Shown piece by piece: positions 1 to 64,000 of a stretch of 64,000 bases of DNA. The notes beneath the pieces were generated by a model that made no database searches, was not told the origin of the DNA, and saw nothing but the letters and a program-made list of their open reading frames with translations. Each line of letters begins with the position of its first letter. Within the stretch, counting starts at the first letter, position 1. Position numbers and translations under genes: made by a program. This DNA is from Oceanicola sp. 22II-s10i (lineage in GTDB: Bacteria; Pseudomonadota; Alphaproteobacteria; Rhodobacterales; Rhodobacteraceae). Location of the stretch: NCBI RefSeq assembly GCF_002210105.1, contig NZ_AQQU01000009.1, forward strand, positions 62,001-126,000, read 5' to 3'.

Positions 1-7
1 GAAACCC

Positions 8-850
8 GTGACCGACGCGACCGCACAGAAGGCCGACATCCCCAAGGCCCCCGCCCTGCCCGACGCCCAGACGGTGACCGAGGTGAAGCACTGGACCGAC
101 CGGCTGTTCTCCTTCCGCTGCACGCGTCCGGCCTCTCTCCGGTTCCGGTCGGGCGAGTTCGTGATGATCGGCCTGATGGGCGATCCCGATCCCAAGACCG
201 GCAAGCAGAAGCCGCTGCTGCGCGCCTATTCCATCGCCTCGCCCTCCTGGGACGAGGAGCTGGAGTTCTATTCGATCAAGGTGCAGGATGGCCCGCTGAC
301 GTCGAAGCTGCAGCACATCAAGCCCGGCGATCAGGTCATCCTGCGGCCCAAGCCCGTTGGCACGCTGGTGCATGACGCGCTGCTGCCCGGCAAGCGCTGC
401 TGGTTCTTCGCCACCGGAACCGGCATCGCGCCCTTCGCCTCGCTGATCCGCGATCCGCAGACCTACGAGGATTACGACAAGGTCATCCTGACCCACACCT
501 GCCGCGAGGTGAAAGACCTCGAATACGGGCGGCAACTGGTCGAGACGGTGCGCAACGACGAGATGCTGCGCGAGCTGATCGGCGACGGGCTGGACAAGCT
601 GGTCTACTACCCGACCACCACGCGGGACGAGAGCCCGAAGATGGGGCGCATCACCGACCTGCTGCGCTCGGGCGAGGTGTTCCGCGACCTCGGGATCGAC
701 GATTTCGGGCCGGAGCACGACCGCGCGATGGTCTGCGGCTCGATGGGGCTGAACCTCGACATCAAGGAAATCCTCGAAAGCCACGGGCTGCGCGAGGGCG
801 CGAATTCCGAGCCGAAGGAATATGTGGTCGAGAAGGCGTTTGTCGGCTGA
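8..850 (+). CDS. fpr: Ferredoxin/flavodoxin-NADP+ reductase
   Basis: Cytosolic FAD enzyme that exchanges electrons between NADPH and ferredoxin or flavodoxin. The 280-residue product has the FAD-binding motif RAYSIAS at residues 72-78, the NADP-site motif GTGIAP at 137-142, and a C-terminal YVVEKAFVG tail typical of the compact bacterial FNR class. A GTG start seven bases into the window gives a full-length family member, but the upstream sequence is cut off, so an earlier start cannot be excluded. A hairpin at 911-931 (CGTTCG/CGAACG) about 60 bases after the stop may act as a weak terminator. Identification is secure; the physiological partner is not visible. Confidence 0.95.
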   Translation: MTDATAQKADIPKAPALPDAQTVTEVKHWTDRLFSFRCTRPASLRFRSGEFVMIGLMGDPDPKTGKQKPLLRAYSIASPSWDEELEFYSIKVQDGPLTSKLQHIKPGDQVILRPKPVGTLVHDALLPGKRCWFFATGTGIAPFASLIRDPQTYEDYDKVILTHTCREVKDLEYGRQLVETVRNDEMLRELIGDGLDKLVYYPTTTRDESPKMGRITDLLRSGEVFRDLGIDDFGPEHDRAMVCGSMGLNLDIKEILESHGLREGANSEPKEYVVEKAFVG

Positions 851-970
851 TCGGGTGAGGCGGGACGGGCTGAACCGTGCCGCCTGCGCAATGTCGGCGG
901 AAGCCTGCCTGCGTTCGCAAGGCCGAACGTTTGCTGGACCTTTGGTTCATCTGGCTCACCGGACAGGTGC

Positions 971-1021
971 CAGGCGCGGGGGTTTCGCCTTGGTTCCGCG
1001 CCGGGCGGAAAAGTCACCCGG
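971..1021 (+). repeat. Imperfect direct repeat, copy 1
   Basis: This block resembles 1177-1237 on the same strand. Shared words, in order, are CAGGCGC, TTCGCC, TTCCGCGCC and CACCCGG, with small insertions between them. In this copy the CGCCTGCCC/GGGTAGGCG hairpin follows 40 bases later. Confidence 0.45.
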
Positions 1022-1176
1022 TCTGGCAACAATCACCTCAACGCATGCAATCGGCCGGGACGCCTGCCCGTGGGTAGGCGCCCGCAGCGACTGATCGGTG
1101 CGCTTTATCCGGGCCACGAACCTCTTCTGCCCAAGGTCATCGCACGGGTGACAAAGCGCCTACCCGCCGGGACGGG

Positions 1177-1237
1177 CAGGCGCTCGGCGCGGCGGGCTTC
1201 GCCCTTGATTCCGCGCCCGGTTGGGTAAGGCACCCGG
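1177..1237 (+). repeat. Imperfect direct repeat, copy 2
   Basis: Second copy of the block at 971-1021. Here it overlaps the right arm of the GCGCCTACCC/GGGCAGGCGC hairpin at 1156-1183. The arrangement suggests a duplicated and drifting intergenic element rather than coding sequence. Confidence 0.45.
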
Positions 1238-1346
1238 CCATGCGCCTGCCGCGTCTTTGCCACCGTCATCCTCGGGGCAAGTCCGAGGATGACAGCTCCG
1301 GCACTGGCCCCTTCCCGTCGCCCCGCCTGTGCGGTATCTCACCGCA

Positions 1347-2414
1347 ATGCCCGTTACCCTGACCTCTATCTCGGACCTCGCCACCCTCGGCTTCGATGAC
1401 ATCATCGACGTCCGCGCCCCTGCCGAATACGCCGAGGACCACATCCCCGGCGCGATCTCGCTGCCGGTTCTGGACGACGAGGAACGTGCGCGGGTCGGGA
1501 CGATCTACAAGCAGGTCTCGCCCTTCGACGCCCGCAAGATCGGCGCCGCACTGGTGTCGCGCAACGCGGCCCGGCATATCGAGGGCCCGCTCTCGGACCG
1601 CGACGGCGCCTGGCGTCCGCTGGTCTATTGCTGGCGCGGCGGCCAGAGGTCGGGATCCTTCGCGACCATCCTCGGCCAGATCGGCTGGCGGGTGGAGACC
1701 ATCAAGGGCGGTTACAAGGCGTGGCGCGCACTGGTGGTCAAGGCGCTCTACGACGACCCTTTCCCGGCACCGGTGATCGTGCTGGACGGCAACACCGGGT
1801 CGGCCAAGACCGAACTTCTGAACCTGCTGCCCGAACGCGGCGTGCAGGTGATCGACCTCGAAGGGCTCGCCAATCATCGCGGCTCGCTCTTCGGCAACAT
1901 GGGGCCGCAACCCTCGCAGAAGGCGTTCGAATGCGCGCTGGCGATGGAGATCAGCCGCCTCGACCCGGCCCGGCCCGTGGTGGTGGAGGCCGAAAGCGCC
2001 AAGGTCGGGGAATGCCGAGTGCCACCGTCGCTCTGGCTCGCCATGCGGGAAGCACCCCGGATCGAGATCGCGGCCACCCCCGACGATCGCGCGGCCTACC
2101 TGACCCGCGCCTATGCCGACATGACCGCCGACCCCGCCCGCCTGTCGGAGACCATCGACGCCCTGCGCCCCTACCAGCCCGCCGAGCGGATCGAGGCCTG
2201 GCACCAGATGGCCGCCACCGGCGACTTTACCCCCCTCGCGGCGGGGCTGATGGCACACCACTACGACCCGCGCTACACTCGGCACCGCGACCGGATGGCG
2301 GCCGAGACAACGACGCCCCTGCCGGTCGACAGCCTGTCGCCCGAGGCGCTGCCGGGCATCGCCGACCGCATCGCCGCGCAAATATCGACTCTGTCCAAGG
2401 GAATTTCCGCATGA
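1347..2414 (+). CDS. selU: tRNA 2-selenouridine synthase
   Basis: Converts 2-thiouridine at the tRNA wobble position to 2-selenouridine with selenophosphate, through a geranylated intermediate (family knowledge; also called MnmH/YbbB). The N-terminal rhodanese domain ends in YCWRGGQRSG with the catalytic Cys at residue 95, close to Cys97 of E. coli. A P-loop GNTGSAKT follows at 148-155. I chose ATG 1347, giving 355 residues; an in-frame GTG at 1329 would add six residues. The stop overlaps the selD start as ATGA, so the two are co-translated, which fits SelD supplying the selenium donor. Confidence 0.95.
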   Translation: MPVTLTSISDLATLGFDDIIDVRAPAEYAEDHIPGAISLPVLDDEERARVGTIYKQVSPFDARKIGAALVSRNAARHIEGPLSDRDGAWRPLVYCWRGGQRSGSFATILGQIGWRVETIKGGYKAWRALVVKALYDDPFPAPVIVLDGNTGSAKTELLNLLPERGVQVIDLEGLANHRGSLFGNMGPQPSQKAFECALAMEISRLDPARPVVVEAESAKVGECRVPPSLWLAMREAPRIEIAATPDDRAAYLTRAYADMTADPARLSETIDALRPYQPAERIEAWHQMAATGDFTPLAAGLMAHHYDPRYTRHRDRMAAETTTPLPVDSLSPEALPGIADRIAAQISTLSKGISA

Positions 2415-3481
2415 CCGCCCCCCTGCCCCTGCAATCCGAAGAACCCCGCCTGACCTCGCTCAGCCACGGCGGCGGCTGCGGCTGCAAGATCGCGCCCGGC
2501 GTGCTGTCCGGCCTGTTGCGCGGCACCCGCGAACTGCCGGTGCCCGAGGCGCTGCTCGTGGGGATCGAGACCTCGGACGACGCGGCGGTCTACAAGCTGA
2601 ACGACCGGCAGGCGCTGGTGGCCACGACCGACTTCTTCATGCCCATCGTCGACGATCCGATGGACTTCGGCCGGATCGCCGCGACCAACGCGATCTCGGA
2701 CGTCTATGCCATGGGCGCCACGCCGATCCTGTCGCTGGCGGTCGTCGGCATGCCGATCAACGTGCTGTCGCCGGACACCATCGGCAAGATCCTCGAAGGC
2801 GGGGCGGCGGCCTGCCGTGACGCGGGGATCCCGATCGCGGGCGGCCACACGATCGACTCGGTCGAGCCGATCTACGGCCTCGTCGCCATCGGCATCGTCG
2901 ACCCGGCGCTGATCAAGAAGAACAGTGGCGCGCGGCCCGGCGACCGGCTGATCCTCGGCAAGCCGCTCGGCGTCGGGATCATGTCGGCGGCGCTCAAGAA
3001 GGGAAAGCTGGACGCGGCGGGCTACGCGGCGATGATCGGCTCGATGACCCGGCTGAACACCGCCGGGCCGGACCTTGCCGCCATCGCGGGCGTGCATGCG
3101 ATCACGGATGTCACCGGCTTCGGGCTGGCTGGCCACGGGCTGGAAATGGCGCGCGGCTCAGGCTGCGATCTGACGATCGACTGGACCGCCGTGCCGCTGC
3201 TGCCTGGCGTGCGCGAGATGGCGGGCGCGGGCCACATCACCGGCGCTTCGGGGCGGAACTGGGCCAGCTACGGCGACGGCGTCAGCTTGCCCACCGGGTT
3301 CGATCCGGTGGACCAGGCGATCCTGTCCGACCCGCAGACCTCCGGCGGGCTGCTGGTGGCCTGTGCGCCGGAGGCGGAGGCCGCGGTCCTTGCCAGCTTC
3401 GCGAAGCACGGGTTCGAGGCAGCGGTCGTGGGCGAAGCGCTGGACGCCTCGGACGCGCCGCGCCTGCACATCACCGCTTAA
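2411..3481 (+). CDS. selD: Selenide, water dikinase (selenophosphate synthetase)
   Basis: Makes selenophosphate from selenide and ATP. The N-terminal glycine-rich active-site loop HGGGCGCK places Cys23 and Lys26 where E. coli SelD has Cys17 and Lys20, so this is a cysteine form rather than a selenocysteine form. PurM-like ATP-binding segments follow (TSDDAAVY, TTDFFMP, ATNAISDVYAMG). The ATG overlaps the selU stop by four bases. No selA, selB or selC lies in the window, so the visible role is donor supply for SelU; selenoprotein synthesis elsewhere in the genome cannot be judged. Length is 356 residues, normal for the family. Confidence 0.96.
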   Translation: MTAPLPLQSEEPRLTSLSHGGGCGCKIAPGVLSGLLRGTRELPVPEALLVGIETSDDAAVYKLNDRQALVATTDFFMPIVDDPMDFGRIAATNAISDVYAMGATPILSLAVVGMPINVLSPDTIGKILEGGAAACRDAGIPIAGGHTIDSVEPIYGLVAIGIVDPALIKKNSGARPGDRLILGKPLGVGIMSAALKKGKLDAAGYAAMIGSMTRLNTAGPDLAAIAGVHAITDVTGFGLAGHGLEMARGSGCDLTIDWTAVPLLPGVREMAGAGHITGASGRNWASYGDGVSLPTGFDPVDQAILSDPQTSGGLLVACAPEAEAAVLASFAKHGFEAAVVGEALDASDAPRLHITA

Positions 3482-3530
3482 CACTTTATCAACCACGATG
3501 CGCCTAGCCTCCCCCGTCAGGGGGAAGGCC

Positions 3531-5054
3531 ATGATCTCACGCGCCTACACGGTCGCCTTCGAGGGGGTGGAGCCGCGCATCGTCGAGGTGCAATGCGCGG
3601 TCACGCCCGGCATGCCGGGATTTTCACTCGTCGGCCTACCCGACAAGGCGGTGTCCGAGGCGCGCGACCGCGTCCGCACCGCGCTGACGGCGCTGCGGAT
3701 CGCCCTGCCCTCGCGCAAGATCACGGTGAACCTGTCGCCCGCCGACCTGCCCAAGGAGGGCAGCCATTTCGACCTGCCGATCGCCTTTGCCCTGCTGGCG
3801 GCGCTGGAGATCATCCCGCCCGATGCCGCCGAACGCTACCTCGCCTTCGGGGAACTGTCGCTCGACGGCACGCTCGTTCCCGTTGTCGGCGCCCTGCCAG
3901 CCGCGATGGCCGCGGCGGAGGAGGATCGGGGCCTGATCTGCCCGGCCGGCTCCGGCGCCGAGGCCGCATGGATCGGCGCGACCGAGGTGCTGGGGGCGGA
4001 AAGCCTCGGCGCCATCGTGCGCCATTTTACGGGACAAGCCCCCATAACACCTGCCGAACCCGGCGAGGTCACCGGCGACCCGCATCACCGCGACCTGTCC
4101 GACGTGCGGGGCCAGGAACGCGCCAAGCGTGCGCTGGAAATCGCGGCAGCGGGGCGGCATCACCTGTTCCTCGTCGGCACGCCGGGCAGCGGCAAGTCGA
4201 TGCTGGCCGCCCGCCTGCCGTCGATCCTGCCGCCCCTTACGGCCCCCGAAGCGCTGGAAACCTCGATGATCCACTCGCTGTCGGGCCTGCTGTCCGAGGG
4301 CGGCATCTCGCGCGTGCGGCCCTTTCGCGAACCGCATCACACCGCCTCCATGGCCGCCATCGTCGGTGGCGGCCGGGGCTCGAAACCGGGAGAGATCTCG
4401 CTGGCGCACAACGGCGTGCTGTTCCTCGACGAACTGCCGGAGTTTCCCCGCACCGTGCTGGAGACCCTGCGCCAGCCCATCGAGACCGGTGAAGTCGTCG
4501 TCTCCCGCGCCAATGCCCATGTCCGCTATCCGGCGCGGTTCCTGCTGATCGCCGCAGCGAACCCCTGCCGCTGCGGCTACATGCCGGAACCCGCCCGCGC
4601 CTGCGCCCGCGCGCCCGCCTGCGGGGCGGAATACCTGTCGCGCATCTCGGGCCCGCTGATGGACCGTTTCGACCTGCGGGTCGAAGTGCCGCCGGTGGCC
4701 TTCTCGGACCTGGGCGCGGCACCTACGGGGGAGCGCTCCCCGGTCGTGGCCGACCGTGTCGCCATGGCGCGCGAGGTGCAGGCCGAGAGGTTCGCGGGCG
4801 ATGGCGTGGCGCGGCTGAACGCCGATCTGCAGGGCGAGATGCTGGAACGGGTCGCGACACCCGACACCGCCGGACGCGAGCTGCTGACACAGGCCGCGGA
4901 GCGGGTCGGGCTGTCGGCGCGGGGCTATCACCGCATCCTGCGCGTGGCGCGGACCATTGCCGATCTCGACGGCGCTGAGGCCGTCGGGCGCGATCACGTG
5001 GCCGAGGCGATCGGGTTCCGCCTGTCGGCGCTCAGGGACAGCGTGCCCGGATGA
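3531..5054 (+). CDS. comM: YifB/ComM family Mg-chelatase-like ATPase
   Basis: AAA+ ATPase of the ComM/YifB family; ComM in naturally competent bacteria is a helicase that promotes branch migration during transformation (family knowledge). The protein has the N-terminal ChlI-like domain (GFSLVGLPDKAV), Walker A GTPGSGKS at residues 216-223, Walker B FLDELPEF and a C-terminal domain with the zinc-like cysteine pattern NPCRCGY. ATG 3531 follows a GGGGAAGG ribosome site; the frame is open far upstream inside selD but without need. Length 507 residues is normal. The last 23 bases overlap the convergent esterase gene. Confidence 0.93.
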   Translation: MISRAYTVAFEGVEPRIVEVQCAVTPGMPGFSLVGLPDKAVSEARDRVRTALTALRIALPSRKITVNLSPADLPKEGSHFDLPIAFALLAALEIIPPDAAERYLAFGELSLDGTLVPVVGALPAAMAAAEEDRGLICPAGSGAEAAWIGATEVLGAESLGAIVRHFTGQAPITPAEPGEVTGDPHHRDLSDVRGQERAKRALEIAAAGRHHLFLVGTPGSGKSMLAARLPSILPPLTAPEALETSMIHSLSGLLSEGGISRVRPFREPHHTASMAAIVGGGRGSKPGEISLAHNGVLFLDELPEFPRTVLETLRQPIETGEVVVSRANAHVRYPARFLLIAAANPCRCGYMPEPARACARAPACGAEYLSRISGPLMDRFDLRVEVPPVAFSDLGAAPTGERSPVVADRVAMAREVQAERFAGDGVARLNADLQGEMLERVATPDTAGRELLTQAAERVGLSARGYHRILRVARTIADLDGAEAVGRDHVAEAIGFRLSALRDSVPG

Positions 5055-5919
5055 ACCCGGCGGCCTGCCGGAGGACGGTGTCGGCCTCGGGCAGCCAGCC
5101 CTGGAACAGGGCGGCGACGTGGGGCAGGTCCTCCCACAGCTCGAGCGTCACCTCGGTGCCGCCGGTCTCCAGATGCCGCGCCATCGCCAGCGTGTCGTCA
5201 CAGAGGATTTCAGTCCGGGAAACGTGGAGCCAGACCGGCGGGCACTGAGGGAAAGCGGCGTAGAGCGGCGAGGCGCCGGGGTCCCTTGGGTCCGTGTCGC
5301 CGAGGTAGAGCCTTCGGGCCTCCTCGAACCGGTCTGCGGGCAGCAGCGGATCAAGCGCGGCGTTCGCGGCCAGCGTCGCACTGGTTCCCGTCAGGTCGGT
5401 CCAGGGCGACATCGCAAGGGCACCCGCCGGCCGCTCGCCCCGCGCCAAAAGCCGCGCGAGCAGGGCCAGCATCAGGCCTCCGCCCGAGGAATCGCCTCCA
5501 AGAACGATATCCTGCGGTCGGTAGCCGCGGTCGAGCAGTCCGCCCCAGACCGCCAGCGCATCGTCCAGCGCGGCGGGATAGGGATGTTCGGGCGCAAGTC
5601 GGAATTCCGGCAGAACCGCCCGCGCCCCGGACAGGGCCGCCAACCGCGCCAGCATGGCGCGATGCGTGCGGCAGGATCCCATCAGGTGCGCGCCTCCGTG
5701 CAGCCAGAGGATCACCGGCGGACCGAATGGCCCGGCCTCGGCCCATGTCACCGGCACGCCGCCAAGCTCAGCCTCGCGATAGCGGACGAAGGGCGGATCG
5801 CGGAACAGCGGCGCCTCGCGCTCGAAACGGCGGCGCGCGTCGAGCGGGGCGAGCCGCGCCAGCGCCGGTTTCTCGACCCGGCGGAGCCAGACCGAGAGGA
5901 GGCGCAGGCGCAGGCTCAT
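5032..5919 (-). CDS. Alpha/beta hydrolase, hormone-sensitive-lipase (HSL) type esterase
   Basis: Cytosolic carboxylesterase of the HSL family. The oxyanion motif HGGAH begins at His74, the nucleophile elbow is GGDSSGGG with Ser144, and the probable acid and base are Asp241/242 and His267 (in LPHVAALF). The 295-residue product starts at ATG 5919, one base after the gshB stop (TGACATG), so it is probably translated from the gshB transcript. Its 3' end overlaps that of comM on the other strand. The substrate is not predictable; a role connected with glutathione metabolism is suggested only by position. Confidence 0.88.
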   Translation of the reverse strand: MSLRLRLLSVWLRRVEKPALARLAPLDARRRFEREAPLFRDPPFVRYREAELGGVPVTWAEAGPFGPPVILWLHGGAHLMGSCRTHRAMLARLAALSGARAVLPEFRLAPEHPYPAALDDALAVWGGLLDRGYRPQDIVLGGDSSGGGLMLALLARLLARGERPAGALAMSPWTDLTGTSATLAANAALDPLLPADRFEEARRLYLGDTDPRDPGASPLYAAFPQCPPVWLHVSRTEILCDDTLAMARHLETGGTEVTLELWEDLPHVAALFQGWLPEADTVLRQAAGFIRARCP

Positions 5920-5920
5920 G

Positions 5921-6856
5921 TCAGAGCTTCCTGCGCTCCACCGCTTCCCAGATGGCGGCGGCGGCGTTGATGCCGTCGAACCGCTCAAGCTCCTGGATAC
6001 CGGTGGGCGAGGTCACGTTGATCTCGGTCAGGTTGTCGCCGATCACATCGATGCCGACAAACACCTGGCCCTTTTCTTTGAGCACCGGCCCGATGGTGGC
6101 GCAGATTTCCCGGTCGCGTTCGGTCAGGCCGACCTTTTCCGGGCGGCCGCCGACATGCATGTTCGACCGCGTCTCGCCCGCGGCGGGGACCCGGTTGATC
6201 GCGCCGATCGGTTCGCCATCCACGAGGATCACGCGCTTGTCGCCCTTGGTCACGGCGGGCAGGTATTGCTGGACGATCAGCGGCTCGCGCGAGAAACCGG
6301 TGAAGAGTTCGTAGAGCGAGGACAGGTTGCGGTCGTTCTGATCCAGCCGGAACACCCCCGCGCCGCCATTGCCGTAGAGCGGTTTCAGGATGACGTCGCC
6401 GTGCTTTTCCTTGAACGCGCGGATCGTGGCTATGTCGCGCGCCACGGTGGTGGCCGGCATCAGCTGCGGGAAATCGAGGACCAGCAGCTTTTCCGGACAG
6501 TTGCGCACCCAGAACGGATCGTTGACGACCAGCGTGTCGGGATGCACCCGCTCCAGCAGATGGGTGGTCGTGATGTAGTGCATGTCGAAGGGCGGGTCCT
6601 GCCGCAGCCAGACGACGTCCAGATCGGCCAGATCGACGTCCGCCCAGTCACCCAGCGTGAAGTGATCGCCCTGCTTGCGCCGCACCTCGAGCCGGGCGGC
6701 GCGCGCCATGACGCGGCCTTCGCGGTAGGACAGGTTGTCGGGCGTGTAGTAATACAGTTCGTGCCCGCGCGCCTGCGCTTCTTCCGCCAGCCGGAAGGTG
6801 CTGTCGGCCCGGATGTCTATCCGGTCGATCGGGTCCATCTGGAACGCTACTTTCAT
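5921..6856 (-). CDS. gshB: Glutathione synthetase
   Basis: ATP-grasp ligase that joins gamma-glutamylcysteine and glycine, the last step of glutathione synthesis, in the cytosol. The 311-residue protein begins [11 protein letters not shown], matching the family N-terminus, and contains the ATP-grasp segments [13 protein letters not shown] and EINVTSPTG. The start is set by GGAGGG a few bases upstream of ATG 6856; an in-frame upstream ATG lacks such a site. It leads the pair gshB-esterase. A glutathione S-transferase of the YghU class lies at 45 kb. Confidence 0.97.
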
Positions 6857-6929
6857 TGCACCCTCCGTCACATGGCCCGTCCGCGGGCGGGTCATAGATG
6901 ACGCAGTTGCCGGGCGGGCGCAATGCCGG

Positions 6930-7352
6930 TCAGGCCGCCAGCGCGTTCTCGATGATACGGACGGCGCCGCGCCGGTCGACGAGGCCGACGTCGAAGCGCA
7001 CCTCGGTCAGAGAACCCTGTGCGTGCCTGTCGGTGTATTCACATGAGGCGCGCCCGATCCGCGCGATCTGGCCCGGACCGAGCTGTGCGAGCGCGCGGTC
7101 GAAATCCGGCCCGCATTTCACCTCGACAAAGATCACCTGAGCGCCGCGGCGGAATATCAGGTCGATTTCGCCGGAGCGGCCACGCCACCGCCGTTCGGCA
7201 AGACGATACCCGCGGTCGCAATAGGTCCGTTCGACGGTCAATTCGGCCGCGGCACCGGCCTGATGGGCGCGGCGGCCGCGCCGCCGGCGCTGGTCCGACG
7301 ACCTGTCACCGGCGGGCGCGGAGGGTCCTGACGGTGGTGTCCAATGTTTCAT
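6930..7352 (-). CDS. yraN: YraN (UPF0102) family nuclease-fold protein
   Basis: Small protein of the YraN family with a Holliday-junction-resolvase-like restriction-endonuclease fold; its exact role is unknown. The PD-(D/E)XK core is visible as GEIDLI at residues 61-66 and FVEVK at 75-79. The first 35 residues are rich in Arg and look disordered. The ATG overlaps the rsmI stop by four bases. The gene pair sits divergent from an LpoA-like gene, the same neighbourhood as yraL-yraM-yraN in enterobacteria. Confidence 0.9.
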
Positions 7353-8212
7353 CCATCCGCATCCCTGCGTCCGAGGGCAAGTGCCCGTTGATACACCTCG
7401 CGGCGGGGCAGACCGGTCGCGCCCGCCACCTTGTCGGCGGCATCCCGGACCGTTCCATCCGAAAGCGCCGCCATCAGCAGGGTGTCTAAATCAGATTCGC
7501 TAATTTTCTCCGAAGCCCCCTGCCCGATCAGCACGACGACCTCGCCCTTGGGCGGCGCATCTTCGCAACCGGCGGCCAGGTCGGCCAGGCCGCCGCGCCG
7601 GACCTCCTCGAACCGCTTGGTCAGCTCGCGGCAGAGCGCGGCGGGCCGGTCGGGCCCAAGCACCGCCGCCGCATCGGCCAGAAGTGCCGCGGTGCGCTTC
7701 GGCGATTCGTAGAGGATCAGCGTCGCCGGCAAACCGGCCAGTTCCTCCAACGCGGAGCGGCGCTTGGCCGAGCTGTTGGGCAGGAATCCCGCGAACAGGA
7801 ACCGGTCCGACGGCAGGCCCGACAGCGTCAGCGCCGTGATCGCGGCCGTCACGCCGGGCGCGGCGGTCACCACGTGCCCGGCCTCGCGCGCCGCCCGGGC
7901 CAGGTCGAAACCGGGATCGGCGACCAGCGGCGTGCCCGCTTCGGAGGCGTAGGCGACCGAGCGGCCGGCGGCCAGGTCGGCCAGCAGCCGCGGGCGCATC
8001 TTGGCCCCGTTGTGGTCGTGATAGGCCACCAGAGGCCGACCGTTCAGCGCGATCCCGTGGATGTCCATCAGCCGCCGCAACGAGCGCGTGTCCTCGGCCG
8101 CCAGCACCTCGGCGCTGGCCAGCGTATCCAGCGCGCGCAGGGTGATGTCGCGGGCCGTGCCGATCGGCACCGAGACAAGGTAAAGCCCCGGCGCAAGTTC
8201 GCCTTTTGACAT
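7349..8212 (-). CDS. rsmI: 16S rRNA (cytidine-1402-2'-O)-methyltransferase
   Basis: SAM-dependent methyltransferase that modifies the 2'-OH of C1402 in the ribosomal P site. The 287-residue protein shows the family signatures LVSVPIGTARDITLRAL at the N-terminus, AAEDTRSLRRLM, SEAGTPLVADPG and the C-terminal GEVVVLIG. ATG 8212 gives the expected beginning; the frame runs open further upstream opposite lpoA, which I discount. It is translated ahead of yraN with an ATGA overlap and diverges from the lipoprotein gene across a 114-base gap. Confidence 0.96.
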   Translation of the reverse strand: MSKGELAPGLYLVSVPIGTARDITLRALDTLASAEVLAAEDTRSLRRLMDIHGIALNGRPLVAYHDHNGAKMRPRLLADLAAGRSVAYASEAGTPLVADPGFDLARAAREAGHVVTAAPGVTAAITALTLSGLPSDRFLFAGFLPNSSAKRRSALEELAGLPATLILYESPKRTAALLADAAAVLGPDRPAALCRELTKRFEEVRRGGLADLAAGCEDAPPKGEVVVLIGQGASEKISESDLDTLLMAALSDGTVRDAADKVAGATGLPRREVYQRALALGRRDADG

Positions 8213-8326
8213 ATTCACCGCTGGATTCCCTTCACGAAAGCCTGATAGTCTCGGCCCGAGACCCACCCCGGCCAAGCCTCCTCTCCGGCGGTCCGGCCAG
8301 GATTTTCCCGTTAGGAGGCTCCCCTC

Positions 8327-9505
8327 ATGTTCGCCCGATTGACCGCTGCCTGCAAGACGCGCGCAGGCCTGCTGTTCGCCATGACCTCGGCGGTGTTTCT
8401 CGCCGCCTGTCAGCCCGTTTCCATGGGCGGCGGATTCGGTGGTCCGGCCATTGACGGCGGCGCGCCGGTGCCTGTTGCGCTTCTCGTGCCCAAGGGCTCG
8501 GGGTCGTCCGGCGACGCGGTGCTGAGCCAGAGCCTCGAGAATGCGGCGCGGCTGGCCATCGCCGATCTGAACGGGGTTCGGATCGACCTGCGGGTCTACG
8601 ACACCGCCGGCAGCGCGGCAGCCGCGCAGGCCGCGGCGACGCGCGCCATCGGCGACGGGGCCAAGATCATCCTCGGCCCGGTCTATGCCGGCAATGCCAA
8701 TGCCGCCGGCCTGGCCGCCGCGCGGGCGGGCGTGAACGTCCTGTCCTTCTCCAACAACAGCTCGATCGCCGGGGGCAACGTCTTTGTCCTGGGCTACACG
8801 TTCGAGAACACGGCGGACCGCCTTGCCTCCTACGCCGTGCGCAACGGCAAGTCGCGCGTCGTGGTGGTGCATTCCGACGACGTCGCGGGCCAGAGCGGCG
8901 CAGCGGCGATCCGGTCGGCCGTGACGCGCAACGGCGGGGCCGTCGTCGGCTCGGTCAGCCACAGCTTCTCGCAGCAGGGCGTCGTCAATTCGGTGCCCCA
9001 GATCCGCTCTGCCGTGCAGTCGGCCAATGCGGATTCGATCTTCATGACCGCCAACACCGCCGGCGCGCTGCCGCTGTTCAGCCAGCTGCTGCCGGAACAG
9101 GGCATTTCCCCCGCGACCACCCAGTTCATCGGCCTGACCCGCTGGGACATCCCGCCGCAGACGCTGGACCTGCCCGGCGTGCAGGGCGGCTGGTTCGCGC
9201 TGCCCGATCCGAACCGCAGCGGCCAGTTCAACAGCCGTTACCAGGCGGCCTATGGCGCCGCGCCGCACCCGATCGGCTCGCTCGCCTATGACGGCATCGC
9301 CGCGATCGGCGCGCTGGTCGCGCAGGGCCGTGGCCTTGGCGCCGGGGACCTGACGCAGGGCGCGGGCTTCGAAGGCGCGGGCGGCGTGTTCCGGCTGCTG
9401 CCCGACGGCACCAGCCAGCGCGGCATGGCCGTTGCGACGATCCGCAACCGTCAGGTCGTCGTGATCGACCCGGCGCCCCGCGCCTTCGGAGGGATCGGAT
9501 TCTGA
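8327..9505 (+). CDS. Penicillin-binding protein activator (LpoA-like lipoprotein)
   Basis: Predicted outer-membrane-anchored lipoprotein with a periplasmic type I ligand-binding fold, the class annotated as penicillin-binding protein activator. A lipobox LAAC puts the modified Cys at residue 28 after a hydrophobic signal. The remainder (about residues 48-390) is a leucine-binding-protein-like domain with repeated small-residue segments (GPVYAGNANAAGLAAA). GGAGG lies 8 bases before ATG 8327. The link to cell-wall synthesis comes from the family and from the conserved neighbours rsmI and yraN; activity toward PBP1a in this group is inference. glnD follows with overlapping stop and start. Confidence 0.85.
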   Translation: MFARLTAACKTRAGLLFAMTSAVFLAACQPVSMGGGFGGPAIDGGAPVPVALLVPKGSGSSGDAVLSQSLENAARLAIADLNGVRIDLRVYDTAGSAAAAQAAATRAIGDGAKIILGPVYAGNANAAGLAAARAGVNVLSFSNNSSIAGGNVFVLGYTFENTADRLASYAVRNGKSRVVVVHSDDVAGQSGAAAIRSAVTRNGGAVVGSVSHSFSQQGVVNSVPQIRSAVQSANADSIFMTANTAGALPLFSQLLPEQGISPATTQFIGLTRWDIPPQTLDLPGVQGGWFALPDPNRSGQFNSRYQAAYGAAPHPIGSLAYDGIAAIGALVAQGRGLGAGDLTQGAGFEGAGGVFRLLPDGTSQRGMAVATIRNRQVVVIDPAPRAFGGIGF

Positions 9506-12273
9506 CCGGCACTGCAGTTTCCATCGGACAGACGCCCGAGATTCCAGACGACCTGATCTGCCCCGCCACCCAGATCGTGGACATCGGGGCGCTGATCAAC
9601 CGGGCCACTGCAGCTGCCCGCTCGCACAAGGATCCGCAGGAGTTCAGGGCCGCGCTGGTTGCGACCCTGTCCGAAGCGAACGAGGCCGGCCGCGCCGCGA
9701 TCGCCGCCGCCTTCGAGGCGCGGCCCTTCGACGCCGCCGCCACGACCCGCGCCTACACCTGGCTGACCGACTGCATCGTCATCGCGACGGTCGAGGCGGT
9801 GCATGCCCATTCCGGCGGCCCCGGCGCCTTTGCGGTGGTCGCGGTCGGCGGCTATGGCCGCGGCGCCATGGCACCGCATTCCGACGTCGACCTGCTGTTC
9901 CTCGCCAAGGGCAAGATCACCAAGGCGCTGGAGAAGTTCATCGAGTCGATGCTCTACATCTTCTGGGACCTGCACCTGAAGGTCGGCCACGCCAGCCGCA
10001 CCATCAAGGACTGCCTGCGCCTGGGGGCCGAGGATTACACGATCCGCACCGCGCTGCTGGAAAACCGCTATCTCTGCGGCGACCGGGCGCTGGCCGACGA
10101 CCTGAACCGCCGCCTGTTCGCCGACCTGTTCCGGGGCACCGAAAGCGACTTCATCGAGGCCAAGCTGGAAGAGCGCCGTGCCCGGCACGAAAAGCAGGGC
10201 GGCCAGCGCTACGTGGTCGAACCCAACGTCAAGGAGGGCAAGGGCGGCCTCCGCGACCTGCAGTCGCTCTACTGGATCGCGAAATACGTCCATGGCGTGA
10301 AATCCGTGGCCGAGCTGGTGGCGCTCGACCTGTTCACCAAGGAAGAGTTCCGCAAGTTCGAGCAGGCCGAGAATTTCCTCTGGGCCGTGCGCTGTCACCT
10401 GCACCTGCTCGCAGGTCGTCCCATGGACCAGCTGACCTTCGACCAGCAGGTCCAGGTCGCCGAACGGATGGGCTATCGCGACCGCGGCGGGCGCCGCGCG
10501 GTCGAGCATTTCATGCAGGACTATTTCCGCCACGCCACCACCACGGGCGAGGTCACGCGCATCTTCCTGACCAAGCTGGAAGCGGCGCATGTGAAGAACG
10601 AGCCGCTGCTGGAACGCATCTTCCGCCGCCGCCCCAAGGCGGTCGGACCCGGCTACCTCGCCATCGGCAACCGGCTGGGGATCGAGGACCGGTCGAAGTT
10701 CCTGGAGGACAAGCTGAACCTGCTGCGCATCTTCGACGAGGCGCTGAAGACCGGGATGCTGATCCACCCTGACGCGATGCGGCTGGTGACGGCCAACCTG
10801 CACCTGATCGACGAGAAGATGCGGCAGGACCCCAAGGCGGCCAAGCTGTTCCTTGGGCTGCTCCTGGACCACGGCAACCCGGAACGTGCCCTGCGCCGGA
10901 TGAACGAACTGGGGGTGCTGTCCGCCTTCATCCCCGAGTTCGAGCCGATCGTCGCGATGATGCAATACAACATGTATCATCACTACACGGTGGACGAACA
11001 CACCATCCAGTGCATCCGCCACCTCGCCCTGATCGAACAGGGCAAGCTGACCGAGGAACTGCCGATCGCCTCGACCATCCTCAAGGAGGGTGTGAACCGC
11101 AAGATACTCTACGTCGCGCTGCTGCTGCACGACATCGGCAAGGGCCGGGACGAGGATCATTCGATCCTCGGCGCCCAGATCGCCCGCCGCGTCGCGCCGC
11201 GCCTCGGACTTAACGAGGAAGAGAGCCAGACGGCGGAATGGCTGGTGCGCCATCACTTGCTGATGTCCGACATGGCCCAGAAACGCGACATCGCCGATCC
11301 CCGGACGGTGCGCGACTTTGCCAAGGCCGTGCAGACGCGGGCGCGGCTGGACCTGCTGACCGTGCTGACCGTCTGCGACATCCGCGGCGTCGGCCCCGGC
11401 ACGTGGAACAACTGGAAGGCCGCCCTGCTGCGCGCGCTCTACCGCCAGACCCGGCGGGCGATGGAGACGGGGCTGGAAGAGGTCAACCGCACCAAGCGCG
11501 AACAGGAGGCGCACAAGGAACTGCGCGCCGCCCTGCCCGACTGGGACAAGGCCGCGCTGGAGGCCGAGCTCGAGCGGCATTACCCGACCTACTGGCAGGG
11601 GCTGCACGTCACCGCCCAGTCGATATTCGCCACCATGCTGCGCGATCTGGACCCGGCCGAGATCCGCATCGACCTGCACCCGGACGAGGACCGCGACGCA
11701 ACCCGCGCGCTGTTCGCCATGGTCGACCACCCCGGCATCTTTGCCCGTCTTGCCGGTGCGCTGGCACTGGTCGGCGCGAACGTGGTCGACGCGCGCAGCT
11801 ACACGACCAAGGACGGTTACGCGACCTCGGCCTTCTGGCTGCAGGATGCGGACGGCCACCCCTACGAGGCCGACCGCCTGCCGCGCCTGACGCGGATGAT
11901 CCACAAGACGCTGAAGGGCGAGGTCGTCGCGCGGGACGAGATGAAGTCGCGCGACAAGATGAAAAAGCGCGAACGCGCCTTCCAGGTGCAGACGGCGATC
12001 AGCTTCGACAACGACGGGTCCGACATCTACACGATCATCGAGGTCGACACCCGCGACCGCCCGGGCCTGCTGTTCGATCTGGCCCGGACGCTGGCCGCGA
12101 GCCATGTCCAGATCGCCAGCGCCGTGATCGCCACCTACGGCGAACAGGCGGTGGACACGTTCTACGTTAAGGACATGTTCGGGCTGAAGCTCTACACCGT
12201 GTCCAAGCGCAAGCAGCTGGAAACCCGCCTGCGCGAGGCGATCGAGGCGGGACAGGAACGGGCGCGGGCCTGA
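9502..12273 (+). CDS. glnD: Bifunctional uridylyltransferase/uridylyl-removing enzyme
   Basis: Nitrogen sensor that uridylylates PII proteins when glutamine is low and removes UMP when it is high. The nucleotidyltransferase motif GGYGRG with SDVDLL lies near residue 116, the HD hydrolase motif LLLHDIGKGRDED near 543, and two C-terminal ACT domains begin near 742 (HPGIFARLAG) and 850 (DRPGLLFDLA). The first usual start codon is GTG 9577 (898 residues) without a ribosome site. I prefer CTG 9502, which overlaps the upstream TGA as CTGA and has GGAGGG eight bases before it, giving 923 residues. No glnB is nearby. Confidence 0.93.
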   Translation: MTGTAVSIGQTPEIPDDLICPATQIVDIGALINRATAAARSHKDPQEFRAALVATLSEANEAGRAAIAAAFEARPFDAAATTRAYTWLTDCIVIATVEAVHAHSGGPGAFAVVAVGGYGRGAMAPHSDVDLLFLAKGKITKALEKFIESMLYIFWDLHLKVGHASRTIKDCLRLGAEDYTIRTALLENRYLCGDRALADDLNRRLFADLFRGTESDFIEAKLEERRARHEKQGGQRYVVEPNVKEGKGGLRDLQSLYWIAKYVHGVKSVAELVALDLFTKEEFRKFEQAENFLWAVRCHLHLLAGRPMDQLTFDQQVQVAERMGYRDRGGRRAVEHFMQDYFRHATTTGEVTRIFLTKLEAAHVKNEPLLERIFRRRPKAVGPGYLAIGNRLGIEDRSKFLEDKLNLLRIFDEALKTGMLIHPDAMRLVTANLHLIDEKMRQDPKAAKLFLGLLLDHGNPERALRRMNELGVLSAFIPEFEPIVAMMQYNMYHHYTVDEHTIQCIRHLALIEQGKLTEELPIASTILKEGVNRKILYVALLLHDIGKGRDEDHSILGAQIARRVAPRLGLNEEESQTAEWLVRHHLLMSDMAQKRDIADPRTVRDFAKAVQTRARLDLLTVLTVCDIRGVGPGTWNNWKAALLRALYRQTRRAMETGLEEVNRTKREQEAHKELRAALPDWDKAALEAELERHYPTYWQGLHVTAQSIFATMLRDLDPAEIRIDLHPDEDRDATRALFAMVDHPGIFARLAGALALVGANVVDARSYTTKDGYATSAFWLQDADGHPYEADRLPRLTRMIHKTLKGEVVARDEMKSRDKMKKRERAFQVQTAISFDNDGSDIYTIIEVDTRDRPGLLFDLARTLAASHVQIASAVIATYGEQAVDTFYVKDMFGLKLYTVSKRKQLETRLREAIEAGQERARA

Positions 12274-12367
12274 TCCCCGGTCGCGCCGCCGCCCGTTCCA
12301 CGCCGGACCTTCCCCGGCTCCTGCGGATGCTGTAATCCTCCGCGCAGCGGCGGGAGAAACGAGCAGC

Positions 12368-13915
12368 ATGAACCCCATTCGCCTTTTGTCGGGCTTCCTC
12401 ACGGTTGGCGCCTGGACCCTGCTTTCCCGCGTCCTCGGCTTTGTCCGTGACGCGATGATCCTTGCCTTCCTCGGCACCGGACCGGCCTACGAGGCCTTCG
12501 TCGTCGCCTTCCGCCTGCCGAACATGTTCCGCCGGTTCTTTGCCGAAGGGGCGTTCAACACCGCCTTCGTGCCGATGTTCTCCAAGCGGCTGGAGGCAGA
12601 GGAGGACGCGAACGGTTTCGCCTCTGACGCCTTTGCCGGGCTGGCGTCGGTGCTGATCGTCATCACCCTGATCGCACTGGCCGCGATGCCCTGGCTGGTG
12701 CTGGCGCTGGCCTCGGGCTTTGCGGGGCAGCCGCAGTATCCGCTGGCGGTGGATTTCGGGCGGATCGCGTTTCCCTACATCCTGTTCATCTCGCTCGCGG
12801 CGCTCCTGTCCGGCGCGCTGAACGCCACCGGACGGTTCACCGCCGCCGCCGCCGCGCCGGTGCTGCTGAACGTGATCCTCGTGTCGATGATGGCGGGGGC
12901 TTCGGTGCTGGGTATCGACGTTTCCCGCGCGCTGATCTGGGCGATCCCCGTGGCGGGCCTGGCGCAGATGGCGCTGGTCTGGACCGCCGCACGCCGGGCC
13001 GGAATCGTGATCCGGCTGAAGCGTCCGCGCCTGACGCCCGACATGCGCCACCTCGTCGCCGTCGCGGTCCCCGCCGCGCTGTCGGGCGGTGTGGTCCAGG
13101 TGAACCTGCTGGTCGGGCAACAGGTCGCGTCCTATTACGACCGCGCCGTCGGCTGGCTGTTCGCGGCGGACCGGCTGTACCAGCTGCCGCTCGGCGTCGT
13201 CGGGATCGCCGTCGGCGTGGTGCTTCTGCCGGACCTGTCCCGCCGCCTGCGGGCGGGCGACACCGCCGGATCGCGCGCCGCGCTGTCGCGGGCGGCCGAG
13301 ATCTCGCTGATGCTGACGATCCCCTCGGCCGTGGCGCTGGTGGTGATCCCGCTGCCGCTCGTGTCGGTGCTGTTCGAACGGGGCGCGACAACGGCGGCGG
13401 ACAGCCGCGCCATCGCGCTGGCCGTTGCCGTCTACGGGCTGGGCCTGCCGGCCTTCGTCATGCAGAAGATCATCCAGCCGCTCTACTTCGCGCGCGAGGA
13501 CACGCGGACCCCGTTCCGCTTCGCGCTGGTGTCGATGGTGGTGAACGCGGCGCTGGCCATTGGCCTTGCCCCGGTGATCGGCTGGATCGCCACGGCCATC
13601 GCAACCACAGCCGCCGCATGGGCCATGGCGCTGCTGCTGATCCTCGGCGCCCGTCCGATGGGCGACGTGGCGCGCTTCGACGACCGTCTGCGCCGCCGCC
13701 TGCCGCGGATCGTGCTGGCCGCACTGATCATGGGCGCGGCGTTGTGGCCGGCCTGGCAGCTTCTGATGCCGTGGCTCGCCATGTCCGGCATCCGCTTCGC
13801 GGCGCTGCTGGTGCTGGTCCTGTGGGGCATGCTGGTCTTCTTTGCCGTCGGCCAGCTGATCGGCGCGGTGAACCTGCCGGAACTGCGCGCGACCCTGCGG
13901 CGCAGAAAAAGCTGA
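12368..13915 (+). CDS. murJ: Lipid II flippase MurJ
   Basis: MATE/MOP-superfamily membrane protein that flips lipid II to the periplasmic face for peptidoglycan synthesis. The 515-residue sequence is almost entirely hydrophobic helices (about 14), starting with the family N-terminus FLTVGAWTLLSRVLGFVRD and RLPNMFRRFFAEGAFNTAFVP. ATG 12368 follows GGGAGA. It lies 94 bases after glnD; a glnD-murJ neighbourhood is common in alphaproteobacteria. Confidence 0.96.
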   Translation: MNPIRLLSGFLTVGAWTLLSRVLGFVRDAMILAFLGTGPAYEAFVVAFRLPNMFRRFFAEGAFNTAFVPMFSKRLEAEEDANGFASDAFAGLASVLIVITLIALAAMPWLVLALASGFAGQPQYPLAVDFGRIAFPYILFISLAALLSGALNATGRFTAAAAAPVLLNVILVSMMAGASVLGIDVSRALIWAIPVAGLAQMALVWTAARRAGIVIRLKRPRLTPDMRHLVAVAVPAALSGGVVQVNLLVGQQVASYYDRAVGWLFAADRLYQLPLGVVGIAVGVVLLPDLSRRLRAGDTAGSRAALSRAAEISLMLTIPSAVALVVIPLPLVSVLFERGATTAADSRAIALAVAVYGLGLPAFVMQKIIQPLYFAREDTRTPFRFALVSMVVNAALAIGLAPVIGWIATAIATTAAAWAMALLLILGARPMGDVARFDDRLRRRLPRIVLAALIMGAALWPAWQLLMPWLAMSGIRFAALLVLVLWGMLVFFAVGQLIGAVNLPELRATLRRRKS

Positions 13916-13980
13916 CCCCGGCATGAAACCGCGACCCGTTCCGCGCGTTATGGCAAGGCGTAACGAGGACGGGGGACGGT

Positions 13981-15543
13981 ATGACCGGCTTGGCGACGAT
14001 CGAAGACGCGAAGGACCGGCGCACCGCCACCACGGCGGCGACGCCCCAGACGCGTATCCGCAGCCTGATCACTGCACAGGAAATGTTTCCGGCCCTTGAA
14101 CGGATGTTCCTCGAGGCCGAGCACGAGATCTGCCTGTCGTTCCGCATCTTCGATGCGCGCACGATGCTGCGCTCGGACGAGGCGAAGGCGCTGGAGCTCA
14201 AGACATGGGCCGATCTCATGGCGCATGTCTCCGGCAAAGGCGTGAAGGTCCGGATGCTGCTGGCCGACTTCGACCCCATTTTCGCCGGGGACCTGCATCG
14301 CGAGGCATGGGCCTCGGCCCGCATCTTTGCCTGCCGCCTGTCCGACGATGCAGAGCTGATCTGCGCGATGCACGAATGCAAATCGGCGCCGATGTGGAAG
14401 TGGATTTTCCGCAAGCCCGTCGCCGACCGGATCGAGGAACTCAAGCGCATCCCGGACGAGACCCGCACGCCGTTCCAGAACCGCGCCATCAAGGGCGACT
14501 GGGAGCTGCGCCCGGTGACGTTGCATCAGAAGCTGGCGGTGGCCGACGGCAAGACCGCCATCATCGGCGGTCTGGACGTCGATGAACGTCGCTGGGACAC
14601 CCAAGACCACGACCAGCGGCAGGACGAGACATGGCACGACGTCAGCGTGCTGGTGCAGGGCCCCGTGACGCGCGCCATCCGCGCGCATTTCGCGGAATGC
14701 TGGAAACGCGGGATGGAGTGCGGCGGGACGGTCTTCACCGAAAAGGTGTCGCCGGTCGAGGATGCCGGCAGTGTGCCGACGCCGAACCTGCCCGCGCCGC
14801 GCGTGCTGCGGACGCTGTCCTGCCGCGGCAACGCGACGATCCAGCTCGGCGCGAAGCCCGAGCTGAAGGAACACGAGGAGGCGCATATCGCGGCCTTCGA
14901 TCGCGCGAAGCGGTCGATCTACATCGAGACCCAGTTCTTCCGCCATGCCCCGATCGCCCGCGCCCTTGCCCGTGCGGCGAAGCGCGAAACGGAGCTGGAA
15001 CTGGTCCTGCTGATGCCGACCGAGCCCGAGCGCATCATCATCGACGGCCAGGAAGGGTTCGACAGCCGTCACGCGCAGGCCCTGCAGATCCGCTGCCTCG
15101 ACATCTGCCGCCGCGCCTTCGGTGACCGGATGACTGTCGTCTCGCCCGCGCAGCCCCGCCCCGCCAAGGAGGGCGAGCGCCTGCCGGTGAAGGGCGCGAG
15201 CATCGTCTATGTCCACTCCAAGGTCACGCTGGTTGATGACCACACCGGCATCGTCGGATCGGCCAACCTGAACGGCCGCTCGATGAGGTGGGACACCGAG
15301 GCCTCGATCATGTTCCACGGGGCCGAGGATGTCGCGGACCTGCGCAATCGGCTGGCGAAGATCTGGCTGAGCGATCACCTCGGCCAGTCGGATCCGCGCC
15401 GTGCCGCCGTCTGGGAAAAGGCCGCGCAGCGCAACGCCAAGCTGGAGCCCGAGGACCGGATCGGCTTCATCATGCCCTACCCGGAAAAGCGCAACCGCCG
15501 CTTTGCCCGGTTCATGCCGATCCTGCCGCCCGAAATGTTCTGA
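13981..15543 (+). CDS. Phospholipase D-like (cardiolipin-synthase-type) protein
   Basis: Member of the phospholipase D superfamily. Two complete HKD motifs are visible: HQKLAVADGKTAIIGG from His182 and HSKVTLVDDHTGIVGSANLN from His412, which together form one active site. No N-terminal membrane segments are seen, unlike typical ClsA enzymes, so the 520-residue protein is probably soluble or peripheral. It could make or cleave phospholipids; the substrate is not predictable. It stands alone on the plus strand and ends three bases before the convergent rhomboid-like gene. Confidence 0.85.
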   Translation: MTGLATIEDAKDRRTATTAATPQTRIRSLITAQEMFPALERMFLEAEHEICLSFRIFDARTMLRSDEAKALELKTWADLMAHVSGKGVKVRMLLADFDPIFAGDLHREAWASARIFACRLSDDAELICAMHECKSAPMWKWIFRKPVADRIEELKRIPDETRTPFQNRAIKGDWELRPVTLHQKLAVADGKTAIIGGLDVDERRWDTQDHDQRQDETWHDVSVLVQGPVTRAIRAHFAECWKRGMECGGTVFTEKVSPVEDAGSVPTPNLPAPRVLRTLSCRGNATIQLGAKPELKEHEEAHIAAFDRAKRSIYIETQFFRHAPIARALARAAKRETELELVLLMPTEPERIIIDGQEGFDSRHAQALQIRCLDICRRAFGDRMTVVSPAQPRPAKEGERLPVKGASIVYVHSKVTLVDDHTGIVGSANLNGRSMRWDTEASIMFHGAEDVADLRNRLAKIWLSDHLGQSDPRRAAVWEKAAQRNAKLEPEDRIGFIMPYPEKRNRRFARFMPILPPEMF

Positions 15544-15546
15544 GCG

Positions 15547-16248
15547 TCAGTCGCGCCGCATCTTGCGCATCAGGGCACCGAACCCGCCCGGCACAAGGAT
15601 CGGCGCGATCACGAAGCCGGTGACGGCCCCGGTGATGTCAGCGATCCACGTCCAGTCGGTGCCGAAGAACACGCCGAAGACCAGTTGCAGCAGCATCAGC
15701 ACGCCGATCAGCGTGAAGGCCGTCGCCTGCGGCCCGCCGGTGGCCTTCAGCCGCACCCATAGCAGGTAGGTGAAGACGCCGATCAGCCCGTAGACGCCGG
15801 GAAAGGCACCGATCAGGGGATAATCCCCCGCGTCGATCAGGCCATAGGCCAGCGCGCCGGCCACCGCCGACAGCATGAAGGCCCCGATCACCGGCAGCGA
15901 CCCGGTCACCTCGCCCACCCACTTGCCGAGCGCCAGCAGCATCACGCAGGCGAAGACAGCCGAGGTGAACGCGCCGTGCACGAAAGGATAGGTGACGAAG
16001 CGGATCATGTGTTCCGTGGGATAGCGGCCCTGTTCGATCATCCAGTCGAAGACCGGCGAAAAGAACCCGTAATCGCGGATCGCGTTCAGCCGCCAGCCGA
16101 CCGCCTGCGGCCCGCCGAGGATACCGCGCTGGCCGAGGCTGAGGACCACCTCGACCGCGACGATCAGCATGAAAATCACCACCACGCCCCAGGGCAGCGG
16201 GTTCACCGGGCGTTCGCCGCGCGGAATGTCGTCGTCGTGATAGGCCAT
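15547..16248 (-). CDS. Rhomboid-fold membrane protein lacking catalytic residues
   Basis: Integral membrane protein of 233 residues with about six helices arranged as in rhomboid intramembrane proteases. The segment matching the GxSG serine motif reads GVYG, with Tyr153 where the nucleophile should be. The last helix has IADITGAVTG, with Asp204 where the catalytic His normally is, and the HxxxN oxyanion residues of the second helix are absent although FVHGAF is kept. It is therefore probably an inactive pseudoprotease. ATG 16248 follows GGGGTGG. It diverges from trpS. Confidence 0.82.
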   Translation of the reverse strand: MAYHDDDIPRGERPVNPLPWGVVVIFMLIVAVEVVLSLGQRGILGGPQAVGWRLNAIRDYGFFSPVFDWMIEQGRYPTEHMIRFVTYPFVHGAFTSAVFACVMLLALGKWVGEVTGSLPVIGAFMLSAVAGALAYGLIDAGDYPLIGAFPGVYGLIGVFTYLLWVRLKATGGPQATAFTLIGVLMLLQLVFGVFFGTDWTWIADITGAVTGFVIAPILVPGGFGALMRKMRRD

Positions 16249-16347
16249 CTGCCACCCCTGCCCGTTGTCGCGGGGCCTGTCCTTGACGCCCCTTCCGGGC
16301 ATGGGTAAGCGAGCAGAGCGCGAAAATCCAGACACCGGAGACGTCAC

Positions 16348-17373
16348 ATGTCAGAGGCCGCCGCACAGTTTAGCCCGCGGGTCTTCTCGGGCATCCAGCC
16401 CTCGGGCGGCCTGACGCTGGGCAATTACCTCGGCGCGATCCGCCGTTTCGTCGACATGCAGAACGACGGGATCGAGACGATCTACTGCATGGTCGACCTG
16501 CACGCGATCACCGTCTGGCAGGACCCGGAGGCGCTGCGCCGCAACACGCGCGAACTGGCGGCGGGCTACATCGCTTCGGGCCTCGATCCGGCGAAATCAA
16601 TCCTGTTCAACCAGAGCCAGGTTGTCGAGCACACGCAGCTTGCGTGGATCTTCAACTGCGTCGCCCGCATGGGCTGGATGCAGCGGATGACCCAGTGGAA
16701 GGACAAGGCGGGCAAGAACCAGCAGAACGCCTCGCTTGGCCTCTTCGCCTATCCGGCGCTGATGGCCGCCGACATCCTAGTCTACCACGCGACCCATGTT
16801 CCCGTGGGCGAGGACCAGAAACAGCACGTCGAACTGACCCGCGACATCGCGATCAAGTTCAACCACGACTTCAAGACGGACTTCTTCCCGATCACCGAGC
16901 CGGTGATCGAAGGGACGGCCACCCGCGTCATGTCCCTGCGCGACGGGTCCAAAAAGATGTCCAAGTCCGACCCTTCGGACATGAGCCGCATCAACATGAC
17001 CGACGACGCCGACGCGATCTCCAGCAAGATCCGCAAGGCGCGCACCGATCCCGACGCCCTGCCCTCCGAGGTCGCGGGGCTGGCCGAGCGGCCCGAGGCG
17101 CGGAACCTCGTCAACATCTACGCGGCGCTGTCGGACACCGACCTCGCCGGCGCGCTGAAGGACGTGGGCGGCAAGCAGTTCGCCGAGTTCAAGCCGATGC
17201 TGGCCGACCTGGCGGTGGCCAAGCTGTCGCCGATCTCGTCCGAGATGGCGCGGCTGATGCAGGCCCCGGAGGAAATCGACCGCATCCTCGCCGACGGCGC
17301 GGGCCGCGCACGCGCCATTGCCGCGCCGATCCTCAAACGGACCTACGAGATCGTGGGGATGGTGGGCGCCTGA
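16348..17373 (+). CDS. trpS: Tryptophanyl-tRNA synthetase
   Basis: Class I synthetase charging tRNA-Trp. The HIGH-equivalent region is [19 protein letters not shown] near the N-terminus and the KMSKS loop is KKMSKS at residues 202-207, followed by [12 protein letters not shown]. Length 341 residues is normal. Its stop overlaps the CTG proposed as the start of the next gene, so the two may be translationally coupled. Confidence 0.98.
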
Positions 17374-17864
17374 GCGGCATCCGCCGCCTCCACGGGGCCG
17401 ACGCCCCGGCCTTTCGCGCCCTGCGGCTGGAGGCGTTCGGCCTGCATCCGCGCGACTTTCGCTTTGCGCCCGAGGACGAGGCCTCCATCCCGCTGTCCGA
17501 AACCGCCGCGCGGCTGGACCGCGACTGCGTCATCGGGGCGGAGATGGACGGCGCACTGATCGGCATCGGCGGGCTCGGGCGTGTGGCAGGTGCCAAGCTC
17601 GACCATCGCGCCCTGCTCTGGGGCATGTATGTCCGCGCGGCGCATCGCGGCACCGGCGTGGCGGATGCGATCATGGCGGCGCTGCTCGATCACGCGCGGG
17701 GCCTCGTGGACAGCGTCGTGCTGACGGTCGTGGACGGCAACCCGCGGGCGCAGGCGTTCTATGCCCGCTGGGGTTTTGCCGTCTACGGCACCGATCCCGG
17801 CGTCATCCGCCTGCCCGATGGCGACAGCCTTGACGAAATCCTGATGATCCGGCACCTGCGCTGA
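17370..17864 (+). CDS. GNAT family N-acetyltransferase
   Basis: Cytosolic acetyl-CoA-dependent acetyltransferase of unknown substrate. The fold is complete from [20 protein letters not shown] to the acetyl-CoA-binding region [15 protein letters not shown] and the final strand [16 protein letters not shown]. No ATG, GTG or TTG occurs in frame until codon 57, which would delete the first third of the domain. The only sensible start is CTG 17370, overlapping the trpS stop as CTGA, with a GGGGA-type site about ten bases upstream. Length 164 residues. Moderately sure of the start, surer of the family. Confidence 0.8.
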
Positions 17865-17963
17865 CCGCCCGGCACGGGCCGACATGCACAGATCCCGTGC
17901 GATAATCGACCTAACGCGGCATCCGTGCACGGACTATCTTGGGCGCAACGAAAGGATCGTCCA

Positions 17964-18455
17964 ATGACCACCCCCGTCCATCCCGAAGCCCGCATCGGGC
18001 ACGTCCACCTCAAGGTCGCCGACCTCGACCGCGCCATCGCCTTCTACTCCGGCGTGCTGGGGTTCGAGGTCACGCAGAAATACGGCAAGCAGGCCGCGTT
18101 CCTGTCGGCGGGCGGCTACCACCACCACATCGGCCTGAACACCTGGGAAAGCCGCGGCGGCACGCCCGCACCACGTGGGCACACAGGCCTCTACCACACC
18201 GCGTTCCTCTACCCCGACCGCGCGCAGCTGGCGGACGCCCTGCGCCGCGTGGTCGAGGCCGGGATCCACATCGACGGCGCGGCGGATCACGGCGTGAGCG
18301 AGGCGATCTACCTGACCGACCCCGACGGCAACGGCGTGGAGCTCTACCGCGACCGGCCCGAGGCGGAATGGCCCCGCGACGGCCGTGGCCAGCTCGAGAT
18401 GTACAACGCCCCGCTCGACCTCGACCTGCTGCTGACCGAGGCCCCGGCACGCTGA
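17964..18455 (+). CDS. VOC family protein, catechol-2,3-dioxygenase-like
   Basis: Vicinal-oxygen-chelate protein of 163 residues with a glyoxalase/extradiol-dioxygenase fold. Likely metal ligands are in GHVHLKVADLDRAIAFY, in TGLYHTAFL, and Glu in GNGVELYRDRP. The sequence resembles the CatE/YfiE type of single-module 2,3-dioxygenases, but a ring-cleavage role is inference. AAAGGA precedes ATG 17964. No aromatic-degradation genes are adjacent; phoX follows with its own upstream region. Confidence 0.8.
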   Translation: MTTPVHPEARIGHVHLKVADLDRAIAFYSGVLGFEVTQKYGKQAAFLSAGGYHHHIGLNTWESRGGTPAPRGHTGLYHTAFLYPDRAQLADALRRVVEAGIHIDGAADHGVSEAIYLTDPDGNGVELYRDRPEAEWPRDGRGQLEMYNAPLDLDLLLTEAPAR

Positions 18456-18477
18456 GCGCCTGACACCGGGCGGCGCG

Positions 18478-18497
18478 TCGTCACCGAATCGTTTCAT
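18478..18497 (+). promoter_or_regulatory. Possible degenerate Pho box upstream of phoX
   Basis: GTCAC at 18480-18484 and GTTTCAT at 18491-18497 are spaced 11 bases apart, the PhoB half-site period, about 50 bases before the PhoX start. The second half deviates from GTCAT, so this is a weak candidate. Confidence 0.28.
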
Positions 18498-18547
18498 TCC
18501 CTGCCTAGGGTGCGCCACGCAAGCGACCACCCCGAGCAGGACCCACG

Positions 18548-20413
18548 ATGACGCGCCAGCCCCTCTCCTTCGACGCCTACGACGAAGCGATCTCTCCCCG
18601 TCCCGAAACCACCGAGTTCGACCGCGTGGTCGACAGCGCCCTGTCGCGGCGCGGGTTCCTCGGCGTGATGACCTTCGGCCTCGGCGCCTTCCTCTCCGGG
18701 ACCTCGGCGCTCGGCCGGGCCGCGCAGGCGGCCACCGACCGCTTCGGGTTCACCCAGATCGCCGCCTCGACCGCCGACACGATCACCCTGCCGGAAGGCT
18801 TCGAATGGAAACCCGTCGTGCTCTGGGGCGATCCGCTGTTCGCCGACGCCCCGGCCTTCGACCCGGAGACGCGCGGCACCGCCGCCACGCAGGCCCGTGC
18901 CTTCGGCGACAACAACGACGGCATGTCGATCTTCTACCGCGACGGCCGCCACGTCATGGCGGTCAACAACGAATACACCAACGTCGCCACCCTCTGGCGC
19001 GCGCCCGAGGCCGCCACCGACGACGATGTCGAAAAGGGCATGATGGCGCACGGCGTCTCGGTCTTCGAAGTGCGCGAGACCGGCACGGGCTGGGAAATCG
19101 TCAAGGACAGCCCGCTGAACCGCCGCATCACCCCCCGGACCGAGATGGAGCTGACCGGCCCCGCCGCCGGCCACGACCTGCTGAAGACCGAGGCCGATCC
19201 GACCGGCACCCGCACCCTCGGCACCTGGAACAATTGCGGCAACGGTGAAACGCCGTGGGGCACCTACCTGACCTGCGAGGAAAACTTCAACGGCTACTTC
19301 TCGGCCGCCGACGAAGCGCACGAGGTGCCCGCCGAACTGAAGCGCTACGGCGTCTCGGCCAAGGACTGGGGCTATGGCTGGGCCCGCGTCGATCCCCGCT
19401 TCGACGTCGCGCAGAATCCGAACGAGCCGAACCGCGCGGGCTACGTGGTGGAAATCGACCCCTTCGACCCCGAAGCCATGCCGAAGAAGCGCACCGCCCT
19501 CGGCCGCTTCAAGCACGAGAACGCCGCCTGCACCATCGCCGCCAATGGCCGTGTGGTGGTCTATCTGGGCGATGACGAGCGGGGCGAGTTCCTCTACCGC
19601 TTCGTCTCCGACGGCGTCTTCTCGGCCACCGGCGACAATGGCGACCTGCTGGACGCGGGCACCCTCTACGTCGCGAAGTTCTCGGACGAGATGACCGGCG
19701 AATGGGTCCCCCTGACGCCCGAAGCGACCGGCATGACCGCGCCCGAGATCGCGATCCACACCCGCCAGGCCGGATCCGCCGTCGGCGCGACCACGATGGA
19801 CCGCCCCGAATGGGTGGCCGTGAACCCGGCGAGGGTCGAAGCCTTCGTCGCGCTCACCAACAACAAGAACCGGGGCGTGAAACCGAACGCGGGCGGCGAC
19901 GAGACCCCCGTCAACGGCCCGAACCCGCGTGAGAAGAACGACTACGGCCAGATCCTGCGGATCGTGCCGGATGCCGAGGACCACAGCGCCGACAGCTTCA
20001 CGTGGTCGCTCTTCGCGCTGGCCGGCAACCCGGAGGTCCATCAGGACGCCTATGCCGGGTCGGACAACGTCAACGCGGGCAACATGTTCAACTCGCCCGA
20101 CGGGATGAGCTTCGACTCGACCGGCCTGCTGTGGATCCAGACCGACGGCAACTATTCGAACGAAGGCGACTTCGCCGGGCACGGCAACAACCAGATGCTG
20201 GCGGGCGATACCGCGACCGGAGAGATCCGCCGCTTCCTCGTCGGCCCGCGCGAATGCGAGGTGACCGGCATGTGCTTCTCGCCCGACAAGCGGACCATGT
20301 TCGTCGGCATCCAGCATCCGGGCGAGGACGGCGGCTCCACCTTCCCGAACGGCGGCGTCCCCCGCTCTGGCGTCTTCGCCGTCACCCGAACCGACGGCGG
20401 CCTGATCGGCTGA
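18548..20413 (+). CDS. phoX: PhoX-type alkaline phosphatase (DUF839)
   Basis: Phosphatase of the PhoX/DUF839 family, which uses Fe and Ca ions to release phosphate from organic esters in the periplasm or outside the cell. The 621-residue protein has a twin-arginine signal SRRGFLG with the Arg pair at 34-35, preceded by a long acidic N-region and followed by a hydrophobic stretch and AQAAT. Family segments include NNEYTN, TCEENFNGYF and GRFKHENAA. PhoX proteins are normally induced by phosphate starvation; a weak Pho-box-like site lies upstream. A strong terminator follows at 20474. Confidence 0.92.
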   Translation: MTRQPLSFDAYDEAISPRPETTEFDRVVDSALSRRGFLGVMTFGLGAFLSGTSALGRAAQAATDRFGFTQIAASTADTITLPEGFEWKPVVLWGDPLFADAPAFDPETRGTAATQARAFGDNNDGMSIFYRDGRHVMAVNNEYTNVATLWRAPEAATDDDVEKGMMAHGVSVFEVRETGTGWEIVKDSPLNRRITPRTEMELTGPAAGHDLLKTEADPTGTRTLGTWNNCGNGETPWGTYLTCEENFNGYFSAADEAHEVPAELKRYGVSAKDWGYGWARVDPRFDVAQNPNEPNRAGYVVEIDPFDPEAMPKKRTALGRFKHENAACTIAANGRVVVYLGDDERGEFLYRFVSDGVFSATGDNGDLLDAGTLYVAKFSDEMTGEWVPLTPEATGMTAPEIAIHTRQAGSAVGATTMDRPEWVAVNPARVEAFVALTNNKNRGVKPNAGGDETPVNGPNPREKNDYGQILRIVPDAEDHSADSFTWSLFALAGNPEVHQDAYAGSDNVNAGNMFNSPDGMSFDSTGLLWIQTDGNYSNEGDFAGHGNNQMLAGDTATGEIRRFLVGPRECEVTGMCFSPDKRTMFVGIQHPGEDGGSTFPNGGVPRSGVFAVTRTDGGLIG

Positions 20414-20473
20414 CGCAAACCCCATTCATCCCCCCAAGACCTTTTCAGCACCTGACCCTTTTCCCAATACTCA

Positions 20474-20508
20474 GCCCCCGGCCTCCCCGCGGCCGGGGGC
20501 GTCCTTTT
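20474..20508 (+). terminator. Rho-independent terminator after phoX
   Basis: A perfect 10-bp stem GCCCCCGGCC/GGCCGGGGGC with a 7-base loop is followed by GTCCTTTT. It lies 60 bases after the phoX stop. Confidence 0.75.
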
Positions 20509-20579
20509 GCCGGTCCCCCGCGCTTCCCCTCCCCCGGCGGCTCTGCCATACAGTCCGCGGAACAAGAACGGAGGCACCG

Positions 20580-21446
20580 ATGGCGACCGGCACCAACCTG
20601 CGCACCTATTTCGAAGGCGCATGGCACGAGGGCGACATCGCCGTGATGAAGGCGGGCGACCACGGGTCGTGGCTCGGCACCACGGTGTTCGACGGCGCGC
20701 GGATGGCACATGGCCTCGTCCCCGACCTCGCCGCGCACCTCGCCCGCGTGAACCGCTCGGCCGAGGCGCTGATGATCACGCCGACTGTGACGACCGAGGC
20801 GATGCTCGACATCGTCCGCGAGGGCCTCCGCGCCTATGCGCCCGACGCGCCGGTCTACATCCGGCCGATGTACTGGGCGCTCGAAGGCGGCGACCTCGGC
20901 GTCGCGCCCAAGATGGGCGAAACCGGCTTCTGCGTCGCGCTCGAGGAAATCCCGATGGCCCCGCCCGAGGCCGCGACGACGCTCGGCCGCACCCGCTTCC
21001 GCCGCCCCACGCTCGATTGCGCTGTGACGAACGCCAAGGCGGGCTGCCTCTATCCGAACAACGCCCGCATGCTGATCGAGGCCCGCGCACGGGGCTTCGG
21101 CAATGCGCTGGTTGCCGACGCCATGGGCAACGTGGCCGAAACGGCCACCGCGAACGTCTTCATGGTGAAGGACGGCGAGGTCTTCACCCCGATCGCCAAC
21201 GGCACCTTCCTCGCCGGCATCACCCGCTCGCGCCATATCGCCAACCTCTGCGCCGACGGCGTGACGGTCCACGAAACCGTCCTGACCTTCGAGGATTTCG
21301 AAACGGCGGACGAGGTCTTCCTCTCGGGCAACCTGATGAAGGTCACCCCCGTCACCGCCTTCGAGGACACGCAGTACCAGATCGGCCCCGTCACCCGCCG
21401 CGTGCGCGAGCTCTACTGGGACTGGGCCGCCTCGGAACCTCTGTAA
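20580..21446 (+). CDS. ilvE: Branched-chain-amino-acid aminotransferase (class IV)
   Basis: PLP-dependent fold-type IV transaminase of 288 residues that moves the amino group between glutamate and branched-chain 2-oxo acids. The PLP lysine is in NAKAGCLYPNNARM, and NVAETATANVFMVKDG and GTFLAGITR are class IV signatures. D-amino-acid or aminodeoxychorismate activities occur in the same fold, but the sequence closely fits the form annotated IlvE in Rhodobacteraceae. ACGGAGG precedes ATG 20580. It is bounded by terminators on both sides, so it is probably monocistronic. Confidence 0.88.
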   Translation: MATGTNLRTYFEGAWHEGDIAVMKAGDHGSWLGTTVFDGARMAHGLVPDLAAHLARVNRSAEALMITPTVTTEAMLDIVREGLRAYAPDAPVYIRPMYWALEGGDLGVAPKMGETGFCVALEEIPMAPPEAATTLGRTRFRRPTLDCAVTNAKAGCLYPNNARMLIEARARGFGNALVADAMGNVAETATANVFMVKDGEVFTPIANGTFLAGITRSRHIANLCADGVTVHETVLTFEDFETADEVFLSGNLMKVTPVTAFEDTQYQIGPVTRRVRELYWDWAASEPL

Positions 21447-21480
21447 GGCCGCTCGCCACACCTTGCGGAGTGTCTCGCAG

Positions 21481-21560
21481 GTCCCCTGCTTCTTCTGGTT
21501 CCAAATACTTTCGGGGGTGAATTGCGGGCACAGCCCGCAAGAGGGGGCAGACAGCCCCCT
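21481..21560 (-). repeat. Intergenic hairpin repeat, copy A
   Basis: On the minus strand this reads GGGGGC-TGTCT-GCCCCC, then GCGGGC-TGT-GCCCGC, then a tail ending ACCAGAAGAAGCAGG. It matches copy B (33364-33442) almost base for base and copy C (40853-40906) in the tail. Here it sits between convergent ilvE and ecm and could terminate either transcript. Confidence 0.8.
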
Positions 21561-21623
21561 CAGGACCTTCAGGTCCCGGCACGTCCGGCCTCGATGGCCG
21601 GACGGGACGCGCCCCTCCCCGGT

Positions 21624-23594
21624 CTACTCCGCCGCGACCGCCTTGGGATCGGCCAGCGCCACCACATCCATCATGATCGTGTTCAGCTCGAAATCCTTGG
21701 GCGTGTAAACCTTGGCCACTCCGGCGGCCAACAACGCCCTCGCATCCGCGTCCGGGATGATCCCGCCCACGATCACCGGGACATGCCCCAGCCCCGCAGC
21801 ACGCATCCGCTCCAGCACGTCCTCGACCAGCGGCATGTGCGACCCTGACAGGATCGACAGCCCGACCACATGCGCCCCGTCGGCGCGGGCCTTCTCCACG
21901 ATCTCCTCGGGCGTCAGCCGGATTCCTTCATAGCTGATGTCCATCCCGCAGTCGCGGGCACGGAAGGCGATCTGCTCCGCCCCGTTGGAATGTCCGTCCA
22001 GCCCCGGCTTTCCGATCACGAACTTCAGCCGCCGCCCCAGCTTGTCGCTGACCGCGTCGACGGCCTCGCGGATGTCGTCCAGCCCCTCGGTCTTGTTCGA
22101 CACACCCGCCGCGACCCCCGTGGGCCCGCGGTATTCGCCATGCACCTTCCGCATCTGCGCGGCCCATTCGCCCGTCGTGACACCGGCCTTGGCCGCCGCG
22201 ATCGAGGCGGGCATCACGTTCTCGCCCTTTGCCGCCGCCTCGCGCAGCGCCGCCAGCGCGGCCTTGACCGCCGCCTCGTCGCGCCCGGCCCGCCAGGCGT
22301 TCAGACGCTCGATCTGGTCGGCCTCGACCGCCGGATCGACGGTCATGATCCCGCCCTCCTCGTCCACCAGCGGCGAAGGCTCGCCCTGCTGCCACGCGTT
22401 CACGCCGACCACGACGGTCTCGTTCCGCTCGATCCTGTTCAGCCGCTCTGCGTTGGAATCCACCAGCCGCGACTTCATGTATTCGATCGCCTTCACGGCG
22501 CCGCCCATGGAATCGAGGTTCGCGAGCTCGGCCCGCGCGCCCTCTTTCAGCGCCGCGACCTTACGGTCCACCGCCGGGTTGCCGTCGAACAGGTCGTCGT
22601 ATTCCAGAAGGTCCGTCTCGTAGGCCATGATCTGCTGCATCCTCAGAGACCACTGCTGGTCCCACGGACGCGGCAGGCCGAGCGCCTCGTTCCACGCGGG
22701 CAGCTGGACCGCACGGGCGCGGGCTTTCTTGGACAGCGTCACCGCCAGCATCTCAAGCAGGATGCGGTAGACGTTGTTCTCGGGCTGCTGCTCGGTCAGG
22801 CCGAGCGAGTTCACCTGAACCCCGTAGCGGAAGCGGCGGTATTTCTCCTCCTCCACCCCGTAACGCTCGGCGCAGATCTCGTCCCACAGGTCCACGAAGG
22901 CGCGCATCTTGCACATCTCGGTGACAAAGCGGATCCCCGCGTTCACGAAGAAGCTGATCCGCCCCACGACCGTCGGGAAATCCTCGGCCGGGACGCGCGG
23001 TTTCAGCTCGTCCAGCACGGCGATGCCGGTGGCCAGCGCATAGGCCAGTTCCTGCTCCGGCGTCGCGCCCGCTTCCTGCAGGTGGTAGGAGCAGACGTTC
23101 ATCGGATTCCACTTGGGCACCTCGCGGTAGCAGTATTCCGCCACGTCCGCGATCATCTTGAGGCTCGGCTGCGGCGGGCAGATATAGGTGCCGCGGCTGA
23201 GGTATTCCTTGATCAGGTCGTTCTGCACCGTGCCCTGCAGGACCGACGGATCGGCCCCCTGCTCCTCGGCCACCGCGATATAGAGCGCCAGCAGCCACGG
23301 CGCCGTCGCGTTGATCGTCATCGAGGTGTTCATCTGCGCCAGCGGGATCTGGTCGAACAAGGTCCGCATGTCCCCGAGGTGGCTGACCGGCACGCCGACC
23401 TTGCCGACCTCGCCCTTGGCCAGCACGTGGTCGCTGTCATAACCCGTCTGGGTCGGCAGGTCGAAGGCCACCGACAGGCCGGTCTGCCCCTTGGAGAGGT
23501 TCATCCGGTAGAGCTCGTTCGACTTCGCGGCCGTGGAATGGCCGGAATAGGTGCGGAAGAGCCAGGGTTTGTCCTTTTTCGCGGCATCGGTCAT
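21624..23594 (-). CDS. ecm: Ethylmalonyl-CoA mutase
   Basis: Coenzyme-B12-dependent mutase converting ethylmalonyl-CoA to methylsuccinyl-CoA in the ethylmalonyl-CoA pathway of acetate/C2 assimilation. The 656-residue protein carries the substrate-binding barrel (GLSVAFDLPTQTGYDSDH, NTSMTINATAPWLLAL) and a C-terminal B12 domain with DGHSNG at 533-538, the DxHxxG motif. Single-polypeptide length and the divergent ccr separate it from methylmalonyl-CoA mutase. ATG 23594 follows GGAG; longer in-frame extensions run into the promoter region and are discarded. An inverted repeat in the leader suggests control by a repressor or activator. Confidence 0.95.
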   Translation of the reverse strand: MTDAAKKDKPWLFRTYSGHSTAAKSNELYRMNLSKGQTGLSVAFDLPTQTGYDSDHVLAKGEVGKVGVPVSHLGDMRTLFDQIPLAQMNTSMTINATAPWLLALYIAVAEEQGADPSVLQGTVQNDLIKEYLSRGTYICPPQPSLKMIADVAEYCYREVPKWNPMNVCSYHLQEAGATPEQELAYALATGIAVLDELKPRVPAEDFPTVVGRISFFVNAGIRFVTEMCKMRAFVDLWDEICAERYGVEEEKYRRFRYGVQVNSLGLTEQQPENNVYRILLEMLAVTLSKKARARAVQLPAWNEALGLPRPWDQQWSLRMQQIMAYETDLLEYDDLFDGNPAVDRKVAALKEGARAELANLDSMGGAVKAIEYMKSRLVDSNAERLNRIERNETVVVGVNAWQQGEPSPLVDEEGGIMTVDPAVEADQIERLNAWRAGRDEAAVKAALAALREAAAKGENVMPASIAAAKAGVTTGEWAAQMRKVHGEYRGPTGVAAGVSNKTEGLDDIREAVDAVSDKLGRRLKFVIGKPGLDGHSNGAEQIAFRARDCGMDISYEGIRLTPEEIVEKARADGAHVVGLSILSGSHMPLVEDVLERMRAAGLGHVPVIVGGIIPDADARALLAAGVAKVYTPKDFELNTIMMDVVALADPKAVAAE

Positions 23595-24094
23595 GACGGG
23601 CACTCCGTGAATCCTGCGGGTAATATTCTTTCGTCTGGCGACAGGTATCGGAAAGAATATGGCAATGTCAACTTGCTGCGCCGCGGCAACTGCAGGGAAT
23701 CGGCAGCGCCTGCGGCCCCCTGGACCATACCGTGGTTGCGCGCCGTTCACGCATCCGGACCGGCTCGGGCCGAGCAGAGACCGAAGTTGGCGCATGCATG
23801 CCTGTCCCCGCGCCTTTCCTGCGGCGATTTCGCCCAAGCCTGCGGCAGTTTCGGAACGGCTTTCCGCACTGCGCATATTTGCAGAGGTGGGCGAAGCGGA
23901 CTCGGTGTAGGCTGGTCAAAGAGGAGCTGGACCGGGCGCGACCTTCGCATCCGCCGCGCAACATTCTGCGCCTGCTCGGTCATAAAATTACAAAAGTGAC
24001 CCTCCACGGGATTGCAATGTTGCGCACCCGATTATATTCGGTGGAGCACAACTCGCGATTCTGCATCGCGGCATCGACTTTCAGGAGGCTCCCC
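23595..24094. promoter_or_regulatory. Divergent ecm-ccr control region
   Basis: This 500-base gap separates the two pathway genes. The ecm side has a minus-strand TTGACA (23671-23666) with GATACC 16 bases on, plus a perfect 10-bp inverted repeat. The ccr side is AT-rich near 24011-24040, with TTGCAA (24012) and TTGCGCA (24020) half-site-like words and TATATT at 24033, so a promoter is likely there. The middle, about 23700-23990, shows no credible gene. Confidence 0.6.
23623..23660 (-). promoter_or_regulatory. Perfect inverted repeat at the ecm promoter
   Basis: ATATTCTTTC at 23623-23632 and GAAAGAATAT at 23651-23660 are exact reverse complements separated by 18 bases. The right arm lies between the proposed -35 (TTGACA) and -10 (GATACC) of ecm and the left arm just after the expected transcription start. 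This placement suits an operator. AT-rich arms stand out in GC-rich surroundings. Confidence 0.6.
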
Positions 24095-25384
24095 ATGGCT
24101 CTCGACAAGGACACCGGCATCGCGGCGTATGAAGCGCCCGAGAAGGACCTGTATGAAATTGGCGAACTGCCGCCGCTCGGCTACGTCCCCAAGAAGATGT
24201 ATGCATGGGCAATCCGCCGTGAACGTCACGGCGAACCCGACAAGTCCTTCCAGGTGGAGGTCGTGGACGTCCCCACGCTCGACAGCCACGAGGTGCTCGT
24301 CCTCGTGATGGCCGCAGGCGTCAACTACAACGGTGTCTGGGCGGGCCTCGGGGTTCCGATCAGCCCCTTCGACGTCCACAAGGCGCCGTTCCACATCGCG
24401 GGCTCCGACGCCTCGGGCGTGGTCTGGGCGGTCGGCGACAAGGTCACCCGCTGGAAGGTGGGCGACGAGGTCGTGATCCACTGCAACCAGGACGACGGCG
24501 ACGACGAGGAATGCAACGGCGGCGACCCGATGTTCTCGCCCTCCCAACGGATCTGGGGCTACGAGACGCCGGACGGCTCCTTCGCCCAGTTCACCAACGT
24601 GCAGGCGCAGCAGCTGATGCCGCGGCCCAAGCACCTGACCTGGGAGGAAAGCGCCTGCTACACACTGACGCTGGCCACCGCCTACCGGATGCTCTTCGGC
24701 CACCACCCGCACGAGCTGAAGCCGGGCCAGAACGTTCTGGTCTGGGGCGCGTCGGGCGGCCTCGGCTCCTTCGCGATCCAGCTGATCAACACCGCCGGTG
24801 CGAACGCGATCGGCGTGATCTCAGATGAGGACAAGCGCCAGTTCGTGATGGATCTGGGCGCCAAGGGCGTCATCAACCGCAAGGATTTCAATTGCTGGGG
24901 CCAGCTGCCCACGGTCAACTCGCCCGAGTACAAGGAGTGGTTCACCGAAGTCCGCAAGTTCGGCAAGGCGATCTGGGACATCACCGGCAAGGGCGTGAAC
25001 GTCGACATGGTGTTCGAGCACCCCGGCGAGTCGACCTTCCCGGTCTCGACCTTCGTCTGCAAGATGGGCGGCATGGTCGTGATCTGCGCGGGCACCACCG
25101 GCTACAACCTGACGATGGACGCCCGCTATGTCTGGATGCACCAGAAGCGCATCCAGGGCTCGCACTTCGCCCACCTCAAGCAGGCGGCTGCCGCCAACAA
25201 GCTGATGGTGGAGCGCCGGATCGACCCCTGCATGTCCGAGGTTTTCCCCTGGGCCGAGATCCCCGATGCGCACATGAAGATGCTGCGCAATCAGCACAAG
25301 CCCGGCAACATGGCGGTGCTGGTCCAGTCCCCGCGCACCGGTCTGAGGACCGTCGAGGACGTGGTCGAGGCCGGCAAGGTCTGA
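24095..25384 (+). CDS. ccr: Crotonyl-CoA carboxylase/reductase
   Basis: NADPH-dependent enzyme that reductively carboxylates crotonyl-CoA to ethylmalonyl-CoA, the committed CO2-fixing step of the ethylmalonyl-CoA pathway. The 429-residue protein is a zinc-free MDR-superfamily reductase: NYNGVWAGLG, then the nucleotide-binding turn VWGASGGLGSFAIQL and VFEHPGESTFPVSTFVC. A CAGGAGG ribosome site 7 bases before ATG 24095 fixes the start; the frame extends upstream without any such site. It diverges from ecm and ends in a strong terminator. Confidence 0.98.
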   Translation: MALDKDTGIAAYEAPEKDLYEIGELPPLGYVPKKMYAWAIRRERHGEPDKSFQVEVVDVPTLDSHEVLVLVMAAGVNYNGVWAGLGVPISPFDVHKAPFHIAGSDASGVVWAVGDKVTRWKVGDEVVIHCNQDDGDDEECNGGDPMFSPSQRIWGYETPDGSFAQFTNVQAQQLMPRPKHLTWEESACYTLTLATAYRMLFGHHPHELKPGQNVLVWGASGGLGSFAIQLINTAGANAIGVISDEDKRQFVMDLGAKGVINRKDFNCWGQLPTVNSPEYKEWFTEVRKFGKAIWDITGKGVNVDMVFEHPGESTFPVSTFVCKMGGMVVICAGTTGYNLTMDARYVWMHQKRIQGSHFAHLKQAAAANKLMVERRIDPCMSEVFPWAEIPDAHMKMLRNQHKPGNMAVLVQSPRTGLRTVEDVVEAGKV

Positions 25385-25407
25385 TCCAGCCAATTAAATG
25401 CTCCGAC

Positions 25408-25453
25408 GGCTCCCGATTCGCCCCTGGCAATCGGGAGCCTTTTTTTATTTTTC
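25408..25453 (+). terminator. Rho-independent terminator after ccr
   Basis: An 11-bp stem GGCTCCCGATT/AATCGGGAGCC (25408-25439) with a 10-base loop is followed by an unbroken run of seven T (25440-25446) and further T-rich sequence. This is a textbook terminator 24 bases after the stop. Confidence 0.93.
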
Positions 25454-25752
25454 ACAGCCATAAAATTTCAATGGGTTGCGCAGCAGACTCATCCCCGCAT
25501 CTGGCGGGTTGCCAAGGTTATTTCATTCATCAAACTGCAATTCTGAAATATCTCCGGACAAACGGTCGGAATTTTCTTTTGCATTCCAAATCCATTAAGA
25601 TGAAGGGTGTGTGAATATGGGTTCCAGTCTTGCGAGGAGGGTTCGGACCCATCCTGCGGGCCTTGTGGAACGGCGCCGCGATGCACCCGGTCATGACCCA
25701 TGTCAGTGAATGCATCTCGGCCCCGCCGTTACGACAATCAGGGAAGACCAGC
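25454..25752. other. AT-rich non-coding region before the LuxR gene
   Basis: About 300 bases of unusually AT-rich sequence separate the ccr terminator from the LuxR-type gene. I see no lux-box-like 20-bp palindrome and no clear gene. An in-frame TTG at 25630 after GAGGAGG-like sequence could extend LuxR, but the extension does not match the family. Confidence 0.4.
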
Positions 25753-26475
25753 ATGATCGCCCCGTCCTGCACAGCGCGTTTTCCGGAGCTCCGGCGCGAA
25801 ATTGCCGAGGCCGAGACTCTGGCCGAGCTGAAATCCGCGATACTGCACACGCGGGACGCACTGGGCATCGACCACTGCTTCTACCACTTGGTGTCCGCCG
25901 CGGTCCGGCCCAACGGATTCGGGACCTTTCCAGACAAATGGGAACGCCGGTATTACGAAACCGGATACAATACCGTGGACCCCGTCGCGACGGGCTGCCG
26001 GGCGCGATTCGATCCGGTGCCCTGGCAGGATCTGGACTGGACCGATCCCGTGGTCCGGCAGTTCATCTATGAGTCGCACAGCATGGGCCTGAGTCCGCAG
26101 GGCTTTTCGTTCCCCATTCACGGCCCGTTGGCCGAATTCGCGGTATTCTCGGTGAATCACGATTGCGAGGACGCGGAATGGGCGGAGTTCACCACCGCCC
26201 ATGCCGATACCCTGTTGCTGCTCGCCCACGCGTTCCACGCGCGGGCACGGGGCATTCTGTCGCCCTCGCTGGCCAGGCGGCAGCTGACCCGCCGCGAAAC
26301 CGAGGTCGTCCGCCTGATTGCGCGCGGCAACAGCCGGGCCGAGGCGTCGCGGTTGCTCGAAATCTCGGAACATACGCTGCGCGCGCATCTGGAATCCGCC
26401 CGTGAAAAGCTGAACGCGCAGAACACGATGCACACGATCGCGCAGGCAGTCGGGTCGGGTCAGATCGTGCTCTGA
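25753..26475 (+). CDS. LuxR-type regulator with autoinducer-binding domain
   Basis: Transcription factor of 240 residues. The N-terminal autoinducer domain keeps Trp63, Tyr67, Asp76-Pro77 and Trp91, each exactly six positions after the Trp57, Tyr61, Asp70-Pro71 and Trp85 of TraR-type proteins. The C-terminal GerE helix-turn-helix starts at LTRRETEVVRLIARG. No luxI-type synthase is in the window, so it may be a solo receptor for its own or foreign signals. GGGAAG precedes ATG 25753. Position beside ccr does not prove control of that gene. Confidence 0.88.
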   Translation: MIAPSCTARFPELRREIAEAETLAELKSAILHTRDALGIDHCFYHLVSAAVRPNGFGTFPDKWERRYYETGYNTVDPVATGCRARFDPVPWQDLDWTDPVVRQFIYESHSMGLSPQGFSFPIHGPLAEFAVFSVNHDCEDAEWAEFTTAHADTLLLLAHAFHARARGILSPSLARRQLTRRETEVVRLIARGNSRAEASRLLEISEHTLRAHLESAREKLNAQNTMHTIAQAVGSGQIVL

Positions 26476-26515
26476 CCCGCTGGCGCCGCCCGCCAGTGGC
26501 GGATAGTGTCGCGCC

Positions 26516-28060
26516 ATGACCGCCCCCGCGCCGACATCCCGACTGACGCTCAGCCACGATCAGGCCGATGCCCATGACCGCATCGCCGAGGTGCTGCGCG
26601 AAGCAGGCGTCGATCTGGACGAGGGCACGACGCAACCGCCGGGCGGCGGCAAGTCGCGTGTGATGGCCGTCACCGGCAAGGCCGGGTCGGGCAAGACATT
26701 GCTGCTGGCGGAACTGGTCCGCGCTGCACGCGCTGCGGGAATGGGGATCGTCTCGGGCGATTACGAACCGAAGAAGGGCAAGGACAAGCGCACGCTCGCC
26801 ATCCTCGCGCCCACGAACAAGGCCGCGTCGGTCCTGCGCCTGCGCGGCGTGCCCGCGACGACGATCCACCGCATCCTCTACACTCCGGTCTACGACCCGG
26901 AATACGAACGCATCGCCGAATGGCTGGCGGGCGAAGGCGACCGGCCGGTGATCGAGGGGCTGGCCGATGTCGCGCTCGACCGGGCCTATGCGTTCTACCA
27001 GACCAATAACTCGATCCCCGGCGCGCTGGCGGCCGCCGGTTTGCGCGGCTCGGACTTCATCACCGGCTGGAAACGGCGGGACGATCCGCTGGACATCGGT
27101 TTTGTCGACGAGGCGTCGATGCTGGACGACCGCCAGTTCGAGGATCTGAAGGAGATTTTTCCGACGCTCCTGATCTTCGGCGACCCGGCGCAGCTCGCCC
27201 CCGTCAACCAGTCGGGCAAGATGGTGTTCGAAAGCCTGCCCGCCCCCGCCGTGATGCACCTGGACCGCATCCACCGGCAGGACGCCGACAACCCGATCCT
27301 CGACCTCGCCCATGCCCTCGCCGACCCGGAGGTCGATTTCGAGCGGTTCGAACGCATGGTCGAGGACGCCGCCCGGAGCGACGACCGCGTGGTGATGGGC
27401 CAGCGGGTCGAGGTCGACCTGATGGCCCGTTCGCCTGCGCTGGTCTGGCGCAACGTGACGCGCATCCGGCTGATCAATGCCTTCCGCTCGGTCTACGGCG
27501 CGCCCGAGGACAGCCTGCTGCCGGGCGAGCCGCTGATCTGCGACGGGATCGAACTGCCGCTCAAGCACCGCAACCGGCGGCTGGATCTGGAGGCGCGGGG
27601 CCTGATCAAGGGCGCGCAGGTGATCTATCTCGGGCCGGGGCGCAAGCCGGGGTTCTCGCAACTGCACGTCGTGGGCGCCGAAAGCCCGCAGGTCAGCGCG
27701 TCCTCGATCATCAAGATCGAGAAGCCGGACGAGGAAGAGCCCTTCATCCCCTACGCCGCCAAGATGGGCGCGGCCTTTCTGCACGGCGCGGCGGTGACGA
27801 TCCACAAGGCGCAGGGCTCGCAATGGGAAAACGTGCAGGTCTTTGCGCCCGACCTCTGGGCCGCCGCGCGCACCGGGCGAAACGAGGCCGGGCAGCCGCT
27901 GTGGAAACGACTGGCCTATGTCGCCATCACGCGGGCGGAACAGCGCCTGTTCTGGGTGGTCCGCAACCGCCTGTCGAAACCGGACGGCCCGCTGCGCGTC
28001 GATGACCTGAGGGTCGCGCCCGCGCCCCTGACACTCACCGCCGAGGAGGACGGCCAATGA
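26516..28060 (+). CDS. RecD-like SF1B ATP-dependent DNA helicase
   Basis: Probable 5'-3' DNA helicase of 514 residues. Motif I is GKAGSGKT, motif Ia APTNKAASVL, motif II GFVDEASML, motif III FGDPAQLAP, motif V TIHKAQGSQ and motif VI YVAITRAEQRL, the full SF1B set. No RecB- or RecC-like gene is near, so it is a free-standing RecD-type enzyme, likely in repair or replication restart. Its stop overlaps the SDR start by four bases (ATGA), although no functional tie between the two is apparent. Confidence 0.9.
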   Translation: MTAPAPTSRLTLSHDQADAHDRIAEVLREAGVDLDEGTTQPPGGGKSRVMAVTGKAGSGKTLLLAELVRAARAAGMGIVSGDYEPKKGKDKRTLAILAPTNKAASVLRLRGVPATTIHRILYTPVYDPEYERIAEWLAGEGDRPVIEGLADVALDRAYAFYQTNNSIPGALAAAGLRGSDFITGWKRRDDPLDIGFVDEASMLDDRQFEDLKEIFPTLLIFGDPAQLAPVNQSGKMVFESLPAPAVMHLDRIHRQDADNPILDLAHALADPEVDFERFERMVEDAARSDDRVVMGQRVEVDLMARSPALVWRNVTRIRLINAFRSVYGAPEDSLLPGEPLICDGIELPLKHRNRRLDLEARGLIKGAQVIYLGPGRKPGFSQLHVVGAESPQVSASSIIKIEKPDEEEPFIPYAAKMGAAFLHGAAVTIHKAQGSQWENVQVFAPDLWAAARTGRNEAGQPLWKRLAYVAITRAEQRLFWVVRNRLSKPDGPLRVDDLRVAPAPLTLTAEEDGQ

Positions 28061-28779
28061 AGAGCATCCTGATCACCGGGGCGTCGTCCGGCATCGGCGC
28101 GACCTGCGCGCGCCTGTTCCTGGACGAAGGCTGGCGGGTCGGCCTGCTGGCCCGCCGCGCGGCGGAACTGGAGGCGGTGGCGGACGGGCATGAGAATGCG
28201 CTCTGCCTGCCCGCCGACGTGACGGACGAGGCGGCGGTGGATGCAGCCTTCGACGCCTTCACCGGCTGGGCCGGGCGGATCGACGTGCTGTTCAACAACG
28301 CCGGCGCCTTCGGCACCGCGCGCTACATCGACGAGATGCCGGTCACTGATTTCCGCGCCATTGTCGACCTGAACGTGACCGGCATGTTCCTTGCCGCCCG
28401 CGCCGCCTTTGGCCGGATGCGCCGGCAGGACCCGCAGGGCGGGCGGATCATCAACAACGGCTCGATCTCGGCCCATGTGCCGCGCGCGAAGTCGGTGGCC
28501 TACACGACGACCAAGCATGCCGTCACCGGCCTGACCCGGACCCTGTCGCTTGACGGGCGCGACTTCGACATCGCCTGCGGCCAGATCGACATCGGCAACG
28601 CCCGCACCCCGCTGCTGGACGAGGCGATCCGGTCAGGACGCGCCGGCGATCAGCCGCAGACGATGCATGTCGATCACGCAGCCCGCGCGGTCCTCAACAT
28701 GGCCACGCTCCCGCCCGAGGCGAACGTGCAGTTCATGACGATCATGGCGACGAAAATGCCGTATATCGGACGCGGCTGA
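28057..28779 (+). CDS. Short-chain dehydrogenase/reductase
   Basis: Classical SDR of 240 residues using NAD(P)H. The cofactor motif TGASSGIG is at residues 8-15, the NNAG strand follows in VLFNNAGAFG, the catalytic Ser is in NNGSISAHVP and the catalytic pair is Tyr-Lys in YTTTK. An Arg-rich cofactor loop (LARRAAEL) favours NADPH. Substrate unknown. Translation is coupled to the helicase gene upstream. Confidence 0.88.
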   Translation: MKSILITGASSGIGATCARLFLDEGWRVGLLARRAAELEAVADGHENALCLPADVTDEAAVDAAFDAFTGWAGRIDVLFNNAGAFGTARYIDEMPVTDFRAIVDLNVTGMFLAARAAFGRMRRQDPQGGRIINNGSISAHVPRAKSVAYTTTKHAVTGLTRTLSLDGRDFDIACGQIDIGNARTPLLDEAIRSGRAGDQPQTMHVDHAARAVLNMATLPPEANVQFMTIMATKMPYIGRG

Positions 28780-28829
28780 ACAGGGGTTAGACCATTGCGG
28801 CAACGCGGCAATCGGGCGTAGGAAAGGAC

Positions 28830-29747
28830 ATGCAAGTCTACCTCCCGATAGCCGAAGTGTCGGTCAACCTCTTCGCCCTTCTGGGGATTGGCGGGCTTGT
28901 CGGGGTGCTTTCGGGCATGTTCGGTGTCGGCGGCGGGTTCCTGATCACGCCGCTGCTGTTCTTTGCCGGGATCCCGCCCGCCGTGGCGGTGGCGACCAGC
29001 GCGAACCAGATCGTGGCCTCGTCCTTCTCGGGCCTTCTGGCCCATCTCAGGCGCAAGACGGTGGACATCCGGATGGGCCTGATCCTGTTGATCGGCGGTA
29101 TGATCGGCTCGGGCGGGGGCATCTTCGTCTTCAACATGCTCAAGGCGCTCGGGCAGGTCGATCTGCTGGTGCGGCTTTGTTACGTGGTCTTCCTCGGGAT
29201 CGTCGGCGCGCTGATGTTCGTGGAATCCGTCCGCGCCCTGCGCCGCAAACCCGGCACGCCGGGCAAATCCCGCAAGCGCAAGCATTCGACATGGGTGCAC
29301 ACGTGGCCGCTCAAAATGCGGTTCCGCACCTCGCAGCTCTATATCTCGGTGATCCCGCCGATCCTCGTCGGTCTTTCGGTCGGGGTGCTGGCCGCGATCA
29401 TGGGGGTCGGCGGCGGGTTCATCATGGTGCCCGCGATGATCTACCTGCTGGGGATGCCGACCAAGGTCGTGGTCGGTACATCGCTGTTCCAGATCATCTT
29501 CGTCACCGCCTTCACCACTTTCCTGCACGCCACGACGAACCACACGGTGGACCTGATGCTGGCGCTGGTGCTGATCGTCGGCGGGGTCATCGGCGCGCAG
29601 ATCGGGACCCAGATCGGGCTCAGGATGCGGGCCGAACAGCTGCGCGTCCTGCTGGCCAGCCTCGTGCTGCTGGTCTGCGGCAAGCTGGCGCTGGACCTGC
29701 TGCTGCGTCCGGACGAGCTGTATGTCATCGGAACCGCAGCTGGATGA
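28830..29747 (+). CDS. TauE/SafE family sulfite/anion exporter
   Basis: Inner-membrane permease of 305 residues with about eight helices in two homologous halves, each carrying the family glycine motif (GMFGVGGGFLITPLLFF and GVGGGFIMVPAMIYL). Members move sulfite, sulfoacetate or other small organosulfur anions; the substrate here is unknown. The stop overlaps the next gene's start, forming a fixed pair with a TIGR02186 protein, as seen across Rhodobacterales. Confidence 0.9.
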   Translation: MQVYLPIAEVSVNLFALLGIGGLVGVLSGMFGVGGGFLITPLLFFAGIPPAVAVATSANQIVASSFSGLLAHLRRKTVDIRMGLILLIGGMIGSGGGIFVFNMLKALGQVDLLVRLCYVVFLGIVGALMFVESVRALRRKPGTPGKSRKRKHSTWVHTWPLKMRFRTSQLYISVIPPILVGLSVGVLAAIMGVGGGFIMVPAMIYLLGMPTKVVVGTSLFQIIFVTAFTTFLHATTNHTVDLMLALVLIVGGVIGAQIGTQIGLRMRAEQLRVLLASLVLLVCGKLALDLLLRPDELYVIGTAAG

Positions 29748-30514
29748 TGCGCCTTGTCGCCATATGCCTCGCCCTGCTGGCCGCCTGTTCTGCCGCCTGT
29801 TCTCCCGCCCGCGCGCAGGAAGAGGTTGTGCTGGGCCTGTCGCAGAACCGCGTGCAGATCACCGCGAATTTCGACGGGTCCGAGATCCTGATCTTCGGCG
29901 CGGTCAAGCGCGAGTCGAAGATCCCCGAGATTCCGCTGGACGTCATCGTCACCGTCGCGGGCCCGTCCCGGCCGGTGGTGGTGCACCGCAAGGACCGTGT
30001 GCTGGGCATCTGGGTCAATGCCGAAACCAGCGAGATCGACAGCGCGCCGACCTTCTATACCGTCGCGACCACCGGCCCGCTGAACGAGGTGCTGAGCCAT
30101 ACCGAGGATCTGCGCCATTCCATCACCATCCGGCGTGCCGTGCGGTCGGTCGGATCAGGCGTCGCGGATCCCGGTGCCTTCATGCGGTCGCTGGTGCGTA
30201 TCCGCGAAGAGGCCGGGATTTATCGCCTGCAGGAAAACGAGGTGGAGATGGACCAGCAGACCCTGTTCCGCACCCGCGTCGCCCTGCCCGCGAACCTGAC
30301 CGAGGGCGGTTACGAAACGCGCGTCTTCCTGACCCGGCAGGGCAAGGTCGTGGCGCATTTCGACACGGTGATCGAGGTGCGCAAGGCGGGGCTGGAACGC
30401 TGGCTCTACACCATGGCGAACGAGAAATCGGCGATCTACGCGGTGTTGTCGCTGATCCTCGCCGTTGCCGCGGGATGGGGCGCCTCGGCCGGATTCCGGC
30501 TGCTGCGGGGCTGA
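29744..30514 (+). CDS. TIGR02186 family membrane-anchored protein
   Basis: Exported protein of unknown function, 256 residues. An N-terminal signal (RLVAICLALLAACSAACSP ending in ARA) leads to a beta-rich periplasmic domain and one C-terminal helix (IYAVLSLILAVAAGWGASA) that should anchor it in the inner membrane. The signal contains Cys residues but no clean lipobox. ATG 29744 overlaps the TauE/SafE stop (ATGA); a second ATG follows directly. Constant pairing with the exporter suggests an accessory or periplasmic partner. Confidence 0.85.
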   Translation: MMRLVAICLALLAACSAACSPARAQEEVVLGLSQNRVQITANFDGSEILIFGAVKRESKIPEIPLDVIVTVAGPSRPVVVHRKDRVLGIWVNAETSEIDSAPTFYTVATTGPLNEVLSHTEDLRHSITIRRAVRSVGSGVADPGAFMRSLVRIREEAGIYRLQENEVEMDQQTLFRTRVALPANLTEGGYETRVFLTRQGKVVAHFDTVIEVRKAGLERWLYTMANEKSAIYAVLSLILAVAAGWGASAGFRLLRG

Positions 30515-30518
30515 TGGC

Positions 30519-31811
30519 CTAACCCTTGACCCGCCGCCCGGCGATCCAGACGCCGCTCACGGCCCGGTCGTCGCCCATCATGATGGTCGGAAAGACCTCT
30601 TCCCAGATGTCACCGGCCCGCACGGACCGCTGCGCGATGGCAGGCGTGGAGGCGAGGTCGAGCGCGATGATATCCGCCTCGGCCCCCTCTGCAAGCCGCC
30701 CGATCACGCCACTCTGCCGCATCGCCTGAGCCGATCCTTCGGTCGCCAGCCACAAGAGCTGCGCGGCGTGGAGCGGGGTGCCGCGTAGCTGCCCGACCTC
30801 ATAGGCCGCGGCCATCGTGCGCAGCATCGAGAAGGACGATCCGCCGCCGGTGTCGGTGGCCAGCCCCACGATCTGCCCGGACCCCTTCAGCCCGGCCATG
30901 TCGAACAGGCCGGACCCGATGAAGGTGTTCGACGTCGGACAATGCACCACCGCCGCCCCCGCCTCGCGCAGGCGGTCGCGTTCGCGGTCGGTCAGGTAGA
31001 TCGCATGGCCGAACAGCGCGCCGGGGCCCAGGAGGCCGCGCGCCTCATAGGTGTCGAGGTAGTCACGCGCCTCGGGGTAGAGGTCGGCGACCCATGCGAC
31101 CTCGTCCGTCTGTTCCGACAGATGGGTCTGCATCAGGCAGTCCGGGTGCTCGCCCCACAGCGCGCCGACCGCTTCCAGCTGTTCGGGCGTCGAGGTGGGC
31201 GAAAAACGGGGCGTCACCGCATAGGTGATCCGGCCCTTGCCGTGCCATGCCTCCAGCAGTGCCTTGCTGTCGTCATAGGCGCGCTGCACGTCGTCGCGCA
31301 GTCCGTCGGGCGCGTTGCGGTCCATGCAGGTCTTGCCGCCCGCCACGCGCTGGCCGCGCTTGAGCGCCTCGGCAAAGAACGCCTCGACGCTTTCGGGATG
31401 GATCGTGCAGAACGAACAGACCGAGGTTGTGCCGGCATCGGTGATCAGGTCGAAATACCGCGCGGCGATCTCGGATGCATAGGCCGGATCGGCAAACCGC
31501 ATCTCCTCGGGGAAGGTGTAGCTGTTCAGCCAGTCGATCAGGCGCTTGCCCCAAGACGCGATTATGGCGGTCTGCGGATAGTGGACATGCGCATCGACAA
31601 AGCCCGGCAGGATCAGCGCCTGCCCCATGTCCTCGACCTGCGCCTGCGGATAATCGGCCTTCAGCCGGGCCGCCGGACCGACCGCCGCGATCAGCCCGTC
31701 GCGCACCAGGACCGCGCCTTGGGTGTCCACATGCGCGGCCTCGGTAACGGGCACGGCGAAGGGATCGCCGGAAAAGGTCAGAACGCGTCCGCAAATCAGT
31801 GTCTCGGCCAT
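30519..31811 (-). CDS. guaD: Guanine deaminase
   Basis: Zinc amidohydrolase converting guanine to xanthine in purine breakdown. The 430-residue protein shows metal ligands in VDAHVHYPQT, QTHLSEQTDE, FGHAIYLT and ATDTGGGSS, the guanine-deaminase pattern. FCTIHPESVEAFFAEA and the C-terminal EEVFPTIMMGDDRAV also match. It diverges from mgtE. Functionally it complements the purine-nucleoside transporter and DeoD at 48-54 kb. Confidence 0.95.
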   Translation of the reverse strand: MAETLICGRVLTFSGDPFAVPVTEAAHVDTQGAVLVRDGLIAAVGPAARLKADYPQAQVEDMGQALILPGFVDAHVHYPQTAIIASWGKRLIDWLNSYTFPEEMRFADPAYASEIAARYFDLITDAGTTSVCSFCTIHPESVEAFFAEALKRGQRVAGGKTCMDRNAPDGLRDDVQRAYDDSKALLEAWHGKGRITYAVTPRFSPTSTPEQLEAVGALWGEHPDCLMQTHLSEQTDEVAWVADLYPEARDYLDTYEARGLLGPGALFGHAIYLTDRERDRLREAGAAVVHCPTSNTFIGSGLFDMAGLKGSGQIVGLATDTGGGSSFSMLRTMAAAYEVGQLRGTPLHAAQLLWLATEGSAQAMRQSGVIGRLAEGAEADIIALDLASTPAIAQRSVRAGDIWEEVFPTIMMGDDRAVSGVWIAGRRVKG

Positions 31812-31936
31812 CTGTCCCTCCAGTCCGGCGGAGCAACGCTATCCCGTCGCAGGCGCGGCGTAAATTGCCGCGCGGGCATTGTCCCCGCCCCTGCCCGGCC
31901 TCTATTGTCGGGCTGAGGCAACGGGGAACGCGCGCG

Positions 31937-33337
31937 ATGAACGATGAGGCGAATGCCGAGGCGGTGGAAGAGATCGAGGAAGCGCTCGACGACGACGCCT
32001 ATGCGATCGACCGCAAGACGGTCGCGGCGATTCTCTATGCCGTGGACGTGGGCGACCGCGACAAGCTGATCGAGCTGATGGAGCCGCTGCACGCAGCGGA
32101 CATCGCCGACCTTCTGGAACAGTTCAACCCCTATGACCGTAGGCGGCTGGTCGAGCTCTACGACAAGGAGTTCGACGGCGAGATCCTGTCGGAACTCGAC
32201 GAGTCGATCCGTGAGGAGGTCATCGGCCTGCTGTCGCCGCAGGTGCTGACCGACGCCGTCCGCGAACTGGACACCGACGACGTCGTCGATCTTGTCGAAT
32301 ACCTCGAGGAACCGCAGCAGGAGGCGATCCTCGACGCGCTCGAGGACGTCGACCGGGTCGCCGTCCAGCAGGCGCTGACCTATCCCGAGGAATCCGCGGG
32401 CCGCCTGATGCAGCGCGAGGTGGTCGCGGTGCCCGATCACTGGACGGTGGGCGAAGCCATCGACTTCATGCGCGCCAAGGACGACCTGCCGGACCAGTTC
32501 TATCACGTGATCCTCGTCGATCCCCGGATGAAGCCCTCGGGGCACGTCGCGCTTGGCCGGCTTATGGCCTCGCCCCGCGCGACCGCGCTGATGGACATTC
32601 TGGAGCCGTCTTTCCGCACCATTCCGGTCGAACAGGACGAAGGCGACGTGGCCTATGCGTTCAACCAGTATCACCTGATCTCGGCCCCCGTGGTGGACGA
32701 CGACGACCGGCTGGTCGGGGTCATCACCATCGACGACGCGATGATCGTGCTGGACGAGGAACACGAGGAAGACATCATGCGCCTCGCCGGGGTCGGCGAA
32801 GGCTCTCTGTCCGACAGCGTGCAGGAGACGATGCGCCAGCGGTTCCCCTGGCTGGCGGTGAACCTCGTGACCGCGATCCTCGCCTCGCTGGTGATCGCGC
32901 AGTTCGAGGACACGATCGCGGGGTTCGTGGCGCTGGCCGTGCTGATGCCGATCGTGGCGTCGATGGGCGGCAACGCGGGCACCCAGTCGCTGACCGTGGC
33001 GGTCCGTGCCATCGCGACGCGCGACCTGACCGGGTCGAACGTCTGGCGGGTGATCCGGCGCGAGGCGCTGGTCGGATTCGTGAACGGCGTGGCCTTCGCG
33101 GTCATCATGGGGGTGATCGGAGTGATATGGTTCGGCACCCCGATGCTGGGGGTCGTGATCGGCGCGGCGATGGTCATCAACCTCGTCATCGCCGGACTGG
33201 CCGGGACGATGATCCCGGTGCTGCTTGAGAAGGTGGGCATCGACCCCGCGCTGGCCTCGGGCGCCTTCGTGACGACCGTGACTGACATCGTCGGGTTCTT
33301 CGCCTTCCTCGGGCTGGCCGGCGTGGTGCTGTTGTGA
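31937..33337 (+). CDS. mgtE: Magnesium transporter MgtE
   Basis: Mg2+ channel/transporter. The 466-residue protein has the N-terminal superhelical domain (LHAADIADLLEQF), two CBS domains (from about LMQREVVAVPDHWTVGEAI to VITIDDAMIVL) that sense cytosolic Mg2+, a connecting helix and five C-terminal membrane helices including MPIVASMGGNAGTQSL and GAFVTTVTDIVGFF. ATG 31937 follows GGGGAA. I see no Mg2+-sensing leader in the 125 bases shared with guaD. Confidence 0.96.
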   Translation: MNDEANAEAVEEIEEALDDDAYAIDRKTVAAILYAVDVGDRDKLIELMEPLHAADIADLLEQFNPYDRRRLVELYDKEFDGEILSELDESIREEVIGLLSPQVLTDAVRELDTDDVVDLVEYLEEPQQEAILDALEDVDRVAVQQALTYPEESAGRLMQREVVAVPDHWTVGEAIDFMRAKDDLPDQFYHVILVDPRMKPSGHVALGRLMASPRATALMDILEPSFRTIPVEQDEGDVAYAFNQYHLISAPVVDDDDRLVGVITIDDAMIVLDEEHEEDIMRLAGVGEGSLSDSVQETMRQRFPWLAVNLVTAILASLVIAQFEDTIAGFVALAVLMPIVASMGGNAGTQSLTVAVRAIATRDLTGSNVWRVIRREALVGFVNGVAFAVIMGVIGVIWFGTPMLGVVIGAAMVINLVIAGLAGTMIPVLLEKVGIDPALASGAFVTTVTDIVGFFAFLGLAGVVLL

Positions 33338-33363
33338 CGGCGCGGCGCCTGTGGCCGGGGTCG

Positions 33364-33442
33364 AGGGGGGCTGTCTGCCCCCCGGTGCGGGCTGTGCCCG
33401 CCCCTCCCCCCGAAGGTATTTGGAACCAGAAGAAGCAGGGAC
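33364..33442 (+). repeat. Intergenic hairpin repeat, copy B
   Basis: Plus-strand copy of the element at 21481: stem GGGGGGC-TGTCT-GCCCCCC, stem GCGGGC-TGT-GCCCGC, then a tail ending ACCAGAAGAAGCAGGG. The terminal AGCAGGG lies immediately before the GTG of the next gene and could serve as its ribosome-binding site. Confidence 0.8.
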
Positions 33443-33443
33443 C

Positions 33444-34019
33444 GTGGGCGATCTGGACGAGGTAAAGGCCGAAGCCCGGCGTGCCGCATTCGCGCGGCGC
33501 AAGGCGGCGCATGCGGCGGCGGGGCCCGGTCGCGCGGGAGTGTTGTCGTCGGTGCTGGCGGGGTATCGCGGGGTGCCGCTGGCGGGTTACATGCCGATCC
33601 GCACCGAGATCCCGCCGCTGGCGGCGATGGAGGAGGCGGCAGCGCACGGACCGGTCGGGGTGCCGGTGATCGAGGCGCCGGGCCTGCCGCTGAAATTCGC
33701 GGTGTGGGAGCCGGACTGTGCGATGACGGACGGGCCGTTCGGCGCGCGGGTCCCGGCCGTTCTGCGGTGGATGCGCCCCGAGATCCTGATCGTGCCGCTG
33801 GTGGCCTTCGACCGGCGCGGCAACCGGCTGGGCTATGGCGGCGGGTTCTACGACCGGACGCTGGCCGGGCTGAGGGCTAAGGGGCCGGTGCTGGCGATCG
33901 GTTTCGCCTATGCGGCGCAGGAGGCCGATGATCTGCCCGTCGAGGCGACGGATGCGCCGCTGGACATGATCGTGACCGAGGCCGGGGTGATCGACCTCCG
34001 GCGGGCGGCTGGACGGTGA
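33444..34019 (+). CDS. 5-formyltetrahydrofolate cyclo-ligase
   Basis: Converts 5-formyl-THF to 5,10-methenyl-THF with ATP. The 191-residue protein contains the family motif GNRLGYGGGFYDRTL near the C-terminus and PLVAFDRRG before it. The start is GTG 33444, directly after intergenic repeat B, whose AGCAGGG tail appears to supply the Shine-Dalgarno. In-frame sequence further upstream lies inside the repeat and is not family-like. The stop overlaps the next gene as GTGA. Confidence 0.9.
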   Translation: MGDLDEVKAEARRAAFARRKAAHAAAGPGRAGVLSSVLAGYRGVPLAGYMPIRTEIPPLAAMEEAAAHGPVGVPVIEAPGLPLKFAVWEPDCAMTDGPFGARVPAVLRWMRPEILIVPLVAFDRRGNRLGYGGGFYDRTLAGLRAKGPVLAIGFAYAAQEADDLPVEATDAPLDMIVTEAGVIDLRRAAGR

Positions 34020-34444
34020 GCGACAACAAGACAGGCCCGACCTGCGCGGATGTCCGCGACTTCCTGGAGGCTGTGGAGCCCGCGCGGCGGCGCGCGCAGG
34101 GGCTGGAACTGCTGAGCTTCTTCGAGCGGGTCACCGGGTTCGAAGCGCGCATGTGGGGGCCGACCATCGTCGGGTTCGGCCAGTATCGCTATCGCTATGC
34201 CAGCGGGCGCGAGGGCGACTGGCTGGCCACCGGGTATTCTCCGCGCAAGGCGGCCGTCAGCGTCTACATCATGCCCGGTTATGCGGACTACGCCGAGATC
34301 CTGTCGCGGCTGGGGCCCCATCGGATGGGCAAGTCCTGCCTCTACATCACCCGGCTGGATGCCATCAACATGACGGTTCTGGAGGAACTGGTCCGTCGCG
34401 GCCTGCACGATCTCGACGCGCGCTGGCCCGTCAGTGCCGGGTGA
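34016..34444 (+). CDS. DUF1801 domain protein
   Basis: Small cytosolic protein of 142 residues of the DUF1801 family, function unknown. Family features seen are MWGPTIVGFGQYRYRYASG and SVYIMPGYADYAEILSRLGPHRMGKSCLYI. It starts at GTG 34016, overlapping the cyclo-ligase stop by four bases, so expression is coupled although no functional link is known. Confidence 0.85.
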   Translation: MSDNKTGPTCADVRDFLEAVEPARRRAQGLELLSFFERVTGFEARMWGPTIVGFGQYRYRYASGREGDWLATGYSPRKAAVSVYIMPGYADYAEILSRLGPHRMGKSCLYITRLDAINMTVLEELVRRGLHDLDARWPVSAG

Positions 34445-34518
34445 CGCAGCGTGAAAGGAACCGGTGGCGGTCTCGTGCGTAATGCACAGGCCCCTTTACA
34501 ACCTGCCAGGTCCCCCTG

Positions 34519-35592
34519 ATGCGCATTTACTCCTGCACCTGCGGCGCGCCGCTGTTCATCGACAACACCCAGTGCACCAGCTGCGGCCGCGCCGCGGGCT
34601 GGTGCGAAAGCTGCGAGGGCATGGCGGGTTTCGACACCGGCGCGGCGGGCGACTGGACCTGCGCGACCTGCGGCACCGCCGCGCGGCCCTGCGCGAACTA
34701 CAGCGGGCCGGGCGTCTGCAACCGCACGGTCCGGGCGGACGATCCGCAGACCCTGTGTCGGCTCTGCGGGCTGAACGACACCGTCCCGAACCTGGAGGTG
34801 GACGGAAACCGCGATCGCTGGGCCCGGCTGGAGGCGGCGAAACGGCGGCTGATCTACACGCTGGACCTGCTGGGGCTGCCCTATGGCACCGACACGACCC
34901 CGCCGCTGCGGTTCTCGTTCCTCGGTGACGGCGAACTGGCCGGACACTGGGTCGGGGCCGAGACCGACCAGGTGCTGACCGGCCATGCCGAGGGGCTGAT
35001 CACCGTGAACATCCGCGAGGCGGACGATGCCGCGCGCGAACAGGTGCGTGTCGACATGGGCGAGGCGCATCGCACGCTGATCGGCCACCTGCGGCACGAG
35101 ATCGGACACTACTACTGGGATCTGCTGATACGCGGGCGGACCGGGGCGGAGCAGGACTTTGCCACCGCCTTCGGCGACCCGAACGATCCGCCCTACGACG
35201 TGGCGCTGGACCGGCACTATGCCGATGGTCCGCCCCCGGACTGGGAAGGCTGGCACGTCAGCGCCTATGCCACCATGCACCCATGGGAGGACTGGGCCGA
35301 GACCTTTGCCCTGTGGCTCGCGATGGCCGGGGTGCTGGACACGGCGCAGTCGCTGGGGATCGTGCACGGGCCCGCCCTGCAGGACACCGCGACGATGGTC
35401 GAGCAATACCGGCGGCTCGGGCTCGCCATGAACGAGCTGACGCGCGAGATGGGGTTGCTGGACTTTGCGCCCGTGGTCATCACGCCGGCCATCGAGGCCA
35501 AGCTGAAGAGCGTCGATTGGCTGATGCGCGGGGCCGCCGTCCCGGCACGGGATCAGGACGCGCCGGGGCAAATGTTCCCGGTTGGTTCATAA
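34519..35592 (+). CDS. Zinc-ribbon putative metallopeptidase (zinc-binding peptidase family)
   Basis: Protein of 357 residues with an N-terminal set of zinc-ribbon cysteines (CTCGAP, CTSCGRAAGWCESC, CATCG, CRLCG) and a gluzincin-like motif HEIGH at 193-197 followed by YYWD and EDWAETFALW. Together these match a family annotated as putative zinc-binding metallopeptidase. No signal peptide is seen, so it is probably cytosolic. Substrate unknown. It follows the DUF1801 gene by 74 bases with no clear terminator between. Confidence 0.85.
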   Translation: MRIYSCTCGAPLFIDNTQCTSCGRAAGWCESCEGMAGFDTGAAGDWTCATCGTAARPCANYSGPGVCNRTVRADDPQTLCRLCGLNDTVPNLEVDGNRDRWARLEAAKRRLIYTLDLLGLPYGTDTTPPLRFSFLGDGELAGHWVGAETDQVLTGHAEGLITVNIREADDAAREQVRVDMGEAHRTLIGHLRHEIGHYYWDLLIRGRTGAEQDFATAFGDPNDPPYDVALDRHYADGPPPDWEGWHVSAYATMHPWEDWAETFALWLAMAGVLDTAQSLGIVHGPALQDTATMVEQYRRLGLAMNELTREMGLLDFAPVVITPAIEAKLKSVDWLMRGAAVPARDQDAPGQMFPVGS

Positions 35593-36013
35593 CCCAAACA
35601 GGTTAGGGATTCGCGCTGCAAATGCGCCTCGGGCATGCTGGGCCGGGGTGATTTTCGGACGGGCGGTCCTGCAGCTCCACGGATTTCGCGGGCCAGTGTC
35701 CGCTGTTCCGGGGCCTCGCGGACCCAGCCCGAAACGCAAGGACTAGGTGCCGCCAAGCTGTTGAAACGGTGGTATATTATGACTGGCGGATATCTCTTTT
35801 GATCCCGAATTGCGCCACGGAAATTCCACATTTTCGACGCATGTTTCCAATCTGGAAATGCTGTGTTTGTGAATCTTCCCTATAGATTTCAGCCGCTTGT
35901 CCTCCATCCTCTCCCTACAGGGGCGAGGGTTTGCCTCTTTTCAGCCCGGTTTGGGCGGGTGGCTGTTGCCACCCTGTTGAATGGTGAAACGGTAACGAGT
36001 GGAGGACATCCGA
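35593..36013 (+). promoter_or_regulatory. Long leader/promoter region of the repeat-protein gene
   Basis: A 420-base gap with no credible gene. It becomes AT-rich from about 35760. It contains a palindrome TTTCCA-ATC-TGGAAA at 35844-35858, CTATAGATTT at 35880 that could hold a -10, and a perfect hairpin GGGTGGC-TGTT-GCCACCC at 35957-35974, 40 bases before the next ATG. The layout suggests a regulated promoter and structured 5' leader. Confidence 0.45.
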
Positions 36014-37024
36014 ATGTTCGGATTCAAGCTATTTTCCGGCAGCCTTTTTGGCGGCCACACGACGACATCCAATGGCATCACCGAAGAACACGGCGTGCTG
36101 GACGGCCTTCTCGGCAACGGCGGGACGGTCGACGATCTGCTGACCGGCGACTCGCGTTCGGATCACACCGAGACCGAAGGGGTCATCGGTGATGTCGCAG
36201 ACGAGGGCGGGCTGATCGACGAACTGCTGGGCGACGGCGGCACGGTGGATCAGGTCCTGACGGGCGACCATCACGCGGACGGATCGGAAACGCACGGTCT
36301 GGTGGACGGCCTGACCGGTGAAGGCGGCGTGGTCGACGAGCTTTTAGGCGACGGCGGCACGGTGGACGACGTCCTGACCGGCGACAATCACCCGGATGGC
36401 AGCGGGACCGACGGGCTGGTCGACAACCTGCTGGGCCACGGCGGCACGGTCGATGAACTGATCGGCTCCGGCGGTTACTCCGGCGGCGGTCATCACGGCG
36501 GCGGGCACCACGGGTATGACGGCCTGACCGACGAAGGCGGCCTCGTCGACGATCTGCTGGGCGACGGCGGCGCGGTCGATGCGCTCCTGACCGGAGACCA
36601 TACCCCGGACGGCACCGAGACCGGGCATGGCCTGCTTGACGAACTGCTGGACGAAGGCGGCACGGTCGACGAACTGCTGGGCGACGGCGGCATCGTGGAC
36701 GACCTGCTGACGGGCGACGACGTGGCGGACGGGTCCGAAACCGACGGGCTGCTGGACGATCTGCTGGCCGAAGGCGGAACCGTGGACGAGCTTGCCGGCA
36801 TCGGCGGCACCGTGGACGACCTGCTGACCGGCGACAACGAGCCGGACGGCAGCCACACGGACGGGCTGGCGGACGACCTGCTTGGTCACGGCGGCACGGT
36901 TGACGAGCTTCTGGGCGAAGGCGGTCTGCTGAACACCGGCTTCATCGACGAAGACGCGCCCTGCGAGGACGAGGAGGACGAAGACGACGGTCTGCTGGCC
37001 GGGCTGTTCGACGGCCTGTTCTGA
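36014..37024 (+). CDS. Acidic 39-residue tandem-repeat protein
   Basis: A 336-residue protein I cannot place in a family. It consists of units with consensus GLLDDLLGEGG / TVDELLGDGG / TVDDLLTGD followed by about two residues and PDGSETD. Full 39-residue units span residues 56-94, 95-133, 206-244 and 245-283; shorter variants are 27-55, 134-169, 170-205 and 284-304. Unit four is interrupted by a Gly/His run (GGGHHGGGHH). It has one Lys, one Arg, no Trp and one Cys, near an acidic cluster CEDEEDEDD. The ends are hydrophobic (FGFKLFSGSLFGG; GLLAGLFDGLF). No signal peptide. GGAGG eight bases before ATG 36014 sets the start. Calcium binding or type I secretion is speculation. Confidence 0.85.
   Translation: MFGFKLFSGSLFGGHTTTSNGITEEHGVLDGLLGNGGTVDDLLTGDSRSDHTETEGVIGDVADEGGLIDELLGDGGTVDQVLTGDHHADGSETHGLVDGLTGEGGVVDELLGDGGTVDDVLTGDNHPDGSGTDGLVDNLLGHGGTVDELIGSGGYSGGGHHGGGHHGYDGLTDEGGLVDDLLGDGGAVDALLTGDHTPDGTETGHGLLDELLDEGGTVDELLGDGGIVDDLLTGDDVADGSETDGLLDDLLAEGGTVDELAGIGGTVDDLLTGDNEPDGSHTDGLADDLLGHGGTVDELLGEGGLLNTGFIDEDAPCEDEEDEDDGLLAGLFDGLF
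36092..36925 (+). repeat. 117-bp coding tandem repeat array
   Basis: Eight in-frame units encode the 39-residue motif: 36092-36178 (short), 36179-36295, 36296-36412, 36413-36520 (variant), 36521-36628 (variant), 36629-36745, 36746-36862 and 36863-36925 (partial). Copies differ at many synonymous positions, so they are not recent duplications and the protein pattern seems maintained. Confidence 0.9.
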
Positions 37025-37270
37025 GGCCGTCGGGACGGACCGGCGGGTCCGGCGCCCGGCACGTGCCGCGGGTGCCGGAGCATGCGGGGCCTACCTCGCT
37101 GCGGACGAGCCATCCCGACGTCTCCCTTGCATCCGACTCCTCCGGGTGCACACCGATCCGTCCACCGGTCCCGGCATGTCTTCGCCGGGGCCGGTTCTTT
37201 GTGCGTGACCGGCGGCGATGATGGACAAATGCCCCGGTCTGTGGAATGGGAGCGCGTCAAGGAGACGCCC

Positions 37271-38596
37271 ATGACCACCACCCGTTTCGCCCCTTCGCCG
37301 ACCGGTCACATCCACGTCGGCAACCTGCGCACCGCGCTGTTCAACTGGCTGATCGCCCGCAAGGCCGGCGGCACCTTCATCCTGCGCATCGACGACACGG
37401 ACCCCGACCGGTCCAAGGAAGAATACGTCGATGCGATCAAAGAGGATCTGGACTGGCTGGGCCTGCACTGGGACCGGGTGGAACGGCAATCGCTGCGACT
37501 GGACCGCTATGCCGAGGCGGCGGACAAACTGCGCGGGATGGGTCGGTTCTATGAGGCGTTCGAGACGCCGACCGAACTGGACCTCAAGCGCAAGAAGCAA
37601 CTGAACATGGGCAAACCGCCGGTCTACGACCGCGCGGCGCTGGCGCTGTCGGATGCCGAGAAGGACAGGCTGAGGGCCGAACGCGGGGCGGGCGTCTGGC
37701 GATTCAAGCTGGACCAGCAGCGGATCGAATGGCCGGACGGTATCCTCGGGCCGATCTCGATCGACGCGGCCTCCGTGTCCGACCCGGTTCTGATCCGCGC
37801 GGATGGTCAGGTGCTCTATACGCTGGCCTCGGTCGTGGACGACACCGAGATGGGCGTGACCCACGTCGTGCGCGGGTCGGACCACGTCACCAACACCGCG
37901 ACGCAGATCCAGATCATCGAGGCGCTTGGCGGCACCCCGCCCGCATTTGCGCACCATTCCCTGCTGACCGGCCCGCAGGGCGAGGCGCTGTCGAAACGGC
38001 TCGGCGTGCTGTCGATCCGGCAGCTGCGCGAACGCGGCGTGGCACCGATGGCGCTGCTGTCGCTGATGGCGCGGCTCGGGTCGTCGCAGCCGGTGGAACT
38101 GCACGAAAAGCCCGAGGACCTGCTCGACGGCTTCGACATCTCGACCTTCGGCGCGCCGCCGACCAAGTTCGACGAACACGACCTGTTCCCGCTGACGGCA
38201 CGCGTCCTGCAGGGCACCCCCCTGTCCGCAGTGGCCGACCGCATCCGCGCCGCGGGTGTGCCCGACGATCAGGCCGAGCGGTTCTGGACCGTGGTCCGCG
38301 ACAACATCACCACCCTCGACGAGGTCGACGGCTGGTGGACCATGTTCAGCGAGGGCGCAGACCCCGCGATCGAGGACGAAGACCGGGATTTCATCGCCGA
38401 GGCGATGGCGCTGCTGCCCGAGGGGCCGTGGACCGATGCGACATGGGGCGAATGGACCGCGGCGGTGAAGGACAAGACCGGCCGCAAGGGCAAGGGGCTG
38501 TTCATGCCGCTACGCAAGGCCGTGACCGGCCAGGCGCATGGTCCGGACATGAGCCAGGTGATGCCGCTCATGCGGGTCATCCGGGCGAAGGGCTGA
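37271..38596 (+). CDS. gltX: Glutamyl-tRNA synthetase
   Basis: Class I synthetase charging tRNA-Glu. APSPTGHIHVGNLRTALFNW carries the HIGH motif at residues 13-18, and the KMSKS-type loop is ALSKRLG near residue 240. The 441-residue length and the short anticodon-binding part are normal for one of the two GltX forms common in alphaproteobacteria; charging of tRNA-Gln with Glu is possible if GatCAB is present. AAGGAGA precedes ATG 37271. It is convergent with the next gene. Confidence 0.94.
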   Translation: MTTTRFAPSPTGHIHVGNLRTALFNWLIARKAGGTFILRIDDTDPDRSKEEYVDAIKEDLDWLGLHWDRVERQSLRLDRYAEAADKLRGMGRFYEAFETPTELDLKRKKQLNMGKPPVYDRAALALSDAEKDRLRAERGAGVWRFKLDQQRIEWPDGILGPISIDAASVSDPVLIRADGQVLYTLASVVDDTEMGVTHVVRGSDHVTNTATQIQIIEALGGTPPAFAHHSLLTGPQGEALSKRLGVLSIRQLRERGVAPMALLSLMARLGSSQPVELHEKPEDLLDGFDISTFGAPPTKFDEHDLFPLTARVLQGTPLSAVADRIRAAGVPDDQAERFWTVVRDNITTLDEVDGWWTMFSEGADPAIEDEDRDFIAEAMALLPEGPWTDATWGEWTAAVKDKTGRKGKGLFMPLRKAVTGQAHGPDMSQVMPLMRVIRAKG

Positions 38597-38605
38597 ACGC
38601 GGGGG

Positions 38606-39010
38606 CTACTGGATCGATACGTCGATCAGGTAGCCCACCGTCTTGCCCGTGTCGCGGTCGTTGCCCATCAGGTAGACCCGGATCGTATAGGTCCCCGTCT
38701 CGCGCAGCGTGATCAGGGCGCTCGGTCCGTCGATCGACCCGTTGTAGACCGCCACGTTGTCGCTGCCCGGCGGCAGAACATTGAAATAGATCGTCCCGTG
38801 GCCGTTGGTGCCGTCGACCTTCAGCTCGGCAAACAATTGTTGACCGGCCCGTGCGCCCAGACGGTAGTCGAAATATTCGTCCCCCCGGATCGTGCCGCTG
38901 ATCATCGTGCCGAAGTTGCCCTTGGGGAACGTGACTTCGGCACTCATCTGGGCGCTTGCGGTGGTCGACAGGAAAACGAGCGCCAGACAGGCGCCGAACG
39001 ACTTGAACAT
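38606..39010 (-). CDS. Secreted protein resembling PliI/PliG lysozyme inhibitors
   Basis: Periplasmic protein of 134 residues with a signal peptide (FKSFGACLALVFLSTTASAQ). The mature part follows the pattern of bacterial lysozyme-inhibitor-like proteins: GTISGTIRGDEYFDYRLGARAGQ-type strands (here TMISGTIRGDEYFDYRLGAR), then FNVLPPG, and TYTIRVYLMGN. The family link is by pattern recall; inhibition of a lysozyme is unproven. It diverges from trpB. Confidence 0.7.
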   Translation of the reverse strand: MFKSFGACLALVFLSTTASAQMSAEVTFPKGNFGTMISGTIRGDEYFDYRLGARAGQQLFAELKVDGTNGHGTIYFNVLPPGSDNVAVYNGSIDGPSALITLRETGTYTIRVYLMGNDRDTGKTVGYLIDVSIQ

Positions 39011-39184
39011 GGGAACTGCCTTTCCGGCGGAACTGGTGAACTCGGGTAACCCCGCGCACAGCATACCGTTAAACGTGGTTTCCCGGAATAGTCAGAACCA
39101 GCGGGGCTTCTGCGCACACCGCCTCTGGCCAAGTCGCCGCCGAGGCCCTATTGACGGTCCCCGAGACAGCGGAAGAGATGTGCC

Positions 39185-40414
39185 ATGGAAGACCTGATCA
39201 ACTCCTTCATGACCGGCCCCGACGACAAGGGGCGCTTCGGCCAGTTCGGCGGACGTTTCGTGTCGGAAACGCTGATGCCGCTGATCCTCGAGCTCGAGGA
39301 ACAGTACGAATTCGCCAAGACCGACCCGACCTTCTGGGCCGAGATGGACGACCTGTGGAAGCACTACGTCGGCCGCCCCTCGCCGCTCTATTACGCGAAC
39401 CGCCTGACCGAGCATCTGGACGGGGCCAAGATCTATCTCAAGCGGGACGAGCTGAACCACACCGGCGCGCACAAGATCAACAACGTGCTGGGCCAGATCA
39501 TCCTCGCCCGCCGCATGGGCAAGACCCGGATCATCGCCGAAACCGGCGCGGGTCAGCACGGTGTGGCGACTGCGACCGTCTGCGCGAAGTTCGGGCTGAA
39601 ATGCGTGGTCTACATGGGCGCGCACGACGTCGAACGTCAGGCGCCCAACGTCTTCCGCATGCGCCTGCTGGGGGCCGAGGTCGTGCCCGTGACGTCGGGT
39701 CGCGGCACGCTGAAGGACGCGATGAACGACGCGCTCAGGGACTGGGTGACGAACGTCCGCGACACGTTCTATTGCATCGGCACCGTGGCCGGCCCGCACC
39801 CCTACCCCGCCATGGTCCGCGATTTCCAAGCGATCATCGGCAAGGAGGTCCGCTGGCAGCTGGCCGAGCAGGAAGGCGAAGGCCGCCTGCCCGACACCGT
39901 CATCGCCGCGATCGGTGGCGGGTCGAACGCCATGGGGCTGTTCTATGAATTCCTCGACGAGCCGTCCGTGCAGATCATCGGCGTCGAGGCCGGTGGCAAG
40001 GGCGTGGACGAGAAGATGGAGCACTGCGCCTCGCTGACCGGCGGGCGTCCGGGCGTGCTGCATGGCAACCGGACCTACCTGCTGCAGGACGAAGACGGGC
40101 AGATCCTCGAAGGGCACTCGATCTCGGCCGGTCTGGATTATCCCGGCATCGGCCCCGAGCATTCGTGGCTGCACGACATCGGTCGCGCCGAATATGTCTC
40201 GATCACCGACAAGGAAGCGCTCGAGGCGTTCCAGCTGTCCTGCTCGACCGAGGGGATCATCCCCGCGCTGGAGCCCTGCCACGCGCTGGCCCACGTCATG
40301 AAGATCGCACCGACGCTGCCGCCGGAGCATATCATCGTGATGAACATGTGCGGGCGTGGCGACAAGGACATCTTCACGGTGGCCAAGCACCTCGGCGTCA
40401 ACATCCGGACCTGA
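39185..40414 (+). CDS. trpB: Tryptophan synthase beta chain
   Basis: PLP enzyme that condenses indole with serine, working as an alpha2-beta2 complex with TrpA. The 409-residue protein has the PLP-lysine motif HTGAHKINN, the loop [13 protein letters not shown] and the phosphate-binding GGGSNAMG, all characteristic of TrpB1. trpA and trpF are not adjacent; trpS lies 22 kb upstream. GGAAGAG precedes ATG 39185. A bidirectional hairpin ends the transcript. Confidence 0.98.
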
Positions 40415-40424
40415 TCCCTCCCAT

Positions 40425-40444
40425 GGGCGGGGTGAACCCCGCCC
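40425..40444. terminator. Shared hairpin between trpB and the DUF2237 gene
   Basis: GGGCGGGG-TGAA-CCCCGCCC is a perfect 8-bp stem with a tetraloop, lying between convergent stops and touching the DUF2237 stop codon. There is no T-run, so termination may be partial or factor-assisted. Confidence 0.55.
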
Positions 40445-40815
40445 TAAGTGGCGTGGTCTTTCAGGACGTTCAGCGGCACGATGTCGAGCGCGCGGGCATG
40501 GGTCGATTCCAGATCGACACTGGGCGCGCAGCCCTCGTCATGGGCCTGCAGGAAGCGTCCGGCGCAGAGGCACCAGCGGTCCCCCGGCTTGAGACCGGCG
40601 AACCCGTATTCCGGGCGCGGGGTCGAGAGGTCGTTGCCGACGTATTTCGAATAGGCGAGAAATTCGGCCGTCATGACGGCGCAGACGGTGTGGCTGCCCT
40701 GATCCTCGGCGCAGGTGTTGCAGTGGCCGTCGCGGAAGAAGCCCGTGACGGGATTGGTCGAGCAGGATTTCAGCGGGCCGCCGAGGACGTTGACCGAGGC
40801 TGCCTTGGTGTACAT
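40444..40815 (-). CDS. DUF2237 family protein
   Basis: Cytosolic protein of 123 residues, function unknown. It has the strongly conserved family segments NVLGGPLKSCSTNPVTGFFR, DQGSHTVCAVMTAEFLAYS, GNDLSTPRPEYGFAGL and PGDRWCLCAGR, with several conserved Cys. It lies convergent with trpB. Intergenic repeat C is found 38 bases upstream of its start. Confidence 0.9.
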   Translation of the reverse strand: MYTKAASVNVLGGPLKSCSTNPVTGFFRDGHCNTCAEDQGSHTVCAVMTAEFLAYSKYVGNDLSTPRPEYGFAGLKPGDRWCLCAGRFLQAHDEGCAPSVDLESTHARALDIVPLNVLKDHAT

Positions 40816-40852
40816 GCGATGTGACCTCCGGCGTTGCGCGGGTGGAGATGTC

Positions 40853-40906
40853 CGGGGGCTCTGCCCCCGGACCCCCGAGGTATTTTCGACCAGAAGAAGC
40901 AGGGGA
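40853..40906 (+). repeat. Intergenic hairpin repeat, copy C
   Basis: A shorter relative of copies A and B: stem TCCGGGGGC-TCT-GCCCCCGGA followed by CCCCCGAGG and a tail ending ACCAGAAGAAGCAGGGG. It lies between two minus-strand genes and could terminate the TPR gene transcript. Confidence 0.75.
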
Positions 40907-40920
40907 CGCGCGCCTGCGTG

Positions 40921-41463
40921 TCAGTAGGTCGTGGGCTGTCCGCGCAGTGCCTGGTCGAGGGCGGCGAAGGCCCAGGTGTCGCGGCCGCCACGGGATTCGA
41001 TTTCGCGGAGCTGGCCGAGGGCGGCGACGAGGTCGCCCTGTTCGATCAGCCCCTGCCCCATGTAGGAGCGGGCAAGGACGTAGTCTGGATCGGCGGCAAG
41101 GGCGCGCTGGTAGTATGACATCGCGGTGTCGAGGTCGCCCTGCTTGCGGGCCACGTAGCCGCGGTAGTTCAGGAAGCGCGGGTCGGCCTGATCCTCGGCG
41201 CTGTCGATCACCATCAGCGCGCTGTCGTAGCGGCCCGCATAGGCCAGTTCGCGGACGGCGGCGTAGCGCAGGTCGTCGTTCAGGATCGAGGCGCTGGATT
41301 TCACGCAGCTTTTCGATTTCTCGTCATAGACCATCCCGTCCTCGCACTTGGTCGAGGTGTCGGTCGTGGTCGGTGGCGTGGAACTGTCGGAGCCGGCGGC
41401 GAAGGCCTGGACCCCCAGTGTCAGCACCGCGCAGGTCGCGGGAACTATGAAAGACAGTCGCAT
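40921..41463 (-). CDS. Exported tetratricopeptide-repeat protein
   Basis: A 180-residue protein with an N-terminal signal peptide (RLSFIVPATCAVLTLGVQAFA), a short Cys pair region (KCEDGMVYDEKSKSCVK) and three to four TPR units from about residue 60 (LAYAGRYDSALMVIDSAE, YVARKQGDLDTAMSYYQRAL, GQGLIEQGDLVAALGQLREI). It is likely periplasmic and binds a partner protein, which cannot be named. ATG 41463 is chosen because it directly begins the signal; a longer in-frame start adds a polar stretch. Confidence 0.82.
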   Translation of the reverse strand: MRLSFIVPATCAVLTLGVQAFAAGSDSSTPPTTTDTSTKCEDGMVYDEKSKSCVKSSASILNDDLRYAAVRELAYAGRYDSALMVIDSAEDQADPRFLNYRGYVARKQGDLDTAMSYYQRALAADPDYVLARSYMGQGLIEQGDLVAALGQLREIESRGGRDTWAFAALDQALRGQPTTY

Positions 41464-41567
41464 GGCGTGGTCCTCCCTCTGCCAATTGCCCCTCACACTA
41501 GCATGGGGCGCGGGGCTGTCGCATCACGGCGGCGTGAGGCCCGGAGGGGCCTGCGAAGATCGCCGGA

Positions 41568-41592
41568 TTTTTTCGCGTTCCGCGCGAAAAAA
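41568..41592. promoter_or_regulatory. A/T-armed palindrome upstream of the decarboxylase promoter
   Basis: TTTTTTCGCG and CGCGAAAAAA form a perfect 10-bp inverted repeat around five bases. It lies five bases before a probable -35 (TTGAAA, 41597). Neither strand has a T-run after the stem, so it looks more like a protein-binding site than a terminator. Confidence 0.4.
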
Positions 41593-41596
41593 GATC

Positions 41597-41625
41597 TTGA
41601 AACGACTCAGCTTTGGTCCGATATG
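41597..41625 (+). promoter_or_regulatory. Probable promoter of the decarboxylase gene
   Basis: TTGAAA at 41597-41602 and GATATG at 41620-41625 are 17 bases apart. This would start transcription near 41632 and leave a leader of about 120 bases. Confidence 0.45.
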
Positions 41626-41631
41626 CCCGCG

Positions 41632-41755
41632 CAAGACGCCAACGCACGCGCCTCTGGCGAGAGGGGTTCAACGATCCCCCTGCGGTTACGTAGCGACGGT
41701 AACGTCTCCCTTGGAACTGAGCGGTCATATATGGCCGGGTCTATTGGAGATGACC
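41632..41755 (+). ncRNA. Structured leader of the decarboxylase gene (speF-motif candidate)
   Basis: The leader holds hairpins CCTCT-GGCG-AGAGG (41651-41664) and GTTAC/GTAAC (41685-41703), with AGGGG and CCCCCT between. Alphaproteobacterial ornithine decarboxylase genes often carry the conserved speF RNA motif here (established for the group). I matched it by context and foldability, not by the published consensus. Confidence 0.4.
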
Positions 41756-42928
41756 ATGAACGCCTACGTCGCCGATTTCTCGGCCCGCGCTGCTGTTGCG
41801 CGCGGCTCCCGTATCGAAGCCTACATCCGTGCGAACACCTTCGACCGCCCCACGCTGGTGCTGGACGTCGACCGTGTCGAGCAGTCGTATCACGCGCTGA
41901 AGGCGGGCCTCGGCCATGCGCGCATCCACTATGCCGTCAAGGCGAACCCGGCGCGCGAGATCGTCGAGCGTCTGGTCGACCTCGGCTCGGGCTTCGACGC
42001 CGCATCGCGCGCCGAGATCGAGCTGTGCCTGTCGCTCGGCGCCCGGCCTGACCACATCTCCTTCGGCAACACCGTGAAAAAGCCGCGCGACATCGAGTTC
42101 GCCTACGGCGCGGGTGTGACCCTGTTCGCCGCCGATGCCGAGGAAGAGCTGGAGAAGATCGCGGCCCACGCACCGGGTGCCGAGGTCTACATCCGCCTGA
42201 TCGTCGACGCGTCGGAGGCCGACTGGCCGCTGTCGCGCAAGTTCGGCGTGGCCCGTGAGGGCGCGATCGGCCTGCTGGACCACGCCCGCGAGCTGGGGCT
42301 GAAGCCGGTCGGCCTGTCGTTTCACGTCGGATCGCAGACCAAACGCGCCGAGATGTGGATCACCACGCTCGACCAGATCGCATCCGTCTGGCATGCCGCC
42401 CGCGACGCGGGTCACGACCTGACCCTGCTGAACATCGGCGGCGGCTTTCCGGCCTATTACGGCGAGGAAGTGCAGCACCCGACCGCCTACGCGGCCCGCG
42501 TGATGGAGCTGGTGACCGAGCGGTTCGGCGACGTGCCGCACGTGATGGCGGAGCCGGGCCGCGGGCTGGTGGCCGAGGCGGGCATGATCGCCGCCGAGGT
42601 GCTGCTGGTGTCGCGCAAGTCCGCGAACGACCTGCACCGCTGGGTCTACCTCGACATCGGTAAGTTCTCGGGTCTGGCCGAGACGATCGACGAGGCGATC
42701 CGCTACCAGTTCACGACCGACCGCGATCACGAGGCCATGGGCCCCTGCATCCTCGCCGGTCCGTCGTGCGACAGCGCCGACGTTCTCTACGAGAAGCGTC
42801 CGGTGGAACTGCCGCTGGGTCTGAAGGCGGGCGACCGCTTCCTGATCCGCAACTGCGGCGCCTACACGTCGAGCTATGCCTCGGTCGGGTTCAACGGCTT
42901 TCCGCCGTTGGATGTCGTCGTCATCTGA
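41756..42928 (+). CDS. Ornithine/lysine decarboxylase, PLP fold type III
   Basis: Polyamine-pathway decarboxylase producing putrescine (from ornithine) or cadaverine (from lysine). The 390-residue protein has the PLP lysine in YAVKAN (Lys62), the phosphate-binding NIGGGFPAYY, and the catalytic-Cys motif GPSCDSADVL with Cys338. ATG 41756 is six bases after GGAG; an ATG two codons earlier lies too close to that site. Ornithine is the usual substrate for this form in alphaproteobacteria, but lysine cannot be excluded. A structured leader precedes it and a strong terminator follows. Confidence 0.92.
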   Translation: MNAYVADFSARAAVARGSRIEAYIRANTFDRPTLVLDVDRVEQSYHALKAGLGHARIHYAVKANPAREIVERLVDLGSGFDAASRAEIELCLSLGARPDHISFGNTVKKPRDIEFAYGAGVTLFAADAEEELEKIAAHAPGAEVYIRLIVDASEADWPLSRKFGVAREGAIGLLDHARELGLKPVGLSFHVGSQTKRAEMWITTLDQIASVWHAARDAGHDLTLLNIGGGFPAYYGEEVQHPTAYAARVMELVTERFGDVPHVMAEPGRGLVAEAGMIAAEVLLVSRKSANDLHRWVYLDIGKFSGLAETIDEAIRYQFTTDRDHEAMGPCILAGPSCDSADVLYEKRPVELPLGLKAGDRFLIRNCGAYTSSYASVGFNGFPPLDVVVI

Positions 42929-43030
42929 CAAGGCGCATCACGCGCAAATCCATTCACGGAGTACAGGCAGCGGACGGGTGTGGGGCCCGTCCGGCGCTGG
43001 CGCCGGGATGGCGGGACGACCTAGCAGGCA

Positions 43031-43070
43031 GAACGGGCGCGGTATGGGTATGCCGCGCCCGTTCATTTTC
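43031..43070 (+). terminator. Terminator after the decarboxylase
   Basis: A 12-bp perfect stem GAACGGGCGCGG/CCGCGCCCGTTC with a 10-base loop (43031-43064) is followed by ATTTTC. It lies about 100 bases after the stop codon. Confidence 0.82.
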
Positions 43071-43175
43071 GCGAATTTTCGTTTCATTGGCGGATATGTG
43101 TCAAACCGCGCGATTCCGGGTTGAGTCAGCTTCGTCATAAGGTCAATCTCCCCCTCATCTACGGGAGGAGATATC

Positions 43176-44471
43176 ATGAACACATTGCTGCGTGCCGCCA
43201 CGGCGGCCTGTCTGGTCGCGAGTCCGCTGATGGCCGAAAACCGTATCGACATGGTGCGCCCCGATGCGCCCGAACTGGCCGCACACGGGGATCACGTCAT
43301 CGGCGTCCGCACGATGACCTTCACCGATCCCGGCCGCGTCGACGTCGTGAACGCCCCGGCCGAGGGCGAGTTGCCGACCTATGACCGCGCGATCACCGTC
43401 GAGGTCTGGTATCCGGCGGCCGAGGGCACCGAGCCGGGCGGCACCTACGACACCATCCTGCGGGACGGCGAGACGGCGACCCAGCTGACCGGCATCGCCG
43501 CGCGCGACGCGGCCCCGGCCGAGGGGTCCTTTCCGCTGATCCTGATCTCGCACGGCTATCCGGGCAACCGCTTCCTGATGAGCCATCTGGGCGAGAACCT
43601 GGCCACCAAGGGCTATGTCGTCATGTCCGCAGATCACCCGGACAGCACCTATGACGACATGAACAAGTTCTATTCCACGCTGGTGAACCGCCCGCTGGAC
43701 CAGGCTTTCCTGATCGAGAGCATGGCAAACCTCGACGACGAGATCGGGGCGATCACGGATGCCGAGAACACCGGCGTGATCGGCTACTCGATGGGCGGCT
43801 ACGGCGCGCTGATCTTCGGCGGCGGCGGGCTGTCGCAGACCGCCGTGACGCGGGCCGAACCCGGCGCCTTCGTCGCGCCGCAGGACCTGCTGGACCAGAA
43901 CGCCACCGGCAGCGCGGAGCACGATGCGCTGGTCGATCCGCGGGTCAAGGCGATCATCGCCATCGGGCCGTGGGGCCGGAACCGCGATTTCTTTGACGCC
44001 GACAGTCTGGCCGGGCTGAAGAAGCCGCTGATGATCGTGGCGGGCAGTCAGGACGACGTGTCGCAATATCCTGCGATGCGCCAGATCTTCGAGGAGACGA
44101 CCGGCACCGACCGTTACCTGCTGACCTACGTCTCGGCCAACCACAACGCCGCGGCCCCGATGCCGGCGCCGGCGGAATCCTATGCGTTTTCCGAGAAGCT
44201 GGGCTGGGCGCCGTTCGAACACTATGGCGATGCGGTCTGGGACAACGTGCGGATGAACAACATCCTCCAGCATTTCGCGACGGCCTTCATGGACCTGAAC
44301 CTGAAGGGCGAGGCCGGGATGGCCGAGTATCTGGACCTGACCGAGAATGCCGAGGACGGCGTCTGGTCGCGCACCGATACGGGTGAGCCCAAGGATGACG
44401 ACACCTACTGGAAGGGTTTCGGCAACCGCACGGCCAAGGGCCTGCGGATGGAGAAGCTGACCGCGCAGTGA
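43176..44471 (+). CDS. Exported alpha/beta hydrolase
   Basis: Secreted or periplasmic hydrolase of 431 residues. It has a signal peptide (LLRAATAACLVASPLMAE), the oxyanion region LILISHGYPGNRFLM and a nucleophile elbow GYSMGGYG; an acid in GSQDDVSQY and His in SANHNAAAP complete a plausible triad. The arrangement resembles dienelactone-hydrolase, cutinase-like or PAF-acetylhydrolase-like proteins; substrate unknown. GGGAGGAGA precedes ATG 43176. It is convergent with the phosphatase gene. Confidence 0.85.
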   Translation: MNTLLRAATAACLVASPLMAENRIDMVRPDAPELAAHGDHVIGVRTMTFTDPGRVDVVNAPAEGELPTYDRAITVEVWYPAAEGTEPGGTYDTILRDGETATQLTGIAARDAAPAEGSFPLILISHGYPGNRFLMSHLGENLATKGYVVMSADHPDSTYDDMNKFYSTLVNRPLDQAFLIESMANLDDEIGAITDAENTGVIGYSMGGYGALIFGGGGLSQTAVTRAEPGAFVAPQDLLDQNATGSAEHDALVDPRVKAIIAIGPWGRNRDFFDADSLAGLKKPLMIVAGSQDDVSQYPAMRQIFEETTGTDRYLLTYVSANHNAAAPMPAPAESYAFSEKLGWAPFEHYGDAVWDNVRMNNILQHFATAFMDLNLKGEAGMAEYLDLTENAEDGVWSRTDTGEPKDDDTYWKGFGNRTAKGLRMEKLTAQ

Positions 44472-44496
44472 GGCATTGGACCGGCGGCGGCGCGGA

Positions 44497-45000
44497 TCAG
44501 CGTGGCCGCCGGTCGATCACCTCGCGGATCAGGTCGCGCTGCGCATCGGTCTCGGGCACCTCGACACCACGCGCGGCGCTGACGATCCGCATCGCCTCTG
44601 CCGCCGATCCGGCTCCGCAGAGGCAGGACACCAAAGTCCCGGACCGGCCGATACCACCCCGGCAATGCACGGCGATCCCGCCTCCGGCTGCCAGCCGGGC
44701 GCGGAGTTCGGACAGCAGGGCCCGGAAAGCGGCCGCATCCTCGGGTATGCCGTAGTCGGCCACGGGGAAGTGGAGGAACCGAAGCCCGGCGGCAGCCGCC
44801 GCATCCGCTTCTGCCGCTAAGCCGAGTCCGGCGGACTCTTCGACCTCCAGCAACGAGACCAGCGCATCGGCTCCTGCCCCGCGGATCGCCGCCATGTCGC
44901 GAGCCAGCGCCGCGGCGGCGGGGCGGGGCATGATGAAAAGCCGCCCGCCTGTGGCGGACGGCACTTCGAAGATTCGCAGGGCGTCGGCCCCGTCGCTCAG
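44497..45000 (-). CDS. Cysteine-based protein/dual-specificity phosphatase
   Basis: Phosphatase of the Cys-X5-Arg class, 167 residues. The P-loop HCRGGIGRSG has Cys113 and Arg119, with a general-acid Asp82 in FPVADYGIP. The N-terminal strand RIFEVPSATGGRLF belongs to the domain, so the start must precede it. CTG 45000 overlaps the yghU stop as CTGA and has GGAAGG nine bases upstream. GTG at codon 13 would trim the first strand. Coupling to yghU is therefore likely. Substrate unknown. Confidence 0.78.
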   Translation of the reverse strand: MSDGADALRIFEVPSATGGRLFIMPRPAAAALARDMAAIRGAGADALVSLLEVEESAGLGLAAEADAAAAAGLRFLHFPVADYGIPEDAAAFRALLSELRARLAAGGGIAVHCRGGIGRSGTLVSCLCGAGSAAEAMRIVSAARGVEVPETDAQRDLIREVIDRRPR

Positions 45001-45869
45001 CTTTCGCCGCCTTCCAGCTTGTCCTGCGTGCGCAGGTCGAAATCGCTGGCGTCGTGGCGTTCGTGCAGCTGCTGGCTCAGGTCGCCCGAGGTGCGGTTGA
45101 CGATCCGACCCCGCTTGACCGCCGGCCGCTGCGCCATGTTTTCGGCCCAGCGGATGACGTTGGTGTAGCTGTCGGCCTCGAGGAACTTGGCCGCGCCGTA
45201 GACCACGTTCTTGACCAGCCCGCCATACCACGGCCAGACGGCCATATCGGCGATGGAATATTCGGACCCGCCAAGGAACTCGGCTTCGCCCAGACGGCGG
45301 TCGAGAACGTCGAGCTGGCGTTTGACCTCCATCGTGAAGCGGTCGATCGGATACTGCCAGCGCTCTGGCGCGTAGCTGTAGAAATGGCCGAAGCCCCCGC
45401 CCAGGTACGGGGCCGAGCCCTGCAGCCAGAACAGCCAGTTCAGCGCCTCGGTCCGGGCCGCGCCCTTTGGCAGGAAGGCGTCGAACTTGTCGGCGAGGTG
45501 CAGCAGGATCGCGCCGGATTCGAAAACCCGCACGGGCTCGGGGCCGGAGCGGTCCAGCAGCGCGGGGATCTTGGAGTTGGGGTTGATGTCGACAAAGCCC
45601 GATCCGAACTGGTTGCCCTCGTGAATGCGGATCAGCCATGCGTCGTATTCGGCATCGGAATGGCCCGCCGCCAGCAGTTCTTCGAACATGATCGTCACCT
45701 TCACCCCGTTGGGCGTGGCGAGCGAATAGAGCTGGAACGGGTGCTTGCCGACCGGCAGTTCCTTGTCATGGGTCGGCCCGGCAATGGGTCGGTTGATGTT
45801 GGCGAACCGGCCGCCGCTTTCCTGTTTCCATTCCCAGACGTCTGGCGGCGTGTAGGTGTCGTTCGGCAT
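44997..45869 (-). CDS. yghU: Glutathione S-transferase YghU-type
   Basis: GST of the Nu class (YghU), which binds glutathione disulfide and has organic hydroperoxide or disulfide-bond reductase activity in E. coli (family knowledge). The 290-residue protein shows the long N-terminal extension (TYTPPDVWEWKQESGGRFAN, GPTHDKELPVGKHPFQLYS), the thioredoxin-like ATPNGVKVTIMFEELL, and FESGAILLHLADK. gshB at 6 kb supplies its cofactor. It is translated ahead of the phosphatase gene with overlapping stop and start. Confidence 0.93.
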   Translation of the reverse strand: MPNDTYTPPDVWEWKQESGGRFANINRPIAGPTHDKELPVGKHPFQLYSLATPNGVKVTIMFEELLAAGHSDAEYDAWLIRIHEGNQFGSGFVDINPNSKIPALLDRSGPEPVRVFESGAILLHLADKFDAFLPKGAARTEALNWLFWLQGSAPYLGGGFGHFYSYAPERWQYPIDRFTMEVKRQLDVLDRRLGEAEFLGGSEYSIADMAVWPWYGGLVKNVVYGAAKFLEADSYTNVIRWAENMAQRPAVKRGRIVNRTSGDLSQQLHERHDASDFDLRTQDKLEGGES

Positions 45870-45945
45870 GTTCGTCCTCCGGTGCAGGGTTTCCGGTGGG
45901 GACTAGACACCTAACGCCCGCGATGGACAACCGTCCCCCGCCAGA

Positions 45946-46530
45946 TCACAGCGGGAGGGGTTTGATCATCAGCACCCATTCGCGGGTATCGGTCACCCAA
46001 TCGCCCGGATCGCAAGGAAGTCGGGCGGTTTCGACATAGCCCTCGCGGGCGTAGAGCCGCATCGCCCCGTCGTTCTGGGCCGATACGACGAGGCTCATCC
46101 GGTTCTGCCCCTCGCTGCGGGCGATCCGTTCCGCGATCCCGAGCAGCCGCTTCCCCAACCCCTTGCCGCGATGCTCCGGATAGCTGGCCAGCACGTTGAC
46201 GTACCACGAGTCGGGCGCGAGATTTTCGAGCTCGATGAGTGGACGGAACAGGGCGGGGATGTCGTCGGTCACTGGCTCCGGCTCCGGTCCGATGACGTAG
46301 CCGGTCAGCCCGGCGACGGCGCCTTCTCCGAAGTCCGCGACGACGATCTCGCCCGCCCCGGCCTTTTCGGCCTGACGGGCGCGGCCGATATCCCAGGGGT
46401 CCTGCCCCGGCAGGGCCAGACCGGTCCAGACATGCAGCGGCAGGCCTTCACCGGCGAAAAAGACGAGCTCCGCCAGTTCTGCCGCATCGCGGGTCGTCGC
46501 CAGCCGGAACGGCGGGTCGAGGTCGATCAT
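45946..46530 (-). CDS. GNAT family N-acetyltransferase
   Basis: Cytosolic acetyltransferase of 194 residues, substrate unknown. The N-terminus FRLATTRDAAELAELVFFAG and the acetyl-CoA site NVLASYPEHRGKGLGKRLLGI (read as two adjoining segments) mark the fold, followed by SAQNDGAMRLYAREGYVET. ATG 46530 has AGGAGG-like sequence upstream. It diverges from the DUF1989 gene; the gap of about 60 bases must hold both promoters. Confidence 0.88.
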   Translation of the reverse strand: MIDLDPPFRLATTRDAAELAELVFFAGEGLPLHVWTGLALPGQDPWDIGRARQAEKAGAGEIVVADFGEGAVAGLTGYVIGPEPEPVTDDIPALFRPLIELENLAPDSWYVNVLASYPEHRGKGLGKRLLGIAERIARSEGQNRMSLVVSAQNDGAMRLYAREGYVETARLPCDPGDWVTDTREWVLMIKPLPL

Positions 46531-46592
46531 GCCGGGTCCTCCCTTGCGCTCCGCGATTGCCAGTACCGGCGGCGCGGGGCATCCTCCTGTCC

Positions 46593-47435
46593 ATGAGCGA
46601 ACCATACGACGCAGCCGCCCGCCGCGCTATCCCGCCGGTGATCTGCTACCCGACCGACACCCTGCCCCGGCCCGACCTGCCGCTTTACCAGAGCGCGCTG
46701 CGGGACGCCTCGGTGGTTGAGACCGTCACCGTCCCGCCCCGCGACGCCCGCGCCTTTCGCGCTGCAGCCGGTCAGTTCTTTCGGATCCGCTGCGGCGAGG
46801 GGCCGCAGGTCGGGGACCTCAACCTCTGGGCGGCGGGGAACCTGTCGGAACGGTTCTACTCCGGCAAGACCCGCGCGCTGCACGGGACGCACCTGACCAC
46901 CGGGGACCGGATGTGGTCCGCCTTTCCCTACCTGCGGCCGATGGCGACCATCGTGGGGGATTCACTGGGCTGGTATGGACAGGACGAATTCGGCGGGCGG
47001 GTGCATGACGTCATCGGCACGCGCTGCGATCCGCACACGCACCACCTGCTGAGCGGTCAGGATTATCACCACTGCTGCCATTCCAACCTGACCCGCGCCG
47101 TGGTGGCCGAGACCGGGATGCCGGTGGCCGAAGCGGCGGCGCAGGTGCATGACGTGCTCAACGTCTTCATGTGCACCGGCTTCACCCGCGACACGTCGCA
47201 ATATTTCATGAAGGCCTCGCCCGTGCGACCCGGCGATCACCTCGACTTCTTCGCGGAAATCGACCTGATCGGCACGCTGTCGGCCTGTCCGGGCGGCGAT
47301 TGTTCGTCCGAACATTCCAGCGACACCGCCGCCTGCCACCCGCTGGTGGTGGAGATCCTCGCCCCCCGCCCCGGCGCGCTGGAGGGATGGGACAGCCCGG
47401 CGCCGAACGGCTATTCCGGCACCCACGGGCTCTAG
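46593..47435 (+). CDS. Urea carboxylase-associated (DUF1989) family protein
   Basis: A 280-residue protein of the DUF1989 family, whose members are usually encoded beside urea carboxylase or guanidine-carboxylase genes and whose activity is unsettled. Visible family blocks are GQFFRIRCGEGPQVGDLN, YSGKTRALHGTHLT, CHSNLTRAV, DVLNVFMCTGF and a Cys-rich SACPGGDCSSEHSSD. No urea carboxylase is in the window, although a urea-ABC-transporter gene lies at the far end. The 3' end overlaps the aldo/keto reductase gene by four bases. Confidence 0.88.
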   Translation: MSEPYDAAARRAIPPVICYPTDTLPRPDLPLYQSALRDASVVETVTVPPRDARAFRAAAGQFFRIRCGEGPQVGDLNLWAAGNLSERFYSGKTRALHGTHLTTGDRMWSAFPYLRPMATIVGDSLGWYGQDEFGGRVHDVIGTRCDPHTHHLLSGQDYHHCCHSNLTRAVVAETGMPVAEAAAQVHDVLNVFMCTGFTRDTSQYFMKASPVRPGDHLDFFAEIDLIGTLSACPGGDCSSEHSSDTAACHPLVVEILAPRPGALEGWDSPAPNGYSGTHGL

Positions 47436-48421
47436 CAGTAGCGCTCGACCGCCATCATCTGGTTGTCCGCATAGCGGTCGCCATGGGCGAAGCCTGCGGG
47501 CAGAAGCCGGTCGATCTCGGCCCGGTCGGCGTCGGTCAGCGACAGGGTCGCCGCGTCCAGCCATTCGTTCAGGTGTTCGACGGTCCGCGTGCCGGGGATC
47601 GGGATCAGGTGATCGCCCCGGTCGAGGATCCACGCCAGCGCCAGCGCGGCGGTCGTGGTGCCCTTTGCCTTGGCAAAGGCGCGGAAACCGTCGATGGCCG
47701 CGACGTTGGCCGCGTAGTTCGGCGGCTGGAACCGGGGATTGGCCCGACGGAAGTCGCCCTCGGCCATGCCCGCCGGATCGACCGAGGTTTCGCCCAGCAT
47801 CCCGCGCGCCAGCGGCGAGAACGGGACAAAGGCCACGCCCAGTTCCTTGCAGAGCCGGATAAGCCCCAGTTCCGGTTGCCGCGACCAGAGCGAATATTCG
47901 TTCTGCACCGCCCGGCAGGGATGCACCGCATGGGCCCGCCGCAGGGTGTGGGGCGCGATTTCGGACAGGCCGTAGCCGTCGATCAGCCCCTCCTCGATGA
48001 AGCTGACCAGCGTTTCGACGACGGCCTCGACCTCGATCGAATGGTCACGGCGGTGGATGTAGTAGAGCTCCACCTTGTCACGGTTCAGCTTCTTGAGGCT
48101 CTTCTCAAGTTCCTCGCGCAGATGGCCCGCCGTGTTGTCGATCCGGCGCGGCGGGCCGGGGATGATCCCGCCCTTGGTCGCGATGGTGACATTCTCGCCG
48201 CGCGTCTTCAGCCATTCGCCCAGCACCGCCTCGCTGCGGCCAAGGCCGTACATGTTCGACGTGTCCCAGAAGTCGATCCCGGCGGCAAAGGCCGCGTCCA
48301 GCGTATCGAGCGATGTCGCGTCGTCCGCCGCACCGAAGAAGCCCGCAAAACTCATCGCGCCGAACCCGACCGCGCCGACCATGGGCCCGCCGGCCCCGAG
48401 TTGCCGCTTGGGGAAACTCAT
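47432..48421 (-). CDS. Aldo/keto reductase
   Basis: NADPH-dependent (beta/alpha)8 oxidoreductase of 329 residues. The catalytic tetrad is Asp53, Tyr58, Lys83 and His123 ([21 protein letters not shown]). It is the last gene of the nucleoside operon: its ATG overlaps the deoD stop (ATGA). A role in handling sugar released by nucleoside cleavage is an inference from position only. Confidence 0.9.
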
Positions 48422-49122
48422 ATGAACGCCGATGCGAGGGCGATTTCGACCATGTCTGAAAAGCTCCGCTCGCGGTCCTCGGAGGGCAGCGCCTCGCCCG
48501 TCAGCAGGTGGTCGGACACCGTCAGGATCGCCAGCGCGCGGCAGCCGTGGCGGGCGGCCAGCAGGTAGAGCTCGGCCGCTTCCATCTCGACGGCGAGGAT
48601 GCCGTGGCGGGTCATCAGCTCGTTCAGGTCGGGGCGTTCGTCATAGAACACGTCCGAGGAATAGATCGGCCCGGTGTGCACCGTGACACCCCGGTCGGTC
48701 GCCTTGTGCCATGCCAGATGCGTCAACCGGAAATGCGCGGTCGGGGCGAAGTTCAGATCGCGCATGATGCCGCGCGACGGGGTCGACATGGTCGTGGCGC
48801 TCAGCCCCAGCACGATATCGCGGACCTTCACATGCTCCTGCATGGCGCCGCAGGACCCGATGCGGATCAGGGTCTTGGCACCGTAGTCGCGGATCAGCTC
48901 GTTCACGTAGATCGACAGCGACGGCATCCCCATGCCGGTGCCCTGCACGGTGACGGGGTGGCCGTTCCACGTGCCGGTGTAGCCCAGCATCCCGCGCACC
49001 TCGTTGATGCAGCGGACATCGTCGAGGAAGGTCTCGGCCACCCATTTGGCCCGCATCGGGTCGCCGGGCAGCAGGACGGTTTCCGCGATATCTCCGGGCT
49101 TGGCCCCTATGTGAATTGACAT
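48418..49122 (-). CDS. deoD: Purine-nucleoside phosphorylase (DeoD type)
   Basis: Hexameric phosphorylase cleaving purine (deoxy)ribonucleosides to base and (deoxy)ribose-1-phosphate. The 234-residue protein starts [20 protein letters not shown], contains [16 protein letters not shown] and the catalytic-Asp segment TVSDHL. AGGAGG nine bases before ATG 49122 sets the start over an upstream in-frame ATG. It follows two permease genes of a nucleoside ABC transporter and overlaps an aldo/keto reductase gene, so import and cleavage are co-expressed. Confidence 0.97.
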
Positions 49123-49135
49123 CTGTAACGCCTCC

Positions 49136-50104
49136 TCAGCGTTCCTTGACATAGGGCTCGCCACCCGCGCGCGGCGGAATGGCCTTGCCGACGAAGCCCG
49201 CCAGAATGATGACCGTCAGGATGTAGGGCAGCGCGTCGAGCAGCTGGACCTGCACCCGGATGCTGGTGGCACGTTCGATCAGATCCGGCCTGAGCGCGAG
49301 CGCCTGAAGGAAGCCGAAGAGCATCGTGGCGAACAGTGCATACCATGGGCGCCACTTAGAGAAGATCAGCGCGGCCAGTGCAATATACCCCCGGCCAGCG
49401 GACATATCCTTGACAAATCCGGCCTGTAGCGCGGTCGCGAGGTAGGCGCCAGCGATGCCGCAGAGCAGCCCGCAGATCCCGACCGCCGCATATCGCATAC
49501 CAACCACGGACACGCCGGCGGTGTCGACAGCCGCCGGGTTTTCCCCGACCGCGCGCAGCCGCAGCCCGAAGCGCGTGCGGTAGAGGACCCACCACGTCGC
49601 GGGGACGGCGAGGAAGGCGAGGTAGACGAGGATGGTGTGGCCCGAGATCACGTCGTGATAGATCGGCCCGAAGACGGGGACGTCGATCAGCTCGGTCGCG
49701 AAGGGCAGCGTGATCGGCTCGAACCGCGCGCCGCCGGACAGCGAGGGCGTGCGTCCGCCCTGCCGGAACCAGTCCTGCGCGATCAACACGGTCATCCCGG
49801 CGGCGAGGAAGTTGATCGCCACCCCCGAGATCAGCTGGTTGCCCCGGAAGGTGATCGAGGCGAGGCCGTGAAGTGCCGACAGCAGAACCGACGACAGGAT
49901 CCCGGCCAGCAGTCCGACCCAGACCGAGCCGGTGACAAAGGCCACCGCCGCCGAGAAGAAGGCGGCGATCAGCATCTTGCCCTCGAGCCCGATGTCGAAG
50001 ATCCCCGCCCGTTCGGAGAAAAGCCCGGCCAGACAGGCCAGCAGGAGCGGCGTGCCGAGGCGGATGGTCGAGTCCGCGATCTGCAGGAGCGTTGCGAAAT
50101 CCAT
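49136..50104 (-). CDS. Nucleoside ABC transporter permease (second subunit)
   Basis: Inner-membrane permease of 322 residues with about eight or nine helices, of the BPD-transp-2 family used with BMP-type binding proteins (YufQ-like). Markers are [35 protein letters not shown] and [16 protein letters not shown]. It lies 13 bases before deoD and immediately after the LysE gene. Together with the upstream permease it forms the channel of a purine-nucleoside importer. Confidence 0.93.
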
Positions 50105-50107
50105 GCC

Positions 50108-50731
50108 TCAGCTCCTCGACGTGGCCAGCTTGAACGCGAAGAAGGTGAACAGCACGCCCAGCGTCGCCTCCACCCCGCGCCGCGCCTTCAGGTAGACCGC
50201 GCGGACGGGCGAGGACGACAGCGCCAGCGCATAGCCCATGTGCCCGGCCAGCGACATCACGAAGGACCCGGCGAGGAACAGCGCGATCAGGTGCACCGGT
50301 GCCTCGTGGGTGGCCCCGACCGAGGCGATGGCGACCCAGAACACTGCCGCCTTGGGGTTGGTGATCTGCATCAGGTAGCCGGTCAGGAAGGCACGGGGCC
50401 GCGACAGCGGCGGCATCTCGGCGGGCCGGATCGCGCCGGGCTGCGCCGCCTTGCGGAACGCGCCATATGCCATCCACAGCAGGTAGGCCGAGCCGAGGAT
50501 GCGCATCACCGTCAGCGTCCACGCCGCCTGCGCGACCAGCACGCCAAGGCCGATGACCGCCAGCGTGCCCATGGTGATCGAACCGGCGGCAACGCCTATG
50601 GCCGCGACGACGGCCGAGGCGCGACCGCGCGACATCGAGATGCCGAGCAGCATCGCCACCGCCGGGCCGGGTGACATGACGGCCACCAGCAGGATCGAAT
50701 AGGCGGTCAGGAAACCGGGCAGATATTCCAT
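50108..50731 (-). CDS. LysE/RhtB family exporter
   Basis: Inner-membrane exporter of 207 residues with about six helices. LVAVMSPGPAVAMLLGISMSR and the motif GYLMQITNPKAAVFWVA are the LysE/RhtB signatures. Members usually export amino acids or small metabolites. It is inserted between the two permease genes of the nucleoside importer, with tight spacing (two bases after one, three before the other), so it is transcribed in the operon. Substrate unknown; a purine or amino-acid product of nucleoside breakdown is possible. Confidence 0.88.
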   Translation of the reverse strand: MEYLPGFLTAYSILLVAVMSPGPAVAMLLGISMSRGRASAVVAAIGVAAGSITMGTLAVIGLGVLVAQAAWTLTVMRILGSAYLLWMAYGAFRKAAQPGAIRPAEMPPLSRPRAFLTGYLMQITNPKAAVFWVAIASVGATHEAPVHLIALFLAGSFVMSLAGHMGYALALSSSPVRAVYLKARRGVEATLGVLFTFFAFKLATSRS

Positions 50732-50733
50732 CG

Positions 50734-51828
50734 TCACGCCTCCCGCTTGCGCATGGCCATGAAGACCCGCTCCAGCGGGATCCGCACCATGTTGTCGAGC
50801 GCGCCGGTGAACAGGATCACCAGCGCCTGGATCACCACGATCAGTTCGCGCGGGATCGACGTCCACAGCGCCAGAACCGCCCCGCCCTGATAGAGGAACC
50901 CGAACAGCAGCGCCGCCAGCAGCACCCCGAACGGATGGTTCCGCCCCATCAGCGCCACCGCGATGCCGATGAAACCCGCACCCTCGGTCATGTTCAGGAT
51001 CAGCCGCTCGGCCTCGCCCTGCGTCGTGTTGACGGCCATCATCCCGGCCAGCCCGCCCGAGATCAGCATGGTAACCACGATGATCCAAGTGGGCGAAATC
51101 CCGGCATAGCGCGCCCCGCTTTCCGAAAAGCCCTGCGCCCGGATCTCGTAGCCGAGCCTCGTCCGCCACAGCAGCAGCCAGACCGCCAGACAGGCCAGCA
51201 GCGCCACGAAGAACGTCACGTTCGCGGGCGCGCCACGGAACATGATCGTCTCGGCGGTCGAGAACATGTCGCGGAAGGTCGGCAGGTGCGTGGGTTCGGG
51301 GAACTTGGCGGTGGCCGTGTCCATGGACCCCACGGGCTTCATCACGCCGACCAGAAGGTAGTTCAGCAGTGCGGCGGCGATGAAGTTGAACATGATAGTC
51401 GTGATGACGATGTGACTGCCCCGCTTGGCCTGCAGGATGGCCGGCAGGAACGCCCAAGCCGCGCCAAAGGCCGCCGCCCCGATGCACGACCCGATGATCG
51501 CAAGCGACCAGTGCGGCCAGGGGATGTAGAGACAGGCCAGCGCCACGCCGAGCCCGCCGAGTGTCGCCTGCCCCTCGCCCCCGATGTTGAAGAGTCTTGC
51601 GTGGAAGGCGACCGAAACGGCGAGGCCGGTGAAGATGAAGTTGGTCGCGTAATAGAGCATGTAGCCCCAGCCCGACGACTTCATCACCGTGCCGTTCCAC
51701 ATCAGCGCGAAGGCCTCGACCGGGTTTTCCCCGATGGCGAGGATCACCAGCGCCGACAGGATCGCGGCCAGCAGCAGCGAGATCAGCGGGATCAGGACCA
51801 CGTCGGCCCATGCGGGCATTCTATCCAT
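50734..51828 (-). CDS. Nucleoside ABC transporter permease (first subunit)
   Basis: Permease of 364 residues of the BPD-transp-2 family (YufP-like). Characteristic parts are AFHARLFNIGGEGQATLGGL, ITTIMFNFIAAALLNYLL and IRAQGFSESGARYAGISPT. The C-terminus PLERVFMAMRKREA faces the cytosol. ATG 51828 or a second ATG three codons on could serve. It follows the ATPase gene by 57 bases. Confidence 0.93.
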   Translation of the reverse strand: MDRMPAWADVVLIPLISLLLAAILSALVILAIGENPVEAFALMWNGTVMKSSGWGYMLYYATNFIFTGLAVSVAFHARLFNIGGEGQATLGGLGVALACLYIPWPHWSLAIIGSCIGAAAFGAAWAFLPAILQAKRGSHIVITTIMFNFIAAALLNYLLVGVMKPVGSMDTATAKFPEPTHLPTFRDMFSTAETIMFRGAPANVTFFVALLACLAVWLLLWRTRLGYEIRAQGFSESGARYAGISPTWIIVVTMLISGGLAGMMAVNTTQGEAERLILNMTEGAGFIGIAVALMGRNHPFGVLLAALLFGFLYQGGAVLALWTSIPRELIVVIQALVILFTGALDNMVRIPLERVFMAMRKREA

Positions 51829-51885
51829 TCCGCGTCCCCCGGTCCCGTTGCGCGGGCGTGGCCCTCGGTTCGTCCTGCACCACGC

Positions 51886-53490
51886 TCAATGCCCCTTCTC
51901 CGCCGCCACCTCGGCGGTCTTCTGTTCCAGTTGCCGGTCCACGGCCTTCCAGTCGGCCTCGCCCGGCTCGCCCTCGATCCCGGCCATCAACAGCCCCAGC
52001 TCGCGCTCGTCCGTCTGCGCGGGGTCGCGGAAGCCCATGATCCGGCCGTCGAACATCACCGCGATCCGGTCGCTGAGCGACATGATCTCGTCCAGTTCGA
52101 CCGAAACCAGCAGGATCGCCGCGCCCTGATCGCGCAGGCGGACGATTTCCTGATGGATGAACTCGATCGCCCCGATGTCCACGCCGCGCGTCGGCTGGCC
52201 GACCAGCAGGAGGTCCGGGTTCTGTTCGATCTCGCGCGCCAGCACGATCTTCTGCTGGTTCCCGCCCGAGAAGTTGCGCGCGGCAAGGCGCGGGTTCGGT
52301 GGACGCACGTCGAACCGCTGCATCTTGCCCTCGGCCTCTTCGACGATGGCCGCGTTGTTCATCAGCGGACCGCGCCGCCACTTGGGATCGTCGTGGTAGC
52401 CGAAGATCGTGTTTTCCCACGCGGTGTATTCCATGATGAGCCCTTCGCGCTGCCGGTCCTCCGGCACATGCGCGATGCTCTTGCGGCGGCGCGACCGGCC
52501 GTCGGACCTGGCCCCCGACAGCGCGATCTCCTCGCCCAGCATCCGGACGCGGCCGGTGCCGCTCAGGATGCCGCCCAGAACCTGCATCAGTTCGGACTGC
52601 CCGTTCCCGGCCACCCCGGCGATGCCGAGGATTTCACCCCGACGTATTTCGAACCCGATGCCCTTGACCCGCTCGACCCCGTCGTCGTCGGTGACGCGCA
52701 GGTCCTCGACGGACAGCACCGTCTCGCCGGGTATCGCGGGTTTCTTGTCCACCCGCAGCAGCACCTTGCGGCCGACCATCAGCTCGGCCAGTTCCTCGGG
52801 GCTGGTCTCGGCGGTCTTGACCGTCGCCGTCATCTCGCCCCGCCGCATGACGCTGACGGTGTCGGTGATCTCCATGATCTCGCGCAGCTTGTGGGTGATC
52901 AGGATGATCGTCTTGCCCTCGGACCGCAGGTTGTCGAGGATCCGGAACAGGTGATCCGCCTCGGCGGGTGTCAGCACGCCCGTGGGTTCGTCGAGGATCA
53001 GGATATCGGCCTGCCGATACAGCGCCTTGAGGATCTCGACCCGCTGCTGGTGGCCGACGGACAGGTCCTCGATCAGCGCATCGGGATCGACGTTCAGCTC
53101 GTATTCCTCGGCCATCTGCCTGAGCGTCTTGCGCGCCTTGGCCAGCGACGGGCGCAGCAGCCGCCCTTCCTCGGCGCCGAGGATGACGTTTTCCAGGACG
53201 GTGAAGTTCTCGACCAGCTTGAAGTGCTGGAACACCATGCCGATGCCCGCGCGGATCGCGGCCTGGCTGTCGGGGATCTCGGTCTTCTTCCCGCTGATGA
53301 AAATCTCGCCCCGGTCGGCGCGGTAAAAGCCGTAGAGGATCGACATCAGCGTCGATTTCCCCGCCCCGTTTTCGCCGATGATCCCGTGGATCGTGCCCGG
53401 CATCACGCGGATGGAAATGTCCTTGTTCGCCTGAACAGGGCCGAAGGCTTTGGATATGCCCTTGAGTTCGATGGCGGGAGTGTCGGTCAT
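51886..53490 (-). CDS. Nucleoside ABC transporter ATP-binding protein
   Basis: Duplicated ATPase of 534 residues driving the nucleoside importer. The first cassette has Walker A GENGAGKST, a divergent signature LSVGHQQRVEIL and Walker B LILDEPTGVL. The second has a degenerate P-loop GVAGNGQSEL and signature FSGGNQQKIVLA, as usual for sugar/nucleoside-type importers. ATG 53490 begins MTDTPAIELKGISKAFG; an upstream in-frame start is less typical. Two hairpins separate it from the binding-protein gene. Confidence 0.95.
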   Translation of the reverse strand: MTDTPAIELKGISKAFGPVQANKDISIRVMPGTIHGIIGENGAGKSTLMSILYGFYRADRGEIFISGKKTEIPDSQAAIRAGIGMVFQHFKLVENFTVLENVILGAEEGRLLRPSLAKARKTLRQMAEEYELNVDPDALIEDLSVGHQQRVEILKALYRQADILILDEPTGVLTPAEADHLFRILDNLRSEGKTIILITHKLREIMEITDTVSVMRRGEMTATVKTAETSPEELAELMVGRKVLLRVDKKPAIPGETVLSVEDLRVTDDDGVERVKGIGFEIRRGEILGIAGVAGNGQSELMQVLGGILSGTGRVRMLGEEIALSGARSDGRSRRRKSIAHVPEDRQREGLIMEYTAWENTIFGYHDDPKWRRGPLMNNAAIVEEAEGKMQRFDVRPPNPRLAARNFSGGNQQKIVLAREIEQNPDLLLVGQPTRGVDIGAIEFIHQEIVRLRDQGAAILLVSVELDEIMSLSDRIAVMFDGRIMGFRDPAQTDERELGLLMAGIEGEPGEADWKAVDRQLEQKTAEVAAEKGH

Positions 53491-53519
53491 GTGGTCAGGT
53501 CCCCGGACTGACGCGGCGC

Positions 53520-53573
53520 GGCCCGGCATCCGGGCCCCGCCTACATGGGAGCGGAGCGGCCCGCGAAGGCCGC
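53520..53573 (-). promoter_or_regulatory. Intercistronic hairpins between bmpA and the ATPase gene
   Basis: GGCCCGG-CAT-CCGGGCC (53520-53536) and GCGGCC/GGCCGC (53556-53573) lie between the two genes. Such stems often shield the 3' end of the binding-protein message and reduce read-through, giving more binding protein than ATPase. Confidence 0.5.
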
Positions 53574-53590
53574 CCCGTCAGGTCGTGCGA

Positions 53591-54586
53591 TCAGAACGTC
53601 AGCGCCGGGCAGCTGTCGTCGGTCGTGTAGTCGTGCACCTTGATCTCGCCCGCGATGATCTTGGCCTTGGCGTCGTCCACCGCCGCCGTCATCTCGTCCG
53701 TGACGAGCGATGCGTTGTTCTCGTCCATCGCGACGCCAACGCCCTCTTCGGCGAGGCCGAGGATCTGGATGCCGGGTTCGAGGTTCTCGCCCGCCATCAT
53801 CATCTCGTAAACGGCCACGTCGACGCGCTTGAGCATCGAGGTCAGGACCTTGCCGGGATGCAGGTGGTTCTGGTTGCTGTCCACGCCGATCGACAGGATG
53901 CCCTCGTCGGCCGCGGCCTGAAGGACGCCCACGCCGGTGCCGCCCGCCGCCGCATAGACGACGTCGGCGCCCTGCGAGATCTGCGCCTTGGTCAGCTCGG
54001 AGCCCTTGACCGGGTCGTTCCAGGCCGCCGGGGTGGTGCCGGTCATGTTGGCGATGATCTTGGCATCCGGGTTGGCCGCCTTGACGCCCTGCGCATAGCC
54101 GCAGGCGAACTTGCGGATGAGCGGAACGTCCATCCCGCCGATGAAGCCGACGGTGCCGGATTCGGACTTCATGCCCGCCATCATGCCGACGAGGTAGGAG
54201 CCCTCATGCTCGGTGAAGCCGATGACGTGCACGTTCGGCTGTTCGACCCAGCCGTCGATGGTGACGAACTTGGTGTCGGGATAATCCGGTGCGACCTCGG
54301 CCAGCGGCGAGGACATCTGGAAGCCGGTGGTGATGATCGGGTTCGCGCCCGCTTCGGCGAACTGGCGCAGGGCCTGTTCGCGCTGCGCTTCGGACTGCAT
54401 CTCGATCTCGAGGTACTTGCCGCCGGTTTCCTGCGCCCAGCGTTCCGCACCGTTGAAGGCGGCTTCGTTGAAGGATTTGTCGTATTTCCCGCCGAGATCG
54501 TAGATCAGCGCGGGCTCAGCCGATGCGGCACCCGTCATCAGGGCGGCGGCGGCGGCAGCGCCAAGAAACTTGGTCATCAGGGTCAT
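53591..54586 (-). CDS. BMP-family nucleoside-binding protein
   Basis: Periplasmic substrate-binding component, 331 residues, of the BMP/Med (basic membrane protein) family that binds purine nucleosides. A signal peptide (KFLGAAAAAALMTGAASAE) is followed by IYDLGGKYDKSFNEAAFNGA, GFQMSSPLAEVAPDYPDTKF, GFIGGMDVPLIRKF and AAAGGTGVGV, all typical. GGGAG precedes ATG 54586. It is the first gene of the seven-gene operon ending with the aldo/keto reductase. Confidence 0.95.
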   Translation of the reverse strand: MTLMTKFLGAAAAAALMTGAASAEPALIYDLGGKYDKSFNEAAFNGAERWAQETGGKYLEIEMQSEAQREQALRQFAEAGANPIITTGFQMSSPLAEVAPDYPDTKFVTIDGWVEQPNVHVIGFTEHEGSYLVGMMAGMKSESGTVGFIGGMDVPLIRKFACGYAQGVKAANPDAKIIANMTGTTPAAWNDPVKGSELTKAQISQGADVVYAAAGGTGVGVLQAAADEGILSIGVDSNQNHLHPGKVLTSMLKRVDVAVYEMMMAGENLEPGIQILGLAEEGVGVAMDENNASLVTDEMTAAVDDAKAKIIAGEIKVHDYTTDDSCPALTF

Positions 54587-54652
54587 TGTAGTCTCCCGGT
54601 TGGTCGGGACGCGCGGTTGTGTCCGGCGCCCGGTTGGTCATCCGTTTCGGAT

Positions 54653-54668
54653 TTGATCACGCGGTCAA
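54653..54668 (-). promoter_or_regulatory. Candidate operator of the nucleoside operon
   Basis: TTGATC-ACGC-GGTCAA is a near-perfect inverted repeat (one mismatch) 67 bases before the bmpA start. On the coding strand the TTGACC half may double as a -35. A GntR- or LacI-type binding site is plausible. Confidence 0.35.
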
Positions 54669-54744
54669 GTTAGGACCATGCCGCGAAACGGCGTCAATAG
54701 CGAATTGGAATGACACGGGATCACGATCCGCAAGCGGCGCAACG

Positions 54745-55158
54745 TCAGGCAAGCGGACGGGTCAGAACCAGTGCATCCGCGACAGCGCCATCCGGTCCGC
54801 GATAGTAGGCACGACGTCGTCCGGCCTCGGTCCAGCCCGCCCCGCGATAAAGCGCGATGGCCGCATCATTGCCCGCTGCGACCTCCAGAAAGGCCGTCGC
54901 CGCGCCATTTTGGCGGGCGGTCTCGGCGAAGTCCGCCAGCAGGGCGGCGGCCCGGCCCTGCCTGCGGTATTCCGGTGCGACGGCAAGGGTCAGCAGTTCG
55001 GCCTCGTCCGCCACGACCCGGCCCAGCAGGAACCCGCCGGCATCGCCAAGCGCAAAGACATCCGTCCGCGCAAGCAGCGCATCGAACTCGGCGGCAGACC
55101 ACGACCGGGGCATCGTGAAGCAGCGCGCGTGGAGCGACGCCATCTCGTCAGGCGTCAT
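54745..55158 (-). CDS. rimI: Ribosomal protein S18 alanine N-acetyltransferase
   Basis: GNAT enzyme of 137 residues acetylating the N-terminal Ala of ribosomal protein S18. The acetyl-CoA site is VAPEYRRQGRAAALL and the C-terminal part has FLEVAAGNDAAIALYRGAGW, matching RimI. Its start overlaps the end of tsaB by 11 bases; tsaB-rimI pairing is widespread and supports the assignment. Confidence 0.9.
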   Translation of the reverse strand: MTPDEMASLHARCFTMPRSWSAAEFDALLARTDVFALGDAGGFLLGRVVADEAELLTLAVAPEYRRQGRAAALLADFAETARQNGAATAFLEVAAGNDAAIALYRGAGWTEAGRRRAYYRGPDGAVADALVLTRPLA

Positions 55159-55732
55159 CGACGATCACCGGCGGCGCGTCCCGCGCGGGCGCCGCGTCGG
55201 CGGCCCTTAGATAGAGCGGCGCGGGCGGCGGACTGTCGGTCACGTCGGCCCCCGCCGCGATCCGCGCGATGCGTTCGGCCACGCTTGCGGGATCGGGGGG
55301 ATACATCAATCCCTCCAGCCCCTCGGGATCGCGCAGGACCGGATCGGTGCCGGGCGCCTTGACATAGGCCAGCCCGCGCGGCGCGGGCACAGCCGCGATG
55401 GCCCGCGGATCGGCATGGTGGATGGCGTCGAAGCTTGAGACCCCGACCGCAGGCACGCCGAGCGACAGCGCCAGCCCGCGGGCCGATGCGACCGAGATGC
55501 GGATGCCGGTGAAGTTCCCCGGCCCCACGCCCACGCCGATGCGGGTCAGGTCGCGCCAGCCGATCCCGGCCTCGGCCAGCACCTCTTCGATCAGCGGGAA
55601 CAGCCGTTCGGCCTGCCCGCGGCCCATCTCCTCGGCCCGGACGACGAGGATGCGGTCGCCGGACAAGACAGCGGCCGCGCAATGCGCGGCCGACGTGTCG
55701 AACCCCAGTATGTAGCCTGTGTCAGACGGCAA
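55148..55732 (-). CDS. tsaB: tRNA threonylcarbamoyladenosine synthase subunit TsaB
   Basis: Scaffold partner of TsaD in making the universal t6A37 tRNA modification. The 194-residue ASKHA-fold protein has ILGFDTSAAHCAAAVL at the N-terminus and GVGPGNFTGIRISVASARGLAL, the TsaB signature (usually GPGSFTGLR). Its ATG overlaps the nfuA stop by 11 bases, so nfuA-tsaB-rimI forms a tight operon. Confidence 0.95.
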   Translation of the reverse strand: MPSDTGYILGFDTSAAHCAAAVLSGDRILVVRAEEMGRGQAERLFPLIEEVLAEAGIGWRDLTRIGVGVGPGNFTGIRISVASARGLALSLGVPAVGVSSFDAIHHADPRAIAAVPAPRGLAYVKAPGTDPVLRDPEGLEGLMYPPDPASVAERIARIAAGADVTDSPPPAPLYLRAADAAPARDAPPVIVDDA

Positions 55733-56285
55733 CGGGCCTGACCTCGGTCACTTCGGGAATGTAGTGCCGCAGCAGGTTCTCGATCCCCATTTTCAGCGTC
55801 AGGGTCGAGGAGGGGCAGCCTGCGCAGGCGCCCTGCATGTGCAGATAGACGACGCCCCGGTCGAAGCCGTGGAAGGTGATGTCGCCACCGTCCTGCGCCA
55901 CGGCGGGACGCACGCGGGTGTCGAGCAGTTCCTTGATCTGGCCCACGATCTCGCCATCCTCGCCGGTGTGTTCGGCATGGCCGGAGGCGGCGCCGCCTTC
56001 ACCTGCCATGACCGGATCGCCGGACTGGAAATGCTCCATGATCGCGCCCAGCAGGGCGGGCTTGATGTGGTCCCATTCGACCGTATCGGCCTTGGTCACG
56101 GTGACGAAATCGGTGCCGAAGAACACGCCGCGCACGCCGTCCACGGCAAAGATGCGCTGTGCCAGCGGCGAACCGCCGGCCGCTTCGGCCGCCGGGAAAT
56201 CTGCTGTGCCCGCGTCCAGCACGGACTGACCCGGCAGGAACTTCAGCGTGGCGGGATTGGGGGTGGATTCGGTCTGAATGAACAT
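55722..56285 (-). CDS. nfuA: NifU-family Fe-S cluster carrier
   Basis: Iron-sulfur carrier of 187 residues. An N-terminal Nfu domain begins MFIQTESTPNPATLKFLPG; the C-terminal NifU domain holds the cluster ligands Cys154 and Cys157 in GACAGCPSSTLTL. This two-domain form is usual in alphaproteobacteria and mitochondria. ATG 56285 gives the standard N-terminus; an upstream in-frame extension runs through the promoter. A probable promoter and an Irr-type palindrome lie upstream, linking it to iron supply. It heads the operon with tsaB and rimI. Confidence 0.95.
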   Translation of the reverse strand: MFIQTESTPNPATLKFLPGQSVLDAGTADFPAAEAAGGSPLAQRIFAVDGVRGVFFGTDFVTVTKADTVEWDHIKPALLGAIMEHFQSGDPVMAGEGGAASGHAEHTGEDGEIVGQIKELLDTRVRPAVAQDGGDITFHGFDRGVVYLHMQGACAGCPSSTLTLKMGIENLLRHYIPEVTEVRPVAV

Positions 56286-56315
56286 CTCTGGCGCCCCTTT
56301 TCGGCTGAGGGCTCC

Positions 56316-56344
56316 GATATGCGCCCCATGACCCCGGAAGTCAA
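56316..56344 (-). promoter_or_regulatory. Probable nfuA promoter
   Basis: On the minus strand TTGACT (56344-56339) and CATATC (56321-56316) are 17 bases apart. Transcription would start near 56309, about 25 bases before the nfuA ATG. Confidence 0.5.
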
Positions 56345-56347
56345 GAA

Positions 56348-56362
56348 TTAGAACCGTTCTAA
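56348..56362 (-). promoter_or_regulatory. Irr/ICE-box-like palindrome upstream of nfuA
   Basis: TTAGAACCGTTCTAA is a perfect 7+1+7 palindrome ending three bases before the proposed -35. It fits the TTAGAA...TTCTAA form of the iron-control element bound by the heme-responsive Fur-family regulator Irr in alphaproteobacteria. Assignment is by motif recall and by the Fe-S role of nfuA. Confidence 0.6.
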
Positions 56363-56420
56363 AGGGTGCGCCCGCGAACAATGTGATACGGCGCGGCCTC
56401 TTCGGCCCTTGCCGGCCCGT

Positions 56421-57062
56421 TCAGTAAAGGCGCTCTTTGCCGTCGTTGCTGACCAGAGCCTCGAGATCGGCGATACTGTCCGACAAGCTGCCATGCACGC
56501 GCATCATCTCGGCCAGCGTGGGAACCTCCGACGTGTCGGGCCACTTGTCCTCGGACCACACACCGCCCCGGACAAAGGCCTTCGGGCAGTGGCTGAGAAG
56601 CCGGTTCACCTTGATCAGCAGCACCGTCTGGGGCGCCTTGCCGGAAACCGAGAGCATGTCGGCAAGACCGTCATCACGCACGAGGCGGGCCTCGCCCGAT
56701 ATCCGCAGGGTGTCGCGATGTCCCGGAATGACGCAGATCAGGCCGACCTGCGGGTTGCGGACGATGTTCTCGAACGCGTCGACACGGTTGTTGCCCAGCC
56801 TGTCCGGCAGGGCCAGCAGCGACGGGCCGAGCACCTTGAGGAACCCCGGCGGATCGCCCCGAGGGCTGACGTCGATCTGGCCATCGGGCCGCTGCGTCGA
56901 CAGGAAGACAAGGGCCGTCTGTGCGATGAAGCGCGCGGCCAGTTCGTCGATATGGTCGATCACTTTGTTGCCCACGAACCGGGACGGCGCGTTGTAGAGC
57001 CTGCGCAGATCCGCCGGTGTCTCGACGACTTCACCGACGTCGTAGCCGAAAACGCTGGGCAT
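56421..57062 (-). CDS. Pyridoxamine-5'-phosphate-oxidase-type flavoprotein
   Basis: FMN-binding split-barrel protein of 213 residues, the class annotated as MSMEG_1061-type PPOX flavoprotein. Family blocks are FIAQTALVFLSTQRPDGQID, VSPRGDPPGFLKVLG, LPDRLGNNRVDAFENIVRNP and LISGEAR-like RISGEARLVRD. Substrate unknown, possibly F420- or FMN-dependent reduction. AGGAG precedes ATG 57062. Confidence 0.85.
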   Translation of the reverse strand: MPSVFGYDVGEVVETPADLRRLYNAPSRFVGNKVIDHIDELAARFIAQTALVFLSTQRPDGQIDVSPRGDPPGFLKVLGPSLLALPDRLGNNRVDAFENIVRNPQVGLICVIPGHRDTLRISGEARLVRDDGLADMLSVSGKAPQTVLLIKVNRLLSHCPKAFVRGGVWSEDKWPDTSEVPTLAEMMRVHGSLSDSIADLEALVSNDGKERLY

Positions 57063-57188
57063 GATCGTTACTCCTAGGACAGTGCCGGGCCAGCATGGCC
57101 TGTGCATGCCATCCGATCCAGTGCCGGGTTCGCAAATCGGCCGATCTAGGCAGTCCCGGCGGTTCGGACCGACCCGGCGCCGCAACCT

Positions 57189-57644
57189 TCACCTGATGCC
57201 GGGGGCGAGATCCTCGGGTGCGTATCCCTCCAGCCGCCAGAACGCCTGCGCCTCCGGCCCGATCCGGGCCAGCGCGCGGTCCAGGTCGCCGGGGCGGAGC
57301 GCGCGGTGCAGCGCGTATGAAACGGCCTCGACCGCGTTGTCGGAGACGAAGTTGTGATCGGCCCTCAGCGCGCGCACTTCGGCCAGATAGTCATCGGGCC
57401 CCGCCCATGGCAGCGGATCGGCGACACGCCAGCCCTGCACGAACAGCGCCCGCGGGACCGATGGCAGGACCTGTGCGAAATCCAGCGCCGTCTGGATGGA
57501 CAGCCGTGCCCTGAAGGCGGCGAAGACACCTTCGGCAGCGGTATAGGCGACGTTGGAAGACGGGGTGTCCATGATCTCGCGGATGTCGTCGAGGAAGGCG
57601 GTCCATTCCTTGCCGGGGTGGCGGAAGGTCCACGGCATCGGCAT
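57189..57644 (-). CDS. DUF2267 domain protein
   Basis: Helical protein of 151 residues with the DUF2267 pattern (two related helical halves: TAAEGVFAAFRARLSIQTALDF around a short linker, then EAVSYALHRALRPGDLDRAL). Function unknown; relatives often occur in stress-related gene groups, and a universal stress protein gene is two genes upstream. It begins three bases after the hydrolase stop, so the three genes form one transcript. Confidence 0.75.
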   Translation of the reverse strand: MPMPWTFRHPGKEWTAFLDDIREIMDTPSSNVAYTAAEGVFAAFRARLSIQTALDFAQVLPSVPRALFVQGWRVADPLPWAGPDDYLAEVRALRADHNFVSDNAVEAVSYALHRALRPGDLDRALARIGPEAQAFWRLEGYAPEDLAPGIR

Positions 57645-57647
57645 GGC

Positions 57648-58169
57648 CTAGAGCTCAGCTATGGCCACCGCGACGGGCGAAAGCGCACCGGTCAGCGCGT
57701 GCCCGCCCGAGGGCAGTGGATAGCACCGGGCGTTCGGCAACGCCGCACCGAGGGCGGCGAGATGCGCGAAGGGCACCACCTCGTCGTCGCGGGCGTGGAA
57801 CAGTCGGATGGGCAGGCGCGCCAGCGCCTCGGGGGCCCAGTCGGGCAGGGCATAGCCGGAGGCATCCCAGCCTGCGCCGGACCAGTCCGGGCAGGCCAGC
57901 CCGATCATGCCGCGCGGGGCGACCATGGGGCCCAGTTCGGCAAGGCATTTCAGCAGGTGCGAGGCGCCGAGTGAATGGCCCACAAGTATCGTGCTCGGCG
58001 GCAGGTCCGTCAGCGCGGCCTTGAGCCTGCGGCTCCAATGGGCGGGGTCGGGATCACCGAGGGACGGTGCGGTGATCGCGTAACCGTTCCCGAGCGCCGC
58101 CGTGAGTTCGGGCAGCGGCGCATCGGCGGGCGTGGCCCCTGCCCCATGGGCAAAGAACACGGGTGTCAT
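57648..58169 (-). CDS. Small alpha/beta hydrolase
   Basis: Hydrolase of 173 residues with a complete triad: nucleophile in LVGHSLGASH, acid in FHARDDEVVP and His in SGGHALTG. N-terminal FFAHGAGATPADAP forms the oxyanion side. It resembles compact dienelactone-hydrolase or Tex30-like proteins; substrate unknown. Its ATG overlaps the stop of the universal stress protein gene (ATGA). Confidence 0.83.
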   Translation of the reverse strand: MTPVFFAHGAGATPADAPLPELTAALGNGYAITAPSLGDPDPAHWSRRLKAALTDLPPSTILVGHSLGASHLLKCLAELGPMVAPRGMIGLACPDWSGAGWDASGYALPDWAPEALARLPIRLFHARDDEVVPFAHLAALGAALPNARCYPLPSGGHALTGALSPVAVAIAEL

Positions 58170-58621
58170 GTGATCGCTTCGAGCCGTTCCTTGGACAGGT
58201 CGCCCGGCACGATGGTGACGGGAATGGGCAGGCTGCCCGAAGATTTGGCCATCTGGCTGACCAGCGGACCGGGACCGGACTTGTCGGTTCCCGCGCCAAG
58301 GACGAGGACGCCGATCTCGGGGTCGGACTTGATGTGGGCGAGGATCTCGGGCACCGCCTCGCCCTCGCGGATGATGAGTTCCGGGTCGATGCCCTGCCGG
58401 TCGCGCATCCACTTGGCGAAGACCTCGAAATGCGCCTCGATCCGTTCGCGGGCCTCTTCGCGCATCACCTCGCCCACGCCGATCCAGTGGCTGAACTCTT
58501 CGGGTGGAATGATCGACAGGATGGCCACACCGCCGCCGCTGCCGGCCGCGCGCATCGCGGCGAAGCGCATGGCGTTCAGGCATTCGCGGCTGTCATCGAG
58601 GATGACGAGAAACTTGCGCAT
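58166..58621 (-). CDS. Universal stress protein
   Basis: UspA-fold protein of 151 residues. The N-terminal strand FLVILDDSRECLNAMRFA and the nucleotide-binding segment LVLGAGTDKSGPGPLVS (G-x2-G-x-type loop) mark the ATP-binding class. It heads a short stress-type operon with a hydrolase and DUF2267. ATG 58621 is the family start; an upstream in-frame ATG adds ten atypical residues. Confidence 0.88.
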   Translation of the reverse strand: MRKFLVILDDSRECLNAMRFAAMRAAGSGGGVAILSIIPPEEFSHWIGVGEVMREEARERIEAHFEVFAKWMRDRQGIDPELIIREGEAVPEILAHIKSDPEIGVLVLGAGTDKSGPGPLVSQMAKSSGSLPIPVTIVPGDLSKERLEAIT

Positions 58622-58691
58622 GACGCGGCCCCTTCCTTGGAGCGCGATCATGGCCCAAGCGATCGTCAGCGTCCATCGGGAATGCGCGCCG

Positions 58692-59033
58692 CTACTGACT
58701 CCAGCGGAACGAGCCCGTCGGCTTGCCCTTCAGGTCATAGAACGTGCCCTTGCCCCCGGGCTGCACCAGATAGATCACGCCGAAGGCGCGGTAGGTAACC
58801 TGAAGGCCGTGCGCGGTCTTCTGCATCTGCGTGTCCCGCGGGGTCATCCGCGCATCCCGTAGGCACAGGCCGGAACTCGATTTGCAGGCCACGACCATGG
58901 GACTGTAGGGACCGCCGTTCCTGTCATGCCAGTCCGACCGGAAGGTGAGCGGCTTGCCCGCCGCGACATCCTGCGCGGCCAACGGACCGGCGAGGCCGAT
59001 CATGGCGCAGGCGACAATGAAACCGCTTTTCAT
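58692..59033 (-). CDS. Small secreted protein of unknown function
   Basis: A 113-residue protein with a signal peptide (SGFIVACAMIGLAGPLAAQD). The mature part has a Cys pair spaced seven apart (VACKSSSGLCL) and ends in a Tyr/Gly-rich beta region. I do not recognise the family. ATG 59033 starts directly at the signal; longer in-frame starts have no signal-like beginning. It precedes rnpB on the opposite strand. Confidence 0.65.
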   Translation of the reverse strand: MKSGFIVACAMIGLAGPLAAQDVAAGKPLTFRSDWHDRNGGPYSPMVVACKSSSGLCLRDARMTPRDTQMQKTAHGLQVTYRAFGVIYLVQPGGKGTFYDLKGKPTGSFRWSQ

Positions 59034-59153
59034 CCTGGAGATCCTCGCTGTCATTCCATCCGCCGACCCAGATAATCCGGAAAGACGACCCTGCGTCAAC
59101 CGCGCGGACCCATGACGCGGCTTGACCGCAATGCGCACTCCGGGCTACCGGCA

Positions 59154-59556
59154 ATGCGCGCGGAGGGCCGGATGGCCGCGGGCCCCTAGGGGTCCGAGGA
59201 AAGTCCGGACTCCACAAGGCAACGGTGCCGGGTAACGCCCGGCGGGGGCAACCCCAGGGACAGCGCCACAGAGAACAGACCGCCGCGCCTGTCGCGGCAA
59301 GGGTGAAACGGTGCGGTAAGAGCGCACCGGGGGACGGGCAACCGGACCCGCATGGCAAGCCCCACCGGGAGCAATGCCGAATAGGGATCCCGCGCGGGCC
59401 GGTCGCGTCAGCGATACCGCCGCAGGGCCGCCTTGGCCCAGGGGATCCGGGTTGGCAGCTTGAGGCGCCGGGGCAACCCGGCGTCCAGAGGAATGGTCAT
59501 CGAACCGGGGGCGACTCCGGGGAACAGAATCCGGCTTACAGGCCCTCCGCGCATAT
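59154..59556 (+). ncRNA. rnpB: RNase P RNA (type A)
   Basis: Catalytic RNA of RNase P, which trims tRNA 5' leaders. Universally conserved blocks are present in order: GAGGAAAGTCCGGACTCC near 59197, ACAGAGAACAGACC near 59269, AAGAGCGCACCGG near 59317, GGTCATCGAACC near 59495 and ACAGAATCCGGCTTACAG near 59524. The outer stem pairs ATGCGCGCGGAGGGCC at the 5' end with GGCCCTCCGCGCAT at the 3' end, which sets the limits to within a few bases. A TTGACC at 59122 may be its -35. Confidence 0.97.
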
Positions 59557-59646
59557 GATCCATCGAAGACCGCGGGCCGGTGATGGCACTTGCCGCCACG
59601 ACCGTTTGCGTCGGGCTGTCCGAAGCTTCCAGTCATGGAATACCCC

Positions 59647-60100
59647 ATGCCGGATTCCCGCCTGCCCGACCGTGCCACGCTGGTGGCTCTGAGCTTCTCC
59701 CTCTTGGCGGGCGCGGACGTGGTCCATGCAGGCTAGGGCATCAACGGAGGCTTCGCCCCTGGCCTCTGGCGTCCGATCCTCGACTGGGACCACGTGGTGG
59801 CGATGGTGGCGGTCGGCCTTTGGGGCGCGTTCCTCGGCGTGCCCGCGATTTGACTGTTGCCTGTGGTGTTCCCGCTGATCATGGCCTTCGGCGGCGCTCT
59901 CGGGATCTTCCACGGCCATGCCCATGGCACCGAACTGCCGGAGGTCTTCAGCGCCTATGGCAATGCGGTCGGCCTCGTGATCGGAACCGGGCTGCTGCTC
60001 CTCGCGGGCATCGGTTTCGGCTTAATGACCCGCAGCGGGGCCGGCACGGCGGCCGTGCGCATGGCCGATGCTGATCGCGGGATTGCTTGTCGGCCTCCCG
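59647..60100 (+). pseudogene. Decayed HupE/UreJ family metal permease
   Basis: Remnant of a HupE/UreJ membrane protein (nickel or cobalt uptake, or cobalamin-related). The frame encodes GGFAPGLWRPILDWDHVVAM, VAVGLWGAFLGVPAI, FPLIMAFGGALG, then IFHGHAHGTELPE, all HupE landmarks. It has a TAG at 59734 and a TGA at 59851 where Trp is expected. About 50 residues are missing between GGALG and IFHGHAHG, and there is a probable frameshift near 60066. It cannot make a working permease. It lies directly downstream of rnpB. Confidence 0.82.
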
Positions 60101-60316
60101 TTCGCGCTGACCGGGCAGAACGGCATGCTGATCATGGCGGTCGCGCTTGAGGGGCATGCGTTCACGGGGGTGCCACCGCTGACGCAGGCTGGCGTTCTGC
60201 TGATGGCCAACCTTGTTCCGCCACGCATCGCGGGACGGTGCCGGGTGGCGATGGAACAGGTCCCTGCCCCGTGGATGTGCATCATTCTGCTGGCACTCGA
60301 ACTGCGCCCGAACTGA
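60068..60316 (+). other. Short hydrophobic open frame, probably gene debris
   Basis: An 82-codon frame encoding MLIAGLLVGLPFALTG and further hydrophobic segments. Its start may be the frameshifted C-terminus of the hupE remnant; the rest I do not recognise. No ribosome site is evident. Between here and 60435 I see nothing else except the GGGAGG site of the next gene. Confidence 0.3.
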
Positions 60317-60435
60317 CCTCACAGGTCATAAAGGTGTATATCAACGCAACGGCGCCTTCTCGCCGATGCGCGACCGCCGCACTGTTGCGAAAATCCGACC
60401 GCTGCTAGGCTCCGCCCAGTTCCGGGAGGTTCCGC

Positions 60436-61596
60436 ATGTCACTGTCACCCATCACCCTGCTCGTCGGCACCACCAAGGGTGCCTTCCTCATCTCCGGCGC
60501 GTCCGACCGCACCGGCTGGACCGTCCGCGGGCCGTTCTGCGGCGGCTGGACGATCAACCACATGGGCGGCGATCCCGAGACCGGCACCATCTGGGCCGGC
60601 GGCGGCGGGGACTGGTCGGGCGCGGGCGTCTGGCGGTCCTCGGACGGCGGCGCGACATGGGAGGTCGCCAAGCTGACCAAGGGCCAGATGGACGACTGGG
60701 CGGCGAACGATCCCGACTTCGCCAAGATGATCGGCTGGACCGACACGCCGCCGCCCTTCGGCACGGATTTCTCGCAGATCTGGTCGCTGAGCCATGCGCA
60801 CGGCACGCTCTACGCGGGGACCAAGCCCGCGAGCCTGCTGGCCAGCCGCGACGGCGGGGTGACGTGGGACAAGGTCGAGGGGCTGACCGATCACCCCTCC
60901 TCCGGCAACTGGGACGGCGGCGCGGCGGGGCTGGTGCTGCATTCCATCGTATCCGACCCCGGCGATCCGGCGAAGCTCTGGGTCGGCATCTCGGCCGCCG
61001 GGGTCTTCGCGACCGAGGACGGCGGCGCGACATGGGACCGGCGCAACCGGCTGGCCAATGCCGAGGCCTGCGCTCACACCGACCATCCCGCCGGACCCCG
61101 CGACGGCGAGACCGGGCATTGCGTCCACAACATCGTCCGCGCGCCGGGGGACAGCGACCTGCTCTACCAGCAGAACCACCACGGCGTCTGGCGGTCCTCG
61201 GACGGCGGGCGGAGTTGGGAGGACATCAACGCCGGCCTGCCCTCGACCTTCGGCTTTCCGATCCGGGTGCATCCGCGCGATGCCAGCACGATCTGGACCC
61301 TGCCGCTGAACGGCGACATGGAGGGCCGTTTCCCGCCCGATGCCGCCTGCGCGGTCTGGCGGTCCCGCGACGGCGGCGCCTCGTGGCAGGCGATGCGCGA
61401 GGGGCTGCCGCAGGAGGCGTGCTTCTTCACCGTGCTGCGGCAGGCGATGGCGGGCGACACGCGCGATCCGGCGGGGGTCTATTTCGGGACGAACTCAGGG
61501 TCGGTGTTCGGGACCACGGACGAAGGCGAGACCTGGCATGAGATCGCGCGGCACCTGCCGACGGTACTGTGCGTGGAGGTGCTGGAAGCCGTGTGA
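60436..61596 (+). CDS. BNR/Asp-box repeat beta-propeller protein
   Basis: A 386-residue predicted beta-propeller of the sialidase/VPS10-like superfamily. Asp-box motifs repeat along the chain: SSDGGATWE, SRDGGVTWD, TEDGGATWD, SSDGGRSWE, SRDGGASWQ and TTDEGETWH. The catalytic Arg triad of true sialidases is not recognisable, so an enzymatic role is unsupported. No signal peptide. GGGAGG six bases before ATG 60436 sets the start. Confidence 0.85.
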   Translation: MSLSPITLLVGTTKGAFLISGASDRTGWTVRGPFCGGWTINHMGGDPETGTIWAGGGGDWSGAGVWRSSDGGATWEVAKLTKGQMDDWAANDPDFAKMIGWTDTPPPFGTDFSQIWSLSHAHGTLYAGTKPASLLASRDGGVTWDKVEGLTDHPSSGNWDGGAAGLVLHSIVSDPGDPAKLWVGISAAGVFATEDGGATWDRRNRLANAEACAHTDHPAGPRDGETGHCVHNIVRAPGDSDLLYQQNHHGVWRSSDGGRSWEDINAGLPSTFGFPIRVHPRDASTIWTLPLNGDMEGRFPPDAACAVWRSRDGGASWQAMREGLPQEACFFTVLRQAMAGDTRDPAGVYFGTNSGSVFGTTDEGETWHEIARHLPTVLCVEVLEAV

Positions 61597-61640
61597 GACA
61601 GGCACATCCCGGCGACCCGAACCCCGACCGCCAACGCGGG

Positions 61641-62348
61641 CTAGGACGGCCCCGGCCTGAGCATCGCACGGCCCGGTCCGAACCCGAGCGGCGCACCATA
61701 CTTCTGACCGAACCACACCCGCATCGCCAGTGCCGCGACCACGGTCAGGACCTGAAACGCCGCCTGCACGGTCGCGCCGTCGGGGACCAGCCCAGCCCAT
61801 CGGAACAGGACGTAGAGCACCGTGCCGTGCACGGCGTTGAACAGCGCGGACACCGCGTTCAGGTGCCAGCCGAGCCACCAGCGCGGGTGCAAAGGCGCCC
61901 GGTACCGGGCGAAGGCGATCATGCCCGTGCCGAATGCCAGTCCGACCCATGACAGGGTCAGGGCGACGGGGTCCGGTTTCGCGAGTCCCGCGATCAGGAC
62001 AACACCCCCGAGCAGCAGCATCACCGGGCCGAGGATACGGAACCACCGCCCCCGGAACCGCTCCGGCTCTCGCTTGAAGCGGATCGCGGTGTAGGCCAAC
62101 ATCGACACCGTTCCGATGCAGACCGTCAGATAGACCATCTGGACGACGAAGCCGGGATCGAACGGCCCCGGCCGACTGAACAGGATCGGTCCGACGGACA
62201 GGATGACGAAGATGAGCACGGCGAGGCAGATCTTGCCCGCCCCGCGATGCAGCGGCGACCCCTTCCGCGATCCGAGCGCCGCCCAGTAGGCCGCGAAGGC
62301 GATCCCTCCGATCACGATATGAACAATGAGTGCGGCGCCATGGGTCAT
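61641..62348 (-). CDS. Multi-pass membrane protein of unknown function
   Basis: Inner-membrane protein of 235 residues with seven or eight helices and conserved-looking His residues near helix ends (MTHGAALIVHIVIGG, SPLHRGAGKI, HPRWWLGWHLNAV), a pattern of DUF2306-like heme- or metal-associated membrane proteins. ATG 62348 is seven bases from GGGAGG; an ATG two codons earlier is too close. It diverges from a TetR regulator across paired operator-like repeats, so it is probably the regulator's target. Confidence 0.75.
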   Translation of the reverse strand: MTHGAALIVHIVIGGIAFAAYWAALGSRKGSPLHRGAGKICLAVLIFVILSVGPILFSRPGPFDPGFVVQMVYLTVCIGTVSMLAYTAIRFKREPERFRGRWFRILGPVMLLLGGVVLIAGLAKPDPVALTLSWVGLAFGTGMIAFARYRAPLHPRWWLGWHLNAVSALFNAVHGTVLYVLFRWAGLVPDGATVQAAFQVLTVVAALAMRVWFGQKYGAPLGFGPGRAMLRPGPS

Positions 62349-62364
62349 GGCCATGCCTCCCGAA

Positions 62365-62410
62365 AATGGTTAACAAGCGTAAACTACACCAATGGTTAAC
62401 ATGCGTAAAC
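62365..62410. promoter_or_regulatory. Twin direct repeats, probable TetR operators
   Basis: AATGGTTAACAWGCGTAAAC occurs at 62365-62384 and 62391-62410, 26 bases apart, differing at one base (W is A, then T). Each copy is an imperfect palindrome with GGTTAAC facing GTAAAC. The second overlaps the start of the TetR gene, which fits autoregulation. Confidence 0.7.
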
Positions 62411-62994
62411 CAAAATCCATATCCGATGAAACCAAGGGCGCGATCCTGGGCGCGGCGTGGCAGCTGATCGTCGAGCGGGGTCGGACCGACATCGGCATGG
62501 CCGAGATCGCGGGCGCGGCCGGGGTCAGCCGTCAGGCGGTGTTCTACGCCTTTGGCGGGCGCCCCGGCCTCCTGCTGGCCATGGTGCGGCAGAAGGACCG
62601 GATGAGCGATCATGTCGAACGGCTGGGGCGGCTTGCGGCGACACCCGATCCGGATCGCGAAACGCTGGCGGCCTATGCCGGGGTCTGGCTGGACTACCTG
62701 CCGATCATCTACCCGGTCGGCATCCTGCTCGACGCCGCCAGCCTGACCGACGAAGACGCCGCCGCCGCGTGGCGCGACAGGATGATCGACAGCCTGCTCG
62801 GCGGTTTCCGAAGGCTTGCGGCGGCTGTCCATGCGAAACAGCCCTTCGATGACGACCCGCTGAGACTGGCCGACGCACTTTGGGCGCAGGTGCATCCGAC
62901 AATGTGGCGGCGGCTGGTCGCGGAATGCGGCTGGAGCCCCGAGGACTTCCGCAAGAGGCAGATGGAGATGTGCCGAGGACTGATCGGACTTTGA
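62392..62994 (+). CDS. TetR/AcrR family transcriptional regulator
   Basis: Repressor-type regulator of 200 residues. The helix-turn-helix is AILGAAWQLIVERG, then MAEIAGAAGVSRQAVFYAFGG, followed by a ligand-binding helical domain. The start may be ATG 62392 or ATG 62401; both lie inside the second operator-like repeat and neither has a Shine-Dalgarno, suggesting a leaderless or poorly translated message. It is divergent from the membrane protein gene it probably controls. Inducer unknown. Confidence 0.9.
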   Translation: MVNMRKPKSISDETKGAILGAAWQLIVERGRTDIGMAEIAGAAGVSRQAVFYAFGGRPGLLLAMVRQKDRMSDHVERLGRLAATPDPDRETLAAYAGVWLDYLPIIYPVGILLDAASLTDEDAAAAWRDRMIDSLLGGFRRLAAAVHAKQPFDDDPLRLADALWAQVHPTMWRRLVAECGWSPEDFRKRQMEMCRGLIGL

Positions 62995-63199
62995 ATGGTG
63001 CGTGTGAGGCCTGACACCCGGATCTCAGGCCCACAAGGGATTTCGTTCGACTCCTGTCGCCGACCAGCCGGATCGAACGCCTGTGTATTACCCCGGCAGA
63101 TGTCTTGATCATGTCCGGCCACATGCCCCGGTCTGGCACACCCCGTAGCGCAGCAGCGCCGGCCTTGCTCCGGAAATGCAGGTTGCTAGACTCCGTTGC

Positions 63200-63631
63200 A
63201 TGTTCAGACTCTTCCGCAGGAAAGCCGCTCCGGCAACGTCCGAAAGGCCGTCCATCACGCTGACGCTCGCCTTCGACCGGTTCGAAGAGGGCAGGAACGG
63301 CGTGCGATTGGGATGGCAGGCGACGGGCGCGCCGGAGGACGTGATCTTCGACCTCGACTTCGTGGGAACCCCCTCGGGAGTTACCACAGGCTTTCTCTGG
63401 GACGCGCAGAGGCCGGAACTGGAGAATGTGTTCGCGGTTACAGGGGACACGTCGCTCAGGATCGGTGCGGCATTCGCCTATAGTGAAGCCAGTCAGGACG
63501 TATCCAACGCGGTCGGTGCGGTCTGGACATGCACACCAGGGGCCGCCGATGTCCTGACCTTCAACGCCGGGTCGGCAATCACTCTGAGCCTGCACTTCGA
63601 TCCGGCGCAAAAGAGCGTTCGGGCTGTGTGA
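63200..63631 (+). CDS. Hypothetical protein
   Basis: A 143-residue frame starting MFRLFRRKAAPA at ATG 63200. It has no signal peptide or membrane helix, and the sequence alternates in a way that suggests beta strands (SITLTLAFDRF, VRLGWQATG, ITLSLHFDP). I do not recognise it. Codon use is like that of neighbours, and no better frame competes, so it is probably real. The 200 bases before it hold nothing I can identify. Confidence 0.5.
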   Translation: MFRLFRRKAAPATSERPSITLTLAFDRFEEGRNGVRLGWQATGAPEDVIFDLDFVGTPSGVTTGFLWDAQRPELENVFAVTGDTSLRIGAAFAYSEASQDVSNAVGAVWTCTPGAADVLTFNAGSAITLSLHFDPAQKSVRAV

Positions 63632-63705
63632 CTCGCGGAACGTCGGACCGGGTCAGATCGTGACCCTACCGGAAATGGCGCAGCCGACGGAGCGGGTGAT
63701 GACCC

Positions 63706-64000
63706 TCAGACCGACACCTCGGCCATCAGCCGTTCCTTGGCGATCTCGCCCTTAGCGCCCGAGGCCGTCACCGCCCCGCGCTTCATGACGTAGAAGTGGT
63801 CGGCCAGCCCGTAGGCAAACTCGAAATACTGCTCGACGAGGATGATCGCCATGTCGCCCTTGTCGCGCAGGTATTCGATGACCCGGCCGATCTGCTGGAT
63901 GATGTTGGGCTGGATGCCCTCGGTCGGCTCGTCCAGCAGCAGGAGCTTGGGCTTGGTCAGCATCGCCCGCGCGATGGCAAGTTGCTGCTGCTGCCCGCCG
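63706..64000 (-). CDS. urtE: Urea ABC transporter ATP-binding protein UrtE (3' part)
   Basis: C-terminal 97 residues of an ABC ATPase cut by the window edge. It contains the signature-region GGQQQQLAIARAM and Walker B LLLLDEPTEGIQPNII, then DMAIILVEQYFEFAYGLADH. The GGQQQQ form and TEGIQP are typical of UrtE, one of two ATPases of the urea importer UrtABCDE. Upstream urt genes should lie beyond the right end of the window on the minus strand. Confidence 0.9.
   Translation of the reverse strand, partial: GGQQQQLAIARAMLTKPKLLLLDEPTEGIQPNIIQQIGRVIEYLRDKGDMAIILVEQYFEFAYGLADHFYVMKRGAVTASGAKGEIAKERLMAEVSV

Follow-up and report, generated by a model that had tools for sequence, protein, structure and literature searches.

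The locus and its product

The window analysed here, a stretch of 64,000 nucleotides from Oceanicola sp. 22II-s10i, contains a gene for an acidic protein made of repeats ('the repeat gene'), which lies between a gene for a Peptidase_Mx protein and gltX (Table 1). The repeat gene begins with the ATG at 36014, ends with the stop codon at 37022-37024 and is preceded by a GGAGG Shine-Dalgarno sequence. Six other genomes of the same genus-level group, the Pseudooceanicola group, carry it: Pseudooceanicola atlanticus, P. nanhaiensis, P. onchidii and P. nitratireducens, Primorskyibacter flagellatus CGMCC 1.12664 and Maritimibacter alkaliphilus SY-2-18. Alignments of the upstream regions show that the TAACGAGT leader is kept in five of these seven orthologues, and changed in P. 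flagellatus and P. nitratireducens. Evidence for the terminator-like hairpin that follows the gene is weak, since the one found compares with 0.9 expected in shuffles. Rfam searches around the gene gave no match at the gathering score.

Table 1. Features of the repeat gene and its surroundings (window positions)
Feature	Position	Strand	Basis or remark
Peptidase_Mx (PF15887) gene	34519..35592	+	5' neighbour
Palindrome GTTTCC-N5-(G/C)GAAA, candidate operator	35843..35858		155 bp 5' of the start codon
Leader: TAACGAGT and Shine-Dalgarno sequence	35991..36013	+	Upstream alignments
Acidic repeat protein gene, 336 aa	36014..37024	+	Open frame; period 39/10; dN/dS lowest among six frames
Short N-terminal tip, MFGFKLFSGSLFGG...	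36014..36073	+	Alignment; includes one of the protein's two basic residues
Repeat block 1: three 39-residue units and a two-decad end unit	36077..36466	+	
Gly/His-rich insert	36467..36520	+	Alignment; insert here in 5/7 genus orthologues, sequence unconserved
Repeat block 2: three 39-residue units and a two-decad end unit	36521..36925	+	
Acidic tail, then hydrophobic C-terminus GLLAGLFDGLF	36926..37021	+	
Terminator-like hairpin between repeat gene and gltX	37164..37195	+	One found vs 0.9 expected in shuffles
gltX	37271..38596	+	3' neighbour in 7/7 genus orthologues

Lysine and arginine occur only twice in the protein (K5 and R48), yet there are 16 histidines. Across eight repeat-protein sequences, Asp and Glu together make up 25-31% of residues and Lys and Arg 0.6-2.1%, and six of the seven genus orthologues have one to three cysteines. 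An earlier note, made from the letters alone, had drawn attention to the two basic residues, the Gly/His-rich insert, the hydrophobic ends (MFGFKLF... and ...GLLAGLFDGLF) and the lack of a signal peptide; all are as it described, the last by inspection, by which none is visible. The two ends are also largely kept among homologues, with changes of the exact letters. In all seven genus orthologues, MF opens the protein (in one from a GTG start codon) and leads into a short run of mostly hydrophobic residues, and the last residues are hydrophobic or aromatic. A homologue from Salipiger bermudensis, strain DP6N14-6, ends in DEEDGLLSDLFG.

Architecture of the repeats

The identity autocorrelation of the protein is 0.407 at a lag of 39 residues and 0.273 at a lag of 10, and in 1000 residue shuffles the best lag never exceeded 0.235. 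The consensus of 51 units from eight proteins is GLVDDLLAEGGLVDELLGDGGTVDDLLTGDDHPDGSETD, and each 39-residue unit consists of three ten-residue pieces ('decads') and a nine-residue spacer. A codon-level pattern of the unit core matches the window four times, always within the gene, and does so in none of 100 shuffles. The 'eight related units' of the earlier note are thus a fair count, comprising six complete 39-mers, three on either side of the insert, and two truncated two-decad units, one at the end of each block; the inner period of about 10 that it reported likewise stands above the shuffles.

The units are not interchangeable. In five orthologues, the first unit of both blocks carries (I/L/V)T and mostly acidic residues in place of LLxE, and same-position units of different species resemble each other more closely (identity 0.632, n = 56) than units compared across positions do (0.527, n = 280), a difference that none of 2000 permutations of the labels reached. 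Counted as the number of complete linkers, the units number 3+3 in four of the seven genus orthologues (the window, P. onchidii, P. flagellatus and P. atlanticus), 2+3 in P. nitratireducens, and 3+5 in S. bermudensis DP6N14-6; the closely related pair P. nanhaiensis and M. alkaliphilus have eight units without a clear insert. Five of the seven genus orthologues and the Salipiger protein have the insert between the blocks, and its sequence varies freely. Repeat number, which the earlier note had thought worth following in homologues, accordingly varies little, and the linker counts speak for little expansion or contraction within the genus. Two blocks around a variable insert in five of seven orthologues, together with position-specific units, indicate a fixed design rather than an expanding satellite.

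Coding and selection

In the closest pair of orthologues (M. alkaliphilus SY-2-18 and P. nanhaiensis; 383 codons, 91% amino-acid identity), the frame of the repeat gene has a dS of 0.512 and a dN of 0.047, a ratio of 0.092. With stop-containing codons left out, the other two sense frames and the three antisense frames give ratios of 0.19 to 4.95. Ten more distant orthologue pairs give 0.23-0.39 over aligned units, and the units of the window gene, pooled against each other, have a dS of 0.80 and a dN of 0.26. The repeat gene is real and under purifying selection, and the suggestion that the repeat pattern is held by selection, first made from the synonymous divergence between copies, is upheld.

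The repeats are also spanned by long antisense ORFs (VAxQQVxxxAAVAxQxV-like), at 36344-36889 on the minus strand of the window and in several orthologues. Their existence, and the fairly low ratio (0.19) of one antisense frame, could be taken to mean that the plus-strand ORF is open only because the DNA is GC-rich or because the opposite strand carries a gene. We find this scarcely credible: the plus frame has the lowest dN/dS of the six (0.09), the start region and architecture are conserved among orthologues, and the GC3 of the gene is 0.82. The substitution pattern of one close pair, too, favours the plus frame over the antisense ORFs. The silent sites of the gene also diverge faster than those of gltX and mgtE, as judged from the closest genome pair, in which dS is 0.512 for the repeat gene, 0.141 for gltX and 0.200 for mgtE (the last in an ungapped comparison). 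The Peptidase_Mx gene was left out of this comparison, its alignment being out of register (12.7% identity).

Distribution and neighbourhood

gltX was detected in 21 of the 22 genomes of the genus, the exception being only 66% complete. Seven of these 21 have the repeat gene immediately before gltX and on its strand; for the remaining 14, the ORF lists show no acidic repeat ORF within 1.5 kb upstream of gltX. A genome-wide alignment search of the genus returned the same seven carriers and one weak match (E 5.9e-6) to a protein of a bap cluster (discussed later), and a single-protein search gave weak matches also to bap-cluster proteins in three genomes, G003, G021 and G023. In a gltX tree, all seven carriers fall inside one group of 12 (support 95/93), and the carrier label requires four changes, as few as which were needed in 14 of 500 shuffles.

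Beyond the genus, the gene is rare. Three of 394 genomes in a sample of the family matched: the source genome itself, P. onchidii, and a third, G270, whose match (E 7e-13) is to an ORF that runs off the contig end and has no 39-residue unit. The codon-level pattern, run over contigs of 84,980 species, found ten stretches, two of them unrelated and eight true; the latter are six carriers of the genus and two S. bermudensis records, the only two records that the scans gave outside it. Within the genus of one Salipiger carrier, two of 20 genomes match, and gltX is absent from the ORFs listed about 6 kb either side of the repeat gene in DP6N14-6. An alignment-based locus search confirmed none of 594 pattern stretches, possibly through low-complexity filtering. 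Viral contigs held no exact match to the codon-level pattern, and plasmids no tblastn match to the repeat protein with the low-complexity filter on. The repeat gene is, then, lineage-restricted, in a small group of marine bacteria.

The 5' neighbours at the seven genus loci are Peptidase_Mx-, trmB- or DUF-like, as recognised by resemblance (the Peptidase_Mx gene of the window was scanned). The nearest gltX relative, G007, lacks the repeat gene; in it, a Peptidase_Mx-like gene, also identified by resemblance, ends about 110 bp 5' of gltX. No type I secretion system (T1SS) genes (LssB/HlyD/TolC) lie beside the repeat gene in the seven genus loci read. Since the 5' neighbour varies by species and gltX alone is constant, no obvious partner gene travels with the repeat gene.

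Family searches and predicted structure

For the window protein, neither Pfam nor NCBIfam gave a match above cut-off, with E values up to 10, nor did PHROGs at 0.1; among PDB sequences, only two matches were returned, with E values of 0.43 and 0.49. Five genus orthologues searched against Pfam, and three of the five together with the Salipiger protein against NCBIfam, likewise gave nothing above cut-off. The best Pfam line among them is DUF2196, which scores 23.3 bits where 25 are required, on a 23-residue part of one orthologue. Neither the RTX nonapeptide GGxGxDxUx (PF00353) nor the BapA prefix-like N-terminal domain (PF22783 / NF033677; Pfam and NCBIfam) was matched in the window protein, even at an E value of 10. 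The earlier note knew of no described family with this repeat, and the sequence family is indeed missing from the libraries searched. Literature searches, judged by the opening parts of the abstracts, gave no description of the repeat protein or of the palindromic element introduced below.

AlphaFold gave no tertiary fold for the whole protein (mean pLDDT 49.2, seven alignment rows) or for one block (51.2, 19 rows). Both models place a helix of six or seven residues in most decads and contain no strands. They are no more than a hint of short helices on flexible glycine linkers; the protein may be largely unstructured or weakly helical.

Likeness to BapA-type and RTX proteins

Acidic, low-complexity proteins built of repeats, possibly acting at the surface, have precedents. 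One is BapA of Paracoccus denitrificans, a predicted T1SS substrate needed for biofilm, with 2,211 residues, 891 Asp-Ala dipeptides and T1SS genes of its own adjoining (PMC5588039). The repeat protein resembles BapA in being alphaproteobacterial, extremely acidic, highly repetitive and of low complexity, with ends that are more hydrophobic (PMC5588039); it differs in its length of 336 residues, its 39-residue unit, and its lack of a BapA_N match and of a T1SS neighbour. With RTX proteins (PF00353) it has in common acidity, Gly/Asp-rich repeats and, presumptively, export by a T1SS, but it has no PF00353 match, its period is 10/39, and the low-confidence model shows helices, not strands.

Closer to hand, larger acidic proteins with loose ten-residue repeats have a TIGR03375 exporter and a TolC-like ORF nearby in G003, G021, G023 and the source genome (G000, contig C21), the TolC-like ORFs of all but G023 being recognised by resemblance; BapA_N proteins were identified only in the clusters of G023 and the source genome. 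The cluster of the source genome (locus L076, G000:C21, stretches 702-2789 and 7034-15068, both on the minus strand) comprises two BapA_N proteins, a TIGR03375 exporter, an Omp85-domain protein and acidic repeat proteins, one of them with about 20 TDGTDP hexapeptides, along with HlyD- and TolC-like ORFs assigned by resemblance. At a contig end in G023, an acidic GLLDGVVGDGGLVDSALDTVTG-type repeat protein sits beside a TIGR03375 exporter and TolC-like and BapA_N proteins.

These proteins share with the repeat protein their composition and the loose placing of G, D and L/V about every ten residues, but lack the 39-residue unit. The repeat protein could in principle be a true BapA-type, type I secreted adhesin derived from such GLLGDLTGND-type cluster proteins: both are acidic, poor in Lys and Arg, and rich in G-hydrophobic-hydrophobic-x-x-hydrophobic-x-G. 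Without composition correction, an HMM of the unit scores all five bap-cluster proteins at 27.5-311.8 bits, against maxima of 14.9-48.4 in 40 residue shuffles per protein, and scores all five above local shuffles as well. In three, the real sequence outscores the reversed one (110.7 v 88.6, 123.8 v 63.3 and 311.8 v 228.5 bits), but in the other two, both from the source genome, reversal raises the score (193.8 reversed v 106.9 real, and 43.2 v 27.5), and in all five the reversed scores exceed the local-shuffle maxima. With HMMER's standard composition correction, the unit HMM rises above shuffles in one protein only (G003, 19.7 bits), and the decad HMM in none of the five.

The reversed-sequence scores mean that the likeness is mostly one of composition and spacing. 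Homology to the bap-cluster repeats was set aside after these two controls, and because the likeness failed them we do not call the repeat protein a BapA relative. It has no BapA_N domain and no T1SS neighbours, moreover, and LssB-type T1SSs occur in only five of the 22 genomes and one of the seven carriers, so that descent from these adhesins appears very unlikely. An LssB-type T1SS was also rejected as a dedicated exporter of the repeat protein, six of the seven carriers having no match at E 1e-120.

A palindrome shared with a giant RTX gene

The palindrome GTTTCC-N5-(G/C)GAAA occurs exactly in the upstream regions of six of the seven orthologues, ending 107-155 bp before the start, although these six sites are in-sample because the palindrome was spotted by eye and tested afterwards. 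The window has one site against 0.03 expected, and three of 100 shuffles have one; mononucleotide shuffles of the 300-bp upstream regions contained the exact palindrome in two of 14,000. The upstream regions themselves are poorly conserved, with a mean column identity of 0.45-0.48. Even with two mismatches allowed, the palindrome is absent from the 600 bp 5' of the P. nitratireducens repeat gene and from the 332 bp 5' of the Salipiger one.

Sites were listed in seven genomes: the source genome (G000), G005, G006, G007, G009, G015 and G019. Counted by strand, the palindrome matched 47 times and its reversed pattern 20 times; in G019 the reversed control nearly equals the palindrome count (8 v 9). 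Eight palindromic sites are counted on both strands, and the 47 matches thus represent 39 distinct sites, whose adjacent genes were called with a home-made codon-model gene caller. Five of the 39 lie 5' of the repeat gene, and another five lie 475-512 bp 5' of a gene for a giant RTX protein, in G000, G006, G007, G009 and G015. One site (G000) precedes an acidic M8-like protease in which no signal peptide is evident, and one (G007) precedes a curlin-like protein by 653 bp (PF07012, 21.3 bits against a cut-off of 20.7). Twelve sites are inside ORFs, and the remaining 15 have neighbours without an evident surface role or, for one of them, no gene called alongside. In G005 and G019, the palindrome also precedes, by about 130 bp, an acidic protein of similar appearance in the two genomes that contains MIELLV(I/L)...ATIG; the G019 copy matches no Pfam family at E 0.001.

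The five giant RTX genes are apparently orthologous, being so called for their common upstream leader and their RTX motifs, of which the parts read contain four to 15 copies. That of the source genome has RTX, cadherin, CshA-repeat, Ig-like and Hint domains, from which it is predicted to be a surface adhesin. Most of the other palindrome sites have no comparable connection with surface genes. G005 and G019 carry the repeat gene and have no palindrome 5' of an RTX gene, and G007 has the RTX-linked palindrome without the repeat gene. In the source genome, the bap cluster has no palindrome with one mismatch allowed, and six other RTX stretches, which may not all cover the promoter, yielded only a single one-mismatch site. 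In the alignment of the RTX upstream regions, the most conserved windows are those of the leader, not of the palindrome.

This RTX leader, TGCCCGACTGGGGGGC, is identical in all five genomes and is followed by a CATCCGGAAGGATG-like inverted repeat. It runs from about 287 bp 5' of the RTX start in the source genome (G000:C7), and from 246-282 bp 5' in the other four. It is probably not an ORF, since the frame is broken by stops at different places, and no Rfam match to the copy of the source genome reaches the gathering score; it is possibly a structured regulatory RNA.

The presence of the palindrome 5' of the repeat gene, and of the same element 5' of a giant RTX gene, is new. That two unrelated gene families keep this palindrome is the best clue to function that we have, and suggests a role at the cell surface.

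Proposed function of the repeat protein

Our preferred reading, to which we assign a probability of about 0.4, is that the protein is exported to the surface or matrix, where its acidic units bind divalent cations. It would act outside the cell, as a component of the surface or of the biofilm matrix, having left unprocessed through a PrtD-type T1SS. Its evenly spaced patches of Asp and Glu might bind Ca2+ or other cations, or bridge polysaccharide, and cation binding would stiffen the two multivalent arms. Expression might be set, jointly with that of the large RTX adhesin, through the palindrome GTTTCC-N5-GGAAA. A surface or matrix role with type I export had been among the proposals of the earlier note, the other two being an ion-binding scaffold and a phase-separating linker; of the former proposal, the first part gains indirect support from the common upstream palindrome, and the second we infer, as we do location, function, cation binding and the palindrome as a regulator's site.

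PrtD-type T1SSs occur in 21 of the 22 genus genomes, the source genome among them, the one miss being the genome that is 66% complete; they are so nearly universal that their presence does not discriminate. The acidic tail and hydrophobic end would be compatible with a T1SS signal, and the C-termini of seven RTX proteins from the source genome, one of which ends in GDFLFL, have no clear signature in common with the repeat protein.

Cysteines are unusual in RTX-like exoproteins, and their occurrence in six of the seven genus orthologues therefore counts against a surface protein. It would fit a protein that stays in the cytoplasm as a disordered acidic scaffold or cation buffer, with the repeats as multivalent stickers and the hydrophobic ends docking to the membrane or to a partner; a granule, a condensate and a nucleic-acid mimic are variants of the same idea. 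No Sec signal is seen by inspection; no secretion gene is nearby, the neighbours being of the housekeeping type (gltX, Peptidase_Mx, mgtE); and the AlphaFold models, with their low confidence and short isolated helices, agree. The common upstream palindrome points instead to surface genes, however, and only gltX is constant at the locus, with no obvious partner gene travelling along. Taken together, these variants are possible, if on the unlikely side.

A bolder form of our preferred reading, export to the surface or matrix, sees in the repeat protein a new class of matrix protein: two-armed (3+3) modules of fixed length, made of acidic helical decads and stiffened by Ca2+. In Pseudooceanicola, an undescribed regulator of the surface matrix, reading GTTTCC-N5-GGAAAC, would have it expressed together with an RTX/cadherin/Hint adhesin and in some cases with curlin. 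We regard this more specific proposal as doubtful.

Significance

The repeat protein is a clean case of repeat units held by selection instead of drifting in number. If export to the surface or matrix is correct, a family of acidic matrix proteins with a conserved modular count would be added to those in the libraries searched, and the palindrome could lead to a regulator, and to the set of genes for surface attachment, in this marine lineage.
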